Assembly (NCBI RefSeq): GCF_030697375.1
Contig: NZ_JAUYQD010000062.1
Span: 1-64,000 of the forward strand
Origin: Rhodoferax sp.
GTDB taxonomy: Bacteria > Pseudomonadota > Gammaproteobacteria > Burkholderiales > Burkholderiaceae_C
DNA length: 64,000 nucleotides
Reading direction: 5' to 3'
Shown in pieces: positions 1 through 64,000 of the stretch; position 1 is the stretch's first letter, and every line of letters starts with the position of its first letter. The notes below the pieces were generated by a model that worked only from the letters and a program-made list of their open reading frames with translations, was not told the DNA's origin and ran no database searches. The position numbers were made by a program, and so were the translations under genes.

Positions 1-137
1 GCCACATCGATTGCCGTCGAATCACCGTTACCCACCAGATTCCAACCCGCTGTCAGGTTGATTGTTGTGGCTGCACTGGCAAGCCCCGGCAAAAGCAGAC
101 TCGGTAAAAGAAATGCACGAATAAGGTTTGAACGCAT
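1..137 (-). CDS. Exported GWNL-module protein (5' end only)
   Basis: Only the first 45 codons lie in the window. They encode a clear Sec signal peptide (basic start MRSNLIR, a hydrophobic Leu/Pro run, cleavage after ASA) followed at once by TTINLTAGWNLVGNGDSTAI. The GWNLVGN stretch closely matches the GWNLLGNSNSAALDV module near the C-terminus of the large propeller protein at 3911-7717, so the two proteins share a domain. It lies downstream of the pseudopilin genes on the same strand, which fits an envelope or secreted protein linked to that machinery. The start ATG at 137 has a GAAAG sequence a few bases upstream. The function is unknown. Confidence 0.75.
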   Translation of the reverse strand, partial: MRSNLIRAFLLPSLLLPGLASAATTINLTAGWNLVGNGDSTAIDV

Positions 138-307
138 GGAAGCTTTCTGAAATGGGTGGAGTCGGAAGAATTAGGCTTTTAAACAATTCGACTTATAAAT
201 CGTTAAGGACTATATCCCCGCTAAAACAATAAAGATATCCCCCAAATGGGGGATACGCACGCATTGCGCCGGGATCATGATATGCATCAAATGCACGTTC
301 AACATCG
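138..307. other. Intergenic region with AT-rich promoter-like sequence
   Basis: The 170-base gap separates the last pseudopilin from the partial exported-protein gene. It is AT-rich and holds a perfect palindrome (listed separately). On the minus strand TATAGT, near 211-216, is a possible -10 element between that palindrome and the gene starting at 137. No gene was seen. Confidence 0.4.
236..255. promoter_or_regulatory. Perfect 8+8 palindrome, candidate operator
   Basis: The sequence is TATCCCCC-AAAT-GGGGGATA, two perfect 8-base arms around a 4-base spacer. It lies about 100 bases upstream of the exported-protein start at 137 and just downstream of the last pseudopilin. The symmetry and length suit a dimeric helix-turn-helix regulator. 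There is no T-run on either side, so it is unlikely to be a terminator. The regulator is unknown. Confidence 0.5.
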
Positions 308-913
308 TTACCCTCCTGATTCTGCGGGTCGCCCCCCACCTAAGGCGACCGGACGGTACATAAATTTCCAGTCGCGATAGCTATATGATTCGGGAACCAA
401 TGGTGCGAGTTGCACAGATGATGAAGCGGCTACAAGCGGTGACAAATCGGAAGATTTACTTGGCTGGACAAGGGGATTGGGTACCCGGAGCACCGCTGCG
501 AAATTGCTATTTTCGGGTTCGAAGTTGGCGCGTTTCAAGGGTTCACGATCTGAACGACTGTGGACGCCCATGATGCCACCCTCGGGTGCCAAAACTAAAG
601 CCCAGTCTGCTTTTCCGCTTATGGGATCAATGAACAACCTGCGCAAATGCCTACGGGGAGTGGGCGAGCGCGGATCAAGCAACAAATCCTCCAGCGTGGA
701 CGGGTACTTCCCTGCCACCGGCCCTGATTGAAAGTAGCTGCGAATCGCCTGACGGAACTGGTTGCCCACAAAGAGCAGCTCGTCCTCTCTCTCAGCACGC
801 TCGGTGGATGCAAGTAAACGTGCCGCGCCTACTGATCCCATCCCAAAGAAGACTACTGCAATCAGCAACCCGATATAGGTGAAGCCGACCTGACATCGCC
901 TACCAGTTAGCAT
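308..913 (-). CDS. Type II secretion pseudopilin-like protein
   Basis: This 201-residue protein begins with a prepilin-type segment: basic MLTGRRCQ, then VGFTYIGLLIAVVFFGMG. It is the least canonical of the three pseudopilins, with GFTYIG in place of GFTLIE and so no Glu at position +5 of the processed form. A soluble domain follows, with a helix rich in charged residues and then KYPSTLEDLLLDPR, which resembles the region after the pilin helix in GspG-like proteins. Near the C-terminus it has SYRDW, matching the C-terminal YRDW and YANW of its two upstream neighbours. It overlaps the preceding pseudopilin gene by 14 bases and is probably co-transcribed. It is likely a minor subunit at the pseudopilus tip (inference). 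Confidence 0.75.
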   Translation of the reverse strand: MLTGRRCQVGFTYIGLLIAVVFFGMGSVGAARLLASTERAEREDELLFVGNQFRQAIRSYFQSGPVAGKYPSTLEDLLLDPRSPTPRRHLRRLFIDPISGKADWALVLAPEGGIMGVHSRSDREPLKRANFEPENSNFAAVLRVPNPLVQPSKSSDLSPLVAASSSVQLAPLVPESYSYRDWKFMYRPVALGGGRPAESGG

Positions 914-1301
914 AGGCCTCGCCTAAACGGGACACCCCCTGGGCACCGCTGCGAATGTCGTAGATCACTGCCGCATCCTCAGTACCCGGGAGTGGCATCA
1001 GTTGCCAAGTTTGGGCGCTGTCGGTGATAGGATCCACAGGAATAGACCGGAGATATCGTTTTTCAATTAGATCAGGGAGTGTCTGTGGATAGACTCCACG
1101 ATCGGCATAAAAGTGATCGATGGCTTCTCGGACCTGTGCAAGACTCGATTTCAATGCCGCTTCACGCGCGTCGTCAACACTGCGTAGATAGCGAGGCACC
1201 GCAATGGAAAGCAGCATGGCAATAATAGCCATGACGACCAACAACTCGATGAGCGTGAAACCACGGCGAAAAAATTTACCAGTCACGATAAGGTACGCCA
1301 T
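900..1301 (-). CDS. Type II secretion pseudopilin (GspG-like)
   Basis: This is a 133-residue prepilin-like protein. After a short basic leader it has the classic cleavage and helix motif RRGFTLIELLVVMAIIAMLL (Gly cleavage site, Phe +1, Glu +5), followed by RYLRSVDDAREAALKSSLAQVREAIDHFYADRGVYPQTLPDLIEKRYL, the GspG-type alpha helix and YPxxLxxL segment. It ends in AYANW. A prepilin peptidase elsewhere should process it. It overlaps both neighbouring pseudopilin genes (26 bases upstream, 14 downstream), so the three form one translationally coupled unit. The exact role (GspG, GspH or a related minor subunit) cannot be told from sequence alone. Confidence 0.85.
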   Translation of the reverse strand: MAYLIVTGKFFRRGFTLIELLVVMAIIAMLLSIAVPRYLRSVDDAREAALKSSLAQVREAIDHFYADRGVYPQTLPDLIEKRYLRSIPVDPITDSAQTWQLMPLPGTEDAAVIYDIRSGAQGVSRLGEAYANW

Positions 1302-1770
1302 TGCTGCCGGTGCCTGTACTTAGTGAATACACATCAAAAACGTCGTCACCCGCTTTCGGCGCGTCCGGTGGTGAGGCGTAACTGCGCAGGCCCCACATTT
1401 TCTTTGGCGATAACTCCGCTACCGCAAAGGGATCGCGCGGGATGCGGCGCAGAAAGTATATTTTTCTGGCATCCGGCGTCTTGGCATCGGCAACACCTTC
1501 AGTCAGCGCTGCCAATTCGGGCGGGTAGCCGGTGGCATCCACTTTGCGTGCAATACGTCCATCCTCAGTTGCTTTCCGGTACGCATCTATCGCCGTACGA
1601 ATCTCGCGCAATGACTGCCGCAATTCACGCTCTTTCAAACGGTGTTCTCCATAACGGATAAAGGGAATAGCGGCACTCGCCAAAATACCGACGATTGCGA
1701 CCACCACAACCATCTCTACCAGAGTGAATCCAGCACTTGCTGGATGACGAATTGAAGAATTGCGAATCAC
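1276..1770 (-). CDS. Type II secretion pseudopilin
   Basis: This 164-residue protein has the prepilin motif ASAGFTLVEMVVVVAIVGIL, with the leader before Gly and Glu at +5. The helix continues into RYGEHRLKERELRQSLREIRTAIDAYRKATEDG, and a C-terminal domain ends in GVPYRDW. It is the first gene of the three-pseudopilin unit; its ATG at 1770 faces a short divergent gap and then the opposite-strand gene at 1903. The C-terminal YRDW recurs in the other two pseudopilins and suggests a shared fold or docking element. It is probably an initiation or tip subunit of a pseudopilus built with the GspG and GspF encoded just upstream. Confidence 0.83.
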   Translation of the reverse strand: MIRNSSIRHPASAGFTLVEMVVVVAIVGILASAAIPFIRYGEHRLKERELRQSLREIRTAIDAYRKATEDGRIARKVDATGYPPELAALTEGVADAKTPDARKIYFLRRIPRDPFAVAELSPKKMWGLRSYASPPDAPKAGDDVFDVYSLSTGTGSNGVPYRDW

Positions 1771-1902
1771 TGACTACGTATTAATTATGCAAGGGGTGGT
1801 TTATCCAGTCCAATTACCCGGACAGCTAAAATGGCTTCGTCATTGTATGGCTGTCATTTCCGTTTGTTGAAAGCTCTTCTTGTACATATCTATAGGAAAT
1901 CC

Positions 1903-2211
1903 ATGAATCGCACCTGTCAATTGGTCGTATGGTTCGCAAGTTTAATGATCAGCGTCAACAGTTCGTTGGCGCAAGAGGCTGTTAAAACTGCTAAATCAAC
2001 CAAACCGCCTGCATCAACCGTAGCTCTTCCCGCTGGGATTACAGAGGAAATGTTGGCCCCCCCGCCCGTACCCCGCTTCATGCTTGAAAAGCCTGCTAAG
2101 CCACTGACGACTGACGAAATGGTTCAGCAAGCACGCGATGCTGAGATCAAAGCAGGAGTAGGACGCAAAGATATCGATAAAAAGGCGAAGGTACAAACAC
2201 CAAAACCTTAG
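1903..2211 (+). CDS. Small exported hypothetical protein
   Basis: The predicted protein has 102 residues. The start at 1903 is chosen over an in-frame ATG at 1831 because it begins a good signal peptide (MNRTCQLVVWFASLMISVNSSLAQ) and has AGGAAAT just upstream. The mature part is short, Pro- and Lys-rich and charged (KTAKSTKPPAS, APPPVPRFMLEKPAKPLTTDEM), and looks unstructured apart from a possible helix around TTDEMVQQARDAEIKAG. It sits inside the pseudopilus locus on the opposite strand and converges on gspF with an 18-base gap. I do not recognise a family. A periplasmic accessory role in secretion is only a guess from position. Confidence 0.6.
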   Translation: MNRTCQLVVWFASLMISVNSSLAQEAVKTAKSTKPPASTVALPAGITEEMLAPPPVPRFMLEKPAKPLTTDEMVQQARDAEIKAGVGRKDIDKKAKVQTPKP

Positions 2212-2229
2212 TTTGCAACGTCGTGGTCC

Positions 2230-3438
2230 TTACCTCACACTGTCTGCCAATTCAAATATTGGCAAATACATGAGCATGACAATACCGCCGATAAGTACCC
2301 CAATCACTACCATCATCAAGGGCTCCAAAAGTCGCACCGCTCTATCTACAGAACGTTCCAGTTCAGTATCCAGAAAGTCCGCTGCTCTCTCCATCATCTC
2401 ACCCATTTTCCCGGATCGTTCACCCACTGCAAGCAAGCGCTCGCTGACCACGGTGGTAAATCCTTCGCGGTGCAAAGCCACGGAGATAGGCAGCCCCTCA
2501 CTTACAGACAAAATTGCGCGTGCAATACTATGACGCGAGCGCAGGGGTGCTATTCCAGCAATCATTTGCAAAGACCGTACAGCAGGTATCCCTCCTCTCA
2601 ACAGCATTCCCAGCGAGCGATAAATACGCACCAGTTCAAATGCAAGAATACGCTCGCCAAGCCAGGGGAAGCGCCATGCCATACCCATGACCCAGCTTCG
2701 AGCAATCGGATGGGCCACCAAAACCCCAAACCCCACCAACACGCCAAGACTAAGAAGGCCCGCCCTCATGGGATTCTCGGCAATGGAAAGTCCCAATCGA
2801 ATGACGACTCCCGAAAGGTAGGGCATGTCATGCAAACGATCTATAAACACCACGCTGAATCTAGGCACCACATAGCCTAGCAAAAATGCAATCACCAACC
2901 CACCCAAAGAAAGAAGTAAGGCAGGGTAAATCAAAGCACCAACTAGACGACTGCGCAAAGCCTGGAATTGCGTTTCGTAAATTACAAAACGTTTTAGTGC
3001 CTCTGAAACGCCCCCAGTTTGCTCGCTGGCTTCGATAGCGGCCTGAAAAAGCGGAGGGAATATTTCTGGATAGGCCTCCAATGCTTGCGAGAATGAGAGT
3101 CCAGAGCGCAGACCCGTCTGCAATTGCGCCAATACTTGATGGTAGCTAGTGTCTAGCTCTTTCTCAGCCAAAGTATCCACCGCTTCTACCAGTTGCAATC
3201 CTGCTTCAAGCAACGACAGTAGCTGCTGGCAAAATACCAATAAGGGAAAACGAGATGTCTGCCTGCGTTTCCCCCCCTGAGACATTGTTTCGGCAGACAC
3301 AAGTGTTATGCCTTGCTCCACTAAATCAATGCGTAATTGCTCCACACTGGTAGCTACCCTTTCAACAAACCGGAAACCGCTTTGCTCACAAAAAACGCGC
3401 GCACGATAACGTACCGCGCCAGTTGAGGTTTCTGTCAT
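2230..3438 (-). CDS. gspF: Type II secretion inner-membrane platform protein GspF
   Basis: This 402-residue protein belongs to the GspF/PilC family. It has two related cytoplasmic T2SSF domains (about residues 65-190 and 270-395), each followed by membrane segments. Seen directly are LLSLLEAGLQLVEAVDTLAE, the membrane run LVGALIYPALLLSLGGLVIAFLLGYVVP, the second-domain motif LRGGIPAVRSLQMIAG, and the typical C-terminus MMVVIGVLIGGIVMLMYLPIFELADSVR. GspF organises the platform that couples the ATPase (GspE) to pseudopilus growth. Its ATG overlaps the stop of gspG (ATGA-type junction), so the two are co-translated. No gspE, gspD or gspL/M lies in the window. Confidence 0.93.
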   Translation of the reverse strand: MTETSTGAVRYRARVFCEQSGFRFVERVATSVEQLRIDLVEQGITLVSAETMSQGGKRRQTSRFPLLVFCQQLLSLLEAGLQLVEAVDTLAEKELDTSYHQVLAQLQTGLRSGLSFSQALEAYPEIFPPLFQAAIEASEQTGGVSEALKRFVIYETQFQALRSRLVGALIYPALLLSLGGLVIAFLLGYVVPRFSVVFIDRLHDMPYLSGVVIRLGLSIAENPMRAGLLSLGVLVGFGVLVAHPIARSWVMGMAWRFPWLGERILAFELVRIYRSLGMLLRGGIPAVRSLQMIAGIAPLRSRHSIARAILSVSEGLPISVALHREGFTTVVSERLLAVGERSGKMGEMMERAADFLDTELERSVDRAVRLLEPLMMVVIGVLIGGIVMLMYLPIFELADSVR

Positions 3439-3839
3439 TTACTGATATCAGCTGCTTCACCTTCGCCACCGGGCGCTCCGTCCTTGCCAAGAGAAATGAT
3501 TTCAAAATCGCCATTTGCACTTGGCGTGCGGTACAGATAAGGATTGCCCCATGGATCAGGCGGCGGCATTTTCTTAAGGTAGGGCCCTTGCCACCTAGGC
3601 TCTGTGGTTGGGCGGACAAATAGCGCATTCACCCCTTGCTCATTGGAGGGGAATTTACCGGTATCAAGACGGTATTGTTCGACCGCCTTCTCCAGCGCAT
3701 CGATCTGAGCAAGGGCGGCTTTGACCTCAGACTTGCCAATCTGCGCAAAGTATCTAGGACCAACATAGCCCACCAACAAGCCAATAATGACCATCACTAC
3801 AAGAAGCTCAAGTAGTGTGAAGCCTCTGTTGGACTCCAT
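3435..3839 (-). CDS. gspG: Type II secretion major pseudopilin GspG
   Basis: The canonical prepilin motif is MESNRGFTLLELLVVMVIIGLLVGYVGPRYF, then an alpha helix and the GspG signatures KFPSNEQGVNALFVRPTTEPRWQGPYLKKMPPPDPWGNPY and DGAPGGEGEAADISK (the Ca-binding loop and C-terminus typical of major pseudopilins). The start at 3839 (135 residues) is preferred over an in-frame codon at 3914 because a strong terminator hairpin lies between them at 3844-3881 and because the leader then has normal length. It overlaps gspF by 4 bases. GspG is the main subunit of the pseudopilus that pushes exoproteins through the outer-membrane secretin. Confidence 0.93.
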   Translation of the reverse strand: MESNRGFTLLELLVVMVIIGLLVGYVGPRYFAQIGKSEVKAALAQIDALEKAVEQYRLDTGKFPSNEQGVNALFVRPTTEPRWQGPYLKKMPPPDPWGNPYLYRTPSANGDFEIISLGKDGAPGGEGEAADISK

Positions 3840-3843
3840 ACGT

Positions 3844-3881
3844 AAAACAGCAAAACGGCCTTTCGGCCGGTTTGCTGTTTT
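3844..3881 (-). terminator. Strong hairpin terminator of the large propeller gene
   Basis: Arms 3844-3860 and 3865-3881 match at 16 of 17 positions around a four-base loop (GAAA on the minus strand). The minus-strand 3' arm ends in TTTTGCTGTTTT. It begins 30 bases after the stop of the 1268-residue gene and ends just before the gspG start, so it separates the abundant exported protein from the gsp genes or lets only partial read-through occur. Confidence 0.8.
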
Positions 3882-3910
3882 CGGGCGAACAAACGCCAAG
3901 CTGCCGAAAA

Positions 3911-6900
3911 TCATGGTTTATTAATCCAAAAACCGACGCCTGGCAAGAGCACGTTGGCGCCAAAATCCAAATATCCTTTGCTTGTAGTGTATGCAAGCAG
4001 CCCATTGGTGTTATCCAGCGATGGAGCATAGAAATACCATGACGACTGAACGCTGTTCCACGCCCAAAGGGTGGTGAGTACCGGAGCAGCAACCACTCCA
4101 GCGCTCGGCGGGGTGAGGCTCAGTCCATTGTTAAATGCACGTGGAGTCTTGTTATCCCCTATAGCGGCCAAACTCCATCCTGAATTCAATATGGACGCAA
4201 AAGATGCAGAAGTGATTGCTTCACCTGCCGGCAGTGTCGCATTAAAAATCGTTTTTGCATTCACCCAAAAACCCTCGCCACCAGCGACTGTAGTCAACAC
4301 GTCGTAACCCTTGCTTGCCGCATATGCGGCTAAAGCAGCACTGTCCATACTTGGTGCATAGAAGGCCCACTTGCCAGTTGCAGAAACCCATTTCCATACG
4401 GTAATCACTTTGGATGCATCGCCAAAAGTAGCAGCCACGTCAAGTGCAGCGCTATTGCTGTTGCCAAGCAAATTCCAACCAGCTACAGCATTCAGGCTTC
4501 CGCTACCACCACCAGTAGCACCGCACTGATAACAGAAGGGAATGATGGACTGAGCCGCATGCATGGTGTTGTTGCCATCTACCACTGCCACCATCAATAC
4601 GTATTTCGCACCCGCTGTTAGCGTTGGGAGTCCAGCAAAATTGATGGGAGATGGCGTTGACCCGATAAACCACAACTGCTGACCAATACTTCCATTGGCG
4701 TTGGTGGAATATACGTTCGCCTGGACTCGCATGTCGCTCGTAAGTGCGGGGGCTGTGAAGGAGACGCCCGATAGCGAGGCAGCACTTGCATCAGGGACAA
4801 TCGGTATATTCGCTGGATAGTTACTGGCGTCGGCAAACCGGTCTACCGTCAAAGTGGCAACCGTAGGCAAGCCACCATTGCTGTAACTCACGGTTGAAGT
4901 ACAAGTGAACGGCGTCGCCGGTTGTGCCCCCCCAAGATTCACATTGAACCACTCATACCCGGCGCTCATCGCTGAATTGAATTGTCCAGACGCCACCGCA
5001 TTATTGGGACATTGAATCAGATATGAAGCATGCCCATCTCCTATGCTTCTTGGATATCGCACACCAAGACCGAAGTCCTCAGGACCTGTTCCCTTGTTGC
5101 GACTTATCCAAATCTGGTCGAAATTGGTGCCAACACCAACGATTCCAGCGCATTGAAAACAAAACGACTCTTCGCGCATTGCACCATATGTGGTATTTGT
5201 AGCGATGTCTTGTTCCTGCGTCTGCACTAACACCTTGTACAACGTGCCCGCAATCAACGTGGGGCCACCGTAAACTACCGATGTCCCTGTGAGATTGAAG
5301 GCCGACCATACGTGCACATTGTCGGCAGCGGTCTGCACATTGATTCCATAAGTGAGAGCGCCAGCAACTGTGGGTGGTGACCAACTAAATACAGGTGTAG
5401 CTTCAGTGACATTTGCGCCACCAGAGGGGTGAATATTAGTCGGGAACTTGGTGTTGTACCCATTTGCCCGCATAGAGAAGATCGTAGTGGTTACAGCCCC
5501 TACTTTAGGAGTTACGGTCGCCGTGTAAACAGTGCCAGTCGTAGGCATCGAGTTGCCAAACTGCAAGTCTGCATGCCATGACTGGTCTGACCAGTAGTTG
5601 GCTATAGCCGACTGCCCACCGCCAACAACTGTGATTCCAGACAATGTCTGCCCAATATCCTTCGCTCCGTAACTTACACCATAGCCAATCGGACCACCAT
5701 TGGTCCAAGCTCCAAAATACTTCCACTCATTGGCCGCAGGTGCATCTACATAGGAGAATAAACCAGCACCCCGCGAAGCCGCAAACGCACCACCACCGTT
5801 TCCAGCTGCTGCGACCGAGTTGATCAAGTTGCTTGTCAGGCCAACGCTGTCGTTTTTCCACGTCACGCCAGCATCGTTACTGGTAAAGATCCCACCATTG
5901 CCCTCATTGTCCCAAGCACTAGCAACAAGGGTGTTGTCATCGCCAACAATTTTTACCTCCTTGATCATTTTCCCGGCCAGTCCAGGCAATTGGGTCCACG
6001 TGGCGCCGCTGTCGGTTGATTTATAAACCCCATTAGATGAAAGGGGTGCTCCTACTGCATTGGTATTGAAGGCTCCTGCATACACCGTTGATGTTGTCGC
6101 CTGATCAATCCACACATGACTGGCAGACAAATTTTGATTAGAGGAATTTTTTGGTGCAAAAGCAAAAACCCAGTTTTCACCACCATCAGTACTCTTATAA
6201 ACACCAGCCTCAGTAGAAATATAAACCAGTGCACCCACCGCAGTGAGATGATGCACTTTAAGCGCATCACCACTCAACCCACTATTGCGAGCAGTCCAGC
6301 TCACACCGTCATTGGCGGAGTAGTACACACCAGCGCCATATAGAGATACGTATAACCCAGTGGCGTTACTTGAATCAATTCGCAGGCTGGGGTTACGGTA
6401 AACCAAATTCGTCGGCAATCCGACATTCATCGTTTGCCATTGCGAACCGTTGTATTTAAATATGCCAAAACTGCTGGTGGCCGCATACACAGAAGTGCCC
6501 CGCACCTGCACATGACCGTGTGCCATGCTTGGCAAAGCAGGCATCTTGCTCCACTGACTTGTAGCAATGGAGCGCTCATATACACCATCGGCTGCACCAG
6601 CGTACCATTTCCCAGTGTTGTCTACAGAAATATTGCTAATCATGCCCCCCGCCAGGCCTGCCCCTCCCTTAACCCAATTGGTACCACCATCGACACTCTT
6701 AAAAGGCCCGGCCACTGTGCCTGCGTAAAAAGTAGGTGCACTACCAAAAACAAATCTTGCCGCAGGCAGAGCACTTTCAGCAGCAAACAATGTCCAAGTG
6801 TTGCCGCGATCATTGGACTTGTAGGTGCCAGCACCATCCAACGACAAAAACAGAGTATCAATATTGTTAAAGTTGACTGCGCCCAAGGGGATCGGGTTAC

Positions 6901-7717
6901 TGGGCAGACCCGTGTTGCTAGCTATCCAATCGGCACCGCCATTTTCAGAGACAAACACACCAGCACCTTCGACAGTGGCGATCAAGCGCAAAGTAGCTAC
7001 GTTGCTGCTATTGGTATATGAAAGCCATGTGACACTGTAAATTACAGCCCCATTGGGTCCGCTGGGGCTGCTAGGGAGCGCACTCCATGTGCTGCCCGCG
7101 TCCATAGATTTGTAAATACCGCTATTGGTATTGGCCAACAGGTAATCAGTGCCTGCCGGATTCACTTGACTAATGGAATTTACGCGAGCGTTCGATGGCA
7201 ACCCGCTTGCCAGCGACCAACTGGCACCCAGATCAGAATAATACACACCGCTGGCCAATTGGCAATCGGTGCCAGCTAGCAGCCGCGTGCTTAACCCACG
7301 TATCGCAGTCACATAGGTACAACCGAGCCCAGCATTAATCGGAAGGAAACTGGCGCCACCGTCCGTGCTTTTAAACACACCACCGCCACTGGTTCCAGCA
7401 AATACCTTGTACGTTGATGGGTCCGTATTGCTGGTCGTTCCAGAACTCACCAAGCCAGCTCTCACACGAAGGCTCCCCAACCCATTGTTGGACGCCGTCC
7501 AGTTGACTCCCCCATCAGAACTTTTGTGCAGCCCACCACCATCGGTCATAACCCAATACTGACCATCAGGTGTCATGTTCGAATATCGGACATAACCGCC
7601 ATACCCTGGCGTACCAGAACCAGTGACAGGAACCCAATTCGCAAAGCTTGCCGCACTGAAAAGTGAAACGACAACAGCCGTTAGACCAAGACGCAGTGAA
7701 AGGGAAAGTGATTTCAT
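3911..7717 (-). CDS. Giant exported beta-propeller protein with tandem GWNL modules
   Basis: This 1268-residue protein has a signal peptide (MKSLSLSLRLGLTAVVVSLFSAASFA). Residues of about 45-665 hold some 13-14 repeats of BNR/VPS10 type with the pattern G-V-Y/F-K-S-T/x-D-G-G-x-x-W, for example GVYKSTDGGENWVF and GIYKSMDAGSTWS. That number fits two seven-bladed propellers (inference). Next come Ig- or fibronectin-like segments, two of which end in a CxxC motif (FCFQC and FCYQC). The last 190 residues contain two tandem modules beginning GWNLLGN and GWSLAAI, each followed by a W(K/A)W, FYAPS(M/L)D and GxGFW(V/I)N pattern. It is probably surface-exposed or secreted, and it sits directly upstream of gspG. 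The ligand or substrate is unknown. Confidence 0.85.
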   Translation of the reverse strand: MKSLSLSLRLGLTAVVVSLFSAASFANWVPVTGSGTPGYGGYVRYSNMTPDGQYWVMTDGGGLHKSSDGGVNWTASNNGLGSLRVRAGLVSSGTTSNTDPSTYKVFAGTSGGGVFKSTDGGASFLPINAGLGCTYVTAIRGLSTRLLAGTDCQLASGVYYSDLGASWSLASGLPSNARVNSISQVNPAGTDYLLANTNSGIYKSMDAGSTWSALPSSPSGPNGAVIYSVTWLSYTNSSNVATLRLIATVEGAGVFVSENGGADWIASNTGLPSNPIPLGAVNFNNIDTLFLSLDGAGTYKSNDRGNTWTLFAAESALPAARFVFGSAPTFYAGTVAGPFKSVDGGTNWVKGGAGLAGGMISNISVDNTGKWYAGAADGVYERSIATSQWSKMPALPSMAHGHVQVRGTSVYAATSSFGIFKYNGSQWQTMNVGLPTNLVYRNPSLRIDSSNATGLYVSLYGAGVYYSANDGVSWTARNSGLSGDALKVHHLTAVGALVYISTEAGVYKSTDGGENWVFAFAPKNSSNQNLSASHVWIDQATTSTVYAGAFNTNAVGAPLSSNGVYKSTDSGATWTQLPGLAGKMIKEVKIVGDDNTLVASAWDNEGNGGIFTSNDAGVTWKNDSVGLTSNLINSVAAAGNGGGAFAASRGAGLFSYVDAPAANEWKYFGAWTNGGPIGYGVSYGAKDIGQTLSGITVVGGGQSAIANYWSDQSWHADLQFGNSMPTTGTVYTATVTPKVGAVTTTIFSMRANGYNTKFPTNIHPSGGANVTEATPVFSWSPPTVAGALTYGINVQTAADNVHVWSAFNLTGTSVVYGGPTLIAGTLYKVLVQTQEQDIATNTTYGAMREESFCFQCAGIVGVGTNFDQIWISRNKGTGPEDFGLGVRYPRSIGDGHASYLIQCPNNAVASGQFNSAMSAGYEWFNVNLGGAQPATPFTCTSTVSYSNGGLPTVATLTVDRFADASNYPANIPIVPDASAASLSGVSFTAPALTSDMRVQANVYSTNANGSIGQQLWFIGSTPSPINFAGLPTLTAGAKYVLMVAVVDGNNTMHAAQSIIPFCYQCGATGGGSGSLNAVAGWNLLGNSNSAALDVAATFGDASKVITVWKWVSATGKWAFYAPSMDSAALAAYAASKGYDVLTTVAGGEGFWVNAKTIFNATLPAGEAITSASFASILNSGWSLAAIGDNKTPRAFNNGLSLTPPSAGVVAAPVLTTLWAWNSVQSSWYFYAPSLDNTNGLLAYTTSKGYLDFGANVLLPGVGFWINKP

Positions 7718-7790
7718 GGGCCCCCCGAATTTATGGTTGAAGCAATCCTTGGAGAATCGAACCTTCGTTGCCAGGGCATCGTAGCACTTA

Positions 7791-7825
7791 TTTCTTGCGT
7801 GTTAGCTGTTTCTTGCGCGTTAGCT
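7791..7825. repeat. Tandem direct repeat upstream of the propeller gene
   Basis: Two 17-base copies, TTTCTTGCGTGTTAGCT and TTTCTTGCGCGTTAGCT, differ at one base and are separated by one base, giving an 18-base period. They lie about 75-110 bases upstream of the start at 7717, within the 245-base gap between that gene and tRNA-Val. This could be paired binding sites for a regulator or a simple duplication. Confidence 0.5.
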
Positions 7826-7910
7826 CGCCGCAGCCGCATCAACGATACAAGGCTTAATCGATAAACCAACCAAAAAAAATTCTCACCAACACAGCAAAAA
7901 CAACACACGC

Positions 7911-7946
7911 AAAAAAACCTCGTAAATCAAAAATTTACGAGGTTTT
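7911..7946 (-). terminator. Terminator after tRNA-Val
   Basis: Perfect 14-base arms (7914-7927 and 7933-7946) surround a 5-base loop, and seven T residues end the minus-strand transcript. It lies 16 bases beyond the 3' end of tRNA-Val and closes the dnaQ-tRNA transcript. Confidence 0.85.
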
Positions 7947-7962
7947 AAGTGCACCAATAATT

Positions 7963-8037
7963 TGGTGGGCAGTACAAGTTTCGAACTTGTGACCCCTGCA
8001 GTGTGAATGCAGTGCTCTACCCCTGAGCTAACCGCCC
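7963..8037 (-). tRNA. tRNA-Val (anticodon CAC)
   Basis: On the minus strand the gene starts GGGCGGT and ends ACTGCCC-A-CCA, with a seven-pair acceptor stem (one G-U). The D arm contains TAGCTCAGGGGTAGAGC. The anticodon stem is CTGCA/TGCAG with loop TTCACAC, giving anticodon CAC, which reads the valine codon GTG. The T arm has ACAAG-TTCGAAA-CTTGT. The CCA end is encoded. It lies 40 bases downstream of dnaQ on the same strand and is probably processed from that transcript or a nearby one. Confidence 0.95.
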
Positions 8038-8077
8038 TGAATTCTGTTCAGGTAAGCCTAAAATTATACAACAAATT

Positions 8078-8782
8078 TTAGGAAACTTTACGCCACAGCG
8101 TTTTTCCGCCGCTCGATTTATCAATCTGGTTCATGACATCCTCATGGGCTCCCACTTCCTGTTCGTTGGCGGCCAGCACCGGCAAAACAAACCCACTCAG
8201 ATCCACGCGCTCCGTCACCGGTCCGCCCGCATCCTCCGGCGCACTCACTTCCATAAGCAAGGCGTCTTGCCCCCGTGTGAGGTTGATATAGACATCTGCC
8301 AACAGTTCGGCATCTAAAAGCGCGCCGTGCAGGGTCCGCCCCGAACGGTCCACCTCTAAGCGATCACACAAGGCGTTCAGGTTGTTGCGCTTGCCAGGAA
8401 ACATCTCCTTGGCCATTACCAGGGTATCAACCACACTGGACACATGCTCCCGGAACGCTGGACGCTTAACCAGTTCCAACTCTTTGTTCAGGAAACCGAT
8501 GTCAAACGCCGCGTTGTGGATGATGATTTCCGCGTCCTGCAGATAAGCCAACAGCTCTTCCACCACTTCCGAAAATTTGGGCTTGTCACGCAAAAATTCG
8601 GTGGTAATTCCATGAATCCGCAACGCGTCTTCATGGCTGTCGCGCCCTGCATTCAGGTAGAAATGCAGGTTGTTACCTGTCAGCTTGCGGTTGACCAGCT
8701 CCACACAGCCGATCTCAATGACACGGTCGCCGCCTTCGGCATGCAAACCCGTGGTTTCGGTGTCCAGGAAAATTTGACGCAT
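8078..8782 (-). CDS. dnaQ: DNA polymerase III epsilon subunit (proofreading exonuclease)
   Basis: This 234-residue protein is a 3'-5' exonuclease of the DEDDh type. All motifs are present: Exo I FLDTETTG (Asp7, Glu9), Exo II HNAAFDIGF (Asp94) and Exo III with LHGALLDAELLADVY (His152, Asp157). The last 60 or so residues form the variable tail that in other bacteria binds the alpha subunit. Epsilon removes misincorporated bases within the replicative core polymerase. It follows fdx by 18 bases and precedes tRNA-Val, so it may be partly co-transcribed with the isc operon. Confidence 0.97.
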   Translation of the reverse strand: MRQIFLDTETTGLHAEGGDRVIEIGCVELVNRKLTGNNLHFYLNAGRDSHEDALRIHGITTEFLRDKPKFSEVVEELLAYLQDAEIIIHNAAFDIGFLNKELELVKRPAFREHVSSVVDTLVMAKEMFPGKRNNLNALCDRLEVDRSGRTLHGALLDAELLADVYINLTRGQDALLMEVSAPEDAGGPVTERVDLSGFVLPVLAANEQEVGAHEDVMNQIDKSSGGKTLWRKVS

Positions 8783-8800
8783 GGGAGCTGTCCTTTCCCT

Positions 8801-9139
8801 TTAGTGGTTCTCTTTGGCGTGGTTGATGGAGTATTTGGGTATTTCCACCACCAAGTCTTTTTGCGCCAAAAACGCCTGACAACTCAAACGTGAATTGGGC
8901 TCCAGGCCCCATGCGCGGTCCAGCAAGTCTTCTTCATTTTCATCCAAGGGATTCAGTGAGGACATGCCTTCGCGCACGATGATATGGCAGGTGGTGCAAG
9001 CACAACTCATATCGCAGGCGTGCTCAATGTTGATGTGGTTGTCCAACAAGGCTTCACAAATGGAGGTGCCCGCCGGCGCGGACACTTCGGCGCCGGCCGG
9101 GCAGTACTCGGGGTGCGGCAAGATTTTGATAATGGGCAT
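8801..9139 (-). CDS. fdx: ISC-type [2Fe-2S] ferredoxin
   Basis: This 112-residue protein has the four cluster ligands of Fdx in the arrangement Cys42-x5-Cys48-x2-Cys51 with Cys87 (HACDMSCACTTCH and SRLSCQA). It supplies electrons for Fe-S cluster assembly on IscU, working with IscS. It is the last isc gene and follows hscA by 21 bases. No iscX-sized gene follows; only 18 bases separate fdx from dnaQ. Confidence 0.96.
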   Translation of the reverse strand: MPIIKILPHPEYCPAGAEVSAPAGTSICEALLDNHINIEHACDMSCACTTCHIIVREGMSSLNPLDENEEDLLDRAWGLEPNSRLSCQAFLAQKDLVVEIPKYSINHAKENH

Positions 9140-9160
9140 GACTAGATTCCTGATGCAGCC

Positions 9161-11017
9161 TCAAAGGGCTTCAATATTTTTACCAGCGAGGGCATGCGCT
9201 ATGCCCCGGTTCATTCGCATGGCGGCAAAGGCCTCGGTCGCTTGCGCCAAAGCCTTGCTGAAAGCTTCCACGGTGGCGGCGTCACTGCTGGACTTGGCAG
9301 ACACCAGGGCTTGTAGAGCACCGTCGATGGTGCTGCGCTCAACGGCGTCCAACAAGTCCCCATCGGCCTCAAGCGCCGTTTGGGTCGCCATCACCAAGCG
9401 ATCGGCGTCCACACAGGCTTCCACCAGTGCGCGGGTGCGCATATCCGACTCCGCCGTGGCAAAGCTGTCTTTGAGCATCTGCGCAATCTGGTCATCGCCC
9501 AGGCCGTAGGAGGGTTTCACATCGATACGCGCCTCCACACCACTGACCTGCTCACGGGCCGACACATTCAGCAGGCCATCGGCATCAACCGTGAACGTCA
9601 CCCGGATACGGGCAGCGCCTGCGGTCATGGGTGGGATGCCACGCAACTCAAACCGGGCCAGACTACGGCAATCGGCCACCAGATCACGCTCCCCCTGCAC
9701 CACATGCAGGGCCAAGGCGGTCTGCCCGTCCTTGTAGGTGGTGAAGTCTTGCGCCATGGCAGTCGGAATGGTTTGGTTGCGGGGAACAATACGCTCCACC
9801 AAGCCCCCCATGGTCTCTACGCCCAAGGACAAGGGAATCACATCCAGCAGCAACAAATCCCCTTCGGCATTGTTGCCAGCCAACTGGTTGGCCTGGATCG
9901 AGGCCCCCAGGGCCACCACTTCGTCAGGGTTGAGGTTGGTCAGCGGTGCGCGTCCAAAAAACTCGGCCACGGCGGCTTGCACCTGGGGCATGCGGGTGGA
10001 GCCTCCCACCATGACCACCCCTTGCACATCGGCCACCGCCAATTTGGCGTCCCGCAAGGCTTTACGCACGGCGGCAATGGTGCGGGCGGTTAAATGCGAA
10101 GTCAGTGCATGAAACTGCTCCGCCTTGACATCGAAATCGACTGTAGCCCCCGTCAATTGTGCGTGGAAAGCTACGTTTTTTGTAGCGGAAAGTGCTTCCT
10201 TGCAAACCCTGGCGGCCACCTTGAGGGACGCCTTGTCGGCCGCCGTAACGGCCTGCATACCCGTTTGTGCCAGAACCCAATCCACCAGCGCGTGGTCGTA
10301 ATCATCGCCCCCCAGGGCCGAATCCCCCCCCGTGGCCACCACCTCGAAGACCCCCTGGGTCAGGCGCAGTATGGAAATATCGAAGGTGCCACCACCCAAG
10401 TCGTAGATGGCGTACACGCCTTCGCTCGCGTTGTCCAATCCGTAAGCAATGGCGGCTGCAGTGGGCTCGTTGATTAGACGCAGCACGTTCAAACCCGCCA
10501 GTTGGGCCGCGTCCTTGGTCGCTTGGCGCTGCGCATCGTCGAAATAGGCGGGCACGGTGATCACCGCGCCGTACAAATCATCGTTAAAGGTATCTTCGGC
10601 CTGGTAACGCAAGGTGGCCAAAATCTCGGCACTGACCTCCACGGGCGACTTTTCTCCCGCCACGGTATGAATCCCCAGCATGCCCGCGTGCTCTGCAAAC
10701 CGGTAGGGCAACTTCCCCACGCCCTGCACATCCCCCAGGCTGCGACCCATGAAACGCTTCACGGAAGCAATGGTGTTCTCGGGGTCCAGCGCCAGATGCT
10801 CCTGCGCGGCATGGCCAATTTGACGACCACCACCTGCCAGGTAACGCACTACCGACGGCAGAATCACCCGCCCTTCGCCATCCGGCAAACATTCAGCCAC
10901 ACCATGGCGCACGGCTGCGACCAGGGAATGGGTGGTACCCAGGTCAATGCCCACCGCGATGCGCCGCTCGTGCGGGTTGGGGGACTGTCCGGGTTCGGAG
11001 ATTTGTAGAAGCGCCAT
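9161..11017 (-). CDS. hscA: Fe-S cluster assembly chaperone HscA (Hsp70 type)
   Basis: This 618-residue DnaK-family chaperone has the N-terminal ATPase signatures [24 protein letters not shown] and [14 protein letters not shown], with a substrate-binding domain from about residue 395 ([18 protein letters not shown]). The protein is specialised for IscU: it recognises the LPPVK loop, which is present in the IscU encoded here (residues 100-104), and HscB stimulates its ATPase. It starts 8 bases after the hscB stop. The length matches E. coli HscA (616). Confidence 0.97.
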
Positions 11018-11025
11018 GGGGTTAT

Positions 11026-11541
11026 TTATTCAAACTTATCAAAACCGCGGTCCAGGTCCTGCGAAAATTTCTCAATGAACATGAGTTCGCGGACCAGTGG
11101 CACGGCTGCATTGCAGTCATTTTGTACATCCAGAAGTTGGGCGCACTGCTGCAGCAAGGCCTGTTTGGAAACTTCCACGTTTTGGCGCAAAACCTCCAGT
11201 GCAGCGATATCCCGCGCGTCATCCAGCGCCTCACGCCACTCCATTTGCTGCATCAAAAACTGTGCAGGCATGGCAGTATTGGTGTGGGCATTGACGGGGG
11301 CGCCCCCCAATTCACACAAATAGGCGGCCCGCGTGAGCGGGTCTTTCAGGCGCCGGTAGGCTTCGTTGATGCGGGCCGACCATTGCATGGCCACCCTTTG
11401 CGCGGCGGCGCCTTGCACCGCGAACTTGTCCGGGTGGGCTTCACGCTGCAAAGTCTTCCAGCGGTCGTCCAACGCCGCGCGTTCCTGCGCAAATTGCTGC
11501 TTCAGGCCGAACAGCTCAAAATCGTTGGATTGGAGATTCAC
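11026..11541 (-). CDS. hscB: Fe-S cluster co-chaperone HscB (J protein)
   Basis: The protein has 171 residues. The J domain spans about residues 5-75 with the catalytic HPD at 36-38 (REAHPDKF). The C-terminal three-helix part (about 95-171) is the IscU-binding region. HscB delivers IscU to HscA and triggers ATP hydrolysis, promoting cluster transfer. Its start overlaps the stop of iscA by 4 bases, so the two are translationally coupled. Confidence 0.95.
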
Positions 11542-11861
11542 ACCCGGAAAGACTCACCGCAGCCGCATTTGTCCCGCTCATTGGGGTTGTTGAAACGAAA
11601 ACCCTCGTTGAGCCCTTCGCGGACAAAGTCCAACTGCGTCCCATCGATATACGCCAGGCTTTTAGGGTCCACCAACACCTTGACGCCGAAACCTTCAAAC
11701 ACCACGTCTTCGGGCGCAATTTCGTCCACGTATTCAAGCTGGTACGCCAAACCAGAGCAGCCAGTGGTTTTCACGCCCAGGCGCACGCCAACGCCCTTGC
11801 CACGCTTGGTCAGGTAGCGGTTTACATGCCGTGCAGCGGCTTCAGTCACAGTAACAGCCAT
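11538..11861 (-). CDS. iscA: Iron-sulfur assembly protein IscA (A-type carrier)
   Basis: This is a 107-residue A-type carrier. The start is placed at the ATG at 11861 ([13 protein letters not shown]), not at the longer in-frame ATG at 12026, because homology begins there and the longer form would overlap iscU. The three conserved Cys ligands are visible: TTGCSGLAY and the C-terminal CGCGESF. It carries Fe-S clusters or iron from the IscU scaffold to target proteins. The gap from iscU is 58 bases. Confidence 0.96.
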
Positions 11862-11919
11862 GGTTCTAATCAGTTCGGGCAGAGCTTCGCATGTGCGCCC
11901 AAGTCGGCCCTGCAGAGTT

Positions 11920-12306
11920 TCAGGAAAGGTGTTTTTTCTTGTAATCGTCCACAGCGGCTTTGATGGCGTCTTCGGCCAGGATGGAGCAGTGGATTTTGAC
12001 AGGTGGCAGGGCCAATTCTTCGGCAATCTGGCTGTTTTTTAGCGCTGCCGCTTCGTCCAGCGTCTTGCCCTTGACCCATTCGGTCACCAAAGAAGACGAC
12101 GCAATGGCCGAACCGCAGCCATAGGTTTTGAAACGTGCATCTTCAATCACCCCGGTTTGCGGGTTGACCTTGATTTGCAGTTTCATCACATCGCCACAGG
12201 CGGGCGCACCCACCATGCCGGTACCGACGGAATCGTCGCCCTTTTCGAACGAACCCACGTTGCGGGGGTTTTCGTAGTGGTCTACCACTTTTTCAGAATA
12301 AGCCAT
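11920..12306 (-). CDS. iscU: Fe-S cluster scaffold protein IscU
   Basis: This 128-residue scaffold has the three cluster-binding cysteines at 37 (APACGD), 64 (YGCGSA) and 107 (IHCS), the conserved Asp39, and the HscA-recognition loop LPPVK at 100-104. It receives sulfur from IscS and assembles [2Fe-2S] clusters. It lies 32 bases downstream of iscS. Length and motifs are fully standard. Confidence 0.98.
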
Positions 12307-12338
12307 ATCAATACCTCTTAAATATCAGTGCGCCGGAA

Positions 12339-13559
12339 TCAGTGCGCGCTCCACTGGATGGTGGAAATATCAATACCGTCCTGGTACATCTCCCACAAAG
12401 GACTCAACTCACGCAGCTTGGCCACGTTCTTCTTGATGGTATCGACTGCGTAATCAATCTCGGCTTCGGTGGTCCAACGCCCAATCGTCATGCGCAAGCT
12501 GCTGTGCGCCAATTCATCGCTGCGGCCCAAGGCACGCAGCACATAACTGGGCTCCAGACTGGCTGACGTACAGGCCGAGCCGCTGCTGACCGCCAAGCCC
12601 TTGATGCCCATGATCAGCGACTCCCCTTCCACATAGTTGAAACTGATGTTCAGGTTGTGCGGAACGCGTTGATCCTCGTGACCATTGATAAAAACCTGCT
12701 CAATCCCCTTCAAGCCCGCCAGCATGCGGTCATGCAGCGCCCGGATACGCACGTTTTCCGCCGCCATTTCTTCTTTGGCGATGCGGTAGGCCTCGCCCAT
12801 GCCGACAATCTGGTGCGTGGGCAAGGTGCCGCTGCGCATGCCGCGCTCATGTCCGCCACCGTGCATCTGGGCTTCCAGGCGCACGCGGGGTTTGCGGCGC
12901 ACAAACAAAGCTCCGATCCCCTTGGGGCCGTAGGTTTTGTGGGCGGTCAGGCTCATCAAATCGACCGGCAATTGGGACAAGTCAAATTCCACGCGCCCCG
13001 TAGCTTGTGCCGCATCCACATGGAAGAGCACACCTTTTTCACGGCACGCAGCGCCAATGGCGGCGATGTCCTGAATCACGCCAATTTCATTGTTCACAAA
13101 CATGACGCTGGCCAGAATGGTGTCGGGGCGGATGGCCGCCTTGAACGCGTCCAAGTTGACCAGACCGTCTTCCTGCACATCCAGATAGGTCACCTCAAAG
13201 CCCTGGCGCTCCAATTCGCGGCAGGTGTCCAGCACGGCTTTGTGCTCGGTCTTCACCGTGATCAGGTGTTTGCCTTTGGACTTGTAGAAATGCGCTGCAC
13301 CCTTCAAAGCCAAGTTGTTGGACTCGGTGGCACCCGAGGTCCAGACAATCTCGCGCGGGTCGGCACCGATGAGCGCCGCCACCTGCCCACGGGCATTCTC
13401 AACGGCAGCTTCTGCCTCCCAGCCCCAGGCGTGGCTGCGGGACGCAGGGTTGCCAAAATGGGAGCGCAACCAGGGCACCATGGCATCCACCACGCGCTCG
13501 TCGCACGGGTTGGTGGCGCTGTAATCCATGTAAATCGGGAAGTGAGGGGTTTGGTCCAT
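12339..13559 (-). CDS. iscS: Cysteine desulfurase IscS
   Basis: This PLP enzyme converts cysteine to alanine and gives persulfide sulfur to IscU and other acceptors. The start is taken at 13559 ([18 protein letters not shown], 406 residues). An in-frame codon at 13691 would add 44 unrelated residues overlapping the end of iscR. Motifs seen are the PLP lysine in [12 protein letters not shown], the substrate-contact TEHKAVLD, and the catalytic loop [17 protein letters not shown] with its active-site Cys. The C-terminus ends ISTIQWSAH, as in other IscS proteins. It is second in the isc operon. Confidence 0.98.
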
Positions 13560-13599
13560 GGCTGGCTCGATGCTGGCTAAACGAAATAAAAGAAAAAAA

Positions 13600-14136
13600 T
13601 CAGGATTTGGAAAACGCGTTGCCCAAGGCAAAAACCGAATTGGGTGCGTTGATCCGAATGGGTTTGGACACCGGCATGGCGGAAATCGCACGCTTCAGGC
13701 TGGGCTGGTCTTCCACCTGGTGGCCCTTGGCCAACTGGTCGTCCACCAATTTTTGCAAGGTGACCGAGTCTAAAAACTCCACCATGCGCACATTGAGCGA
13801 AGTCCACAGATCATGGGTCATGCAACGGGCACCCTCGCCCAGGCAGTTTTCCTTACCGCCACAGTGGGTCGCATCAATGGGCTCGTCCACCGACACAATA
13901 ATGTCAGCCACCGTGATATCGCTGGCCTTGCGCGCCAAGGTGTAACCACCGCCCGGTCCCCGGGTGGACTCCACCAACTCATGGCGGCGCAGCTTGCCAA
14001 AAAGCTGCTCCAGATACGACAGCGAAATCTGCTGACGCTGGCTGATGGCGGCCAAGGTCACAGGACCGCCGCTTTGGCGCAGGCCCAAATCTATCATCGC
14101 GGTGACCGCAAATCGGCCTTTGGTAGTGAGACGCAT
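13600..14136 (-). CDS. iscR: Fe-S sensing transcriptional regulator IscR
   Basis: This 178-residue Rrf2-family repressor has an N-terminal winged helix ([44 protein letters not shown]) and cluster ligands Cys92, Cys98 and Cys105 in [15 protein letters not shown]. When loaded with a [2Fe-2S] cluster it represses the isc operon. It is the first gene of the operon, and a matching site lies in its promoter (14158-14182). The C-terminal tail of about 30 residues is longer than in E. coli. Confidence 0.97.
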
Positions 14137-14157
14137 CGCATGCTCCTTCCGTCATAT

Positions 14158-14182
14158 TTGGTTGACTATCTGACTCAAGTAT
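14158..14182 (-). promoter_or_regulatory. IscR box and -10 element of the isc operon
   Basis: On the minus strand this 25-base segment reads ATACTTGA..., then ATAGTCAACC and AA, with half-sites mirroring the known type 1 IscR consensus (ATASYYGACT...AGTCRRSTAT). The likely -10 hexamer TATACT overlaps its 5' end, so bound IscR would block RNA polymerase. It lies 22-46 bases upstream of the iscR start, which itself has a GGAAGGAG ribosome-binding site. Confidence 0.65.
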
Positions 14183-14250
14183 AGCAAGAAACCCCGACTT
14201 TTGCTCGGGTATACCCTGAGAAACTGCCCATTGCCGCATTTTCCCGGTCG

Positions 14251-16413
14251 CTACAAGACCCCCAGCACATTATCGGAGCCCGGTGCACCAAAGGCTTGTT
14301 GCTTGAGAATGCCCAATTGGTCGCGCACCAGGGCCGCTTTTTCAAACTCCAGATTGCGCGCGTGTTCCATCATGAGTTTTTCCAGGCGCTTGATTTCGCG
14401 GGAAATGTCTTTCTCGCTCATATCCTCCACCTTGGCCCGCTGTACCGCGTCGCGCTCCAGGCGCTCGGCCTCTTTGCCGGCTTTTTCGCTGTAAACACCG
14501 TCGATCAGGTCCCGCACTTTCTTCACGATGGCCCGCGGGGTGATGCCGCGCTCCAGGTTGTGGGCGACCTGCTTCTTGCGCCGGCGCTCGGTTTCACCGA
14601 TGGCCCGCGCCATGGAATCCGTCACCTTGTCGGCATACAAAATGGCGCGGCCATGCAGGTTGCGCGCCGCGCGGCCAATGGTCTGGATCAGGGAGCGCTC
14701 GGAGCGCAAAAAGCCCTCTTTGTCGGCGTCCAGAATGGCCACCAGCGACACCTCGGGGATGTCCAGCCCCTCGCGCAGCAGGTTGATGCCCACCAGCACA
14801 TCAAAAGCCCCCAGGCGCAAATCGCGCAAGATTTCCACCCGCTCCACGGTGTCCACATCGCTGTGCAGGTAGCGCACTTTGACGCCGTTGTCCGTCAAGT
14901 ACTCGGTCAGTTGTTCGGCCATGCGTTTGGTCAGCGTGGTGATCAACACCCGCTCGTTTTTCTCGACGCGGATGCGGATTTCCTGCAGCACGTCGTCCAC
15001 CTGGTGGGTGGCGGGGCGCACTTCCACTTCGGGGTCCACCAGGCCCGTGGGGCGCACCAGCTGTTCCACCACTTGGCCCGCATGGTCCTGCTCCCACTGC
15101 CCCGGCGTGGCCGAGACAAAGATGGCCTGGCGCATCTTGGTCTGGAATTCTTCAAACTTCAGCGGCCGGTTGTCCAGGGCGCTGGGCAGGCGAAAACCGT
15201 ACTCCACCAGCGTGGTCTTGCGTGAGCGGTCGCCGTTGTACATGCCGCCAAACTGGCCGATCAGCACATGGCTTTCGTCCAGAAACATCACCGAATCCTT
15301 GGGCAGGTAGTCGGTCAGGGTGGCGGGCGGCTCGCCGGGTGCCGCGCCGCTGAGGTGGCGCGTGTAGTTCTCAATGCCCTTGCAGTGCCCCACTTCGCTG
15401 AGCATTTCCAGATCAAAGCGGGTGCGCTGCTCCAGGCGCTGGGCTTCGACCAACTTGCCCTGGCCCACAAACTCCTTGAGCCGGTCGGACAGCTCCACCT
15501 TGATGGTTTCGACCGCCGCCAGCACCTGGGCACGGGGCGTCACATAGTGGCTGCTGGGGTAGACGGTAAAGCGGAGAATCTTCTGGCGGATGCGCCCGGT
15601 GAGTGGGTCAAACAATTGCAGCGACTCGATTTCATCGTCGAACAACTCGATGCGCACCGCCACCTCGCTGTGCTCGGCGGGGAACACATCGATGGTGTCG
15701 CCGCGCACCCGAAACGCACCGCGTGAAAAATCCATGTCGTTGCGCTGGTACTGCATGCGCACCAGTTGGGCGATCAGGTCGCGCTGGCCCGGCTTGTCAC
15801 CGGTACGCAGGGTCATTACCATCTGGTGGTAGGCCTCGGGCTGGCCAATGCCGTAAATGGCCGACACCGTGGCCACGATCACCACATCACGCCGCTCCAG
15901 GATGCTCTTGGTGCAAGACAAGCGCATCTGCTCGATGTGCTCGTTGATGGCCGAGTCTTTTTCGATGAACAGGTCGCGCTGGGGCACATAGGCCTCGGGC
16001 TGGTAGTAGTCGTAGTAGCTGACGAAGTATTCGACCGCGTTTTTCGGGAAAAACTCGCGGAACTCGCTGTACAGCTGCGCCGCCAGGGTTTTGTTGGGCG
16101 CGTAGACGATGGCGGGACGGCCCAGCCGGGCGATCACATTGGCCATGGTGAAGGTTTTGCCCGAGCCGGTCACCCCCAGCAGGGTTTGAAACACCTCGCC
16201 GTCGGTGACGCCTTCCACCAGTTTGTCTATCGCCGCAGGCTGGTCGCCGGCGGGCGGATAGGGTTGGTAGAGCTCAAACGGTGAGCCGGGGAAGTGTAGG
16301 AACTGCCCGGCTGGAATCGGCACCACTTCGTCAGCAGCGGTGCTTTCCGTTGGCGTGAAGAGGGGGTTGACAGCGGGCTTGGGCATAGCGGGGCAACTCA
16401 TAGTGCAAGACAA
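14251..16413 (-). CDS. uvrB: Excinuclease ABC subunit B (UvrB)
   Basis: The 720-residue DNA-damage helicase-like subunit has Walker [15 protein letters not shown], the beta-hairpin region [28 protein letters not shown], the DEAD-like box MFLDESH, motif V/VI segments [44 protein letters not shown], and the C-terminal UVR motif that binds UvrC. An internal start at 16386 ([10 protein letters not shown]) would shorten it by nine residues and is also possible. It verifies damage after UvrA loading in nucleotide excision repair. I see no LexA box immediately upstream. Confidence 0.97.
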
Positions 16414-16430
16414 CCCCGCATGGTAGCGAT

Positions 16431-17021
16431 TTACGGGAGATCACGCCCAACCCCGACTCTAGAAATGAGCTGCACTAACTCATCCTCACACACCAGGTGC
16501 ACCCCTTGCGCTAAGGCAAAGCGCCTGGCGTTCTCGGTCACTTTTCCCAAGCTCACGTACATGCATTGGTCTGCACCCTGGGCCTCTTTGGCGGCGACCA
16601 GCGCGCGCAATGCATCGGCACCGTGGCTCGCGGCTTTCCAGCGTTGGCAGCACACCAGCGTCACGCGGGCGTCCTTGCACAAATGCATGTCCACCGACTT
16701 GGTGTTCAGGCGTGTGACGGTATACCCCTGGTGGGCAAAAGCCTGCGCAAGCGCATCAGCAAAAGCGCGCCAGGACATAGCACCCAGCTCGGCCAGCACT
16801 TGCGCCACGCGGTCTGGGTTGGGTGTGTGCCTTTGCCGCCAAGCCGCCATGGCTCCGATTACCAAAAAAGGAAATCCGCCGATCACAGCCAATGCCGCAT
16901 AGGGTGCGGACAGCAAGGCACCCGAGACCAAAGCAATGGCCGCCACGATCAGAAGGCTGACCCACCAGGGTGAGCGCAGCAAAATTGCAAACAACGAATT
17001 TTTGGCCATCTTCAGTTTCAT
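16431..17021 (-). CDS. Membrane-anchored Mrr-like restriction-endonuclease-fold protein, degenerate active site
   Basis: This 196-residue protein has two hydrophobic segments (about 20-38 and 41-60), then a basic linker and a soluble domain resembling the Mrr catalytic fold (about 75-196). A conserved Asp fits at 111 (KSVDMHL). Where family members have a Q-x-K motif followed by x-W (as in QCKxW), this protein has CCQRW (124-128), so the Gln and the catalytic Lys are both replaced. Nuclease activity is therefore doubtful, and it may act as a DNA-binding or regulatory membrane protein. It lies 17 bases upstream of uvrB on the same strand and may share its transcript. I rely on recalled family consensus for the motif alignment. 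Confidence 0.7.
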
Positions 17022-17102
17022 ATCACTTCCTGTTACCCCAAGAACCGGGCGTGCGAGGGAGTGTACGGGGCTTGGGACCGCACTTCAGTGGCCAGAACCG
17101 GC

Positions 17103-17978
17103 TCAGGCGTTCGCAGCGACAAATGCCAATATGGGCTCCAACTGCTCCGGTACATTGAGTGCCGGGGCATGGCCGCAGCCTGCAATCTCCATCACCTCCA
17201 ACAAACCCGCCGCACCAGGACCACGATGCGCCATCGCCTGGATGGTCTCTGGCAACACCAGGTCCGACTCCGCACCGCGCAGGCACAGCACCGGCACGCT
17301 GATTGCGTCGTAATGGTCCCAAATCAGGTAATCGTCGGGATGGCTGACAAATTGCGCCACCATGGCCGGGTCGTAGTGCGGGGTGACACGGCCATCGGGC
17401 AGGCGCCGCGTCGAGGTTTCGGTCAGGCGGCGCCACTGGGCGTCGCTGAGCCAACCATAGGGCTTGTAGACCTCACGGAAAAAAGCCTCCAGCTCCAGCA
17501 CGGTGTCAAACGCCGGCGGGCTCCCGGCATAGGCGCGGATGCGGTCAATGGCGGCTGCAGCCAGTTGCGGCGCGTTGTCATTGAGCGTGAGACTTTGGAT
17601 GCGTGCCTGCATGCCCGGCTGCAACAAACCGCCTGCGCAGACCGTGCCAATGGCCCCGCCCATGGACGTGCCCACCCAATGGGCTTGCTCAATGCCAAGC
17701 TGGTCAAACAACTCAGCCGCAATGCGCGCATAAAACGCCAGGCAGTACTCCTGCTCGGGCAGCGGACTCCATTGGCTCAAGCCCCGCCCGATGGTGTCGG
17801 GACAAATCACCCGGTAACCCTGTGCGCTCAGGTACTCGGCCAGCTCGTCCATGTCGCGCCCCGTGCGCGCCAGGCCGTGCCAAGCCACCACGGTGGGCGC
17901 ATTCCCGGCACCCCATTCGGTGTAGTGGATTTCGCGCCCTGCACAGCGCAGGTAATGGGAAGAGAACGGCATGGTCAT
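17103..17978 (-). CDS. Alpha/beta hydrolase at the end of the liv/PHB operon
   Basis: This 291-residue cytoplasmic alpha/beta hydrolase has no signal peptide. The HG oxyanion motif is VAWHGLARTG, the nucleophile elbow is GTSMGG (Ser105), the acid is probably Asp in RGAESDLV, and the His is in GCGHAPAL. The ATG at 17978 overlaps the livM stop by 4 bases, so it belongs to the operon. A longer reading frame upstream is only the out-of-frame shadow of livM. The substrate is not evident from sequence. Given the secreted PHB depolymerase and importer in the same operon, hydrolysis of imported 3-hydroxybutyrate oligomers or a related ester is a reasonable hypothesis. Confidence 0.85.
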   Translation of the reverse strand: MTMPFSSHYLRCAGREIHYTEWGAGNAPTVVAWHGLARTGRDMDELAEYLSAQGYRVICPDTIGRGLSQWSPLPEQEYCLAFYARIAAELFDQLGIEQAHWVGTSMGGAIGTVCAGGLLQPGMQARIQSLTLNDNAPQLAAAAIDRIRAYAGSPPAFDTVLELEAFFREVYKPYGWLSDAQWRRLTETSTRRLPDGRVTPHYDPAMVAQFVSHPDDYLIWDHYDAISVPVLCLRGAESDLVLPETIQAMAHRGPGAAGLLEVMEIAGCGHAPALNVPEQLEPILAFVAANA

Positions 17979-19048
17979 GATTTGGCCCCTATCGCGTTGG
18001 CACGCAAGCGCCCCACAATGCCCGTGGGAAAGTAATACACCGACAGCACGAACAGCACGCCCAGCCAGAGCAGCCAGCGGTCGGGCGACAACAAGGCGGC
18101 CAGCCAGGGCAGCCCTGAGGCCGCCTCGCTGCCCAGCCGCAGCAGGTCTTGCAGATAACTTTGCGCCACCAGAAACACCGCCGCGCCGATGGCCGCACCG
18201 TACATCGTGCCCATGCCGCCAATCACCACGATCAGCAGCACGTCCATCATGATCTCGAAAGACAGCGAGGTGTCCGGCCCGTTGTAGCGCAGCCAAAGCG
18301 CCAGCATGGCCCCGGCCAGACAGGCGAACAGCGCCGACAAAATGCTGGAGGTGGTGCGGTACACCACCACGCGGTAACCAATGGCCTCGGCACGGAATTC
18401 GTTCTCGCGGATGGCCTGCAGCACCCGGCCAAACGGCGAGTTGACGATGCGCAGCAGGGCCAGCAGGAGCACCAGCGCCACCGCAAACAGCAGGTAGTAA
18501 CAGAGCAGGCGCCCGTCCAGCATCACGCCCAGAAACGGCTCTTCCCTGAACTCGAAGCTGGGCGAGAGGATCTCGGGCACCTTGAAGCTCAGGCCGTCTT
18601 CGCCACCGGTGATATCCGAGAGTTGGGACGCCAGCGTCAAAAAGGCCGAGGCCACGGCCAGCGTGATCATGGCGAAAAAGATGGCCCGCACCCGCAGCGA
18701 AAACAGCCCCACCAGCAGGGCCAGCACCAAGGACACGGCCAGGGAGGACAGCAATCCCACGGCCAAGGCCTCCCAGGTCGGCCCCAGGCGGTTGGTCGCC
18801 ACCGCAATGCCGTAGGCGCCGATACCAAAAAACATGGTGTGGGCAAAACTGACGATGCCGGTGTAGCCCAGCAGCAGATCGAAACTGGCCACCAGCACGA
18901 TGAACACCAGCACCTTGGCGGCCACATTGAGCGCCTTCACGCCCGGGAAGATGAACGGCGCACCGGCCAGCGCGATCAGCAGCAGCACCAGCAGGACCGC
19001 CAGCACGCGGCTGCGGGGGAAGTCGTTGGAGAGAAGTCGTTGCAACAT
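17975..19048 (-). CDS. livM: HAAT-family ABC transporter permease LivM
   Basis: The predicted protein has 357 residues and about ten membrane segments, with the family region LLGYTGIVSFAHTMFFGIGAYG and the ABC-interaction segment VLQAIRENEFRAEAIGYRV. The start at 19048 (MLQRLLSNDF) is preferred over 19078 because CGAGG lies seven bases upstream of it. LivM pairs with LivH to form the membrane channel of a LivFGHMK-type importer. It is coupled to the following hydrolase gene by an ATGA overlap and separated from livH by a 199-base gap that holds a large hairpin. Confidence 0.93.
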   Translation of the reverse strand: MLQRLLSNDFPRSRVLAVLLVLLLIALAGAPFIFPGVKALNVAAKVLVFIVLVASFDLLLGYTGIVSFAHTMFFGIGAYGIAVATNRLGPTWEALAVGLLSSLAVSLVLALLVGLFSLRVRAIFFAMITLAVASAFLTLASQLSDITGGEDGLSFKVPEILSPSFEFREEPFLGVMLDGRLLCYYLLFAVALVLLLALLRIVNSPFGRVLQAIRENEFRAEAIGYRVVVYRTTSSILSALFACLAGAMLALWLRYNGPDTSLSFEIMMDVLLIVVIGGMGTMYGAAIGAAVFLVAQSYLQDLLRLGSEAASGLPWLAALLSPDRWLLWLGVLFVLSVYYFPTGIVGRLRANAIGAKS

Positions 19049-19149
19049 ACAGAAACCTCGAATAAAGCGTGTCTTCAATCAAAAACACCGCAGAACCGGC
19101 TTGGCCGTGCTGCTGGTGTTGCCCCCTGCAAGGGGCTGAGGGCTGCGGC

Positions 19150-19175
19150 TCCGAGCCTGCCTGCGCAGGCTCGGA
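19150..19175. repeat. Perfect 11-base hairpin between livH and livM
   Basis: Arms TCCGAGCCTGC and GCAGGCTCGGA flank a 4-base CTGC loop. There is no T-run, so it is not a simple intrinsic terminator. It lies in the 199-base intra-operon gap and could stabilise upstream mRNA, block RNase, or be an interspersed palindromic element. The rest of this gap is GC-rich and holds no gene. Confidence 0.6.
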
Positions 19176-19247
19176 CAGGCCGAAGAGCCCCGCCTCTGGC
19201 GGCTGGCACCTGGAGCGGCCACATGCAATGGGCAAGCCGGGGGGTGT

Positions 19248-20231
19248 TCATCGATTGGCCACCGGGTAGACCCCTTGCGGACGCCACAGCAAAATCGCCA
19301 CCATCAATGCGATGTTGGAAAACAGCGCCACTTTGGGCAGCAGAAATCCGGTGTAGTTGGCCATCAGGCCCACCAGCAGCGCACCGATCAAGGCGCCCCC
19401 AGTGGAACCCAGGCCGCCGATGATGATCACGATAAAAATCAGCACATTGACCTGTGCCCCCATCTGCGGCGTCACGTTTTGCTGGTACAGGCCCCACATC
19501 ACGCCGCCCAGGCCGGCGAGCGCGCTGCCCACTACAAACACACCGACAAAGAGGCGCTTGATGCGGTAGCCCAGGGACTCGACCATCTCGCGGTCTTGCA
19601 CCCCGGCGCGGATCAGCAGGCCAATCTTGGTGCGGCTCAGGGTCCAGGCCAGCACCGCAAACACCAGCAGGCCCACGGCCACCGCCAGCAGGCGGTACTT
19701 TTCTATGGCGGCATCGCCCAGTAGCACCGCGCCCCGCAGGCCTTCGGGCAGGGGCAAGGCGATTTGCGCCGGGCCCCAGATCACCTTGATGAGTTCCTCG
19801 CCAATGATCATGCCGCCCATGGTGATGAGGATTTGCTTGAGGTGCTGGCCGTAGACCGGCCGCACGATGAAGCGCTCAAACGCCAGCCCCAGCGCGCCCG
19901 ATACGGCCATGGCCACCAGCATGGCCGGAAACACCGCCACCAGGTTGCGCCACAGGTCCTGCGAGCCGGTCCAGTCGCCCATCAGGCCCAGCACCGTGGT
20001 GGCGACAAAGGCACCCAGCGCAATGAAGACGCCGTGGCCGAAGTTCAGCACGTCCATCAGGCCAAACACCAAGGTCAGGCCCGAGGCGATGATGAAAACA
20101 ATCATGCCCATGGCCAGACCCGCCACCGTGAGCGTGAGCCAGGTGGACGGCGAACCGATGAAGGGCAAGACCAGCAGCGCCAGCGCGGGCACCAGCAGCA
20201 GCGGTTTCCAGTCGAAATCGAGCGCCTTCAT
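19248..20231 (-). CDS. livH: HAAT-family ABC transporter permease LivH
   Basis: This 327-residue membrane protein starts at 20231 with a strong GGGAGGAA ribosome-binding site; the longer open frame upstream is the shadow of livF. It has about eight membrane segments and family motifs such as FGLMDVLNFGHGVFIALGAFV and TKIGLLIRAGVQDREMVESLGY (EAA-like coupling loop). It forms the channel with LivM. The 91-base gap from livF contains one copy of the interspersed repeat. Confidence 0.94.
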   Translation of the reverse strand: MKALDFDWKPLLLVPALALLVLPFIGSPSTWLTLTVAGLAMGMIVFIIASGLTLVFGLMDVLNFGHGVFIALGAFVATTVLGLMGDWTGSQDLWRNLVAVFPAMLVAMAVSGALGLAFERFIVRPVYGQHLKQILITMGGMIIGEELIKVIWGPAQIALPLPEGLRGAVLLGDAAIEKYRLLAVAVGLLVFAVLAWTLSRTKIGLLIRAGVQDREMVESLGYRIKRLFVGVFVVGSALAGLGGVMWGLYQQNVTPQMGAQVNVLIFIVIIIGGLGSTGGALIGALLVGLMANYTGFLLPKVALFSNIALMVAILLWRPQGVYPVANR

Positions 20232-20253
20232 GACGGGTTCCTCCCTATTGCAG

Positions 20254-20310
20254 TTGCTACATTTTTCATAGCTGCTTGCGCATATAAATAAAGGGCTAGA
20301 GGCACTTTTG
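20254..20310 (+). repeat. Interspersed repeat copy (livF-livH gap)
   Basis: This is a copy of the repeat found several times in this window. It starts TTGCTAC, then TTTTTCATAGCTGCTTGCG, and ends in AAAGGGCTAGAGGC. The left half is an imperfect palindrome (GCTA...TAGC). It lies wholly between the livF stop and the livH ribosome-binding site and would be transcribed within the operon. Confidence 0.75.
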
Positions 20311-20322
20311 ACTCCCAATCGT

Positions 20323-21048
20323 TCATATGGCCAAGCCCAGCAGCGATTGCTGCAGTTGTTCGTCGTCCGCCAACGCCTGCATGGTGCCCGCGTGCACCAC
20401 CCGCCCGTTGTCCATGACCGCCACTTGGTCGCCCAGGCGTTTGGCGAAGTTGATGTTTTGCTCCACCAGCAAGATGGTGGTGCCAGTGGCCTTGAGCTGG
20501 GCAAAGGCGTCGATCATGTTGTTGATGATGGCCGGGGCCAGGCCCTTGCTGGGCTCGTCCACGATCAGCAATTCGCGTGGCTCCACAATGGCGCGCGCCA
20601 CCGCCAGCATCTGTTTTTGTCCGCCCGAGAGCTTGCCGGCGGGGTGGTTCCAGAACTTTTCGACCGCCGGAAACAGCGAAAAAATCCACTGCAAGCGGGC
20701 CTCATCCATCTGGCCGGCATGTTTGGCCTGGCGCGCCGCCAGCAGCATGTTTTCCTTGACGCTGAGGTCGGAAAAAATGCCCATGTTCTCCGGCACGTAG
20801 GCGATGTTCAGGCCGGCAATCTGCGGCGTGTGCATCTGCGTGATGTCCTGGCCCGCGAATGCCAGCCGCCCTTGCGATGCCTGCCACAGGCCCATGATGG
20901 TGCGCAAGGTGGTGGTCTTGCCGGCGCCATTGCGCCCCAGCAGCATGGTGAGTTGCCCCTTGGGCACCACCAGGTCCACCCCGTGCAGGATGTGGTAGGC
21001 GCCGATGTGGGTGTGCACCCCCGATAAAGTCAGAAGATTCGCGCTCAT
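20323..21048 (-). CDS. livF: HAAT-family ABC transporter ATPase LivF
   Basis: This 241-residue ATP-binding subunit has Walker A LGRNGAGKTTT, the signature LSGGQKQML, Walker B ELLIVDEPSKGLAP and H-loop LLVEQN. It pairs with LivG to power the importer. The ATG overlaps the end of livG by 4 bases. Length and motifs are typical. Confidence 0.95.
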   Translation of the reverse strand: MSANLLTLSGVHTHIGAYHILHGVDLVVPKGQLTMLLGRNGAGKTTTLRTIMGLWQASQGRLAFAGQDITQMHTPQIAGLNIAYVPENMGIFSDLSVKENMLLAARQAKHAGQMDEARLQWIFSLFPAVEKFWNHPAGKLSGGQKQMLAVARAIVEPRELLIVDEPSKGLAPAIINNMIDAFAQLKATGTTILLVEQNINFAKRLGDQVAVMDNGRVVHAGTMQALADDEQLQQSLLGLAI

Positions 21049-21845
21049 GGTGCCTTGCTCCTTCCACTGTCCGCTTGCGCCGAGGCGTCCTTGGGGTTCA
21101 CCCCAAGGTACGCCTCCTGCACCACGGGCGAGGCAATCACGGTGGCTGGCTCGCCATCGGCCACCAGCGTGCCGTTGTGCAGCACGATGATGCGGTCGGC
21201 CAGTTCGCGCACCACGTCCATCTTGTGCTCCACCAGCAGAATGGTTTTGGTCTTGTCGTTTTTCAGCGCGCGGATCAGGTTGAGAATGACCGGTGCTTCG
21301 TCGTGGCTCATGCCCGCCGTGGGCTCATCGAACATATAGACCAGCGGGTCCAGCGCCATCAGCAGCGCGACTTCGAGCTTGCGCTGGTCGCCATGCGGCA
21401 AGTTGGCCACCAGGGTGTGCTGTTGGTGGTTCATGGCCACCGCGTCCAGCACCTCTTCGGCGAGCTGGGTCAGGGCCTTGTGGTCGCTCCAGATGCTCCA
21501 CAGGTTCAGCCCCCGCAGATGCGCACCCGGGCGCGCCGCCTGCACCGCCAGCCGCACGTTTTCCAGCACCGACAGATTGGGAAACAGGTTGGTCAACTGA
21601 AACGCCCGCCCCAGCCCGGCCCGGGTACGGCTGGACGGGCTCTGGCCAGAGAGGCTGTTGCCATTGAGCCGCACTTCCCCCGCCGTGGCCTTGATCTGGC
21701 CCGAAATCAGGTTGAAAAACGTGGTCTTGCCCGCGCCATTGGGGCCGACGATGGCGGTCAAGGTGCCAGGTTTGAAGGTGCAACTGACCGCATTCACCGC
21801 CACGTGCCCGCCAAAGCGGACCGTCAAGTCTTGGGTAACTAACAA
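21045..21845 (-). CDS. livG: HAAT-family ABC transporter ATPase LivG
   Basis: This is a 266-residue ATP-binding subunit. Walker A is VGPNGAGKTTFFNLI and Walker B is DPLVYMFDEPTAGMSHDE, with H-loop LLVEHKMDV. The usual LSGG signature appears as LPHGDQRKLEVA, normal for LivG proteins. The reading frame begins with TTG at 21845 (minus strand TTG-TTA-GTT), with GGAGA about nine bases upstream; no better-placed ATG is visible, so a TTG start is likely. It follows the PHB depolymerase gene by 33 bases. Confidence 0.93.
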   Translation of the reverse strand: MLVTQDLTVRFGGHVAVNAVSCTFKPGTLTAIVGPNGAGKTTFFNLISGQIKATAGEVRLNGNSLSGQSPSSRTRAGLGRAFQLTNLFPNLSVLENVRLAVQAARPGAHLRGLNLWSIWSDHKALTQLAEEVLDAVAMNHQQHTLVANLPHGDQRKLEVALLMALDPLVYMFDEPTAGMSHDEAPVILNLIRALKNDKTKTILLVEHKMDVVRELADRIIVLHNGTLVADGEPATVIASPVVQEAYLGVNPKDASAQADSGRSKAP

Positions 21846-21878
21846 TCTTGTTTTCTCCGGTTCAGCCAGTGGGTGCGC

Positions 21879-23339
21879 TCAGGGACAGGTGCCAATCACG
21901 TAGTAGTTCGGCCCGGTCATCTTCAAAGTCGTGGTGACGAAGATGTTCCACCAGCCCATGTTCTGGTTGGAACCATTGGCGTAGGCCACACCGAAGATCG
22001 GGTACGCCCGCCCAGCCAAGGTGTGTGCATAGTTGCTGGCGGTGGTGCAACTTACAACAGGCGGTGGCGTGCCCGACGTTGTGCCACTGGCGGCCAGCGA
22101 GGTGGCACCCTCGGCGCCGTTGGCGTCGGCGGCTCTCACGGTCCAGTTGTAAGTAGTGGCAGACGCCAGGCCGGTATCGTTGAAGGCCATGGCCATCACG
22201 GGCAAGGCATTGGCTTTGTTGCTGTTGCGGTAAACGTTGTAGCTGGCGGCGCCCGAAACGGCGCTCCAGCCGATCATCATGGCATTGGCACTGGCGTTCG
22301 AGGTGGTGACATTGGCCGGCGCAGGCAAGGCGGCGGGCGGTGGCGTGACCGTGCCGCCGGAGGAAACCTGGTCCACCATGGCCTTGATGGCCGCCATTTG
22401 CGGGCCGGACTTCTGGGCGTAGTTGGCACTGTCATACCCCCACCAGTCCCAGCAACTGTTGGTGGCCTGCGTGCTGGTTTGCGGGTACAGCACCACCAGG
22501 TTGTTGGTATCAGCCCAGCGGTTGTAGCCGGTGTTGCGCACATATTGCTGCTGCACCAACGTGACGTTTTGCTGGCAGCCGTGCAGAACCACATGCAAAC
22601 GGCACTGCGCGCCAGAAGCACAGGCCTGGGGAATGTAGGCCCAGCCGGTGGGCGCCATGCCGTGGTTGGTGACAAACTGGCTTTGGTTGAATTCCACAAA
22701 ATTGCCGGCGGGCAGGCTGCCGCTGTTGCGCGCGTTCAATGGGCCATACAGGTGCGAAAGAATTGCGCCCGCAAGGTCGAAATTGCAGTCGTTGATGTAG
22801 GGCGAGCCTTTGACGGAACAGGCGCTGCCGTAGTCGTCGGTCACCATCGCGTGCTCTGCCGCAATGTCTTTCTTGTAGACCGTGTTGGCAGCAGGTACAA
22901 AGCTGCTGTAGTAGGTTTTCAACGCATCCATCACGCCGGGTTTGACCGTGCTGTCTACCGTGCCCGAGAAGAGGTAGACCTTGGAGTTTTGCAAATGGGC
23001 CACCGGGTCTATGGTGCCGGCGCTGGCCCAATTGTTGGTGGTGCTGACCAAGGTGCTGGTGGGAATGCCAGCCGGGCTGGCCATGCAGCGCCCGGTTGCG
23101 TTGGTGATGGACCCTTGCGCGCAGTAGAACGGTCCCCCGGCCACAATGCCCGCGCCCTTTTGGAACGTGGCGGAGTAGCCCACATGCAATTGCACCGCCA
23201 TGAATCCACCAGACGACAAACCGGACACCGAGGTCTGGCTGCTATCGATATGCAGCGGCGGCAGATTCACCGCAGCCAAGGCTCCGGCGCTGGCCAGCGC
23301 AGCCATGCTGGCGCTCAGACGAATGGAAAAACAAAGCAT
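21879..23339 (-). CDS. Extracellular poly(3-hydroxybutyrate) depolymerase, type 2 catalytic domain
   Basis: This 486-residue secreted enzyme has a signal peptide (about 1-23) and a catalytic domain (about 28-330) of the circularly permuted type 2 class. Nucleophile Ser42 is in GLSSG near the N-terminus, Asp129 is in SGTVDS, His163 is in AAEHAMVTDDYG, and the oxyanion motif VLHGCQQ comes last (about 251-257). A Pro-rich linker leads to a fibronectin type III domain (about 332-420) and a C-terminal region with ASNYAHTLAGRAYPIFGVAYANGS that probably binds polymer. It cleaves PHB outside the cell into oligomers and 3-hydroxybutyrate. The start at 23339 has AGGAGA upstream. Its place between livK and livG is unusual and suggests that the importer takes up its products. 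Confidence 0.92.
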   Translation of the reverse strand: MLCFSIRLSASMAALASAGALAAVNLPPLHIDSSQTSVSGLSSGGFMAVQLHVGYSATFQKGAGIVAGGPFYCAQGSITNATGRCMASPAGIPTSTLVSTTNNWASAGTIDPVAHLQNSKVYLFSGTVDSTVKPGVMDALKTYYSSFVPAANTVYKKDIAAEHAMVTDDYGSACSVKGSPYINDCNFDLAGAILSHLYGPLNARNSGSLPAGNFVEFNQSQFVTNHGMAPTGWAYIPQACASGAQCRLHVVLHGCQQNVTLVQQQYVRNTGYNRWADTNNLVVLYPQTSTQATNSCWDWWGYDSANYAQKSGPQMAAIKAMVDQVSSGGTVTPPPAALPAPANVTTSNASANAMMIGWSAVSGAASYNVYRNSNKANALPVMAMAFNDTGLASATTYNWTVRAADANGAEGATSLAASGTTSGTPPPVVSCTTASNYAHTLAGRAYPIFGVAYANGSNQNMGWWNIFVTTTLKMTGPNYYVIGTCP

Positions 23340-23365
23340 ACAAGCAGTCTCCTGGTTTTAGGGGC

Positions 23366-23396
23366 AAAAAAATCCCTGCCCCCGTGTTTGCGGGGG
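23366..23396 (-). terminator. Hairpin with T-run between livK and the depolymerase gene
   Basis: The minus strand reads CCCCCG-CAAACA-CGGGGG, then CAGGGA and seven T residues. The T-run is offset six bases from the stem, so it is probably a partial terminator. It would leave livK transcripts more abundant than the downstream genes, as is common for substrate-binding proteins. Confidence 0.6.
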
Positions 23397-23451
23397 AGTC
23401 AAGCGAGTTCAAAGAGTCGGGGCACTGCACCCCGCAAGACCTGTGCGCGGC

Positions 23452-24633
23452 TTAGCGCTTGTTGCGGACTGGAATCGTCATTTCCTCGGCCTTGATCTCA
23501 CGCACCAGCTCCGGCACACCCCAGGCAAAGGCCGGGTCCACCTTGATCTTGAAGTGGTACATGCTTTGCATGGCCTGGTGGTCTTCCTTGCGGAAAGTCA
23601 TCTTGCCCTTGGGGGTGTCAAAACTCATGCCTTCCATGGTCTTGATCAGGGTGTTGGCCGAGGCATCCCCCTTGCTGGCGTTCAGCGCCGCAACCACCGC
23701 CATCGCCGCCGAAAAGCCCCCGGCCGTGAAGAAGTCGGGCGGCGCCTTGAACTGGCTGTAGTGGCGCGAGACCATGGCCTCGTTCACCGCGTTCTTGGGC
23801 ATGCCAAAGTAGTAGTACGCCGCGCCCTCCATGCCGGGGAACTGCTTGTAGGCCACCATGGCGGGCAGGATGTTGCCACCCGTGGCGATCTCGATGCCGT
23901 AGCGCTTCAAATCCATGTCGGCGATCTTGAACGGGTTGCCGCCGGCCCAGATGATGAAGATGACTTTGCGGCCCGGCTGGTCCTTGAGCTTGTCGATCAG
24001 GCGCTGGGCACCGGCCGTGAAGTCGGTGGTGGCCGGGGGCAGAAACTCTTCATGCACCAGCTTGGCTTTTTTGATGGCTTCCTTGAAGGCCTTCACGCCG
24101 TCGCGGCCAAAGGCCGAGTCTTGCGCCAAGGTGGCAATCGTCACACCGGCCTTGTCCAGCGCCACGGCATTGGCAATGGCGTCTTGCGAGCTGTTGCGCC
24201 CGGTGCGGAAGATGTATTTATTCCACTTGTCACCGGTGATGGAGTCGGCCACGGCGGGCTCCACCAGCAAAATCTTCTTGTACTCCTCGGCCACGGGCAG
24301 CATGGCCAGCGCCACGGGCGAAGCCGTAGGGCCCACGGCAATATCCACCTTGTCGTCGCCGTAGGCGGCGGCCAGCAAGGACTTGCCCTGGTCCGGCTTG
24401 CCCTGGTCGTCTTTCTCAATCACCACCAGCTTTTTGCCAGCCACGGTCATGGTGCCGCCGGTGGCGTAGTCCAGGCCCATCATGAAACCGGTGGCGGTTT
24501 GTTTGCCGTAGGCCTCCAGCGGGCCGGTCTTGCTGTAGATGTGGGCGATTTTGATTTCTTTGGACTGGCTGAATGCCGGTGCGGCAAAAGCGGTGGCCAA
24601 GACTGCGAGCGTGATCAGATTGCGACGTTGCAT
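23452..24633 (-). CDS. livK: Periplasmic substrate-binding protein of the HAAT importer (LivK type)
   Basis: The 393-residue protein has a signal peptide (MQRRNLITLAVLATAFAAPAFSQ) and a type I periplasmic binding fold (KEIKIAHIYSKTGPLEAYGKQTATGFMMGLDYATGG; VGPTASPVALAMLPVAEEY). Binding proteins of this class carry amino acids, amides or small organic acids, and the ligand cannot be read from sequence. It is the first structural gene of the operon, with AAAGGAGAC upstream and a sigma-54 promoter 34 bases before the start. With the PHB depolymerase as the next gene, 3-hydroxybutyrate or its dimers are candidate ligands (inference). Confidence 0.93.
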   Translation of the reverse strand: MQRRNLITLAVLATAFAAPAFSQSKEIKIAHIYSKTGPLEAYGKQTATGFMMGLDYATGGTMTVAGKKLVVIEKDDQGKPDQGKSLLAAAYGDDKVDIAVGPTASPVALAMLPVAEEYKKILLVEPAVADSITGDKWNKYIFRTGRNSSQDAIANAVALDKAGVTIATLAQDSAFGRDGVKAFKEAIKKAKLVHEEFLPPATTDFTAGAQRLIDKLKDQPGRKVIFIIWAGGNPFKIADMDLKRYGIEIATGGNILPAMVAYKQFPGMEGAAYYYFGMPKNAVNEAMVSRHYSQFKAPPDFFTAGGFSAAMAVVAALNASKGDASANTLIKTMEGMSFDTPKGKMTFRKEDHQAMQSMYHFKIKVDPAFAWGVPELVREIKAEEMTIPVRNKR

Positions 24634-24666
24634 GGAAAAGTCTCCTTTTAGGGTGCAAGCCTTAAC

Positions 24667-24681
24667 GCAACCATCGTGCCA
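24667..24681 (-). promoter_or_regulatory. Sigma-54 (-24/-12) promoter of the livK-depolymerase operon
   Basis: The minus strand reads TGGCAC-GATGG-TTGC, an exact match to the sigma-54 consensus TGGCAC-N5-TTGC. It sits 34 bases upstream of the livK start, leaving room for transcription to start near 24655. The gene just upstream encodes a sigma-54 activator, and activator-like dyads lie 50-90 bases further upstream. Confidence 0.88.
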
Positions 24682-24732
24682 AAGCCATAGGCTTTGATTT
24701 CATTGGATATTTTTCAACACCCCAACAAAAAC

Positions 24733-24772
24733 GTCTAATATTCAGACAATAAATATGCCTGAATATCAGACA
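24733..24772. promoter_or_regulatory. Tandem upstream activator sites for the sigma-54 regulator
   Basis: Two similar dyads are present: GTCTAATATTCAGAC (24733-24747) and TGCCTGAATATCAGACA (24756-24772). The half-sites TTCAGACA and ATCAGACA are 24 bases apart. Relative to the sigma-54 promoter they lie at about -80 to -115, where enhancer-binding proteins act. The adjacent regulator, with its Fis-type helix-turn-helix, is the obvious candidate to bind them. Confidence 0.7.
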
Positions 24773-24784
24773 TATGTACAAATA

Positions 24785-26257
24785 TTAGTCAGGGTTTACC
24801 ATACGCCCGTACAGGGTGGCACGTGAAATGCCGAGCAAGCGCGCGGTGGCCAGCTTGTTGCCCTGGGTCGCCACCAGCGCCGCCGCAATGGCGCGTTGCT
24901 CCAGTTCCGCCACCTGCTCCGCCAGCGGGCGCAGCAGGTCGGCGCCGCCCGCCGTGCTGGGCTGGGCCAGCGCGGGGGCGATGTCTTCCAGCCCCGAGCC
25001 GCGCAAAATCTTCTCCAACTGCGCCGCGTCAATGCTGGGCAAGTCGCAGGACAGGGCCGCCTGCTCCAGCACGTTGCGCAGCTCGCGGATGTTGCCGCGC
25101 CACTTCTGCCCCGCCAGCAAGGCCAGTGCATCGGGCAGCACCTCGGGCTGGGCGCTGCCGCTGCGCAAGGCCATGTCTTCGCTCAGTGACTCGACCAGCG
25201 CGGGAATGTCGCTGCGGCGCTCGCGCAAGGAAGGTACGCGGATCGGCAGCACATTGAGGCGGTAAAACAGGTCCTCGCGGAACTTGCCCTCGCGCACCAG
25301 CGCCGCCAGGTCGCGCGAGGTGGCAGCCACCACCCGTGCGTCGAAGGGCACCAGGCGGTTGGAGCCCAGGGGTTCAATCTCTCCTTCTTGCAGCGCACGC
25401 AGCAGCTTGGCCTGCAGGCCCTGGGGCATGTCGCCTATTTCGTCCAGAAACAAGGTGCCGCCGTCGGCCAGCTTGAACTTGCCGTCGCGCCCCTTGCGGT
25501 CGGCACCGGTGTAGGCGCCAGGGGCCACGCCGAAAAATTCGGCCTCCAGCAGGGTGTCGGGCACCGCCGCGATGTTGACACCCACAAACGGGCCTTGGGC
25601 GCGGTGCGACAGGGCATGGATGGCATGCGCCAGCAGTTCCTTGCCAGTGCCCGTTTCCCCCAGCAGCAAGACCGGGCTGCTGGACTGCGCCGCGCGGCGC
25701 GCCTGGCGCTTGACCTCCACGGCGGCGGCGCTGGTGCCCACAAAGCTGGCCAAGGTGTATTTGGATTGGCGTGCACCCTGTTTGCCACCGATGCGCTGCA
25801 CCGCCAGCTCCCGGCGGGCTTCGTCCAGGTCGCGCTGCAGCAGGGAGAACTTGGCAATTAGGGGCTGCAAATGGGTTTCGGGCTGGTCAAACAGCACAAT
25901 GCCCAGCGCGCCAATGACCACGCCCGCCGAATCGCGCAGCGGAATGCGGCTCACCACAAAGGTGCCCGCGCGGTTGGTCAGCAGGTCGATGAGGATGGGC
26001 TTGCCAGTCTCCAGCACCTGGTGCATCTGCGTGTTTTGCACCACGGCCGACACCGGGTGGCCCACAAACTCGTCTTCATGCGCAAAGCCCAGCGCCGGCA
26101 AAAACCGCTTGTACTGGTCGTTGATCCAGACCACGCGGGCCTGCCGGTCCACCAGCATCATGCCTTCGCTGGCGCTGGCAAACAGCCCAAACATGGAGCG
26201 CGCGGCCAGCTCCAGAATGCTCTGGGCGTCGCGGGGTAAAGAGTCGGTCGGGTTCAT
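24785..26257 (-). CDS. PAS-domain sigma-54-dependent activator
   Basis: The 490-residue enhancer-binding protein has an N-terminal PAS-like sensor (about 18-130: FASASEGMMLVDRQARVVWINDQYKRFLP) and a central AAA+ domain (about 170-395) with Walker A GETGTGKE, the sigma-54 contact loop GAYTGA (variant of GAFTGA), Walker B GGTLFLDEIGD and arginine-finger region FREDLFYRLNVLPIRVP. A C-terminal Fis-type helix-turn-helix follows (about 448-487, GNKLATARLLGISRATLYGRM). Its stop is 12 bases from the activator sites that precede livK. It almost certainly activates the liv/depolymerase operon, perhaps in response to a small carboxylic acid sensed by the PAS domain (inference). Confidence 0.93.
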   Translation of the reverse strand: MNPTDSLPRDAQSILELAARSMFGLFASASEGMMLVDRQARVVWINDQYKRFLPALGFAHEDEFVGHPVSAVVQNTQMHQVLETGKPILIDLLTNRAGTFVVSRIPLRDSAGVVIGALGIVLFDQPETHLQPLIAKFSLLQRDLDEARRELAVQRIGGKQGARQSKYTLASFVGTSAAAVEVKRQARRAAQSSSPVLLLGETGTGKELLAHAIHALSHRAQGPFVGVNIAAVPDTLLEAEFFGVAPGAYTGADRKGRDGKFKLADGGTLFLDEIGDMPQGLQAKLLRALQEGEIEPLGSNRLVPFDARVVAATSRDLAALVREGKFREDLFYRLNVLPIRVPSLRERRSDIPALVESLSEDMALRSGSAQPEVLPDALALLAGQKWRGNIRELRNVLEQAALSCDLPSIDAAQLEKILRGSGLEDIAPALAQPSTAGGADLLRPLAEQVAELEQRAIAAALVATQGNKLATARLLGISRATLYGRMVNPD

Positions 26258-26297
26258 GCCTAGATGTTACCGCGCAGGCCACAGTTCAGAAAAATGC

Positions 26298-26356
26298 TTT
26301 CGCTATCTTTTTAATAGCTGCTTGCGCTTATTTTACGGGGGCTGGAGGCCTATTTC
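26298..26356 (+). repeat. Interspersed repeat copy (upstream of the sigma-54 activator)
   Basis: It has the same layout as the other copies: CGCTATC, then TTTTTAATAGCTGCTTGCGC, then ACGGGGGCTGGAGGCC. It lies between the start of the activator gene and the stop of the ABC permease gene, in the 153-base gap between them. Confidence 0.75.
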
Positions 26357-26410
26357 ATCATCAAATGCATCCATCCACGGACACACCGCGCCGCGATGCC
26401 GCCCGCGCCG

Positions 26411-27547
26411 TCAATCCAGGGTCTGCCGGTAGCGTTTGAGCGCCACCGTGCCCGCCACGGCCAGGAAAGCGAGCATGGGCCACAGCTCGGGCAGCAGTTG
26501 GTCCACGGTATTGCCCTTGAGCAGAATGCCGCGCACGATGCGCAGGAAATGGGTCAACGGCAGCACCTCGCCAATCCACTGCGCCCACTCGGGCATGGCC
26601 CGAAAGGGAAACATAAAGCCTGACAAGAGCATGGAGGGCAAAAAGAAGAAAAACGTCATCTGCATGGCCTGCAACTGGTTGCGTGCCACGGTGGAAAAGG
26701 TAAACCCCACCGCCAAATTGGCCACAATGAACACGCCAATCATGGCCATGAGCAGCGCCAGGCTGCCCACCATGGGCACCTGGAACAGCAAGAACGCCGC
26801 CACCATGATCACGCCCAGCTGGATGTAGCCGATCAGCACGTAGGGCAGGATTTTCCCCACCATCACCTCCGAGGGCCGCACCGGGGTGGCCAACAGGTTT
26901 TCCATGGTGCCGCGTTCGCGCTCGCGGGTCATGGCCAACCCCGTGAGCATGACCATGGTCATCGTCAAAATGGTGCCAATCAGCCCGGGCACGATGTTGT
27001 AACGCGACAGGCCCTCCGGGTTGTAGCGGCGGTGGATGCGCACCTCGTACGGGGGCGCCGCCGTTTGCAACGCGCGCAAGGGGCCAACCAGGTCGTGGCG
27101 CAGCGCCAAGCCCGACACGGCACTCAGCGCCGCAATCGCATTGCCCGAAGCGGACGGGTCGGTGGCGTCCACCGACACCAGCAGGGCGGGATGTTCACCC
27201 CGCACCAGTTTTTGGGTGAAATCGGGGGGAATGACCACCAAAAACTGCACCCGCCCGGACTCCACCAGGGCCTCGCCCTCCCGCTCGCTGGTGCCGGTGT
27301 GGTCGATACGGAAATAACCCGTGTTTTGCAGCGCCGCAACGATGCTGCGCGACAGCGGGCCGCTGTCGGTGCTGACCACGGCGGTGGGCAGGCCCTTGGG
27401 GTCGGTATTGATGGCGTAGCCAAACAGCACCAGTTGCAAAATGGGCACCCCCACCGCCATGGCGAAGGTCAGGCGGTCGCGCATCATCTGCTGGAATTCC
27501 TTGATGAAAACCGCCAGCATGCGGTTCCAGGAGAAGCGGGTGTTCAT
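26411..27547 (-). CDS. ABC-2 type exporter permease
   Basis: The 378-residue protein has one N-terminal membrane segment (about 28-48), a large extracytoplasmic domain (about 50-180) and five C-terminal segments (LIGTILTMTMVMLTGLAMTRERERGTMENLLATPVRPSEVMVGKILPYVLIGYIQ...). The RERGTMENLLATPV motif is typical of the YhhJ/YbhR/YbhS permeases. With the downstream-named ATPase and HlyD-like adaptor it forms a small exporter for drugs or hydrophobic compounds. Only one permease gene is present, where some related operons have two. Confidence 0.9.
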   Translation of the reverse strand: MNTRFSWNRMLAVFIKEFQQMMRDRLTFAMAVGVPILQLVLFGYAINTDPKGLPTAVVSTDSGPLSRSIVAALQNTGYFRIDHTGTSEREGEALVESGRVQFLVVIPPDFTQKLVRGEHPALLVSVDATDPSASGNAIAALSAVSGLALRHDLVGPLRALQTAAPPYEVRIHRRYNPEGLSRYNIVPGLIGTILTMTMVMLTGLAMTRERERGTMENLLATPVRPSEVMVGKILPYVLIGYIQLGVIMVAAFLLFQVPMVGSLALLMAMIGVFIVANLAVGFTFSTVARNQLQAMQMTFFFFLPSMLLSGFMFPFRAMPEWAQWIGEVLPLTHFLRIVRGILLKGNTVDQLLPELWPMLAFLAVAGTVALKRYRQTLD

Positions 27548-27568
27548 GGCGTGCTCATGGTGTGCTGT

Positions 27569-28306
27569 TCACGCGAAGTTGTCCTGTGCTTGCCCCACCA
27601 GGCGCACAAAAGCGTCTTCCAGGTCGGCGGCCCCGGCCGCGGCCACAATCTGCGCGGCCGTGCCTTGCGCCAGGATTTTTCCGTAGGCAATGTAGACCAA
27701 TTCGTCGCAGCGCTGGGCCTCGTCCATATAGTGGGTGGACACCAGCACCGTGATGCCCTGCCCGGCCAGCACATGGATCTGGTCCCAGAACTCCCGGCGG
27801 GCCTTGGGGTCCACGCCCGCTGTTGGCTCGTCCAGCAGCAGCAAGCGCGGTGCATGGATCAGGCACGCCGCCAAGGCCAGGCGCTGCTTCCAGCCGCCCG
27901 ACAGTGCGCCGGCCAGTTGTTGTTGGCGCGCCGTGAGGCCCAGCCGCTCCAAGGCCAGGTCCACCGCCTCGCGGCGACGCGGCAATTCAAACAGGCGGGC
28001 CACAAAGTCCAGGTTTTCGCGGATGGACAGGTCCTCGTACAGGCCAAATTTCTGGGTCATATAACCCACCTGGCGCTTGATGGCGCCGGCCTGGGTGCTG
28101 ATGCCCAAGCCCAAACAAGTGCCCGTGCCTGCGTCGGGCGTGAGCAATCCGCACAGCATCCGGATGGTGGTGGTTTTGCCGCTGCCGTTGGGGCCCAGAA
28201 AGCCACAAATCCGGCCCTCGCCCACCTGCAACTGGATCTGGTCCACCACCGCCCGCCCCGCGTAGCGCTTGGTCAAGCCACTGACATCTATCGCCAATGG
28301 GCTCAC
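27569..28306 (-). CDS. ABC exporter ATP-binding protein
   Basis: This 245-residue ATPase has Walker A LGPNGSGKTTTIRML, signature LSGGWKQRLALA, Walker B RLLLLDEPTAGVDP and the H-loop LVSTHYMDEA. It is a single nucleotide-binding domain and presumably acts as a homodimer on the adjacent ABC-2 permease. Its ATG overlaps the end of the HlyD-like gene by 4 bases, and 21 bases separate it from the permease gene. Confidence 0.94.
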   Translation of the reverse strand: MSPLAIDVSGLTKRYAGRAVVDQIQLQVGEGRICGFLGPNGSGKTTTIRMLCGLLTPDAGTGTCLGLGISTQAGAIKRQVGYMTQKFGLYEDLSIRENLDFVARLFELPRRREAVDLALERLGLTARQQQLAGALSGGWKQRLALAACLIHAPRLLLLDEPTAGVDPKARREFWDQIHVLAGQGITVLVSTHYMDEAQRCDELVYIAYGKILAQGTAAQIVAAAGAADLEDAFVRLVGQAQDNFA

Positions 28307-29289
28307 GGTGTGGCTCCCGCAGGCGCCGGGCGCACATCCAGGGGTTGGCCGGGGTGCAATCGGCCCGGCTGCGCGGGGTCCGGCTGCGCTTCGACCATGA
28401 ACACCAGCTTGGCGCGCTGCACATTGGAGTAAATCACCGGTGGCGTGTATTCGGCCTGGGTCGCAATCCGCGTCACGGTGGCCGCAATCGGCGCTCCGCA
28501 GCCATCACACCCTAGCAGCACCTGCTGTCCCGCAGACACATGCGTGATTTCGGCTTCGGGTACAAAAAACCGCGCTTTGATATTGGCGGGGGGCAGCAAA
28601 GCCAGAACCGGCTGCCCCGCGGGTACAAATTCCCCGGGCCGAAAGAACACATCGGCCACCAGGGCGCTGGTCGGAGAAAACTGCTGTTTTTGCGTGGCGC
28701 GCCATTGGGTTTGGCGCAGGGCCTGTGCCGCCGCCGTGGCCGTGGCCTGGCTGGCCACGCGTTCGTCCACACGGGCGGGCAAGCGGGCCACCCGCAGGGC
28801 CGCCGTCAACTCTGCCACGCGGGCTTGCGCTTGGCGCACGGCGGTGGTGGCGTCGTCCAGGCGCGCTTGGGAAACAAAGCCTTGCGCCACCAGTTGCCGC
28901 TGGCGCGCCAAATCGCTCTGCGCCAGGGCGGCATGGGCCTGGGCCTGGGCGAGCTGCGCCTCGGTGATGGCGATTTCGTCGCTCCGACGGCCCTTCTCCG
29001 CGTTGGCCGCTTGTGCACGGGCGCTCGCCAAGCGGGCTGCGGCCTCATCACTGGCAGCACGCTCGACCTCCGCATCCAGGGTGAACAAGACCGCGTCTTT
29101 GGGCACGTGTTGCCCCGCTTGCACCGCCAGCGACTCCAGGCGTCCGGCCAGCGGCGCGGCAATGTACACATAGTCGCCCTCGGCGTAACCAGACCAGTCG
29201 GCTGCCGGCTTCTCAGCGCAAGCTCCGGCCAGTAATAGCAAAGGCAGCAGCAGCCAACGTGGTTGTGCTTTCGGGTCAGGTCTGGCCAT
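28303..29289 (-). CDS. HlyD-family periplasmic adaptor lipoprotein
   Basis: The 328-residue membrane-fusion protein has a lipoprotein signal with lipobox LLAGAC (Cys about 24). A lipoyl-like half domain follows (AAPLAGRLESLAVQAGQHVPKDAVLFTLDAE), then a long Ala/Gln-rich coiled-coil hairpin (about 75-200), the second lipoyl half (SALVADVFFRPGEFVPAGQPVLALLPP) and a beta barrel. It links the inner-membrane ABC exporter to an outer-membrane channel, as in YhiI/YbhG. Its start overlaps the end of the tetR-like gene by 14 bases. Confidence 0.91.
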   Translation of the reverse strand: MARPDPKAQPRWLLLPLLLLAGACAEKPAADWSGYAEGDYVYIAAPLAGRLESLAVQAGQHVPKDAVLFTLDAEVERAASDEAAARLASARAQAANAEKGRRSDEIAITEAQLAQAQAHAALAQSDLARQRQLVAQGFVSQARLDDATTAVRQAQARVAELTAALRVARLPARVDERVASQATATAAAQALRQTQWRATQKQQFSPTSALVADVFFRPGEFVPAGQPVLALLPPANIKARFFVPEAEITHVSAGQQVLLGCDGCGAPIAATVTRIATQAEYTPPVIYSNVQRAKLVFMVEAQPDPAQPGRLHPGQPLDVRPAPAGATP

Positions 29290-29962
29290 GCTGCAATTCC
29301 TTATGGGGTGTGGTCAATGCCGCAAGTGCCCGATCGACCCGCTCAGCAATCCCATGGTCACTGAGCACGTCGGCCTGCACTTGTACGGAAAGTTGCGGGG
29401 GAGCGATGCCCAGCTGAATAGCTCTGGGCGCAATCAGCATGGGGGCCACCACGGCACCCATCAAAAAAGTGAACCGTTGCATGGGCGCCATGGGGACCAG
29501 ATCACCCTCTTGCGCGGCTTGTTCCAAGAGGCCCAACAGCAGCAGCACATGGCGGGACCCATTGTTTTGGAGAAATTGCAAAGCGACGGGTTCCTGCTGC
29601 CCGGCATCCGACCACACCCGCCCCAACCACGCACCATGCTCGCACATCAATCGGCCCAGAAGGCACAAAGCTTGACGTACACGCTGGATGGCCGTCCCCC
29701 CCTGTGCGACCTGCGCCTGGAGTTGCAGGAACAGTTCGTCGTACATCTGCTGCAGGAGCACCCGCAAAAAGTTGTCCTTGCTTTGAAAATGGTAGTGAAA
29801 CATGCCCACATTCACCTGCGCATGCGCGGCCAGCCTGCGCAAGGACAATCCCGCGCAGCCGTGCTCAGGGAACAACCTTCTGCCGCTTGCGAGCAAAACC
29901 TGGTCAATATTGCGAGACGGACGGGGCATAGAGGCGACAAAACTCACTTTTTTATTAGTCAT
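29276..29962 (-). CDS. TetR-family repressor of the ABC exporter
   Basis: Up to 228 residues. The N-terminal helix-turn-helix is ASGRRLFPEHGCAGLSLRRLAAHAQVNVGMFHYHFQSKDNFLRVLL, typical of TetR proteins; the C-terminal ligand-binding domain is unspecific. Two starts are possible: ATG 29962, which lies inside a palindromic operator, or ATG 29929 (MPRPSRNIDQVLL), which would place that operator in the leader. Neither has a strong ribosome-binding site. It is the first gene of the exporter operon and probably represses it from that operator. Confidence 0.9.
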   Translation of the reverse strand: MTNKKVSFVASMPRPSRNIDQVLLASGRRLFPEHGCAGLSLRRLAAHAQVNVGMFHYHFQSKDNFLRVLLQQMYDELFLQLQAQVAQGGTAIQRVRQALCLLGRLMCEHGAWLGRVWSDAGQQEPVALQFLQNNGSRHVLLLLGLLEQAAQEGDLVPMAPMQRFTFLMGAVVAPMLIAPRAIQLGIAPPQLSVQVQADVLSDHGIAERVDRALAALTTPHKELQHGQT

Positions 29963-29973
29963 ACGACTAATAA
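29952..29973. promoter_or_regulatory. Palindromic operator for the TetR-type repressor
   Basis: Perfect 9-base arms TTATTAGTC and GACTAATAA flank ATAC. The core TTAGTC-ATAC-GACTAA has the size and style of TetR/AcrR operators. It overlaps or just precedes the repressor start, which suggests autoregulation of the exporter operon. Confidence 0.7.
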
Positions 29974-30058
29974 CTTCAGTCTGCTCCCGTGCTGTACTGC
30001 AGTCAAGTGCTTGTTACGAAATGATGTATTTCGTGGCGTTTAGAAAATATCAACTAAA

Positions 30059-30134
30059 TTGCTGCAACGCAACAAAAACTTCTTGCGCAGACCCGAGATA
30101 TCCCTATAATTCAAATTATGCTGCACTGCAACAT
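30059..30134 (+). promoter_or_regulatory. phaP promoter with two PhaR-like boxes
   Basis: A good sigma-70 promoter is visible: -35 TTGCGC (30083-30088), a 16-base spacer, and -10 TATAAT (30105-30110). Two similar sites, TTGCTGCAACGCAACAA (30059-30075) and ATGCTGCACTGCAACAT (30118-30134), share TGCTGCA-N2-GCAACA. They flank the promoter, upstream of -35 and at the start point. They resemble the TGC-rich sites bound by the polyhydroxyalkanoate repressor PhaR. Confidence 0.65.
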
Positions 30135-30201
30135 GAATCCTGCGAAAGCTTGGTTACGGCGCAGATAGTGAATTTTTACCTCAACTTTTGGAGAATTTAA
30201 T

Positions 30202-30744
30202 ATGCTGACCGTCGAACAAGTCATGGCTTCCCACAAAGCAAACATCGAAACCCTCTTGGGTTTGTCTTCCAAGGCTTTTGAAAGCGTTGAGAAAATCGTT
30301 GAACTCAACCTGACCGCGTCCAAAGCGGCTCTGGCTGAAACCGGTGACCATGCTAAGGCCATCCTGAGCGTGAAAGACGCACAAGAACTGCTCGCACTGC
30401 AGTCTGGCTTGCTCCAGCCCTTGGCTGAAAAGACCGCTGCATACAGCCGTCATCTGTATGACATCGCAACTGGCGCTGGTGCTGAATTCAGCAAAGCTTT
30501 CGAAGGCCAGGCAGCCGATGCACAAAAGAAGTTTGTGGACATGGTTGACAGCGCTGCCAAGAATGCGCCCGCAGGTTCCGAGTCGGCTGTTGCCATGATG
30601 AAAAGCGCAGTATCGTCCGCCAACAACGCTATGGAATCTGTGCAAAAAGCGGTCAAACAAGCGACTGAAGTTGCCGAAGCAAACTTCAATGCGGTGGCCG
30701 CCACTGCAACCAACGTGACCAAGCAAGCTGCTAAAAAGCGTTAA
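30202..30744 (+). CDS. phaP: Phasin (PHB granule-associated protein)
   Basis: This 180-residue protein is almost wholly alpha-helical and Ala/Lys/Glu-rich, with the phasin start [44 protein letters not shown]. Phasins coat intracellular PHB granules and control their number and size. The ATG has TTGGAGAA eight bases upstream. It is monocistronic, with its own promoter and a terminator at 30904-30934. Its presence shows that the organism itself makes PHB. Confidence 0.95.
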
Positions 30745-30831
30745 TGAAAATTCATTAGGGGAATTAAGCGGGTGTTTTGGAGAACGCCCCCTAGCAAATA
30801 AGGGAAAACCCTGACATAATTCACCCTAATC

Positions 30832-30934
30832 AGAAACACATGTGTTTCTACCGGTTGTCTCCTCGGGTCCTTTCGAAACCATCAGGTTCAGGGATCCCTT
30901 CAGGGCCTCGTTGCAAAACGAGGCCTTTTTTTTT
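30832..30934 (+). ncRNA. Possible small RNA or long 3' UTR downstream of phaP
   Basis: The segment between phaP and its terminator contains a perfect 18-base palindrome (AGAAACACA-TGTGTTTCT, 30832-30849), a possible -10 CATAAT at 30815-30820, and then about 70 bases without a reading frame before a strong terminator. It may be a separate RNA of about 100 nucleotides or a structured phaP 3' end. The -35 region is poor, so this is tentative. Confidence 0.3.
30904..30934 (+). terminator. Rho-independent terminator after phaP
   Basis: GGCCTCGTT-GCAA-AACGAGGCC is a perfect 9-base stem, followed by nine T residues on the plus strand. It stops transcription just before the opposite-strand patatin gene. 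Confidence 0.92.
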
Positions 30935-30941
30935 GCTTCAA

Positions 30942-31859
30942 CTAATGGGATTTAAGGGCAATAGCAGTCCGCAATTGGGGAAGCATTTGCAACATGGCTT
31001 GCCGCCCCGCCTCAATAGAGCGTTTGCGGGCGCCAAAGTCAGAACTCGAAATACCTTGCAGTGCGGGACGCACCACCACATCCGCGTCTTTGAGTTCCAG
31101 GCTATTGATGCTCTTGCCCATAATCGAGAAGGTCTGCATCAAAATCTCCAGGCTGCCACCCGACAGGTTGCCGTCCGGGGGACTCGATATATCCACTGCA
31201 ATCACCAACTCTGCCCCCATTTGACGGGCTGCGCGCACCGGTACCGGCGACACCAATCCACCATCCACATAGTCACGCCCGGAAATCTTGACCGGTTGGA
31301 AAACCGCTGGCACGGCACTGGAGGCCCGAACAGCCGTTCCGGTATCACCGCGCTGAAACAACATGCTCTGGCCGCTGTTCAAATCGGTGGCAACAATTCC
31401 CAGGGGCAAAGGCATGCTTTCGATCAATCGGGAATTCACTTGGCCATTGACATACTTGGCCAACGCTTCGCCACGCAACATGCCTCGGCTGAAGATGGGA
31501 AGTGTCCAGTCGGCAATCGCCGCTTCTTCCATGGTTTCTGCTACACGCTGCAACTGCGCCCCTGTCTTGCCACTTGCGTAGATAGCAGCCACCAGACTCC
31601 CGGCGGATGTGCCCGCCACCAAGGTTGGGCGAATTCCCGCCTCTTCAAGCACCTGGATCACGCCCACATGTGCAAAGCCTCGGGCGGCGCCGCCACCTAA
31701 GGCAAGTCCAATACGAGGAGGAACCTTGACCACCACGGCCACGGGTGGCGACACGGGCACCTCTGCTGGAACCACCGGTACTGGAACCACAGGTAATTGT
31801 GGTGGAGTCGCGGCACAACCAACGAGTAAAGCGGCGCTAAACAAAAAAAATAACTTCAT
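30942..31859 (-). CDS. Patatin-like phospholipase lipoprotein
   Basis: The 305-residue protein has a lipoprotein signal (MKLFFLFSAALLVGC) and a Pro/Val-rich tether of about 30 residues. The patatin domain follows: the oxyanion loop LALGGGAARGFAHVG, nucleophile GTSAGS, and the catalytic-dyad Asp in DGGLVSPVPV. It is similar in size and motifs to RssA/YchK-like proteins, but these lack a lipobox. It is probably an outer-membrane or periplasmic acyl hydrolase. The substrate is unknown. Confidence 0.9.
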   Translation of the reverse strand: MKLFFLFSAALLVGCAATPPQLPVVPVPVVPAEVPVSPPVAVVVKVPPRIGLALGGGAARGFAHVGVIQVLEEAGIRPTLVAGTSAGSLVAAIYASGKTGAQLQRVAETMEEAAIADWTLPIFSRGMLRGEALAKYVNGQVNSRLIESMPLPLGIVATDLNSGQSMLFQRGDTGTAVRASSAVPAVFQPVKISGRDYVDGGLVSPVPVRAARQMGAELVIAVDISSPPDGNLSGGSLEILMQTFSIMGKSINSLELKDADVVVRPALQGISSSDFGARKRSIEAGRQAMLQMLPQLRTAIALKSH

Positions 31860-31887
31860 GGATTGGGCCTTTCAAGCGCACAAGCGA

Positions 31888-32140
31888 GGGAGATGCAGCC
31901 AAGGCACGAATCGCCAGGATATTAAAAATCAAAGCCGATCTTGGTCATCACACGGGAGCCCAGTTATTTCTGCGGGCACAGCAGCACCCCGCTTTGAACT
32001 TCACCGATAGTATCGAGTTCAGACTTGACCCAGCGGCCGGGGTGATCCAAGTGCGTTCAGCAAGTCGGCTGGGGAGGAGTGACTTTAACGTCAACCGAGT
32101 GCGGGGACGAGCGATTCGGGCCCAGTTCACACAGAACTGA
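31888..32140 (+). pseudogene. Decayed DUF1499 gene (C-terminal remnant)
   Basis: Translated on the plus strand, bases 32000-32140 read FTDSIEFRLDPAAGVIQVRS and then ASRLGRSDFNVNRVRGRAI, ending AQFTQN and stop. This is the highly conserved C-terminal core of DUF1499 proteins. Just upstream the similarity continues in another frame (ILVITREPSYFCGHSSTPL, then a stop at 31992-31994), and before that in the first frame again (GDAAKARIARILK). The N-terminal half is absent. I conclude that at least two frameshifts and a 5' deletion have inactivated it. It explains most of the 297-base gap between the patatin gene and clpA. Confidence 0.7.
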
Positions 32141-32156
32141 GCCCGCTCCTACGCAT

Positions 32157-34478
32157 CTAGCTTGCCGTAGCTTCTTCTGGCTTCGATTTACCTTCTTTTT
32201 TAGGCAGTGGCTGGATATCAAGCAACACTTCGGTCTTGCTTTCGTCCTTGTCGTCCAAATCGACCGTCAGCCGCCCGCCTTCGGTCAAACGACCAAAAAG
32301 CAACTCATCCGCCAAGGCACGGCGAATAGTGTCCTGGATAAGCCTCTGCATGGGGCGTGCGCCCATCAGTGGATCAAAGCCCTTCTTGGCCAGATGCTTA
32401 CGCAACTTGTCGGTGAAAGTGACATCCACTTTCTTCTCCGCCAACTGGGTCTCCAGCTGTAGCAGAAACTTATCAACCACCCGCAAAATAACGTTTTCGT
32501 CCAACGCCTTGAAACTCACCATCGCATCCAGGCGATTGCGGAACTCTGGTGTAAACAGACGTTTGATGTCGGCCATTTCATCACCCGACTCACGCGGATT
32601 GGTGAATCCGATGGCTGCCTTGTTCATGGTCTCGGCCCCCGCATTGGTCGTCATGACAATGATGACATTGCGGAAGTCGGCCTTGCGCCCATTGTTGTCG
32701 GTCAGCGTTCCATGGTCCATCACTTGCAACAAAACATTGAAAATCGCCGGATGCGCTTTTTCAATCTCATCCAGTAACAACACGCAATGCGGCTTCTTAG
32801 TGATGGCTTCGGTCAATAGCCCCCCCTGGTCAAAACCCACATAGCCGGGAGGCGCACCAATCAACCGGCTTACGGCGTGTTGCTCCATGTATTCGCTCAT
32901 GTCAAAACGAATCAGGTCAATGCCCATGATGTAGGCCAGCTGCTTGGCAGCTTCCGTCTTGCCAACCCCGGTAGGTCCACTGAACAAGAAAGAACCAATG
33001 GGTTTGTCACCCTTACCCAAGCCGGAGCGAGCCATCTTGACTGCAGACGCCAGCACATCCAGCGCCTTGTCCTGCCCAAACACCACACTCTTTAGGTCGC
33101 GTTCAAGGGTTTTGAGCTTGCTACGATCATCGTTGGACACGTTGGCTGGGGGAATACGGGCAATCTTGGCCACAATCTCTTCCACCTCGGCCTTGTTAAT
33201 GGTTTTTTTGCGCTTGCTTGGCGACAAAATGCGTTGGGCCGCACCAGCCTCGTCAATCACATCAATCGCCTTGTCTGGCAAGTGGCGGTCATTAATATAC
33301 TTTGCGCTGAGTTCCGCCGCCGCTTGCAAGGCTGCTACGGCGTACTTCACGTTGTGGTGTTCTTCGTACCGGGACTTAAGTCCTTTGAGAATTTCAACCG
33401 TCTGATCAATCGTGGGTTCAACCACGTCCACCTTTTGGAATCGGCGGGACAAGGCGGCGTCTTTCTCAAAAATGCCACGGTATTCCGAAAAGGTCGTAGC
33501 TCCGATGCACTTCAGTTGGCCAGAACTGAGGCTGGGCTTCAACAAGTTCGATGCGTCCAAAGTACCTCCCGAGGCCGCACCTGCACCAATCAAGGTGTGA
33601 ATTTCGTCTATAAAAAGCACTGCGTTGGGCTTGTCTTTGAGAGATTTGAGAACCGCTTTCAGCCGTTGCTCGAAATCACCGCGGTATTTGGTTCCTGCCA
33701 GCAAAGCGCCCATATCCAAGGAGTACACAATGGATTCCAGCAAAATCTCTGGCACATCGCCCTGCGAAATTCTCCACGCCAAGCCTTCAGCGATGGCCGT
33801 TTTACCGACGCCAGCTTCTCCAACCAACAAAGGATTGTTCTTGCGCCGACGGCACAGAATTTGAATGACGCGCTCAACCTCGTACTCACGCCCAATCAAG
33901 GGATCAATCTTTCCGTCTTTTGCAAGCTGATTCAGATTTTGTGTGTACTGCTCCAAAGGCGAGGATTTTTCATTCTTTTCATTGCCGCCCTCTTCGCTTT
34001 CTGCGGGGTTTTCACTGCTTTTGGTCGCCTCCGGGGGATCATTTTTTTTGATACCGTGGGCAATGAAATTCACGACATCCAAACGTGTCACACCTTGTTG
34101 GTGCAAGTAGTAGACCGCATGCGAATCTTTTTCCCCAAAGATCGCCACCAACACATTGGCACCGGTCACTTCCTTTTTGCCACTGCCCGTGGATTGCACA
34201 TGCATGATGGCCCGCTGAATCACGCGTTGAAACCCTAAAGTCGGCTGGGTGTCCACGTCATCACCACCCGCAACTTGCGGGGTGTTGTCTTTGATGAAAT
34301 TTGATAACGACTTGCGCAAATCATCGATATTGGCGGAGCATGCCCGCAGCACCTCGGCGGCACTAGGGTTGTCCAGCAGCGCGAGAAGCAGGTGCTCCAC
34401 CGTAATAAATTCGTGGCGCTGCTGCCGCGCTTCCACAAATGCCATATGCAGGCTAACTTCCAATTCTTGGGCAATCAT
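32157..34478 (-). CDS. clpA: ATP-dependent Clp protease ATPase ClpA
   Basis: The 773-residue AAA+ unfoldase has an N-domain (about 1-145) that binds ClpS and substrates, a first ATPase module with GEAGVGKTAIAEG and VLFIDEIHTLIGAG, and a second module with GPTGVGKTEAAKQ, VLLLDEIEKAHPAIF, and the IGF-type loop AAIGFTN that may dock to ClpP. It unfolds proteins for ClpP. It lies 79 bases downstream of clpS, the usual clpSA order. The C-terminal tail is Lys/Glu-rich. Confidence 0.97.
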   Translation of the reverse strand: MIAQELEVSLHMAFVEARQQRHEFITVEHLLLALLDNPSAAEVLRACSANIDDLRKSLSNFIKDNTPQVAGGDDVDTQPTLGFQRVIQRAIMHVQSTGSGKKEVTGANVLVAIFGEKDSHAVYYLHQQGVTRLDVVNFIAHGIKKNDPPEATKSSENPAESEEGGNEKNEKSSPLEQYTQNLNQLAKDGKIDPLIGREYEVERVIQILCRRRKNNPLLVGEAGVGKTAIAEGLAWRISQGDVPEILLESIVYSLDMGALLAGTKYRGDFEQRLKAVLKSLKDKPNAVLFIDEIHTLIGAGAASGGTLDASNLLKPSLSSGQLKCIGATTFSEYRGIFEKDAALSRRFQKVDVVEPTIDQTVEILKGLKSRYEEHHNVKYAVAALQAAAELSAKYINDRHLPDKAIDVIDEAGAAQRILSPSKRKKTINKAEVEEIVAKIARIPPANVSNDDRSKLKTLERDLKSVVFGQDKALDVLASAVKMARSGLGKGDKPIGSFLFSGPTGVGKTEAAKQLAYIMGIDLIRFDMSEYMEQHAVSRLIGAPPGYVGFDQGGLLTEAITKKPHCVLLLDEIEKAHPAIFNVLLQVMDHGTLTDNNGRKADFRNVIIVMTTNAGAETMNKAAIGFTNPRESGDEMADIKRLFTPEFRNRLDAMVSFKALDENVILRVVDKFLLQLETQLAEKKVDVTFTDKLRKHLAKKGFDPLMGARPMQRLIQDTIRRALADELLFGRLTEGGRLTVDLDDKDESKTEVLLDIQPLPKKEGKSKPEEATAS

Positions 34479-34557
34479 GTGATCTCCTTTAGCCTTGCTT
34501 TGATACTTAACTGTAATCCGATTTCGATACCACTACGCAACAGATGCCATCATTTCT

Positions 34558-34920
34558 CTAAATTTCAACAGGCTCACTAATGCATTGCAGCGGGTGTCCC
34601 GCTTTGTTGGCAGCCTCCAAAACTTGGTCTACTTTGGTCGCAGCCACGTCTCTGGAGTAAACACCGCAAACGCCTCGTCCATCCAAATGGATCTTCAACA
34701 TGATCCGCGTCGCCGCCTCCAAATCTTTTCCAAAATACTCTTGAATCACAACCACCACAAATTCCATTGGGGTGTAGTCGTCATTGAGCATAACAACTTG
34801 GTACATCGGCGGGGGTTTGGCTTTTTGTGTTCGCCTCTCCAACACAACGGAGTCGCCCTCTCCCAAGTCAGGTTGAAGTGCCGGTTGTATCTTGGGAATT
34901 GCAGGGGGTTTACTTGCCAT
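34558..34920 (-). CDS. clpS: ClpA adaptor protein ClpS
   Basis: The 120-residue protein has a disordered, Pro-rich N-terminus of about 35 residues, then the conserved core [54 protein letters not shown]. ClpS binds N-end-rule substrates (via the NDDYTPM pocket) and delivers them to ClpA. It is the first gene of a clpS-clpA unit. The N-terminal extension is long but within the range for this group. Confidence 0.96.
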
Positions 34921-35005
34921 GATTTCATTCTATCGGGCGTGCCGATGTCACGCTGCGTCTAGCCAAATTAGTAGCGAAATTTACACATTCAAGTCAAGCC
35001 ACAAA

Positions 35006-35043
35006 TAAAAACCGCTCTATACCTACTGGCATAGAGCGGTTTC
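35006..35043 (-). terminator. Terminator after icd
   Basis: Perfect 12-base arms AAACCGCTCTAT and ATAGAGCGGTTT (35009-35020, 35031-35042) flank a 10-base loop. The minus strand continues into a T-rich end (GGTTTTTATTTG). It lies 45 bases beyond the icd stop. Confidence 0.85.
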
Positions 35044-35087
35044 AATGGCGATGCGATCTGACCCTTCAGACCAACGACCGCACGTGT

Positions 35088-36341
35088 TTACATATTGTCA
35101 ATCATCACCTGCCCAAAGCCAGAGCAACTGACTTGCGTGGCTCCATCCATCAAACGGGCAAAGTCGTAGGTGACTTTCTTGCTGTTGATCGATTTTTTCA
35201 TGGAGCTGATGATCAGATCGGCTGCTTCAAACCAGCCCATATGGCGCAGCATCATTTCGGCGGACAAGATTTCGGAACCTGGGTTCACATAGTCTTTACC
35301 AGCGTACTTGGGGGCGGTGCCGTGGGTGGCCTCAAAGCAGGCAATGGTGTCGCTCAAGTTCGCACCTGGGGCAATACCGATGCCGCCGACCTGGGCAGCC
35401 AGTGCATCAGACACGTAATCGCCATTGAGGTTCAAAGTGGCAATCACGCTGTATTCGGCGGGACGCAGCAAGATTTGCTGCAAGAAGGCGTCCGCAATGC
35501 TGTCTTTGACGATGATGTCTTTGCCAGTCTTGGGATTCTTGAATTTGCACCATGGACCGCCGTCGATCAACTCGGCACCAAACTCTTTTTGCGCCAATGC
35601 GTAGGCCCAATCACGGAAGCCACCTTCGGTGTACTTCATGATGTTGCCTTTGTGCACGATGGTCAGGCTTGGCTTGTCATTGTCGATGGTGTATTGCAGA
35701 GCCTTGCGTACCAAACGCTCGGTGCCTTCACGTGACACGGGCTTGATGCCAATGCCGGAGGTGTTGGGAAAGCGAATTTTGGTCACAGCCATCTCGTCTT
35801 GCAAAAACTTGATGATTTTCTTGGCTTTGTCGGACTCGGCTTCGAACTCGATACCGGCATAGATGTCTTCCGAGTTTTCACGGAAGATGACCATATTGGT
35901 TTTGTGCGGCTCTTTTACAGGGCTGGGCACGCCGTCAAAGTACTGGATGGGGCGCAGGCAGACATACAGGTCCAGCTCTTGGCGCATGGCAACATTCAGT
36001 GAACGGATTCCGCCGCCAACAGGTGTGGTCAATGGGCCCTTGATGGACACCACGTATTCACGGAGCGCTTGCAAGGTTTCTGCTGGCAACCAGACGTCGG
36101 GGCCGTAAACGTTGGTGGATTTTTCACCGGCGTAGACTTCCATCCAGTGGATCTTCTTCTTGCCGGCGTAGGCCTTGGCCACGGCTGCGTCCACCACCTT
36201 GATCATCACGGGGGTGATATCCAGACCGGTACCGTCCCCTTCAATGAAAGGAATGATCGGCTGGTCGGGCACGTTCAAGGACATATCCGCGTTGACGGTT
36301 ATTTTTTGGCCTTCGGCAGGGACTTTGATGTGCTGGTACAT
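35088..36341 (-). CDS. icd: NADP-dependent isocitrate dehydrogenase
   Basis: The 417-residue enzyme converts isocitrate to 2-oxoglutarate in the TCA cycle. Visible motifs are [10 protein letters not shown]-like [14 protein letters not shown], the substrate-loop arginines in [23 protein letters not shown], the phosphorylatable-Ser region [13 protein letters not shown], and the NADP region [26 protein letters not shown] with [15 protein letters not shown]. The length matches E. coli Icd (416). It is monocistronic with its own terminator. Confidence 0.97.
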
Positions 36342-36590
36342 GAAAAAAAGATCTCCGTGAATTGGGGGAATCGGATTTACCTGAGAAAGGCCAATTGAGG
36401 CGCTTCTAGAAGTGTGGGGAATTCTAGTCCCAAAAAATTACTCATTACTGTCAAACCGCGAGATTGAAAGCATCCCATACAGCTTCTGCTGCCAGCAAGA
36501 ATAAAAAGCGGCTGCCATACGAAAATGTCCGCTAAAGTTGGTATTTTTCTTTGCTAATCGACAACAGCCACTTAAGTCAACTTTAAAAAA

Positions 36591-37043
36591 ATGAAATATT
36601 TTGCAATCGGATTGTTAGGGCTGGTGGCTCTTCTGGGCGGCACGGCCTACGCCCAAAACACCCCCCAGATGAATCTGCAGCGGATCAAGCTTTCCGCAGG
36701 CATGCACCTCATTGATACCCAGATCGCCGGGACCCCCGAACAACGCTCTATTGGTTTGATGTACCGCAAAGAAATGCCACAACATGAGGGAATGCTTTTT
36801 GTTTTTGAACAAGCCTCCGTGCAGTGTTTCTGGATGAAGAACACCCTACTTCCATTGACTGCTGCCTTTGTCTCGGACGACGGCACCATCGTGAATCTGG
36901 CCGACATGAAACCGCAAACCACCGACTCCCACTGTTCAAAACAACCGGTGCGTTATGTGCTGGAAATGAACCAGGGCTGGTTTGGAAAAAAGGGAATCAA
37001 AGAAGGAGCCAAGCTAGGTGGAAAGCCATTCGAAGCCAGGTAA
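36591..37043 (+). CDS. Exported DUF192 (UPF0127) protein
   Basis: The 150-residue protein has a signal peptide (MKYFAIGLLGLVALLGGTAYAQ) and the DUF192 core: TQIAGTPEQRSIGLMYRKEMPQHEGMLFVFEQASVQCFWMKNTLLPLTAAFVSDDGTIVNLADMKPQT. Members are small periplasmic beta-rich proteins of unclear function, some linked to sugar binding or envelope metabolism. It is transcribed alone, and a copy of the interspersed repeat begins at its stop codon. Confidence 0.88.
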   Translation: MKYFAIGLLGLVALLGGTAYAQNTPQMNLQRIKLSAGMHLIDTQIAGTPEQRSIGLMYRKEMPQHEGMLFVFEQASVQCFWMKNTLLPLTAAFVSDDGTIVNLADMKPQTTDSHCSKQPVRYVLEMNQGWFGKKGIKEGAKLGGKPFEAR

Positions 37044-37099
37044 TGCTATATTTTCAATAGCTGTTCACGCATATTGCTAAAGGGCTACAGCCCGATTCG
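37043..37099 (+). repeat. Interspersed repeat copy (after the DUF192 gene)
   Basis: It starts in the stop codon: ATGCTATATTTTCAATAGCTG, then TTCACGCATATTGCTAAAGG and GCTACAGCCC. It has the same order of motifs as the other copies, with the variant TTCACGC for CTTGCGC. A terminator follows directly. Confidence 0.72.
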
Positions 37100-37102
37100 C
37101 CT

Positions 37103-37135
37103 AAAAAAAAGCCACCCGAGAGGTGGCTTTTTTTA
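37103..37135. terminator. Bidirectional terminator between the DUF192 gene and sodB
   Basis: The stem GCCACC/GGTGGC with loop CGAGA is flanked by eight A on the left and seven T on the right, so it can end transcription from both converging genes. Confidence 0.88.
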
Positions 37136-37147
37136 TTTTTAACAAAT

Positions 37148-37729
37148 TCAGGCGAAATTGGCTTCCGCAAAGCCCCAGTTCACCAGTTTATCGAAGAATG
37201 TTTCCACGTACTTCTGGCGCAGGTTGCGGTAATCGATGTAATACGCATGCTCCCAGACGTCCACGGTCAGCAGTGCCTTGTCTGCGGTCGTCAGCGGTGT
37301 GCCAGCTGCGCCCATGTTGACAATATCCACGCTACCGTCGGCTTTTTTAACCAACCAGGTCCAACCTGAGCCAAAGTTGCCAACAGCGGATTTCACGAAT
37401 GCTTCCTTGAAGGCACTATAGGAACCCCACTTGGCATCAATTGCTGCAGCCAAGGCACCTGAAGGCTCGCCGCCGCCGCTGGGCTTCATGCCATTCCAGA
37501 AAAAAGTGTGGTTCCAGATCTGCGCAGAATTGTTGTAGATACCGCCACTGGACTTTTTGATGATCTCTTCCAGCGCCATGTTTTCAAACTCAGTACCTTT
37601 TTGCAGGTTGTTGAGGTTGACCACATACGCATTGTGGTGTTTGCCATGATGGTACTCCAGGGTTTCTTTGGAGTAGGCGGGTGCCAAGGCATCAATTGCG
37701 TAAGGCAGTGCGGGCAAAGTATGTTCCAT
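37148..37729 (-). CDS. sodB: Iron superoxide dismutase
   Basis: The 193-residue enzyme starts at 37729 ([15 protein letters not shown]) with GAGG seven bases upstream; an in-frame codon at 37795 overlaps xseA and is unlikely. The metal ligands are His27 in [11 protein letters not shown], His in IWNHTFFW, and Asp/His in [13 protein letters not shown]. The AGTPLT segment and overall length favour the Fe form over Mn. It removes cytoplasmic superoxide. Confidence 0.95.
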
Positions 37730-37772
37730 GAAATCCTCAAGGTTGGTTTGCAAAAAAGCCTGATTGTAGAAA

Positions 37773-39092
37773 CTAATTGACTTTTCGATTGACAACGGTC
37801 AAGTCAACCCCACCATCGGCAAGGGTTGCATGAACCCGTAGACCAACTTGCGCCTGCGCCACACTGCTCAACGCATGGCCATTTTCCAGCGTCAGCCAAG
37901 CGTAGCCACGTTTGAGAACCAGCGAGGGGTCCAGCAAATCCAGACGTAAGGCCGAGCGCGCGGTTCGCTCGCTCTGACGCTGCAAAGCACGACTGAACGC
38001 CGCTGAAAAATTCTGTTGCACACGGGTCCAATCCGCACGTTTGGATTGCAAGCCCAGCTGGAACGCATGCGCCATTCTTTGTTCCGCAGAGCCTAACCTT
38101 AACCGCTGTCGGCTCGCCAACCCCGACGGCCGACCAAGACAGCTCGCGACAAAGTCCAACCGCTGGGCCTGCCGGTCCAAGCTGCGTACCAGTGCATCGC
38201 GCAGGCGGTCTTCCATTACGGTAACGGCATTGAGCCATGCCTGCGTAGGCTGCGACACCAACTCCGCCGCCGCAGTTGGCGTGGGTGCCCGCAAATCGGC
38301 CACAAAATCTGCAATGGTGAAGTCGGTTTCATGCCCGACACCACAGATGATGGGCACAGGGCTGCGGACCATGGTGCGGGCCAATTGCTCGTCGTTGAAG
38401 GCCCACAAGTCCTCCATGGCGCCGCCACCACGCACCAGCAAAATCACATCGATGCTGACCTGATCACCATGGGAACCATTGGCCAGGGCATATAAACTTT
38501 CGAGTGCTTGGTTGAGTTCACGCGGCGCATTGTCACCTTGGACCGCCGCGGGCGCCAGCACCACAGGAATGTGCGGCACCCGCCTTTGCAACGCAGTTAC
38601 CACATCATGCAAGGCGGCGGCCCCCAACGAGGTGATGACGCCAATGCCCCGCGGCATGACAACCAGTGGGCGTTTACGCTGCGCATCAAAAAGCCCTTCG
38701 TGCTCCAGCTTGGCCTTGAGCCTGAGGAATTGCTCAAAAAGGGTCCCTTGCCCTGCCCTGCGCATGCTTTCAACGACCAACTGCAATTCCCCGCGCGGCT
38801 CGTAGACACCCAAGCGCCCCCGCACCTCCACTCGGTCACCGTCGCGGGGCTGAAAATCCAGCAAGCCAGCGGCACGCCTGAACATGGCACAACGAATCTG
38901 GCCGCTTTCGTCTTTCAGCGAAAAATAACAATGCCCGCTGGTCGCACGCGAAAACCCACTGATTTCGCCCCCCACACTGACGGGATTGAAACGTGCGTCC
39001 AAGCTATCGGCAATGGCCCTGCACAAGGCCCCCACTTGCCAAACCCGTGCTGCAGGCGCTGGTGAGGCGATCTCAAACACCGCACACCCCAT
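37773..39092 (-). CDS. xseA: Exodeoxyribonuclease VII large subunit
   Basis: The 439-residue protein has the N-terminal OB fold ([35 protein letters not shown]) and the nuclease core with [42 protein letters not shown] and [27 protein letters not shown], then a coiled-coil C-terminal part. With the small subunit XseB it degrades single-stranded DNA. It lies upstream of sodB on the same strand. Confidence 0.95.
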
Positions 39093-39295
39093 ATTGAAAG
39101 GCCAACTGCGGCTGGCACCTTTTCCACAATCCCCAGGAGGCCATGCAGGGGCGAATAATGTTCGGACAAGTCCATCCGCTTTTGTGAATCAACTTTGATT
39201 TCATTGAATTTTTTATTGCCTCATTTGTCATCAATCTGTCAAAACGACGCACCGGCGCGGGCTCAGGGTGGCTTCACCTCAAGTTACACACAAAG

Positions 39296-39304
39296 TTATC
39301 CACA
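39296..39304 (+). promoter_or_regulatory. DnaA-box sequence upstream of exbB
   Basis: The site reads TTATCCACA, identical to the strong E. coli DnaA box. An inverted near-match (TTTGTGGAT, 39308-39316) follows four bases later. It lies about 75 bases upstream of exbB in a 283-base gap that is otherwise without genes. It may be chance or a DnaA-titration or regulatory site. Confidence 0.35.
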
Positions 39305-39375
39305 CGATTTGTGGATTGCAGACACTACAGGCTGCGCCATAATCGCACAGCATCTCATCTGCGCGGAGTGACCAT

Positions 39376-40002
39376 TTGTTTTCCATCATACAAGCCGCGG
39401 GCTGGCCGATATGGCCCTTAATTGCCTGCTCCATACTGGCCATGGCCATCGTTATAGAACGCTTTGTGAGCCTGAAGGCCAGCAAGGTTGCACCACCGCG
39501 ACTATTGGAAGAGGTACTGGGGGTAACGCGCGCCAGCGTTCCTGCGCCTGACGTGGTCGCACAATTGGGACGGAACTCGGCCATGGGGGAAATACTCGCC
39601 AGCGGCTTGCGCGCCCTGAACGCCGACCCCCTGTGCACCGAAGACGACTTGCGCGCTGTGATGGAAGGTTCGGGGCGCATCGTGGCACACCGCCTGGAGC
39701 ACTACCTTAGCGCATTGGCCACGATTGCCTCAGCAGCCCCCCTGATGGGACTTTTTGGTACGGTCGTAGGCATGATTGAGATATTCGGATCACAGGCACC
39801 CGGAGGTGCTACCGGCGGCAACCCCGCCCAACTCGCCCACGGCATCTCGATTGCGCTGTACAACACCGCATTTGGCCTGATTGTGGCGATTCCGTCCTTG
39901 ATTTTCTGGCGCTACTTCCGGGGTCGGGTGGACGAATACCTGCTCACGCTGGAACTTGCGGCCGGGCATTTGGCTCGGCACTTGAAGGCCTTGCGCAAAT
40001 AA
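39376..40002 (+). CDS. exbB: ExbB/TolQ/MotA-family proton channel protein
   Basis: The 208-residue protein has three membrane segments: an N-terminal one (WPIWPLIACSILAMAIVIERFVSL) and two in the conserved core LSALATIASAAPLMGLFGTVVGMIEIF with GISIALYNTAFGLIVAIPSLIFWRYF. With ExbD it forms a proton-driven motor that energises TonB or another envelope partner. Its place before exbD and lpxK is the standard beta-proteobacterial arrangement. No tonB gene is present here, so its partner may lie elsewhere. Confidence 0.92.
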   Translation: MFSIIQAAGWPIWPLIACSILAMAIVIERFVSLKASKVAPPRLLEEVLGVTRASVPAPDVVAQLGRNSAMGEILASGLRALNADPLCTEDDLRAVMEGSGRIVAHRLEHYLSALATIASAAPLMGLFGTVVGMIEIFGSQAPGGATGGNPAQLAHGISIALYNTAFGLIVAIPSLIFWRYFRGRVDEYLLTLELAAGHLARHLKALRK

Positions 40003-40033
40003 GCCGTAGCGCCTCGTTTTTTCGTTGACCACC

Positions 40034-40462
40034 ATGAACTTTCGCCCCCGACGCCAGGACGAGCCTGAAATCAACCTGATCCCGTTCATCGACGTGCTGC
40101 TGGTTGTGCTCATTTTTCTCATGCTGTCCACGACCTACAGCAAGTTCACAGAAATGCAGCTGACCTTGCCGGTCGCCGATACGGATGCGCAGCGCGATTA
40201 CCCCAAAGAACTTATTGTGACCGTCGGCGCCGATGGTGCCTACAGCGTCAACCGCCTACCCGTGGCCGGACGTAGCCTGGAAAGTGTCGCGGCCGCATTG
40301 ACCGAAGGGGCCAAGGCTGGCAAGGACACCGTGGTCATCATCAGCGCCGATGCCAGCGCCAAACACCAGGCTGTGGTGACCGTGATGGAGGCTGCACGGC
40401 GCTCTGGACTGAACCAGATTACCTTTGCCACACAGTCCACTGCACAGTCAGGTGGCAAGTAG
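40034..40462 (+). CDS. exbD: ExbD/TolR-family proton channel protein
   Basis: This 142-residue protein uses the ATG at 40034 (MNFRPRRQDEPEINLIPFID); an in-frame TTG at 40025 would add three residues. It has one N-terminal membrane helix with the essential Asp in NLIPFIDVLLVVLIFLML and a periplasmic domain. It partners ExbB, whose gene ends 31 bases upstream. lpxK starts four bases after its stop. Confidence 0.92.
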   Translation: MNFRPRRQDEPEINLIPFIDVLLVVLIFLMLSTTYSKFTEMQLTLPVADTDAQRDYPKELIVTVGADGAYSVNRLPVAGRSLESVAAALTEGAKAGKDTVVIISADASAKHQAVVTVMEAARRSGLNQITFATQSTAQSGGK

Positions 40463-40466
40463 CGCA

Positions 40467-41540
40467 ATGCCTTCTACGTGGCGGCTTCGGTTGGAGCACG
40501 CCCTGCTTCGCACTTGGACGCAACGCGGGCTGGCTGCTTGGTTGCTGTGGCCCGCGTCTTTGCTCTTTCTGGCTCTGGTGGGCTTTCGTCGCCTACTTTT
40601 TCGTTTGAACCTGCTCAAGGTTCAACACGTTGATGCCATGGTCATCGTGGTCGGCAATGTGCTTGCCGGTGGTGCCGGAAAGACCCCCACGGTAATTTCC
40701 ATCGTCCAACACCTGAAGTCGCAGGGTCGCCGCGTAGGGGTCATTTCACGAGGCTACGGCCGCGATGGCGAGGATTGCCGCGAAGTCAGGCCAGACTCTC
40801 GCCCACAAGAGGTGGGTGATGAACCGCTTCTGCTGTGCCAAGCGACCCAGGTTCCGGTGTTCGTCGGGCGAAGCCGCGGCGCGGCGGCCCAAGCCTTGCT
40901 CAAGCAGCATCCTCAGACTGACATTATTGTGTGCGATGACGGCCTCCAGCACTACCGCCTGTACCGCGATTTGGAAATTTGCGTTTTCGATGACCGGGGC
41001 TGTGGCAACCATTGGCTGCTCCCTGCCGGCCCTCTGCGAGAGCGCTGGCCCCGTATCCCGCTGCCTCAAGCGGGCCAACGCCAGGACCGCTTCATGGTGT
41101 TGCATACCGGTAGCCACCCTGCATTCGCTGGCTATACCGCACAACGCAGTTTGGCCCCGCACGTGGTGCGTCTGGATGGAAGCATAGTTCCTATCGGAAC
41201 GTTGTGCGCAGCTGGCTCTCAACCCCTCATGGCGGTTGCTGGAATTGCGCAGCCTGACGTGTTCTTTGCCATGCTGCGCGCACGCGGTTTGTCTTTGGCG
41301 AAAACACTGGCGCTGCCGGATCACTATGATTTTGATAGCTTGCAACGCAGTGTTTACGAGGGCTATCAACTGATTTGCACCGAAAAAGATGCAGCGAAAT
41401 TATGGAAAATCGTGCCCGGCGCTGTATCTTCACCGTTGCTACAAACCGCAGAACCCGCCTTTTTCCACACGCTGGACGCCTGCATAACAGAGCGGCTTGC
41501 ACCAACGCTATCATCTACGCATGGACACCAGACTTCTTGA
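40467..41540 (+). CDS. lpxK: Tetraacyldisaccharide 4'-kinase LpxK
   Basis: The 357-residue protein phosphorylates the lipid A precursor at the 4' position, at the inner face of the inner membrane. It has an N-terminal membrane-associated helix ([21 protein letters not shown]), the P-loop [46 protein letters not shown], and the C-terminal PDHYDF and TEKDAAKLW motifs. The start at 40467 lies four bases after exbD. The C-terminal PDHYDF coding region overlaps a sequence resembling the interspersed repeat. Confidence 0.95.
41322..41372 (+). repeat. Possible interspersed repeat copy inside lpxK
   Basis: Within lpxK the bases read CTATGATTTTGATAGC, then TTGCAACGCAGTGTTTACGA and GGGCTA. This follows the repeat's motif order (CTAT...ATAGC, TTGC, CGCAGT, TACGAGGGCTA) closely. 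It covers a conserved part of LpxK, so resemblance by chance or by codon constraint is possible. Confidence 0.4.
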
Positions 41541-41703
41541 ACTACTTGTATGCCCCGTCACCAAGGGCCCCCTGGAATACGACCGTGAAAAACAGGAACT
41601 CATTTCCCGCAGCGCTCGGCTCGCCTACCCTGTGCGCGACGGTATTCCTGTGCTGCTGGAGAACGAAGCGCGCACACTCACCGACACCGAAATCGGTCTT
41701 TGA
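41521..41703 (+). CDS. ycaR: Trm112/UPF0434-family small protein (YcaR type)
   Basis: The 60-residue protein begins [46 protein letters not shown], the standard UPF0434 sequence (one CP motif; the other zinc ligands of true Trm112 are missing). Its start lies inside the 3' end of lpxK (20-base overlap). It is conserved between lpxK and kdsB in many proteobacteria. Its exact role is unknown. Confidence 0.92.
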
Positions 41704-41715
41704 GGCGCCCCACCA

Positions 41716-43259
<1,544 letters not shown>

Positions 43260-43279
43260 CGCCCCCTAAGGCTTCTAAA

Positions 43280-43302
43280 GGCGGCACAGGCCGCCTTTTT
43301 TA
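43280..43302 (+). terminator. Terminator after adk
   Basis: The stem GGCGGC-ACAG-GCCGCC is followed by six T on the plus strand. It lies 20 bases after the adk stop and abuts the end of the converging asparaginase gene. Confidence 0.88.
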
Positions 43303-44280
43303 TGCCAGCAACTCCAAGATGAGGGCAATGCGTGCCTTGACGGGTGAGAGTCCTTCGAAATGAGAAAACCCATCGCCTAGTACCGACGGTGGAACAATCT
43401 GCCCCCACGCGCAGCGGGTCGACCTTACCACCTTGACCCCCATAGCCTGGGCCTCTCGCAAGGCGACATCAAGATCGGCATGAATGGTGCCATTGCCGGT
43501 ACCCGCCACAACCAAGCCCCGCAGCGGGCCTTCACTGCCTTGCGGCGCGGAACACAAAGCTCTCACTATTGCGCCACTTGCGCCAACATAGCTGGTCACA
43601 ATCTCCACCCGTGGCCACGCCGCCTGTGCCATCTTTTCAAGGGTGATGGGCCGGCGAACGTCTTCCGTCTTGGGCCAGGGGTATGTCAACCGGACTACCC
43701 CCTCCTCGACATACCCGATCGGCCCCGCATCCCCGGAATCAAATGCATCAAGCCGGTAGGGGTGAATTTTTTGAACATGCTGCGCAGTATGAATAGTCCC
43801 GGCGCAAACGACCATCACACCTTTCGCACCTTCTGTGCATGCCAGCGCTACAGCATCCAATACGTTTCTGGGGCCATCAGGCGACATGGACGATGCCGGA
43901 CGCATAGCACATGCCAGCACCACGGCCTTGCTAGCCAATAAAGCAGTGGGCACCACTTGCGACAGAAAAAAAGCAGTCTCCTCAATCGTGTCCGTCCCGT
44001 GCGTGATCACCAAACCGGATACATCGGCTTGGGCCAAGTGGTGACACACGCGTAGTGCAAGCGCCTTCCAGTGCGTAAAAGCCATATCCTTGCTATCCAC
44101 TTGAGCCACCTGCTCCGACACCAATTCATGACAACCAAGTGCCGTTCCAAGCGTCGGTATGGCTTGCAGTAATTGATCAACCCCCACTTGCGCAGCGCGG
44201 TAACCCACGTTATCGGCTGCACTAGCGGCCGTACCGGCAATCGTGCCACCCATCCCCAAAAAAACCAACTTTTTAGTCAT
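43300..44280 (-). CDS. L-asparaginase
   Basis: The 326-residue enzyme hydrolyses asparagine to aspartate and ammonia. Both threonine motifs are present: GMGGTIAGTA near the N-terminus and VITHGTDTIEETAFFL (about 95-110). The start at 44280 (MTKKLVFLG) is preferred over an in-frame TTG at 44301. No signal peptide is seen, so it is probably cytoplasmic (type I-like). It is divergent from lexA, so its 5' region includes the SOS boxes, but I see no evidence that LexA controls it. Confidence 0.92.
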   Translation of the reverse strand: MTKKLVFLGMGGTIAGTAASAADNVGYRAAQVGVDQLLQAIPTLGTALGCHELVSEQVAQVDSKDMAFTHWKALALRVCHHLAQADVSGLVITHGTDTIEETAFFLSQVVPTALLASKAVVLACAMRPASSMSPDGPRNVLDAVALACTEGAKGVMVVCAGTIHTAQHVQKIHPYRLDAFDSGDAGPIGYVEEGVVRLTYPWPKTEDVRRPITLEKMAQAAWPRVEIVTSYVGASGAIVRALCSAPQGSEGPLRGLVVAGTGNGTIHADLDVALREAQAMGVKVVRSTRCAWGQIVPPSVLGDGFSHFEGLSPVKARIALILELLA

Positions 44281-44312
44281 ATTTGTACGCTTCACTTGCA
44301 ATTCATTTAAAA

Positions 44313-44347
44313 CTGGTTAAAAATACAGTCACTGGTTGTTAATACAG
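44313..44347. promoter_or_regulatory. Two LexA (SOS) boxes upstream of lexA
   Basis: The sites are CTGGTTAAAAATACAG (44313-44328) and CTGGTTGTTAATACAG (44332-44347). Both fit CTGT-N8-ACAG with G for T at the fourth base, and they are 19 bases apart centre to centre, on about the same face of the helix. Tandem boxes before lexA indicate tight autoregulation. Confidence 0.88.
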
Positions 44348-44392
44348 TATGTACAGACTCCCAGCAATACCCATCCGAAAAAAGGAGTCAGT

Positions 44393-45067
44393 ATGCTTGA
44401 AAAGCCAAAGCTCACCGTACGCCAACAACAAATTCTGGACTTAATTCAAGACGCTATCGCACGCACGGGCGCCCCACCGACTCGCGCCGAAATTGCCACT
44501 GAACTTGGATTTAAATCGGCTAATGCGGCGGAAGAACATCTGCAAGCCTTGGCCCGCAAAGGAGTCATCGAACTAATCAGCGGAACATCACGAGGCATCA
44601 GACTCAAGACCGACACTCTGCGCTCCATCAATGAGTCCCGCCTCAAGCAATTTTCCTTACCCTTACCGGGTTTTGCGCAATTGAGCTTGCCGTTGATCGG
44701 TCGCGTCGCAGCGGGTTCACCCATTTTGGCGCAAGAGCATGTAGACCAGACCTACTATGTGGGAAACAGTCTTTTTCAGCATCGGCCCGACTATCTGCTC
44801 AGAGTGCGTGGCATGTCCATGCGGGATGCGGGCATTATGGACGGCGACCTGCTTGCGGTACAGGCCAGCAAAGATGCCAAAAACGGCCAAATTGTGGTGG
44901 CGCGGCTGGGCGACGAAGTCACTGTAAAACGTTTCCGACGCAACAAACACCTGATTGAGTTGCACCCTGAAAACCCAGATTACCAAACCATTGTGGTGGA
45001 ACCCGGGGAGCCCTTTGAAATCGAAGGCTTGGCTGTGGGTTTGATTCGCAACACCATGCTCATGTAA
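44393..45067 (+). CDS. lexA: SOS repressor LexA
   Basis: The 224-residue protein starts at 44393 (AAAGGAG upstream). It has an N-terminal winged helix ([51 protein letters not shown]), the self-cleavage site Ala107-Gly108 in GRVAAGSP, catalytic Ser142 in [14 protein letters not shown] and Lys179 in VTVKRF. Two operators lie directly upstream. RecA-stimulated self-cleavage derepresses DNA repair genes. It is followed 21 bases later by a small gene that probably shares its transcript. Confidence 0.97.
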
Positions 45068-45088
45068 GCACACATTGAGGAGATGACT

Positions 45089-45421
45089 ATGAACCTCGCT
45101 TTATTGGCCCAATCAAAAATTTTTGCGGCGCTACAGGATGTCGTCCGGTGGTTTGTCTCTGCAAAAATACCAGCGCCGAGCCCTGTAACTCAATACGAGC
45201 CACAAAAACCCACAAATTCGCCTAGATTGATAGACTTTCACACAGCGTCGGTAAGCGCTGGTGGCGAAAAGTCCGGCCAACATAAACCTTTACGTATGGT
45301 ACGTGTTTTGGAAGCCGGACAAGCACAAAGCAGTGTCGGGCGCATGGTGATTTCCGGCCGCATGGCGGATGTATGCGCAGAACTCGACCGACTGGCAGCA
45401 CGCGAAACAGCATTGCTTTGA
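45089..45421 (+). CDS. Small conserved-looking hypothetical protein co-transcribed with lexA
   Basis: The 110-residue protein starts at 45089 with GAGGAG six bases upstream. The N-terminus MNLALLAQSKIFAALQDVVRWFVSAKIPAPSP may be an amphipathic or membrane-associated helix. The middle is disordered, and the C-terminal part RMVRVLEAGQAQSSVGRMVISGRMADVCAELDRLAARE looks structured and likely conserved. It lies 21 bases after the lexA stop without a terminator, so it should be SOS-induced along with lexA. I do not recognise a family. A damage-response or division-control role is speculation from context. Confidence 0.65.
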   Translation: MNLALLAQSKIFAALQDVVRWFVSAKIPAPSPVTQYEPQKPTNSPRLIDFHTASVSAGGEKSGQHKPLRMVRVLEAGQAQSSVGRMVISGRMADVCAELDRLAARETALL

Positions 45422-45509
45422 GGATGGGTTCATAGAAAGTGCGGCGCTTGCTGAGTGCAGGGCCCACAAGAGGCGCAAGCGGGGGTATGAACAAGGCACA
45501 ATGCTGCCT

Positions 45510-46517
45510 ATGAACATCGTGATTCTTGATGACTATCAGGACGCCGTGCGCAAGCTTGACTGCGCGGCCAAACTGGATCCGTACCAAGCCAAGGTGTACA
45601 CCAATACGGTCAAAGGCCAGGGGCAGCTCGCCGTTCGACTCAGAGATGCTGACGTTATTGTATTGATTCGGGACCGATCCCAAATTACCCGGTTACTTGT
45701 TGAAAAACTTCCCAAACTCAAACTTATTTCCCAGACGGGACGCATAGGGAGCCATCTTGATGTGCAGGCATGTACAGAACGTGGTGTCGCGGTCGCGGAA
45801 GGGGTGGACTCCCCTATTGCTCCAGCCGAACTCACTTGGGCCCTGATTATGGCGGCCATGCGCAGACTCCCTCAATACATCGGGAACCTTAAACACGGCG
45901 CTTGGCAGCAGTCCGGTTTGAAATCTGGCTCGATGCCAGCCAATTTCGGCTTAGGCAGCGTTTTAAGCGGGAAGACTTTGGGTGTCTGGGGCTACGGCAA
46001 CGTCGGCCAATTAGTGGCGGGCTACGGAAGAGCATTTGGAATGCATGTCATCGTTTGGGGCAGCGAGTTATCACGCGAGAAGGCCCGAAAAAATGGTTAC
46101 ATGGCAGCCCAGAGCCGGGAAGATTTGTTTGCCCAATCCGACGTCTTATCACTGCATTTAAGACTCAGCGAGTCAACACGCAACACCGTGACACCGTCCG
46201 ATCTCGCACTCATGAAAACCACAGCTCTGTTGGTCAACACGTCACACGCTGAACTTATTGAAACTGACGCTTTGATCGGGGCCCTCAACCGTGGACATCC
46301 CGGCATGGCTGCCGTTGATGTTTTTGAAACCGAACCCATACTTCAGGGACACGCCCTGCTTCGCCTAGAGAACTGTATTTGCACCCCACACATTGGTTAT
46401 GTAGAGCAAAACAGTTATGAAATGGTTTTTAGTGCCGCTTTTGACAACGTCACGAATTTCATCAAAGGCACGCCCACCAACATTATCAATCCCGGAGCCT
46501 TGCAAGTACGCCGTTAA
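45510..46517 (+). CDS. D-2-hydroxyacid dehydrogenase family protein
   Basis: The 335-residue NAD-dependent enzyme (start MNIVILDDYQDAVRKL; MLPMNIV at 45501 is also possible) is of the phosphoglycerate dehydrogenase/hydroxypyruvate reductase family. The nucleotide fold is LGVWGYGNVGQLVAGYGRAFGMHVIVWG. The catalytic Arg is in SLHLRLSESTRN, Glu in FETEPI, and His in CTPHIGYVEQN. The exact 2-hydroxyacid is unknown. It has no ACT domain, so it is not a full-length regulated SerA. Confidence 0.88.
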   Translation: MNIVILDDYQDAVRKLDCAAKLDPYQAKVYTNTVKGQGQLAVRLRDADVIVLIRDRSQITRLLVEKLPKLKLISQTGRIGSHLDVQACTERGVAVAEGVDSPIAPAELTWALIMAAMRRLPQYIGNLKHGAWQQSGLKSGSMPANFGLGSVLSGKTLGVWGYGNVGQLVAGYGRAFGMHVIVWGSELSREKARKNGYMAAQSREDLFAQSDVLSLHLRLSESTRNTVTPSDLALMKTTALLVNTSHAELIETDALIGALNRGHPGMAAVDVFETEPILQGHALLRLENCICTPHIGYVEQNSYEMVFSAAFDNVTNFIKGTPTNIINPGALQVRR

Positions 46518-46524
46518 TATCTGG

Positions 46525-48498
46525 TCAAGACTGGGCACGTAAAACTGGTTGACGACTCGGGCTGCCAGCGGCATCGAATTCAATGCCATTGCTCATGGGC
46601 TCAGAGAGATCTAGGTCAACGCTCAGCCCCGAAGCGCAGAATTGCGGCAAAGTTGCACCGGGTTGGTCCGCAACATGCGGCACCGGAAATGCATGCTCTC
46701 CTGCGGTATGGGAGGACGACAACCCCGACGCAACATGTGATGTCAATTGCTTCACAACGCCGTGCAACATCAACAGGTCACGGAAAGCATCCAACCGAAC
46801 CCCCTGTACAGCAGCAGGCTCTGCCGTCCGTACCATGCATTTTTCTATGTGCTCCAACGCTTCCTTGGTAGGCCAAAGTGCCACAATTTGCTCAAGGACC
46901 TCAGCGTAATCCTCTATTCCATTGCCACCGTCATTAAAGCTAGCATATTCAGGAACCAACCCGGTAAAGAGTTGGTTGAATTGGGTACGGTATCGTTCGT
47001 AATCGGCTTTTCGGCTCAGCGTGTGAAAAACATTCAATAAGTCCAGATACACCAGTGGATTGAATTCACCACTGTCGTGGATGCACCCCTCCAACACATG
47101 AATTGCATCGTCGTACTGCCCCAAAGTCATGAAAAAATCCGCTTGCTGACGCGCATCAAGCATTTCCTGGCTGTGAATCTCACCCATTGTGCCTGGCACG
47201 CTGTGCGTGAAGTCCCGATGGCCGCCTACATTGTCCTTGGGCAGACTGGTCAAAATACCAGGTATTTTTTTGGAATGAAATGGTGCTGGCTTCCCAAGAT
47301 CCGAAAAAGCAGACTCGGCCAACTGCAAATCAATATCAACTTCCGTTAATCCCACAACGGGACTTTCTGCAAAAGCAGGGACTTTCGTTACTACCGGATT
47401 CACACCTGGTTGCAATAGCCCGCCTTTCAACAGGCTCTCCGGCGCGCGCACTCCAGTATTCTCAGGCGCATGCTGGTCTCGCCACCAAGGAGTGGCACCC
47501 GCACTTGCGGAACGCCAGCGTCGCCACTGGTGTGCAAGTGCCACGCCACAGGCTATCAACAACGCAATCAGACCGTAGATGAGAGGATTGAAATACCGCT
47601 GAGATTGGGCCTTGTCTAAACGCCCTGCTAGTTCCAGCATGGTCAGCCGATTCTTTGAAGTTTGATCTTGCAACAATTTGACATTGCTCTCCATGTCTTG
47701 CACGCGGGCATTGTCACGCAAAATATCTTCGGGGCTGGCATTGAGCGCGCGCCAGAGTGCCTTTGCTTCCTCCCGCTTTTTCACATCATCCATTGGGGAA
47801 AAGACTAGTTCGCTGCTAATTTTCAGTGCAGGCTCCCAATCCTGCGTGAGATCTACCAGCGCCAATCTAAGACGCGGTTGTCCTGCTACAGGATTTTTAG
47901 TTGTTGGCTTTGAATGGCTATGCACCATTGCCTGCGTCAACCCAGGTCCAGTAGCTTGGGGCGGTGGAACAGCTTTTTTGCTCGTTTCTGGATTTGCGCC
48001 ATGCGCCACTGACCCCGCACCGTTTCTCCCCAAAGGTTTAACGGCCCTAGATTGGGGATATGCAAACGCGGGCTCAGATGCGGCAGGCGGGCGAACAACC
48101 GTTGGAACCACTTCGCTGGCCAGGTCAGCCAGAAGAACATAGCGACGCGTCGTCTGTTGACCGCAACCTGAACGAAGGTATACCGTAACAACCGGTTCAT
48201 CCACATGTGTATGCGCCACTACACGCACTACGGCGGACAAACCTGAACGAGAGGCCTCATTGGTCACAACTACACGACTTGCGTTTTGGCGATTTTCGCC
48301 ATAGAACACATCGGCTTCAAAACAAAGGCCGGAAACATCTTCATCGACTGCGATTTGAACAGGCACAGTCAACTCCAGTGGCTGCCCCAAAATGGCAGCA
48401 CCGCGGACGCGTCCCAGTGTCAGAGCCGAACTACTCGTTGCAAAGCAGAGTAAAACTCCGCCCAGTGTGGACCACTTCAATATTTGTGACAGCTTCAT
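46525..48498 (-). CDS. FimV-like type IV pilus/polarity protein
   Basis: This 657-residue protein starts at 48498 (MKLSQILKWS). It has a signal sequence to about residue 27, and the N-terminal FimV-type periplasmic domain (LTLGRVRGAAILGQPLELTVPVQI...ADVFYGE). A Pro/Thr-rich linker, a short coiled coil and one membrane helix (YGLIALLIACGVALAHQW, about 310-330) follow, then a cytoplasmic region with TPR-like helices (QADFFMTLGQYDDAIHVLEGCI; LVYLDLLNVFHTLSRKADYERYRTQF). FimV/HubP proteins organise the cell pole and pilus or secretion machinery. It is shorter than Pseudomonas FimV. It converges on the dehydrogenase gene with a 7-base gap. Confidence 0.8.
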   Translation of the reverse strand: MKLSQILKWSTLGGVLLCFATSSSALTLGRVRGAAILGQPLELTVPVQIAVDEDVSGLCFEADVFYGENRQNASRVVVTNEASRSGLSAVVRVVAHTHVDEPVVTVYLRSGCGQQTTRRYVLLADLASEVVPTVVRPPAASEPAFAYPQSRAVKPLGRNGAGSVAHGANPETSKKAVPPPQATGPGLTQAMVHSHSKPTTKNPVAGQPRLRLALVDLTQDWEPALKISSELVFSPMDDVKKREEAKALWRALNASPEDILRDNARVQDMESNVKLLQDQTSKNRLTMLELAGRLDKAQSQRYFNPLIYGLIALLIACGVALAHQWRRWRSASAGATPWWRDQHAPENTGVRAPESLLKGGLLQPGVNPVVTKVPAFAESPVVGLTEVDIDLQLAESAFSDLGKPAPFHSKKIPGILTSLPKDNVGGHRDFTHSVPGTMGEIHSQEMLDARQQADFFMTLGQYDDAIHVLEGCIHDSGEFNPLVYLDLLNVFHTLSRKADYERYRTQFNQLFTGLVPEYASFNDGGNGIEDYAEVLEQIVALWPTKEALEHIEKCMVRTAEPAAVQGVRLDAFRDLLMLHGVVKQLTSHVASGLSSSHTAGEHAFPVPHVADQPGATLPQFCASGLSVDLDLSEPMSNGIEFDAAGSPSRQPVLRAQS

Positions 48499-48593
48499 CA
48501 ATGCCCGGGATTCTCGCATACCTAGTCAAAGGCGCTTTTACCAAGCCAGACAAGAGCAGAGAACCAAGGCTGCGCCGCAACGCAAAGAGCCAA

Positions 48594-48628
48594 GAAATAA
48601 AAAAGCCACCCGAAGGTGGCATTTTTAT
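48594..48628 (-). terminator. Terminator after tRNA-Ser
   Basis: On the minus strand, TGCCACC-TTCG-GGTGGC is followed by TTTTTTATTTC. It lies directly 3' of tRNA-Ser. Confidence 0.82.
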
Positions 48629-48632
48629 TTCT

Positions 48633-48725
48633 TGGCGGAAACGGAGGGATTCGAACCCTCGATGAGGCTCTACACCCCATACTCCCTTAGCAGGGGAGCA
48701 CCTTCGGCCACTCGGTCACGTTTCC
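48633..48725 (-). tRNA. tRNA-Ser (anticodon GCT)
   Basis: The minus strand begins GGAAACG and ends CGTTTCC-G-CCA with a seven-pair acceptor stem. The anticodon stem is CTCCC/GGGAG with loop CTGCTAA, giving anticodon GCT (serine AGC/AGU). It has the long variable arm of class II tRNAs and a GGTTCGAATCC T loop. The gene is 93 bases and CCA is encoded. It follows lysC on the same strand by 38 bases. Confidence 0.96.
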
Positions 48726-48763
48726 TGAACAACCCGTATTATGTCACGAGTTGCACCTCTTTT

Positions 48764-50032
48764 TTAAACTGGCGCTTGGTCCAAGTCAAAAGCTTTGTGC
48801 AAAGCACGCACAGCAAGTTCCATATATTTCTCATCGATCACGACCGAGGTCTTGATCTCGGACGTGGAAATCATCTGAATATTAATCCCCTCTTCGCTGA
48901 GGCAGCGGAACATCTTACTGGCAATACCCACATGGCTGCGCATACCGATGCCAACGATGCTCACCTTACAAATCCGGGCATCACCCGTGACTTCATGGGC
49001 ACCCAACTTTGGCAACACATTCTCTTTGAGAATCTCCATGGCACGGGCATAGTCACCGCGGTTCACGGTGAAGCTAAAGTCCGTCTTTCCATCCTTGCTG
49101 GCGTTTTGAATGATGACATCAACATCAATGTTGGCATCCGCCACCACACCCAAGATTTGGTAGGCAATTCCGGGGGTGTCGGGTACACCCAGCACGGAGA
49201 TTTTCGCTTCATCGCGGGTGAATGCAATGCCAGAAACAATGGCTTGTTCCATGTGTTCGTCTTCCTCAAAAGTAATCAGGGTGCCGGAGGCGGCTTCTTC
49301 GTTGATGTCAATATCCCAAGGCGTAAAGCTGCTCAAAACGCGCAAGGGCACCTTGTATTTACCGGCGAACTCCACCGATCGAATTTGAAGCACCTTGGAG
49401 CCCATGGATGCCATCTCCAGCATCTCTTCAAAGCTCACCGTATGCAATCGCCGGGCCTCGGGCACCACACGCGGGTCGGTGGTGTACACGCCATCCACGT
49501 CCGTAAAAATCAGGCACTCATCGGCTTTCATAGCCGCAGCCACGGCCACGGCCGATGTATCTGAGCCACCACGCCCCAGCGTAGTGATATTTCCGAGCTC
49601 GTCCAGACCTTGGAAACCCGTCACGATAACCACCTTCCCAGCCTCCAGGTCGGCGCGCACACGCACATCGTCAATCGACTCAATACGGGCCTTGGTGTAA
49701 GCGCTGTTGGTGCGAATCGGCACTTGCCATCCCGCATAACTCACCGATTCCATACCTTCAGCTTGCAACGCAATAGCCAGCAAAGCGCTGGAGGCCTGCT
49801 CCCCAGTCGCGGCCAGCATATCGAGTTCGCGGCTGTACGCATCGGTACTCTTGGACGGAGCCAGCTCTTTGGCCAGCCCGAGCAAGCGGTTGGTTTCACC
49901 ACTCATTGCGGAAGGAACGACCACCATTTGGTGGCCCGCGCGCGACCATTTGGCGACGCGTTTGGCAACATTGCGAATACGCTCCGTGGAGCCCATCGAC
50001 GTGCCGCCATATTTGTGAACAATCAATGCCAT
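48764..50032 (-). CDS. lysC: Aspartate kinase
   Basis: The 422-residue enzyme makes aspartyl phosphate for lysine, threonine, methionine and diaminopimelate synthesis. The kinase domain (about 1-250) has KYGGTSMG, TLGRGGSDTSAVAVAAAM and FTDVDGVYTTDPR. Two C-terminal ACT domains (about 265-420) provide feedback control, as in class II enzymes. It follows tilS by 25 bases. Confidence 0.97.
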   Translation of the reverse strand: MALIVHKYGGTSMGSTERIRNVAKRVAKWSRAGHQMVVVPSAMSGETNRLLGLAKELAPSKSTDAYSRELDMLAATGEQASSALLAIALQAEGMESVSYAGWQVPIRTNSAYTKARIESIDDVRVRADLEAGKVVIVTGFQGLDELGNITTLGRGGSDTSAVAVAAAMKADECLIFTDVDGVYTTDPRVVPEARRLHTVSFEEMLEMASMGSKVLQIRSVEFAGKYKVPLRVLSSFTPWDIDINEEAASGTLITFEEDEHMEQAIVSGIAFTRDEAKISVLGVPDTPGIAYQILGVVADANIDVDVIIQNASKDGKTDFSFTVNRGDYARAMEILKENVLPKLGAHEVTGDARICKVSIVGIGMRSHVGIASKMFRCLSEEGINIQMISTSEIKTSVVIDEKYMELAVRALHKAFDLDQAPV

Positions 50033-50057
50033 TGGATCAAATTTTTGTGAGCAAAAC

Positions 50058-51020
50058 CTAGGGATTGTACCAAGTCAAGAATTCCCCACGGCGCAAAGCA
50101 AAGCCGTGTGCCACTTTGATATGGATACGGTGTCCACGGGTGGTGCATGCCGCGAGTTGGTCCAGCAGTTCGGCCAACTGCGCTGCGCTGGGAATCACCT
50201 GAAAACTGCTTTTAAGCCAGTAACGCAAGGCATTGGCCTGGCGGGCACGACTGAGCAACTGAAGTGCCTTGATGCGAAGTCCCTGGTCGCCATGACCACA
50301 CACCTGCAATCCGTCCTGCACAGCAACCTCATCCAAGAGAGCCTGCGCCTGCACTGCGTGGGAGGCACTGCGTCCAAAAGTATCCCGGAAGTGTGGGAAT
50401 ACCGCCTCCAATAGCGGCAAAAGCTGCGCACGAATCCGATTTCGGGTGAATCGCACATCGCGGTTGGTAGGATCTTCAACAAATGCCCTCCCACGCTGCG
50501 CTAACCAGTGACGGATATCCGGGCCGCTGACCGACAAAAGGGGGCGATAAAAATCCAGGTCACTGCGCTGCCAATGCGCCGGCATGCCACTCAAGCCAGG
50601 CAATCCTGCGCCGCGGCTCAACGCCAGCAACAGCGTCTCCACCTGGTCATCGGCATGCTGTGCAATTGCTACAGATTTAATAGCTGCTTGCGCAGTACCT
50701 ACAAGGGCTAGAGCATCAAAAGCCTTGTAACGCGCCAACCGAGCGGCATCTTCGGGACTCTGCCCGCTGCTGTGTTTTGCATCCACTTTCTGAATATGCA
50801 GAGGCACCCGCAATTGCGCACATACCGTGCTGCAGTGGTGCGCAAAGGCAGCTGCTGCGTCTTGCAAGCCATGGTTAACATGCCATGCGACCACTTGGTT
50901 CGGCCATTTTTCCGCGCACGCCAACAGCAGCGCCGTGGAATCGGCTCCGCCACTGAATGCCACTGCGAGCGGCAACACAGGGTTGAAATCCCGCATTGCG
51001 TCATCTAGTGACCGCGTCAT
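50058..51020 (-). CDS. tilS: tRNA(Ile)-lysidine synthase
   Basis: The 320-residue N-type ATP pyrophosphatase converts C34 of tRNA-Ile(CAU) to lysidine so that it reads AUA. The PP-loop is AFSGGADSTALLLACA. The family segment AQHADDQVETLLLALSRGAGLPGLSGM is present. Residues of about 102-118 (ALALVGTAQAAIKSVAI), just before this motif, are encoded by a copy of the interspersed repeat in place of the usual helix-strand sequence. The protein is short, lacking most of the C-terminal domain of E. coli TilS (432), as in many beta-proteobacteria. Confidence 0.95.
   Translation of the reverse strand: MTRSLDDAMRDFNPVLPLAVAFSGGADSTALLLACAEKWPNQVVAWHVNHGLQDAAAAFAHHCSTVCAQLRVPLHIQKVDAKHSSGQSPEDAARLARYKAFDALALVGTAQAAIKSVAIAQHADDQVETLLLALSRGAGLPGLSGMPAHWQRSDLDFYRPLLSVSGPDIRHWLAQRGRAFVEDPTNRDVRFTRNRIRAQLLPLLEAVFPHFRDTFGRSASHAVQAQALLDEVAVQDGLQVCGHGDQGLRIKALQLLSRARQANALRYWLKSSFQVIPSAAQLAELLDQLAACTTRGHRIHIKVAHGFALRRGEFLTWYNP
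50664..50716 (+). repeat. Interspersed repeat copy inside tilS
   Basis: The plus strand reads ATTGCTACAGATTTAATAGC, then TGCTTGCGCAGTACCTACAA and GGGCTAGAGC. It is wholly inside tilS and in frame; on the coding strand it reads LVGTAQAAIKSVAIA. It matches the copy in the DUF349 gene at 61093 base for base over most of its length. Confidence 0.8.
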
Positions 51021-51041
51021 GCAAACAAGGGGATGGGCGCC

Positions 51042-52019
51042 CTACTTCGACGCCGCTTTGGTGTCGGTAAAACGCCCATAGCTTTGCAGACGCTCGTAGC
51101 GACGATCCAGCAATTCTTTGACCTTCAGGTCACTGATCTGGCGATACGCATCACCCAAAGCACGCTTCAGGAATACGGATGCCTGTTTCGGGTCCCGATG
51201 TGCACCACCCACGGGCTCATTGACGATTTTGTCAATCAGGCCCAAGGCCTTGAGCCGGTGCGCCGTGATGCCCAAAGCATCGGCGGCGTCCTGCGCCTTG
51301 TCCGAGGTTTTCCACAAGATGGATGCACATCCTTCGGGGCTGATGACGGAGTAGATCGAGTATTGCAGCATGACCATCTGGTCCGCCACTGAAATGGCCA
51401 ATGCGCCACCGGAACCGCCTTCACCAATGATGGTGGTGATGATGGGCACCTCCAGTTGTGCCATTTCAAAAATATTGCGTCCGATGGCCTCGGATTGGCC
51501 GCGTTCTTCAGCATCGATACCAGGATATGCGCCCGGCGTATCGACAAATGTGAACAGCGGCAACTTGAATTTTTCTGCCAACTTCATCAAACGCAGGGCT
51601 TTGCGGTAGCCTTCGGGCTTGCACATACCGAAATTGCGAAGCCCTCGCTCCTTGGTGTCCCGCCCTTTTTGGTGGCCCAACACCATGCATGGCGTGCCAT
51701 TGAATCGGGCCAGTCCACCAACAATGCTCAAGTCATCGGCAAAATGCCGGTCCCCGTGCAATTCAACGAAATGGGTGAAAAGCTCGTTGATGTAGTCCAG
51801 GGTGTAGGGGCGCTCCGCGTGACGGGCAATCTTGGTGATTTGCCAAGGCGTCAGGTCGCTATAGATGTCTTTGGTGAGCTGCAGGCTCTTTTTGCTGAGC
51901 TGTTCAATCTCAGCTGAAATATCCACTGCGGACTCGCTTTGCACGTAGCGCAGTTCCTCAATCTTGTTTTCGAGGTCCGCAACGGGTTGCTCAAAATCCA
52001 GAAAAGTTTTCTTGGCCAA
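51042..52019 (-). CDS. accA: Acetyl-CoA carboxylase carboxyltransferase alpha subunit
   Basis: The 325-residue subunit has the N-terminal [42 protein letters not shown], the crotonase-fold core [71 protein letters not shown], and the C-terminal helices. With AccD it transfers the carboxyl group to acetyl-CoA in fatty acid synthesis. It sits between the glycosylase gene and tilS on one strand. Confidence 0.97.
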
Positions 52020-52080
52020 TGTTTTTCTCCTTCAATCGCGGCCACAACCCGCAGTGGGTCTGCCGCTTGTTAACACCAGA

Positions 52081-52734
52081 CTAGTACTCGACCGGCAAGG
52101 GATCGAGCGACCGCCAAATATACCAAGTTGCCACACTGCAGTAAGGAGCCCACGCGGCCGCGACCTCACGGGCATCGCTTCGGCTCACCACTTCACCCGA
52201 AAAATAGTTGCTGCTGATTCCATTGATCAAGCCCACATCGTCCAATGGAAGCACGTTGGGGCGCATGAAATGAAAAATCAAAAACATCTCAGCCGTCCAG
52301 CGGCCGATCCCGCGGATAGCGATCAGTTCGGCAATGATTTCTTCGTCGCCCATAGTTTCCCAGGAGGCCACATGCAGCGCACCATTGTCAAAGTGCAAGG
52401 CCAGATCCACCAAGTATTCCACTTTGCGCACGCTTAAGCCCGCTGCACGCATATCGTCCACCTTCAGCTTGAGCACATTGCCTGGCGCCATACTGCTGGG
52501 CAGCAATGCAAACCGGTCCCAAACCGTCTGGGCTGCCTTCACGGAAATTTGCTGCCCCACAATGCTGCGGGCCAAGGTGGAAAAGGCATCGCCTCGGGTC
52601 TGCAAACAAGCGTCTCCAAACTGGGGAATGAGCCGCTTCATCACCCGGTCTTTTTTCATTAAATGTTTACATGCGTCCGCCCAATACGCAGGCGTTACCG
52701 GTTGCGTCACAGCCTTTCGCGCGACGACCATCAC
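52081..52734 (-). CDS. HhH-GPD DNA glycosylase (3-methyladenine type)
   Basis: The 217-residue protein is of the AlkA/Mag family. It has [25 protein letters not shown], the helix-hairpin-helix [20 protein letters not shown] and the catalytic Asp in [14 protein letters not shown], then a C-terminal [28 protein letters not shown]. It removes alkylated purines to start base excision repair. It lacks the N-terminal domain of E. coli AlkA and has the compact form. The ATG overlaps the cysS stop by 4 bases. Confidence 0.92.
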
Positions 52735-54125
52735 TGCACCACTTCCCAGCTGGTACCAGCAGCCGAGTCTTTGAGCACGATGCCCGAGGCCAGCAACTCC
52801 TTGCGAAGGTTATCTGCCAGAGCGAAATCACGGGCCGCTTTAGCAGCACTGCGCTTGGCAATCAGCGCTTGAATTGCTATTTCGTCCAGCGTGGCTCCGG
52901 TTTGCAGAAATTGTTTGGGGTCCCCTTGGAGGATGCCTAGGCAGCCGCCCAGCGCCTTAAGCAATGCAGACATTGCGGGTGACTTGGATCGATTGACCTC
53001 AGTGGCCAGATCGAACAACACCGCCACCGCCTCTGGGGTGCCAAAATCGTCGTCCATCGCCACCTTGAACCTTGCTGCGAACGAATCACTCCAATCGATG
53101 GAAGGTATTTGGTGCACGGGGACCAGGTCAAGGGCGGTATACAAACGTTTCAGGGCCGTACGGGCATCGTTCAGATGGGCGTCACTGTAGTTCAGGGCAG
53201 AGCGGTAGTGGGTGCGCACAAGAAAGAATCGCACCGTCTCTGCATCGTATTTGGACAGGACCTCCCGAATGGTAAAGAAGTTGCCCAAACTTTTGGACAT
53301 TTTTTCATTGTCCACACGCACAAAGCCGTTGTGGATCCAAAATCGGGCCAATGCTTGGCCATGAGCCCCCTCGCTCTGCGCAATTTCATTTTCATGGTGC
53401 GGAAACTGCAAATCCGCGCCGCCACCATGGATATCAAAGGTCTCCCCCAAGGTCTGGCAACTCATGGCAGAGCATTCGATATGCCATCCTGGGCGCCCAA
53501 CGCCAAACGCATGCCCCGACGCCGCGCTGTCCCACTTGGCATCGTCTGGTTCAGACTCCTTGGCAGCTTTCCACAAAACAAAATCAAGCGGATCGTCTTT
53601 CCCATCAAGCACGGCCACGCGCTCTCCCGCGCGCAGCTCATCCACGGATTTGCCCGACAACTTGCCGTAGCCTGGAAACTTGCGCACCGCAAAGTTCACA
53701 TCGCCAGTGGGAGCCTTGTAGGCAAGTCCTTTGACCTCCAATTGGCCGATTAAATCCAGCATTTGCGGCACGTATTCCGTGGCACGCGGCTCCAAGGTGG
53801 GAGATTCGATGCCCAGTTTGGCAATGTCCAGATGCATCGCTTCAATCATTTCGTCCGTGAGTGCACGGATAGTGATGCCGCGCTCCACTGCGCGCTTGAT
53901 GATTTTGTCGTCAATATCCGTGATGTTGCGCACATAGGTGACTCGATAGCCACTGATTTTCAACCAGCGCTGTACGACGTCAAACGCCATCATCATGCGT
54001 GCGTGGCCAATGTGGCACAGGTCATAGATGGTCATGCCGCAAACGTACATGCGCACATGGCCCGGTTCAATGGGCGAGAATGGTTCAGGGGAACGCGATA
54101 GCGTGTTGTAAATGCACAAACTCAT
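52731..54125 (-). CDS. cysS: Cysteinyl-tRNA synthetase
   Basis: The 464-residue class I enzyme starts at 54125 ([16 protein letters not shown]); the open frame extends further upstream without homology. The zinc Cys29 is in [10 protein letters not shown], the HIGH motif is HIGH at 38-41, the second zinc site is in the GWHIECSAM region, and [10 protein letters not shown] is the KMSKS loop. It charges tRNA-Cys. It leads a run of same-strand genes: cysS, glycosylase, accA, tilS, lysC. Confidence 0.97.
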
Positions 54126-54309
54126 GGGTAATTCATGGCCTCTTCGCTGGGATACAGGCCCTGGGCAAAGTCGCCAGCCGATACATAACTGATTAGGGAA
54201 AGTCTTGGGGGTTGTCCAAGGGGCGGCGCACCACCCCTCAGCTACAATCCAGCGCAGTATAAAGCCCCGCTGCCAGGGCGCATCCAACGTGCGAAATTCA
54301 AAAGACTCT

Positions 54310-55392
54310 ATGAAGTACGCCTGCTCACCTAAGTTCCAACCACTTCGCCTGCTGACTTTGGCAGCGGCAATGATGTTTTCGGTCGCGCACGCAGACGATT
54401 ACACCGATGTATCCCAACTCATGCGGGCCGGGAAATTGCCTGAGGCGCTGTCCAAGGCTGACCAGTACTTGACCAGCAAGCCCAAGGACCCGCAAATGCG
54501 CTTCCTCAAAGGTGTTATCCAGCGCGATGCAGGAAAAACTACCGATGCCATTGGCACCTTTACCCGCTTGACAGAAGACTACCCCGAACTTCCAGAACCC
54601 TATAACAACTTGGCAGTTCTCTATGCTGGACAAAGCCAGTTTGACAAGGCACGTGCCGCGCTGGAAATGGCCATCCGAACCAACCCCAGCTATGCCACCG
54701 CGCATGAAAATTTGGGGGATGTCTATGCCAAACTGGCAAGCCAAGCCTACAACAAAGCCTTGCAGCTCGATGCAACCAATCCGGCTGTGGCACCTAAACT
54801 GGCGCTGATCCGAGAACTCTTCAACCCAACCAGTCCCAAAGGGCAGAAGTCAGGCGCCCCCGCACATTCAACTCCAACGCCAGCAGCCGTGGCAGTGAAA
54901 GCCCCGCCTCCGCTGCCCAACCCTGCATCAGCCAAGGCGCCCGTCACTGCACCGACGACGCAAACAGCGCCCGCAACCCCCACTGCTGCCGTGACGGCAG
55001 AAGCTCCTGCACCAGTCACGCCCCCAACCACCAACGCCTCTACTTCCGGCAATAGCACTAAAGAGGCTGAAGCTGCCGTAAAGTCTTGGGCCAGTGCTTG
55101 GGCGGCTAAAGATGTCAAAACTTATCTGGCTGCATATGGAAGGGATTTTGCCCCCCCCGGCTCCATGAAACGTAGCGCCTGGGAAAATGAGCGCCGCGAG
55201 CGCATCAGCAACAAGTCCAAAATCAGCCTCAAATTGGAAAACCTCAACATTACGGTCAATGGCAGCAATGCAACTGCCAAGTTTCGCCAGGACTACAAGG
55301 CCGATGGCATAGCTGTTTCCAGCAAAAAAACCCTCAATTTGGTAAAAAACGGTGACCGTTGGCTGATCGTCAAAGAGTTCACGGGCTCCTGA
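54310..55392 (+). CDS. Exported TPR protein with NTF2-like C-terminal domain
   Basis: The 360-residue protein (start [15 protein letters not shown] at 54310) has a signal peptide ending near AHA and about three TPR units (residues 30-160, for example [20 protein letters not shown] and [21 protein letters not shown]). A long Ala/Pro/Thr-rich linker (about 180-265) leads to a C-terminal domain (about 268-360: [30 protein letters not shown]...[10 protein letters not shown]) that looks NTF2/SnoaL-like. The next gene, an L,D-transpeptidase, ends with a similar domain. A periplasmic role in envelope assembly is inferred. Confidence 0.85.
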
Positions 55393-55459
55393 TCCGGTTT
55401 TGTTTCCATCCACTTTGAAATGCATTACCGCCCCCTCCCACTTAAGCGCCGTCATTGAA

Positions 55460-56701
55460 ATGGGGCCTCCTTATCTGGTCGCCATAGTGGTGGCGCTCTC
55501 ACTGTTAGGTGCAAACCCAGTACATGCTGCTGCGAACAAGCATGTGCCCAAACGGGAGCTGCCCCGCCAAGAAGCACCCCTCATTCGGGATAGCGATGGA
55601 GTTGCGGAAGCGCGCCTGATTGAGATCTACAAACTCATAGGCAAAGCCCAAAATCGCGAAGCATTGACCAAAGCCACGCAACTGGTGGAGGATTTGCCAA
55701 ACTTCCAGCTGGCTCAATTGGTCTATGGTGACTTGCTGGCGGCACATGTCCGCCCGGTGAAGGCCATTGGCGACGTGCCTGACGCCATGGCACAGGCCGC
55801 AGGAAGCAATCTAACCGAACTGCGGGAAGAGTCCAAACGTCGCGTCAATGCGCTACGTGAACCGCCACCACCGGGTGCCATTCCCTCTCAATTTTTGGCT
55901 CTTTCACAACGCTCGCGCCACGCAATTGCAGTGGATGCATCCAAATCTCGCCTCTACCTCTTTGAAAACACCCCTACCGGTCTGAAGCTGGTGTCCGACT
56001 ACTACATTTCTGTGGGCAAAGCGGGTACATCCAAAACGCTGGAGGGCGACCAGCGCACGCCCTTGGGCGTGTACTACATCACCAGCAATCTGGACCGAAA
56101 ATCACTCAAAGATTTCTATGGATCTGGTGCACTTCCCATTAACTATCCCAATATGCTGGACGCGAAGCGAGGGAAAACGGGAAGTGGAATCTGGCTGCAC
56201 GGAACGCCACCCAGCCAGTTTTCGCGCCCCCCCCTGGCAACCGACGGCTGCGTGGTTTTGGCGAATCCAGATTTAGCCCACCTCGTCAGAACCGTGGAGG
56301 TGCGCACCACACCCGTGGTCATTGCGACCCAACTGCATTGGGTTGCTCCGCACAGCGTTCGCACGGAAAGCAAACCATTTGAAGATGCGTTGCACGCATG
56401 GCGCAACGCCAAAACATCTGGCGATCTCAAACAGATTCTGTCTTTTTACACGCCCGATTTCAGCAGCAATGGCAAGACACTGGCCCAATGGACTCCTACA
56501 TTGAAGACCGAACTCGCTACCGTGCAAGGACGAACCATTCAGCTCAAAGATGTATCGATGTTACGCTGGACCGATACCTCAGACACCATGGTGGTGACAT
56601 TTGGTGAAGTCGCCGACGGAATTCGCACAGGTTTAACCAAACGCCAATACTGGATGCGACAAAACAGCCAGTGGAAAATTTTTTTTGAAGGAGTGCTCTG
56701 A
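55460..56701 (+). CDS. L,D-transpeptidase (YkuD) with NTF2-like domain
   Basis: The 413-residue exported protein starts at the ATG at 55460 (signal MGPPYLVAIVVALSLLGANPVHA). A longer frame back to a TTG at 55400 would spoil the signal. After a helical N-terminal region (about 40-135), the YkuD domain (about 155-295) shows AIAVDASKSRLYLFENT, GDQRTPLGVYYI and the catalytic HGTPPSQFSRPPLATDGCVVL (His and Cys nucleophile). The C-terminal 110 residues form an NTF2-like domain related to that of the preceding gene. It probably crosslinks peptidoglycan or attaches proteins to it. The preceding stop is 67 bases upstream. Confidence 0.92.
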   Translation: MGPPYLVAIVVALSLLGANPVHAAANKHVPKRELPRQEAPLIRDSDGVAEARLIEIYKLIGKAQNREALTKATQLVEDLPNFQLAQLVYGDLLAAHVRPVKAIGDVPDAMAQAAGSNLTELREESKRRVNALREPPPPGAIPSQFLALSQRSRHAIAVDASKSRLYLFENTPTGLKLVSDYYISVGKAGTSKTLEGDQRTPLGVYYITSNLDRKSLKDFYGSGALPINYPNMLDAKRGKTGSGIWLHGTPPSQFSRPPLATDGCVVLANPDLAHLVRTVEVRTTPVVIATQLHWVAPHSVRTESKPFEDALHAWRNAKTSGDLKQILSFYTPDFSSNGKTLAQWTPTLKTELATVQGRTIQLKDVSMLRWTDTSDTMVVTFGEVADGIRTGLTKRQYWMRQNSQWKIFFEGVL

Positions 56702-56703
56702 CC

Positions 56704-57297
56704 ATGTCTTTGCGATTTTCGCTTTCCAGCCGGCGTGTCTGGTTGGCCTGCTGTGTAGGCATTTTTCTCTCAACACCGGTACAGGCACAGTCTGCGCTCA
56801 AGGTGAAATTTCAAACCAGCATGGGGGAGTTTGTGGTGGAGGTCTACCCCGAGAAAGCCCCCAAAACCGTTGAGAATTTTCTCCAATACGTCAAAGATAA
56901 ACATTACGACAACACGGTTTTTCACCGGGTCATTCCGAATTTCATGGTTCAAGGTGGTGGATTTTCTGCGGACATGAACCAAAAACCCACACGCGACCCC
57001 ATTCCACTGGAAGCCAACAATGGTCTCAAAAATGACCGAGGCACCATTGCCATGGCGCGCACAGCCAACCCCAATTCAGCCACCGCACAATTTTTTATTA
57101 ACGTGGTGGACAATGCCAATCTCAATGCACCCCAGCCGGATGGTTATGGCTATGCGGTGTTTGGCAAGGTCGTTACCGGCATGGATGTGGTTGACAAAAT
57201 CCGCACGTCCGCAACCGGCAACAAAGGCATGTTCCAAAACGTCCCCACCACTCCCATCGTTATCAAATCAGTCACTTCTTTACAAAGTAAACCATGA
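56704..57297 (+). CDS. ppiA: Periplasmic cyclophilin-type peptidyl-prolyl isomerase
   Basis: The 197-residue protein has a signal peptide ([29 protein letters not shown]) and a cyclophilin fold: [15 protein letters not shown], the active-site Arg in [35 protein letters not shown] and [18 protein letters not shown]. It speeds folding at proline bonds in the periplasm. It begins 2 bases after the L,D-transpeptidase stop and overlaps ppiB by 4 bases, so the three are coupled. Confidence 0.95.
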
Positions 57298-57800
57298 GCA
57301 ATACACAAGTCGAACTCCACGTCACAGGCTACGGCGTCATCACCCTGGAACTGGACCAAGAAAAAGCACCCAAGTCCGCCGCTAATTTTCTGGCCTATGT
57401 GGCCAAGGGTCACTACAACAACACCATTTTTCACCGTGTTATCCCTGGCTTCATGGTTCAAGGCGGCGGAATGGAGCCTGGCATGGTTCAAAAGCCTTGT
57501 GATGCACCGATTGAAAACGAAGCCAACAACGGCCTGAAGAACAACAACTACACCGTGGCCATGGCCCGCACCGGGGACCCACACTCGGCTACGGCCCAGT
57601 TCTTCATTAATGTCGCAGACAACGGTTTCCTGAACCACACATCCCCTTCCCAACAGGGCTGGGGCTATGCGGTGTTCGGCAAGGTTGTTGCGGGAGCCGA
57701 TGTCGTGGACAAAATCAAGGCCGTTAAAACCGGACGCAAGGGCTACCATGACGACGTGCCGAAAGAAGACGTCGTTATCGAAAAAGCCGTAGCGCTTTAA
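57294..57800 (+). CDS. ppiB: Cytoplasmic cyclophilin-type peptidyl-prolyl isomerase
   Basis: The 168-residue cyclophilin has no signal peptide. Motifs are [42 protein letters not shown] and [19 protein letters not shown]. It is the cytoplasmic paralogue of the preceding gene (tandem duplication with one export signal). lpxH follows after 17 bases. Confidence 0.96.
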
Positions 57801-57817
57801 ACGCAGCATCGAACGGG

Positions 57818-58636
57818 ATGGAACTCCGTGCGCCGCCCCACTGGCGTTGTGTCGATTTCATCTCAGACTTGCACCTGCAAGCCAATGAACCTCTGACCTT
57901 CCAGGCCTGGAGTGAATACCTCCAGCAAACCAGCGCAGATGCACTCTTCATCCTGGGCGATTTGTTTGAGGTCTGGGTCGGTGACGATGTGCTGACGGAC
58001 CAAGTTGGGGCACGCACTGGGTTTGAATACCAATGTGCCCAAGTGCTGCGCGCAACGGCAGATCGCACCAAGGTGTACATCATGCCGGGAAACCGCGACT
58101 TTCTGATGGGTCCGGCTTTGATGCAAGCCAGTGGATGCACCCTGTTGGAAGACCCATGCGTACTGGAGTTTGCTTCTCAGCGTTGGCTGCTTTCCCATGG
58201 TGATGCCTTATGTCTGGACGATAAGGCCTATATGCAATTTCGCGCACTGGTACGCAGTGCACAGTGGCAGCGTGACTTCTTAGCAAAGCCGCTCAACGAG
58301 CGCCTGAATTTGGCCTCGCACATGCGTGCGCAAAGCGAAGCCATCAAACAGAGCGAAACCAACTATGCAGACGTAGACACTGCGGCTGCACGAGCCAGTC
58401 TGGAAACCCTGCGTGCCGACCACATGATTCACGGGCACACACACCGGCCAGCACGGCACCCACTGGGAGCCCACCATGATCGATGGGTGCTCAGCGACTG
58501 GGATCTCAGTGCCCGGCCACCACGCGCCGAAGTATTGCGGCTCAGCCTGGTACTGGGTGCATGCGGCTCTGCTGGCGACGCCTTGGTGCAACGCCTGTCA
58601 CTGGCCAACGCTATTGCAGCCAAGCCTGCGGATTAA
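57818..58636 (+). CDS. lpxH: UDP-2,3-diacylglucosamine diphosphatase LpxH
   Basis: The 272-residue calcineurin-like phosphoesterase makes lipid X in lipid A synthesis. Metal-binding motifs are FISDLHL, LGDLFEVWVGDD, PGNRDF, SHGDALCLDD and HGHTHRPARH. The C-terminal 30 residues extend beyond E. coli LpxH (240). Its 3' end overlaps the converging HD-GYP gene by 26 bases. Confidence 0.94.
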   Translation: MELRAPPHWRCVDFISDLHLQANEPLTFQAWSEYLQQTSADALFILGDLFEVWVGDDVLTDQVGARTGFEYQCAQVLRATADRTKVYIMPGNRDFLMGPALMQASGCTLLEDPCVLEFASQRWLLSHGDALCLDDKAYMQFRALVRSAQWQRDFLAKPLNERLNLASHMRAQSEAIKQSETNYADVDTAAARASLETLRADHMIHGHTHRPARHPLGAHHDRWVLSDWDLSARPPRAEVLRLSLVLGACGSAGDALVQRLSLANAIAAKPAD

Positions 58637-60293
58637 CCTCGTCAATTTGCCATGGGTCCAGAAACTGTTCGGCATACCGCAGGTAAACGCCTTGGCTTAC
58701 AAATATATCGAACAGATCGGGATCGATATGCCCCCCCATGCGGAACTTGTGCATGATTCCCATGGCTTGGGACAGCTTCATTCCCTGCTTGTAAGGTCTA
58801 TCACGCGCTGTCAGCGCTTCAAAAATGTCAGCGATTCCCATAATGCGTGCCTGCACCGACATTTGTTCACGCGTAAGCCCCTTGGGATAGCCTTTGCCAT
58901 CCATGCGTTCATGGTGGCCACCCGCGTACTCCGGCACATTTTTCAAATGCTTGGGCCATGGCAACTGCTCCAGCATTTTGATGGTGGCCACAATGTGGTA
59001 ATTGATCGTGTCGCGCTCGGCCGACGTTAAAGTGCCTGCCCGGATCGTCAGATTTTCAATCTCATTGAAGCTTAAGAACTCTGTCTCCAGACCCTCGACA
59101 TTGCGCCAGCGGTGCCCGGTTCCGATATCGCGCACGCGCTGCAAATCGGCCTCTTTCATGAACTCAGCCCCTTGGTTGGTCAAACGCAAAAAATCCCGGT
59201 CTGCATCCAAGGCCTCAATACGGTTCCTGCAATCGGACCACAACCGTGCTTCGGCAGCAGAATCCCTGGGGTCCCGCAAGGCCAACTGGGCGCGCAAAGC
59301 AGCGATTTCCTGGTCTCGCTTGAGAACCTCAAAGCGCGTATCGAGCAGTTCGATGCGGTCAAACAGGGTTTGCAGTTTGGTTGCCTTGTCTACCACGTGC
59401 ACCGGCGTTGTTACCTTTCCGCAGTCATGCAGCAGCCCCGCAATTTTGAGTTCGTAGCGATCACGATCGTCCATGGCAAAGCCTGCCAAGGGCCCCTGCC
59501 GATTAGCGCTCACCGCCTCCGCCAGCATCATGGTCAGGGCGGGCACCCGTTGGCAGTGCCCCCCCGTGTAGTGTGACTTTTCGTCAATCGCCAAGTTGAT
59601 CAGGCCAATGAAGGACTCAAACAGTTCTTCAAGCTGCGCCATTAAATTACGGTTGGAAATGGCAATGGCGGCTTGTGAGGCCAATGACTCGGCCAAACTC
59701 TGGTCTGCGGTGGAAAAGGACACCACCGCACCCGTCTGCGGATGCAGTGCATTGATCAACTGCAGCACACCGATCACGTCACCCTCATGGTCCTTCATGG
59801 GAATGGCCAAAAACGACTGTGACCGGTACCCTGTGCGTTCATCAAACTGCCGGGTGCCAGAGAAATCAAAATTCGCTTCGGTATACGCGTCAGCGATGTT
59901 GACGGTCTGGTGGTGAATGGCCGCATAGGCTGCCACCAAAGAATCATTGGGTTTCCCGCGGGCATCGCGCAGGGGTAAATTGGGAAAATCGATCGGTTTG
60001 CCGGAACTTCCCCCCATGGCGATGTCCAGCGAATCTGTGCGCAGGATTTCAAAGCGCAGCGCTTGACCATCCTCCGCCACCCGGTACAGGGTGCCACCAT
60101 CGGCACGCGTAATGGTTTTGGCCGCCACCAGAATGCGCTCCAGCAAGCGTGTAATGTCGCGCTCTTTGGACAGCGCAACGCCAATGGAATTGAGCTGTTC
60201 CAGGCGCCGCAGCAGGCCATCGGTTGAATTCACGGTGACTCCCTCGCTCAAAAAGCAGTAAATAAACTCCTCGGCAAGACCATTGTTCCACAT
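58611..60293 (-). CDS. GAF and HD-GYP domain signalling protein
   Basis: This 560-residue cytoplasmic protein has an N-terminal GAF domain (about 40-215: LLERILVAAKTITRADGGTLYRV...SFLAIPMKDHEGDVIGVLQLINAL) and an HD-GYP domain (about 230-540) with HCQRV, GLLHDCGKVTTP and the diagnostic HHERMDGKGYPKGL plus ADIFEALTARDRPYK. The HD-GYP part contains an insertion of about 130 residues between the HD and GYP motifs. The expected activity is c-di-GMP hydrolysis, controlled by a GAF ligand. The first 18 or so residues may not be translated; in-frame alternatives such as GTG (VNSTDGLL) exist. Confidence 0.88.
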   Translation of the reverse strand: MWNNGLAEEFIYCFLSEGVTVNSTDGLLRRLEQLNSIGVALSKERDITRLLERILVAAKTITRADGGTLYRVAEDGQALRFEILRTDSLDIAMGGSSGKPIDFPNLPLRDARGKPNDSLVAAYAAIHHQTVNIADAYTEANFDFSGTRQFDERTGYRSQSFLAIPMKDHEGDVIGVLQLINALHPQTGAVVSFSTADQSLAESLASQAAIAISNRNLMAQLEELFESFIGLINLAIDEKSHYTGGHCQRVPALTMMLAEAVSANRQGPLAGFAMDDRDRYELKIAGLLHDCGKVTTPVHVVDKATKLQTLFDRIELLDTRFEVLKRDQEIAALRAQLALRDPRDSAAEARLWSDCRNRIEALDADRDFLRLTNQGAEFMKEADLQRVRDIGTGHRWRNVEGLETEFLSFNEIENLTIRAGTLTSAERDTINYHIVATIKMLEQLPWPKHLKNVPEYAGGHHERMDGKGYPKGLTREQMSVQARIMGIADIFEALTARDRPYKQGMKLSQAMGIMHKFRMGGHIDPDLFDIFVSQGVYLRYAEQFLDPWQIDEVNPQAWLQ

Positions 60294-60318
60294 CCGTCCC
60301 TGCAGCGCCTGCCCTCCT

Positions 60319-63090
60319 CTACCGCTTAAGCAACACCTTCAACACTGTTTGGATGCGGCGTGCATCCTGTGAATTGAATGCACCCGTAAACACGGCCGCA
60401 GCGTCCACCCCCCAGGTTTGGGCCGGCGCCGGATCATTGCGCCGCGTGAGCAGTTGCAGTTGCAGCATACGTCGCGCGGTCAGGTGCTCAGCAGGTGTGG
60501 GCACCTCCGCCGCCATTTCCAGTCGCAACAACGCCGTTTGGGGATCGACCGCACCCGCTGCACCTTTTGCTGGCACTTTGGATTCACCAGCAAGCGCTTG
60601 CAGCCACGCCGCACGGGTTGCAGGGGTCACCCGGGAACCCAACTCCTGGACACCGGGAACCAGACTCGCGTCGTGCTTTTCCCATGCTGCCAACAACTGC
60701 GTCAGAGCTTCGCCATGGGCTTGGGCCGCCAGTGTGCGCAGCGCATGCTGCGCGTTTTCCAAGGCCTCGCGCTGGGCTCGGAACGCCGCATCGCCCAAAC
60801 GGGGGGCGTCTTGCCAACCCACGTTGCGCCCTCGGTCAGCGGAATCAAAGCGATCATTCCCGCGTGGAGCACGGTCAGCACCGCGGGCGCCGGCACCCGC
60901 ATGGGTATCTCGCCCACCTCGCCCGGCATCCTTGCGCTCACCCCATTTACCCGCCGGCGCCGGAGTCTCTTTCTTCATACCAGGACGGTCATCACCCCGC
61001 ACAGCGATCACAGGTTTGGTCGGTTTGGGCGCCGCAGCAGGAGCCAGCGCCACTGCAGATGTGTCTGAAGCCGCGGCTTCAGACGCACCTTCTATTGCTA
61101 CAGTTTCTATAGCTGTCTGCGCAGTATCTACGGGGGCTACAGGCATATTTTCATCTGCAATCAGGGCTACCCCCGATGCTTGCGCAGCCGACTTGGCAGC
61201 CGTTTCTTGCACACCCGCCGCGGTTACTTCAGCCTGCGCCTGTGCTTGGCCATGCAAAGCGGCATCCAGTGCGGCCATCGCCGTACGAATCGCCTGGGCA
61301 TCACCAGCAGCATTGGCTGCTTCCAAGGCCTTCGCAGCATCCAGCACCATGCGGTCCCGTGCACCCAGCGATGCTTCGGCTTTTTCGCGTTCTGCGGTTT
61401 TGCGGTTGAAAGCGTCGTCAATGGGCTTTCTGAATGCATCCCACAGTTTCTGCTCCTGGCGGCGGTCCATGGGCACCCGGTGCGCCTCTGCCTGCCAGCG
61501 CTGTTGCAAGGCTTTTACCGCGTCGATGCGCAGTGTGGGCGCATCACCGAGTACTTTGGCTTCGTCAATCATGGCATGGCGCAAGGCCAAGCTCTGCGCC
61601 TGCAAGGCTTCCAAAGGGGCTGCGGCATTGGAAATTGCAGCCTTCCACAGGGGTTGGAGTTCGGCAAATGCCTTTTCCCCCAGGTGTCCAGACTCACGCC
61701 AGCGGTCACCGAACTGGTGCAAGATACGGTTAAAGCCTTTCCAGTCATCGTCCAAGGCCGTGCGATTGGCCAGCGCCCAGGCATTGACTTCCTCAATCAG
61801 TGCCAGACGCTGGGCCTTGTGCTCTGCCGACTCTGCCTTGACTTTTTCCAGCCAGCTTTCCACCACTTTATAAGCCTCATTGCAGGCTTCATCAAAGCGC
61901 TTCCACATGGCGTGGTTGGGCACGCCGCCTTGGTCGGTTTGTTTCCACTGGTCACGCAAGGTGCGCAAGGTTTCCTGCATTTTGCGGCCACCAATGGCCT
62001 GACCGTCAGGCCGCTTCAGCAGTCCTTCCGCCTTGGCCACCAACTCTTCACGCAGCTGGTCCGCACGCCAACGCTGCCAACCCTCCAATTCACCCGCTGC
62101 CGCCAGGGCGGAATGGGCCATGTTTTCAAGCTTGTCATCGATGAGCTTGCCAAATTCCTTGAGCGCCTGGCGCAATGCACCTGCGGCACCGGCACTGGCT
62201 TTGCCGTGGCCTTCGCCCACTTCCTGCTCTAACGTGGTCAAGGCCTGGCGCACTGCAGCGGTCGCACTGGCACGCACCTGTGGGTCCACTTTCGGTTTAG
62301 CCTGTTTGCCAAGGCCTTCGGCAGGCACACCGCGGGCCACACGTAACTCGTCAGCCCACATTGGCACCGGAGGCAGAGCGGCGACAGCATCTTGGGCGGC
62401 AGCAACGGCCAACGCCAATGCACCCTGGAACGCATCCCACACCACCAACAATTGGCCCCGCGAAGCTTCTAGCAACGGAGGAAATTTAAGGTCCACACTT
62501 GCCCAACTGGGGTCGGCAACCAATTGCGCAGCCTGTGCCTGCCAATGGTCGACATCCGCACGCAAGGCATCCAAAGCGTTTTGGGCATCGCGCCAAGACT
62601 TGGTGGAAAGCACCTCAATACGCTGCGCCAGCAGTACAGCGGCTTCGCGTTGCACCTGAACCCGGTGCTGCAGATCTTCAATGACACGCACACGGTCGGC
62701 CAACTGGGTTTTGAACACGGACAATGGCTCCTTGCTCAAAGGGGCGCCGGCTTTTGCCGCATCCCGCTGCCAAGCCAAGGCATCGGCAATATTGAGCTTG
62801 GCGGTGTCCAAGAGGACCTGGGCCTTGTTTGCCCACTCGGCCACCAAAGCTTCTTGGCCTTTGGAGCGCTTGGCTTCATCCAGCTTTTCACGCACCAGTT
62901 TGGCAGCTCCTTTGTCCTTGACGCTGAGTTCTTTGAACACGGCCGTAAGCTGATCGGAATTGGGACTACCCTGCAGCCACTCGCGCACGCGTGCAGCACG
63001 CTCACCCGAAGTGAGAGCCGTAAAGGCTCCGCCGGTCAGACTGTCTAGTTGGGCAATATCGTTGTTTTTAGCGGGAGATGGCGACGTCAC
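60319..63090 (-). CDS. DUF349 coiled-coil protein
   Basis: The 923-residue, Ala-rich, largely helical protein has several DUF349-type helical repeats (for example WKQTDQGGVPNHAMWKRFDEACNEAY and WQAEAHRVPMDRRQEQKLWDAFRKPIDDAF). A low-complexity region (about 645-760) includes the peptide encoded by a copy of the interspersed repeat, then a basic Gly/Arg/Asp-rich stretch (KWGERKDAGRGGRDTHAGAG) that may bind nucleic acid. A C-terminal helical domain of about 150 residues follows. Its function is unknown; it is likely cytoplasmic. Confidence 0.82.
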   Translation of the reverse strand: MTSPSPAKNNDIAQLDSLTGGAFTALTSGERAARVREWLQGSPNSDQLTAVFKELSVKDKGAAKLVREKLDEAKRSKGQEALVAEWANKAQVLLDTAKLNIADALAWQRDAAKAGAPLSKEPLSVFKTQLADRVRVIEDLQHRVQVQREAAVLLAQRIEVLSTKSWRDAQNALDALRADVDHWQAQAAQLVADPSWASVDLKFPPLLEASRGQLLVVWDAFQGALALAVAAAQDAVAALPPVPMWADELRVARGVPAEGLGKQAKPKVDPQVRASATAAVRQALTTLEQEVGEGHGKASAGAAGALRQALKEFGKLIDDKLENMAHSALAAAGELEGWQRWRADQLREELVAKAEGLLKRPDGQAIGGRKMQETLRTLRDQWKQTDQGGVPNHAMWKRFDEACNEAYKVVESWLEKVKAESAEHKAQRLALIEEVNAWALANRTALDDDWKGFNRILHQFGDRWRESGHLGEKAFAELQPLWKAAISNAAAPLEALQAQSLALRHAMIDEAKVLGDAPTLRIDAVKALQQRWQAEAHRVPMDRRQEQKLWDAFRKPIDDAFNRKTAEREKAEASLGARDRMVLDAAKALEAANAAGDAQAIRTAMAALDAALHGQAQAQAEVTAAGVQETAAKSAAQASGVALIADENMPVAPVDTAQTAIETVAIEGASEAAASDTSAVALAPAAAPKPTKPVIAVRGDDRPGMKKETPAPAGKWGERKDAGRGGRDTHAGAGARGADRAPRGNDRFDSADRGRNVGWQDAPRLGDAAFRAQREALENAQHALRTLAAQAHGEALTQLLAAWEKHDASLVPGVQELGSRVTPATRAAWLQALAGESKVPAKGAAGAVDPQTALLRLEMAAEVPTPAEHLTARRMLQLQLLTRRNDPAPAQTWGVDAAAVFTGAFNSQDARRIQTVLKVLLKR
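61093..61152 (+). repeat. Interspersed repeat copy inside the DUF349 gene
   Basis: The plus strand reads ATTGCTACAGTTTCTATAGC, then TGTCTGCGCAGTATCTACGG and GGGCTACAGGC. The coding strand reads PVAPVDTAQTAIETVAI, nearly the peptide encoded by the tilS copy, in the same frame. It lies in the Ala-rich linker of the protein. Confidence 0.8.
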
Positions 63091-63395
63091 GGTAGGCTCG
63101 GAATTAAATTGAAAAGGAAACTACAACCGCGTATTTTCGCTGCTAATTCACCTATGCCCCAAGGTTTTTATCCCGGCAACAAAGAAGTCTCAATCAACCC
63201 ATCCCGCCTACCATGCATTTTTTAACGAAAAAGCCCGCAAAACCCCCATAAACAAAGCGTAGAAAGCTATCAAAATGATAGCAATACTGGGTGCATCAAG
63301 CACCTGGTTGAACACCGTGCACAGGCCCAACTACGAGAGCTACACCTACTATATATAGATAGCACCACCACACCCACTGAAATTCAGCACCCAAC
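63091..63395. other. Gene-free stretch upstream of the DUF349 gene
   Basis: I see no coding sequence here. It holds GCTATC-AAAAT-GATAGC (63266-63282), which matches the left half of the interspersed repeat (a possible truncated copy), and presumably the promoter of the DUF349 gene. Base composition is more AT-rich than in the genes. Confidence 0.4.
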
Positions 63396-63607
63396 AAAAA
63401 GCCCGGGCCTAGACTTGAAAGTCCAGACACCGGGCTCGACGGCTGACCTCAAGTCTATGCCGTCAGGACTGGCATTACAGGAGATTAAAGTCCCACAATG
63501 CACGCGAAGCAATGGATTGCCTCCTAGAGAATGTCGGGGCCGCTTTATCACGCTACCATCCCGGTGCATAACTGGCTACTGCCGACAGAGCGCTTGAAAT
63601 CTCAAGC
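63396..63607 (-). ncRNA. Candidate structured non-coding RNA with own promoter and terminator
   Basis: No reading frame is plausible here, but the minus strand has a good promoter just upstream (TTGAAA at 63642-63637, 17-base spacer, TAGAGT at 63619-63614) and a long terminator hairpin at its end (AGCCCGG...CCGGGCT at 63400-63436 with an inner CTGGACTT/AAGTCTAG stem, then five T). The predicted RNA of about 212 bases contains further hairpins: GCTTGA-GATT-TCAAGC at the 5' end, GCAAT-CC-ATTGC, a GCATT...AATGC arm and GACGGC...GCCGTC. I could not match it to tmRNA, RNase P, 4.5S or 6S RNA from memory. Confidence 0.5.
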
Positions 63608-63613
63608 AACTAG

Positions 63614-63642
63614 ACTCTAGTCACGGAGTGGGTCCGTTTCAA
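63614..63642 (-). promoter_or_regulatory. Promoter of the candidate RNA gene
   Basis: The minus strand shows -35 TTGAAA and -10 TAGAGT separated by exactly 17 bases, which places the start point near 63607 at the first hairpin of the candidate RNA. Confidence 0.5.
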
Positions 63643-63776
63643 ATCAACTTTTTAAATGGCTTTGAGCATGGTCATTGCCAAATTTGTCGTTCCTGGCAGA
63701 CCATTGCAATACCGCATCCAGCCTGAAAACGCCGCCCTTACGATCAAAAATAGAATAACAAACCTATTTAATATTG

Positions 63777-63806
63777 TTGACCTGGCATAATCAACCCCTC
63801 TAGAAT
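63777..63806 (+). promoter_or_regulatory. Promoter of the gene entering at the right edge
   Basis: The -35 TTGACC (63777-63782) and -10 TAGAAT (63801-63806) are separated by 18 bases. Transcription would start near 63813, giving a leader of about 180 bases before the ATG at 63993. The long GC-rich leader may hold a regulatory structure. Confidence 0.55.
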
Positions 63807-63992
63807 CCGCCCATCCCGAAGTCTATCTAGGGATAACCCGCACCCGCTGCCGAACCCGGCATATTCAAATCGCTGCACATGTCGAGTCGACGCCGCAGGA
63901 TATTGATAGCGTACCAACCCAAACGAGGCGCCCAAAGTCGCCGCACTGCCCCCAGTGCATGACCCAAGCCCCACGCTAAAGAAGGAAGAGCT

Positions 63993-64000
63993 ATGACAGC
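63993..64000 (+). CDS. Start of an unidentified gene (cut by the window edge)
   Basis: An ATG at 63993 follows GAAGGAAGAG, a very good ribosome-binding site, and a sigma-70 type promoter lies 190 bases upstream. Only ATG-ACA and two bases are visible, so the product cannot be named. Confidence 0.55.

Follow-up and report, generated by a model that had tools for sequence, protein, structure and literature searches.

A probable PHB/3-hydroxybutyrate utilisation locus with a HAAT-class importer in Rhodoferax sp.

Organisation of the locus

The window, i.e. the whole stretch of DNA that was analysed, comprises 64,000 nt of the Rhodoferax sp. contig NZ_JAUYQD010000062.1 (GCF_030697375.1), and the locus occupies positions 17103-26257. 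All eight genes listed in a preliminary description of this DNA were found there on the minus strand and in the order claimed, with the depolymerase gene located inside the transporter operon between livK and livG, and with the livM and alpha/beta hydrolase genes sharing an ATGA overlap at 17975-17978. The following features were assigned, the starts of livH (20231) and livM (19048) being picked by eye:

24785-26257, minus strand: sigma-54-dependent activator with PAS, AAA+ and Fis-type HTH domains (PF00158, 221 bits; PF08448 PAS_4; PF02954)
24756-24772, no strand: palindromic activator-binding-like site 1 (TGTCTGAAWWTCAGRCA match, 1 mismatch)
24732-24748, no strand: palindromic activator-binding-like site 2 (TGTCTGAAWWTCAGRCA match, 2 mismatches)
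24667-24681, minus strand: sigma-54 -24/-12 promoter-like element TGGCACGATGGTTGC, 48 bases before livK
23452-24633, minus strand: livK-type periplasmic binding protein (Peripla_BP_6; PF13458, 176 bits)
21879-23339, minus strand: putative secreted type-2 scl-PHA (PHB) depolymerase (NF050059, 411 bits)
21045-21845, minus strand: livG-type ATP-binding protein (PF00005, 102 bits)
20323-21048, minus strand: livF-type ATP-binding protein (PF00005, 105 bits)
19248-20231, minus strand: livH-type permease (PF02653, 122 bits, scanned as 19248-20261)
17975-19048, minus strand: livM-type permease (PF02653, 124 bits, scanned as 17975-19078)
17103-17978, minus strand: alpha/beta hydrolase, candidate cytoplasmic 3HB-oligomer esterase (PF00561, 65 bits)

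In the following, 3HB stands for 3-hydroxybutyrate, 3HBOH for 3HB-oligomer hydrolase, and core for the set activator-livK-livGFHM-hydrolase.

The depolymerase

The gene between livK and livG encodes a putative PHB depolymerase of the type-2 extracellular scl-PHA class. The protein passes the NCBIfam model for this class (NF050059) with 411.4 bits at a cut-off of 280 and carries the lipase box near the N-terminus that is expected of type-2 enzymes. Residues 26-328 align (229 bits) with 2D80/2D81, two PHB depolymerase chains of known structure. The catalytic triad positions of these, given the 2D80 numbering that we assume, are occupied by S42, D129 and H163. The Ser position is confirmed, since the two chains differ by Ser/Ala at this very residue. 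Family and triad are hence those of extracellular type-2 PHB depolymerases. As judged by eye only, the N-terminus is signal-like; an fn3-like linker scores 21 bits, under the Pfam cut-off of 25, and the Pfam scan gave no match for the C-terminal stretch beyond it.

One could imagine that the substrate of the enzyme is a different polyester, natural or synthetic, and that the pump imports the monomer of the latter. Acidovorax delafieldii, which also degrades other polyesters, indeed carries the locus (L235). From our point of view this is nevertheless the least probable of the readings considered, as both the type-2 scl-PHA depolymerase model and the solved PHB depolymerase are matched, including the triad, and as relatives carry 3HBOH and 3HB dehydrogenase partners.

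A transcript attenuator between livK and the depolymerase gene was considered and rejected: a hairpin can be drawn, yet the stability of the stretch does not exceed that of shuffled sequences (z 0.01).

The transporter and its binding protein

The transporter shares the composition of HAAT (LivJFGHM-type) importers, namely a Peripla_BP_6 binding protein (PF13458), two BPD_transp_2 permeases (PF02653) and two ATPases (PF00005), all over cut-off. It differs from the known members in its linkage to PHB/3HB genes and in its scores, as all five proteins miss by far the NCBIfam cut-offs for E. coli-type LivKHMGF (LivK against NF011933, 63.5 bits vs 477; LivG, 187 vs 362; LivF, 189 vs 441; LivH, 73.9 vs 379; LivM, 85.4 vs 366) and those for the urea transporter Urt (UrtA, 47.4 vs 493; UrtD, 202 vs 304; UrtE, 214 vs 286; UrtB, 159 vs 250; UrtC, 119 vs 296).

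In LivJ, Glu226 (mature numbering) is presumably the acidic residue that binds the alpha-ammonium group of the ligand. MAFFT and hhalign alignments both place Ile255 of the window LivK opposite LivJ Glu249 (precursor), a placement that is weak, since the window LivK and LivJ share only 24% identity and hhalign gives a probability of 73.5. No acidic residue stands at or beside this position in 7 aligned LivK-type sequences, and Ile255 is invariant across 13. The closest homologs of known structure, PDB 3N0X and 3NND (557 and 532 bits), which we take to originate from R. palustris, match nearly the full mature length of LivK. A literature search by these two codes found no paper on either structure, and the terms hydroxybut- and acetoacet- are absent from the portion of text considered of an R. 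palustris ligand screen (PMC3223731). An AlphaFold model of LivK based on 19 close relatives had a mean pLDDT of 52.5 and was unusable. Judging from the gene neighbourhoods described below, we infer that LivK takes (R)-3-hydroxybutyrate, short 3HB oligomers or both as its ligand.

Promoter-like and operator-like sites

For the survey, 150 genomes of the family were sampled, the own genome included, and 81 livK loci were examined. The sigma-54 regulon proposed in the preliminary description is borne out at the level of sequence pattern, as the PF00158 activator, the -24/-12 element and the paired upstream sites are all conserved. Activator matches at E <= 1e-120 occur in 79 of the 150 genomes, and the activator lies within the retrieved stretch in 16/20 depolymerase-linked and 47/59 other loci.

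The element at 24667-24681 reads TGGCAC-N5-TTGC. Scanning upstream of livK for -24/-12 elements gave 12/80 stretches with a strict pattern and 22/80 with a looser one. The pattern TGGCAY-N6-TGC was found at most 200 bases upstream of livK in 57/81 stretches, a count that is descriptive because the pattern had been loosened further after reading the sequences; on the opposite strand, which served as control, it was found in 1/81.

Within the 5.78 Mb searched, palindromic site 1 is the best TGTCTGAAWWTCAGRCA match of the genome, and site 2 is equalled at one other place (C115:142970). The 400 bases preceding livK contain at least two palindromes in 53/81 stretches and in none of ten shuffled sets, whereby the consensus was made by eye from some of the sequences and tested on all 81, source sequences included, and the shuffles preserved single-base composition only. 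Allowing up to 3 mismatches, the own genome contains 28 forward and 24 reverse matches, compared to 7 and 2 for the reversed-pattern control. A wide regulon was dismissed, given that C115:142970 is the only place outside the locus with a palindrome of at most 2 mismatches. No 3HB gene was recognised by eye in its surroundings, and the genome scan found no palindrome beside either of the two 3HB dehydrogenases of the own genome that score over cut-off.

Distribution of the core and its cargo

Among the 150 family genomes, livK was found in 84 and a depolymerase match in 33. The depolymerase gene adjoins livK within the liv operon in 22 of these 33 genomes and lies away from liv genes in 11. Both livK and livG flank it in 21 of the 22 linked cases; the remaining one, a fragment on a short contig (G104), has livK only. 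At the level of examined livK loci, the depolymerase is present in 22/81 and absent from 59/81, including L157, whose livK is the closest one (97%). The livK-depolymerase-livGFHM linkage, whose conservation the preliminary description had put forward for survey, is consequently neither universal nor missing from nearly all relatives, and a definition of the operon by its depolymerase can be ruled out.

A second PHB-specific gene is 3HBOH (PF10605), found in 42/150 family genomes. It follows livM at the liv locus in 25 of these 42 and is still present in 13 operons that lack the depolymerase; two whole copies tested from relatives scored 925 and 1047 bits. Depolymerase and 3HBOH are associated by Fisher's test (p = 0.013); over independent pairs on the tree the association is not significant (median p 0.375). 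On the liv tree, 15 changes, of which at least 10 fall on supported branches, are required to explain where the depolymerase occurs. The core is thus commoner than the depolymerase, and both depolymerase and 3HBOH are best read as patchy cargo.

These data also bear on the idea of an amino acid operon into which a depolymerase gene was inserted by chance. The HAAT class of the transporter and the 59 loci without depolymerase would fit, but the scores are far below the branched-chain cut-offs and the LivJ Glu position is without an acidic residue. Chance insertion is moreover ruled out because in 22 genomes depolymerases of two groups (65-79% and 54-61% identical to that of the window) occupy the same livK/livG slot, and because the second PHB gene has a different slot of its own in this operon. 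We consider such an amino acid operon very improbable.

Further PHB/3HB genes adjoin the core elsewhere. In locus L050, a protein 67% identical to a 3HB dehydrogenase of the own genome is encoded directly upstream of the activator. Two genomes from a different Burkholderiales family (L293 and L294) likewise have the depolymerase beside livK, and livK-depolymerase-livGFHM-thiolase-AMP ligase (CoA ligase)-3HB dehydrogenase form one run there. Locus L277 has a ligase and 3HBOH after livM. The livK-type locus even reaches other classes of the phylum; the cores of L278 and L290 adjoin other acyl-CoA genes there, with a CoA-transferase-like gene upstream of livK in L278.

Such neighbours raise the question whether the transporter of the core carries a different short hydroxy or keto acid, e.g. 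acetoacetate or other hydroxyalkanoates, with 3HB being only one of its substrates; certain lineages would then have acquired depolymerase and 3HBOH because 3HB is accepted as well. The frequency of cores without depolymerase, the repeated changes on the liv tree and the acyl-CoA genes at L278 and L290 speak for this possibility. However, the depolymerase, 3HBOH and 3HB dehydrogenase genes found in operons both within the family and in L293/L294 point to 3HB itself, and 3HBOH is retained in the 13 depolymerase-less operons, so that we regard a broader short-acid transporter as rather unlikely.

The putatively cytoplasmic hydrolase

No signal peptide is visible by eye on the alpha/beta hydrolase encoded after livM. 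The protein is 38% identical to a paralog in the own genome, whose gene is divergent to a 3HB dehydrogenase gene, and this paralog adjoins a close 3HB dehydrogenase in 11/30 loci examined. At the liv locus, the hydrolase is present in 18/20 depolymerase-linked and 52/59 depolymerase-less loci. The own genome contains two 3HB dehydrogenases over cut-off, neither of them at the locus, and no PF10605 match. The 3HB-oligomer hydrolases of R. eutropha include PhaY1 and PhaY2, according to the part of the report considered (PMC3430594), and the PF10605 genes in the operons of relatives belong with the 3HB-oligomer hydrolases.

In an overlapping variant of our preferred reading, the importer would take up 3HB dimers or trimers instead of the monomer, and the hydrolase would be the main oligomer cutter. 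Its frequency in both kinds of loci, its lack of a signal peptide visible by eye, the paralog beside 3HB dehydrogenase and the missing PF10605 match in the own genome are consistent with such a role. On the other hand, the hydrolase is retained where 3HBOH also occurs and is therefore no simple replacement for the latter. We consider this variant less likely than not.

A proposed route for PHB and 3HB

Gene order, gene families, conserved promoter- and operator-like sites and the repeated linkage of PHB/3HB genes together make it likely that the locus serves PHB/3HB utilisation, with a HAAT-class importer for 3HB and/or short oligomers. As we infer from sequence, the PAS-containing activator would bind the palindrome pair that precedes livK and, in response to 3HB or a related signal, fire the sigma-54 promoter. 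The secreted depolymerase would cut PHB outside the cell, and the LivK-type protein would bind (R)-3-hydroxybutyrate, short 3HB oligomers or both. LivHMGF would then transport these into the cell, where the hydrolase may finish imported oligomers and a 3HB dehydrogenase whose gene lies away from the locus would yield acetoacetate. In many relatives, 3HBOH from the same operon could take part as well.

The complete polymer-scavenging route envisaged in the preliminary description gains from the 3HBOH gene that follows livM in 25 genomes of the family, from the thiolase, CoA ligase and 3HB dehydrogenase genes in the run of the other Burkholderiales family, and from the dehydrogenase gene of L050. 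It has to be modified in one point: the transport operon is commoner than the depolymerase, which is an accessory to it (22/81 loci); the dedicated unit is therefore more likely an importer of 3HB, or of a related short acid, to which the PHB enzymes are optional.

PHB, a storage polymer, is also sold as a biodegradable plastic, and to our knowledge the bacterial uptake of its products is little described. Our literature searches found neither a bacterial 3HB ABC importer nor a report of a PHB depolymerase or 3HBOH in an operon with an importer. The pump of the locus probably brings pieces of PHB into the cell and, if confirmed, would be a HAAT-type pump for a food that, according to these searches, no such pump is known to carry. 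In polysaccharide utilisation loci, a sensor, a secreted depolymerising enzyme, an importer and an intracellular hydrolase form one unit; the present locus would share this arrangement and differ in its substrate class, a polyester, and in its HAAT-class ABC importer. The balance of the evidence leans towards this being the first polyester utilisation locus recognised as having an ABC importer of its own, a transporter whose natural ligand would be (R)-3HB and/or short oligomers and onto which lineages would repeatedly have plugged a depolymerase (livK/livG slot) and 3HBOH (after livM). If so, many binding-protein genes that general family models assign to branched-chain amino acid transport would belong to 3HB importers, and the presence of the locus would point out genomes whose owners can grow on PHB, or on 3HB that other organisms set free.

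A possible parallel on the regulatory side is HbcR (PA2005), a Pseudomonas sigma-54 regulator of (R)-3HB metabolism that can be activated by (R)-3HB, according to the sections considered of two reports (PMC10482368; PMC8657755). The window activator shares the sigma-54 activator class with HbcR, the two being compared by description, and differs in that its target would be an ABC importer operon. Among four more distant activator matches (51-54%), three adjoin TRAP transporters, one of these with a CoA transferase in line.

The operon and its depolymerase

The one-strand order activator-livK-depolymerase-livGFHM-hydrolase claimed in the preliminary description was confirmed, with all eight genes found on the minus strand and the hydrolase start overlapping the livM stop (ATGA).

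26257-17103, minus strand: activator, livK, PHA depolymerase, livG, livF, livH, livM and alpha/beta hydrolase
24756-24772 and 24732-24748, activator-livK gap: two palindromes
24667-24681, activator-livK gap: TGGCAC-N5-TTGC
30202-30744, plus strand: phasin gene (PF09361, 100 bits), about 4 kb from the activator and outside the operon
26411-29962: cluster between activator and phasin gene, export-system-like by eye

The likeliest starts, chosen by eye from the sequence, are 20231 for livH and 19048 for livM. Judged from its sequence, the depolymerase is a type-2 enzyme: it scores 411 bits with NF050059 (cut-off 280) and 229 bits against the solved PHB depolymerase 2D80, in comparison with which the catalytic positions are occupied by S42, D129 and H163. 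With Pfam it scores modestly (31 bits for PF10503, cut-off 23).

From our point of view, PHB would be cut outside the cell, 3-hydroxybutyrate (3HB) or short oligomers would be imported by a HAAT-class pump, and oligomers would be finished inside the cell, with the operon under putative sigma-54 control. This polymer-scavenging reading, proposed earlier, is partly supported and has been made more specific by the survey, as relatives' operons contain a 3HB-oligomer hydrolase (3HBOH) and 3HB-pathway genes, but the depolymerase is absent from most of the livK loci examined. In the literature searched, outside which most subscription papers lie, neither an operon of this kind nor a bacterial ABC importer for 3HB was found.

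Linkage of the depolymerase to the liv genes

A depolymerase match (E <= 1e-30) was found in 33 of 150 family genomes including the own genome (34 matches in total; the surroundings of 32 were examined by region, the remaining two being the window and a fragment in G104, seen in locus L138). The order livK-depolymerase-livG occurs in 20 family genomes and the window, and the G104 fragment adjoins livK, so that the linkage first noticed in the window recurs in 22 of the 33 carriers; in the other 11 the depolymerase lies away from liv genes. Linked depolymerases form groups 65-79% and 54-61% identical to the window enzyme. When 35 depolymerases (23 linked, 12 free) are placed on a tree, the two kinds are intermixed, and their status requires 6 changes, below nearly all label shuffles (mean 10.2).

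The core operon (activator, livK, livGFHM and hydrolase) is commoner in the family than the depolymerase, with livK in 84 (E <= 1e-110) and the activator in 79 (E <= 1e-120) of 150 genomes. Examination covered 81 of the 84 livK loci (the window, 20 linked and 60 others; G021, G109 and G093 left out), 22 of which hold a depolymerase or fragment and 59 do not. Among these 59, livG, livF, livH and livM are all present in 56, the hydrolase in 52 and the activator within the examined stretch in 47, some stretches ending early; the corresponding numbers for the 20 linked loci, where some stretches likewise end early, are 18 for the hydrolase and 16 for the activator. On a LivK+H+M+F tree of 77 loci, depolymerase presence needs 15 changes, at least 10 of them on supported branches.

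We also considered the best 80 of at least 550 named relatives by livK, a set with several short contigs that is skewed to Curvibacter, Limnohabitans and MAGs and overlaps the family survey (e.g. L178/G063, L175/G014), so that the two are not independent. Six of these 80 loci carry the depolymerase (a Rhodoferax MAG, a Burkholderiaceae MAG, Acidovorax sp. NO-1, Ramlibacter montanisoli, Acidovorax delafieldii DSM 64 and an Acidovorax MAG) and 13 carry 3HBOH; the closest, L157 (livK 97%), is without depolymerase. The suggestion of a dedicated polymer-scavenging system stands only in part: the shared operon in most carriers speaks for it, but the 59 depolymerase-less loci and L157 speak against it. 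In five loci (L046, L051, L218, L224, L230) a tandem livK pair follows the activator, the more distant of the two being 72-77% identical to window livK.

Control region upstream of livK

With at most 2 mismatches, the palindrome consensus TGTCTGAAWWTCAGRCA occurs at three places only in the whole own genome, two being the window palindromes; at the third (C115:142970-142986) no adjoining 3HB gene was recognised by eye. With at most 3 mismatches, 28 forward and 24 reverse places were found, compared to 7 and 2 for a reversed-pattern control. Upstream of livK, in 81 stretches (80 relatives' loci and the window), the palindrome with at most 4 mismatches is present in 69 and in at least two copies in 53; its consensus was drawn by eye from sequences also among the 81. 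Ten shuffled sets, keeping single-base composition, gave it in 0-2 stretches and paired palindromes in none. TGGCAY-N6-TGC, a pattern loosened after inspecting the sequences and thus descriptive, lies within 200 bases upstream of livK in 57/81 stretches, with 1/81 on the reverse strand as control.

A second PHB gene in the operon

In many relatives livM is followed by 3HBOH (PF10605; two whole copies score 925 and 1047 bits). PF10605 is present in 42 of 150 family genomes, with the gene downstream of livM in this operon in 25 and not shown there in 17. It occurs in 12 of 20 linked loci versus 13 of 53 judgeable depolymerase-less loci (Fisher's test, p = 0.013). Ten independent tree pairs gave on average 3.1 in the same and 0.5 in the opposite direction (median p 0.375), because of which we do not rely on this association; that each gene is linked to the operon is better established. 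A PF10605 search of the own genome gave no match, and oligomer import with cytoplasmic cutting therefore appears likelier there than in relatives with 3HBOH.

At L035:8601-9737 an open 3HBOH gene lacks its middle (378 aa; PF10605 matches in three stretches). A second binding protein, which may bind another oligomer length, follows livM or 3HBOH (L047:12707-13852, Peripla_BP_6; matches in L036, L037, L045, L054 and L056). L042, L292 and L295 have a depolymerase near 3HBOH without the livK-livGFHM operon; in L295 the depolymerase is followed by a binding protein with 59% identity to that second one, and a weak livM match (37%) lies at the edge.

Hydrolase, activator and LivK

The own genome also encodes a paralog of the hydrolase (38% identical), whose gene is in divergent orientation to one for a 3HB dehydrogenase that passes TIGR01963 (343.6 bits). 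For the paralog, 106 of 200 order genomes gave a match; among 30 such loci including the own, a close dehydrogenase (65-100% identity) lies within 1.5 kb flanks in 11 and none in 18, one further 29% hit being left uncounted.

Apart from two genomes of the family, 3 of 274 class genomes have an activator match at E <= 1e-95, with four such matches (51-54%) in total. Three of these homologs (L338-L340) adjoin TRAP transporters, and in one case a CoA transferase is in the same run; it looks as though one regulator had come to serve a different type of pump. The fourth (L341) has no adjoining TRAP transporter. For the window activator, a functional parallel is offered by HbcR of Pseudomonas, which is a sigma-54 activator and responds to (R)-3HB (PMC10482368, PMC8657755).

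The accessible text of the R. palustris ligand screen (PMC3223731) contains neither hydroxybut- nor acetoacet-. The LivK structure prediction was too poor for use. Close homologs of known structure are 3N0X and 3NND, presumably from R. palustris. In two alignments (24% identity, weak evidence) Glu249 of the LivJ precursor is opposite Ile255 of LivK, which is invariant in 13 aligned LivK-type sequences.

3HB-pathway neighbors beyond the family

LivK (E <= 1e-90) was found in 20 of 349 phylum-sample genomes including the own, some from other classes. In L293 and L294, from another Burkholderiales family, the run reads livK-depolymerase-livGFHM-thiolase-AMP ligase-3HB dehydrogenase. The L293 depolymerase (NF050059, 387 bits, cut-off 280) and thiolase (NF005704, 659, cut-off 412) pass their models, and its AMP ligase is below every cut-off shown (best 443, cut-off 476). 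Both dehydrogenases have 3HB dehydrogenase models as best models, with 259.5 (NF009093, cut-off 258) and 264.7 bits (TIGR01963, cut-off 307) for L293 and 251.4 and 256.9, below both cut-offs, for L294. Elsewhere, an AMP ligase (471 bits, cut-off 476) and 3HBOH come after livM (L277), a CoA-transferase-like gene below all cut-offs shown lies upstream of livK (L278), acyl-CoA genes are in the vicinity (L290), or a dehydrogenase 67% identical to the own-genome one is directly upstream of the activator (L050). By their predicted functions, these neighbors indicate the 3HB pathway even when the depolymerase is disregarded.

The depolymerase (E <= 1e-60) is present in 25 of 250 order genomes including the own; of the 23 other than the window and G020, 20 were examined, two of them on contigs of about 5-6 kb, and the liv arrangement was found only in L293 and L294. 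Divergent to livK, these two have a large protein that by eye resembles a TonB-dependent receptor (L293:9809-12262, L294:1094-3544), a possible outer-membrane entry.
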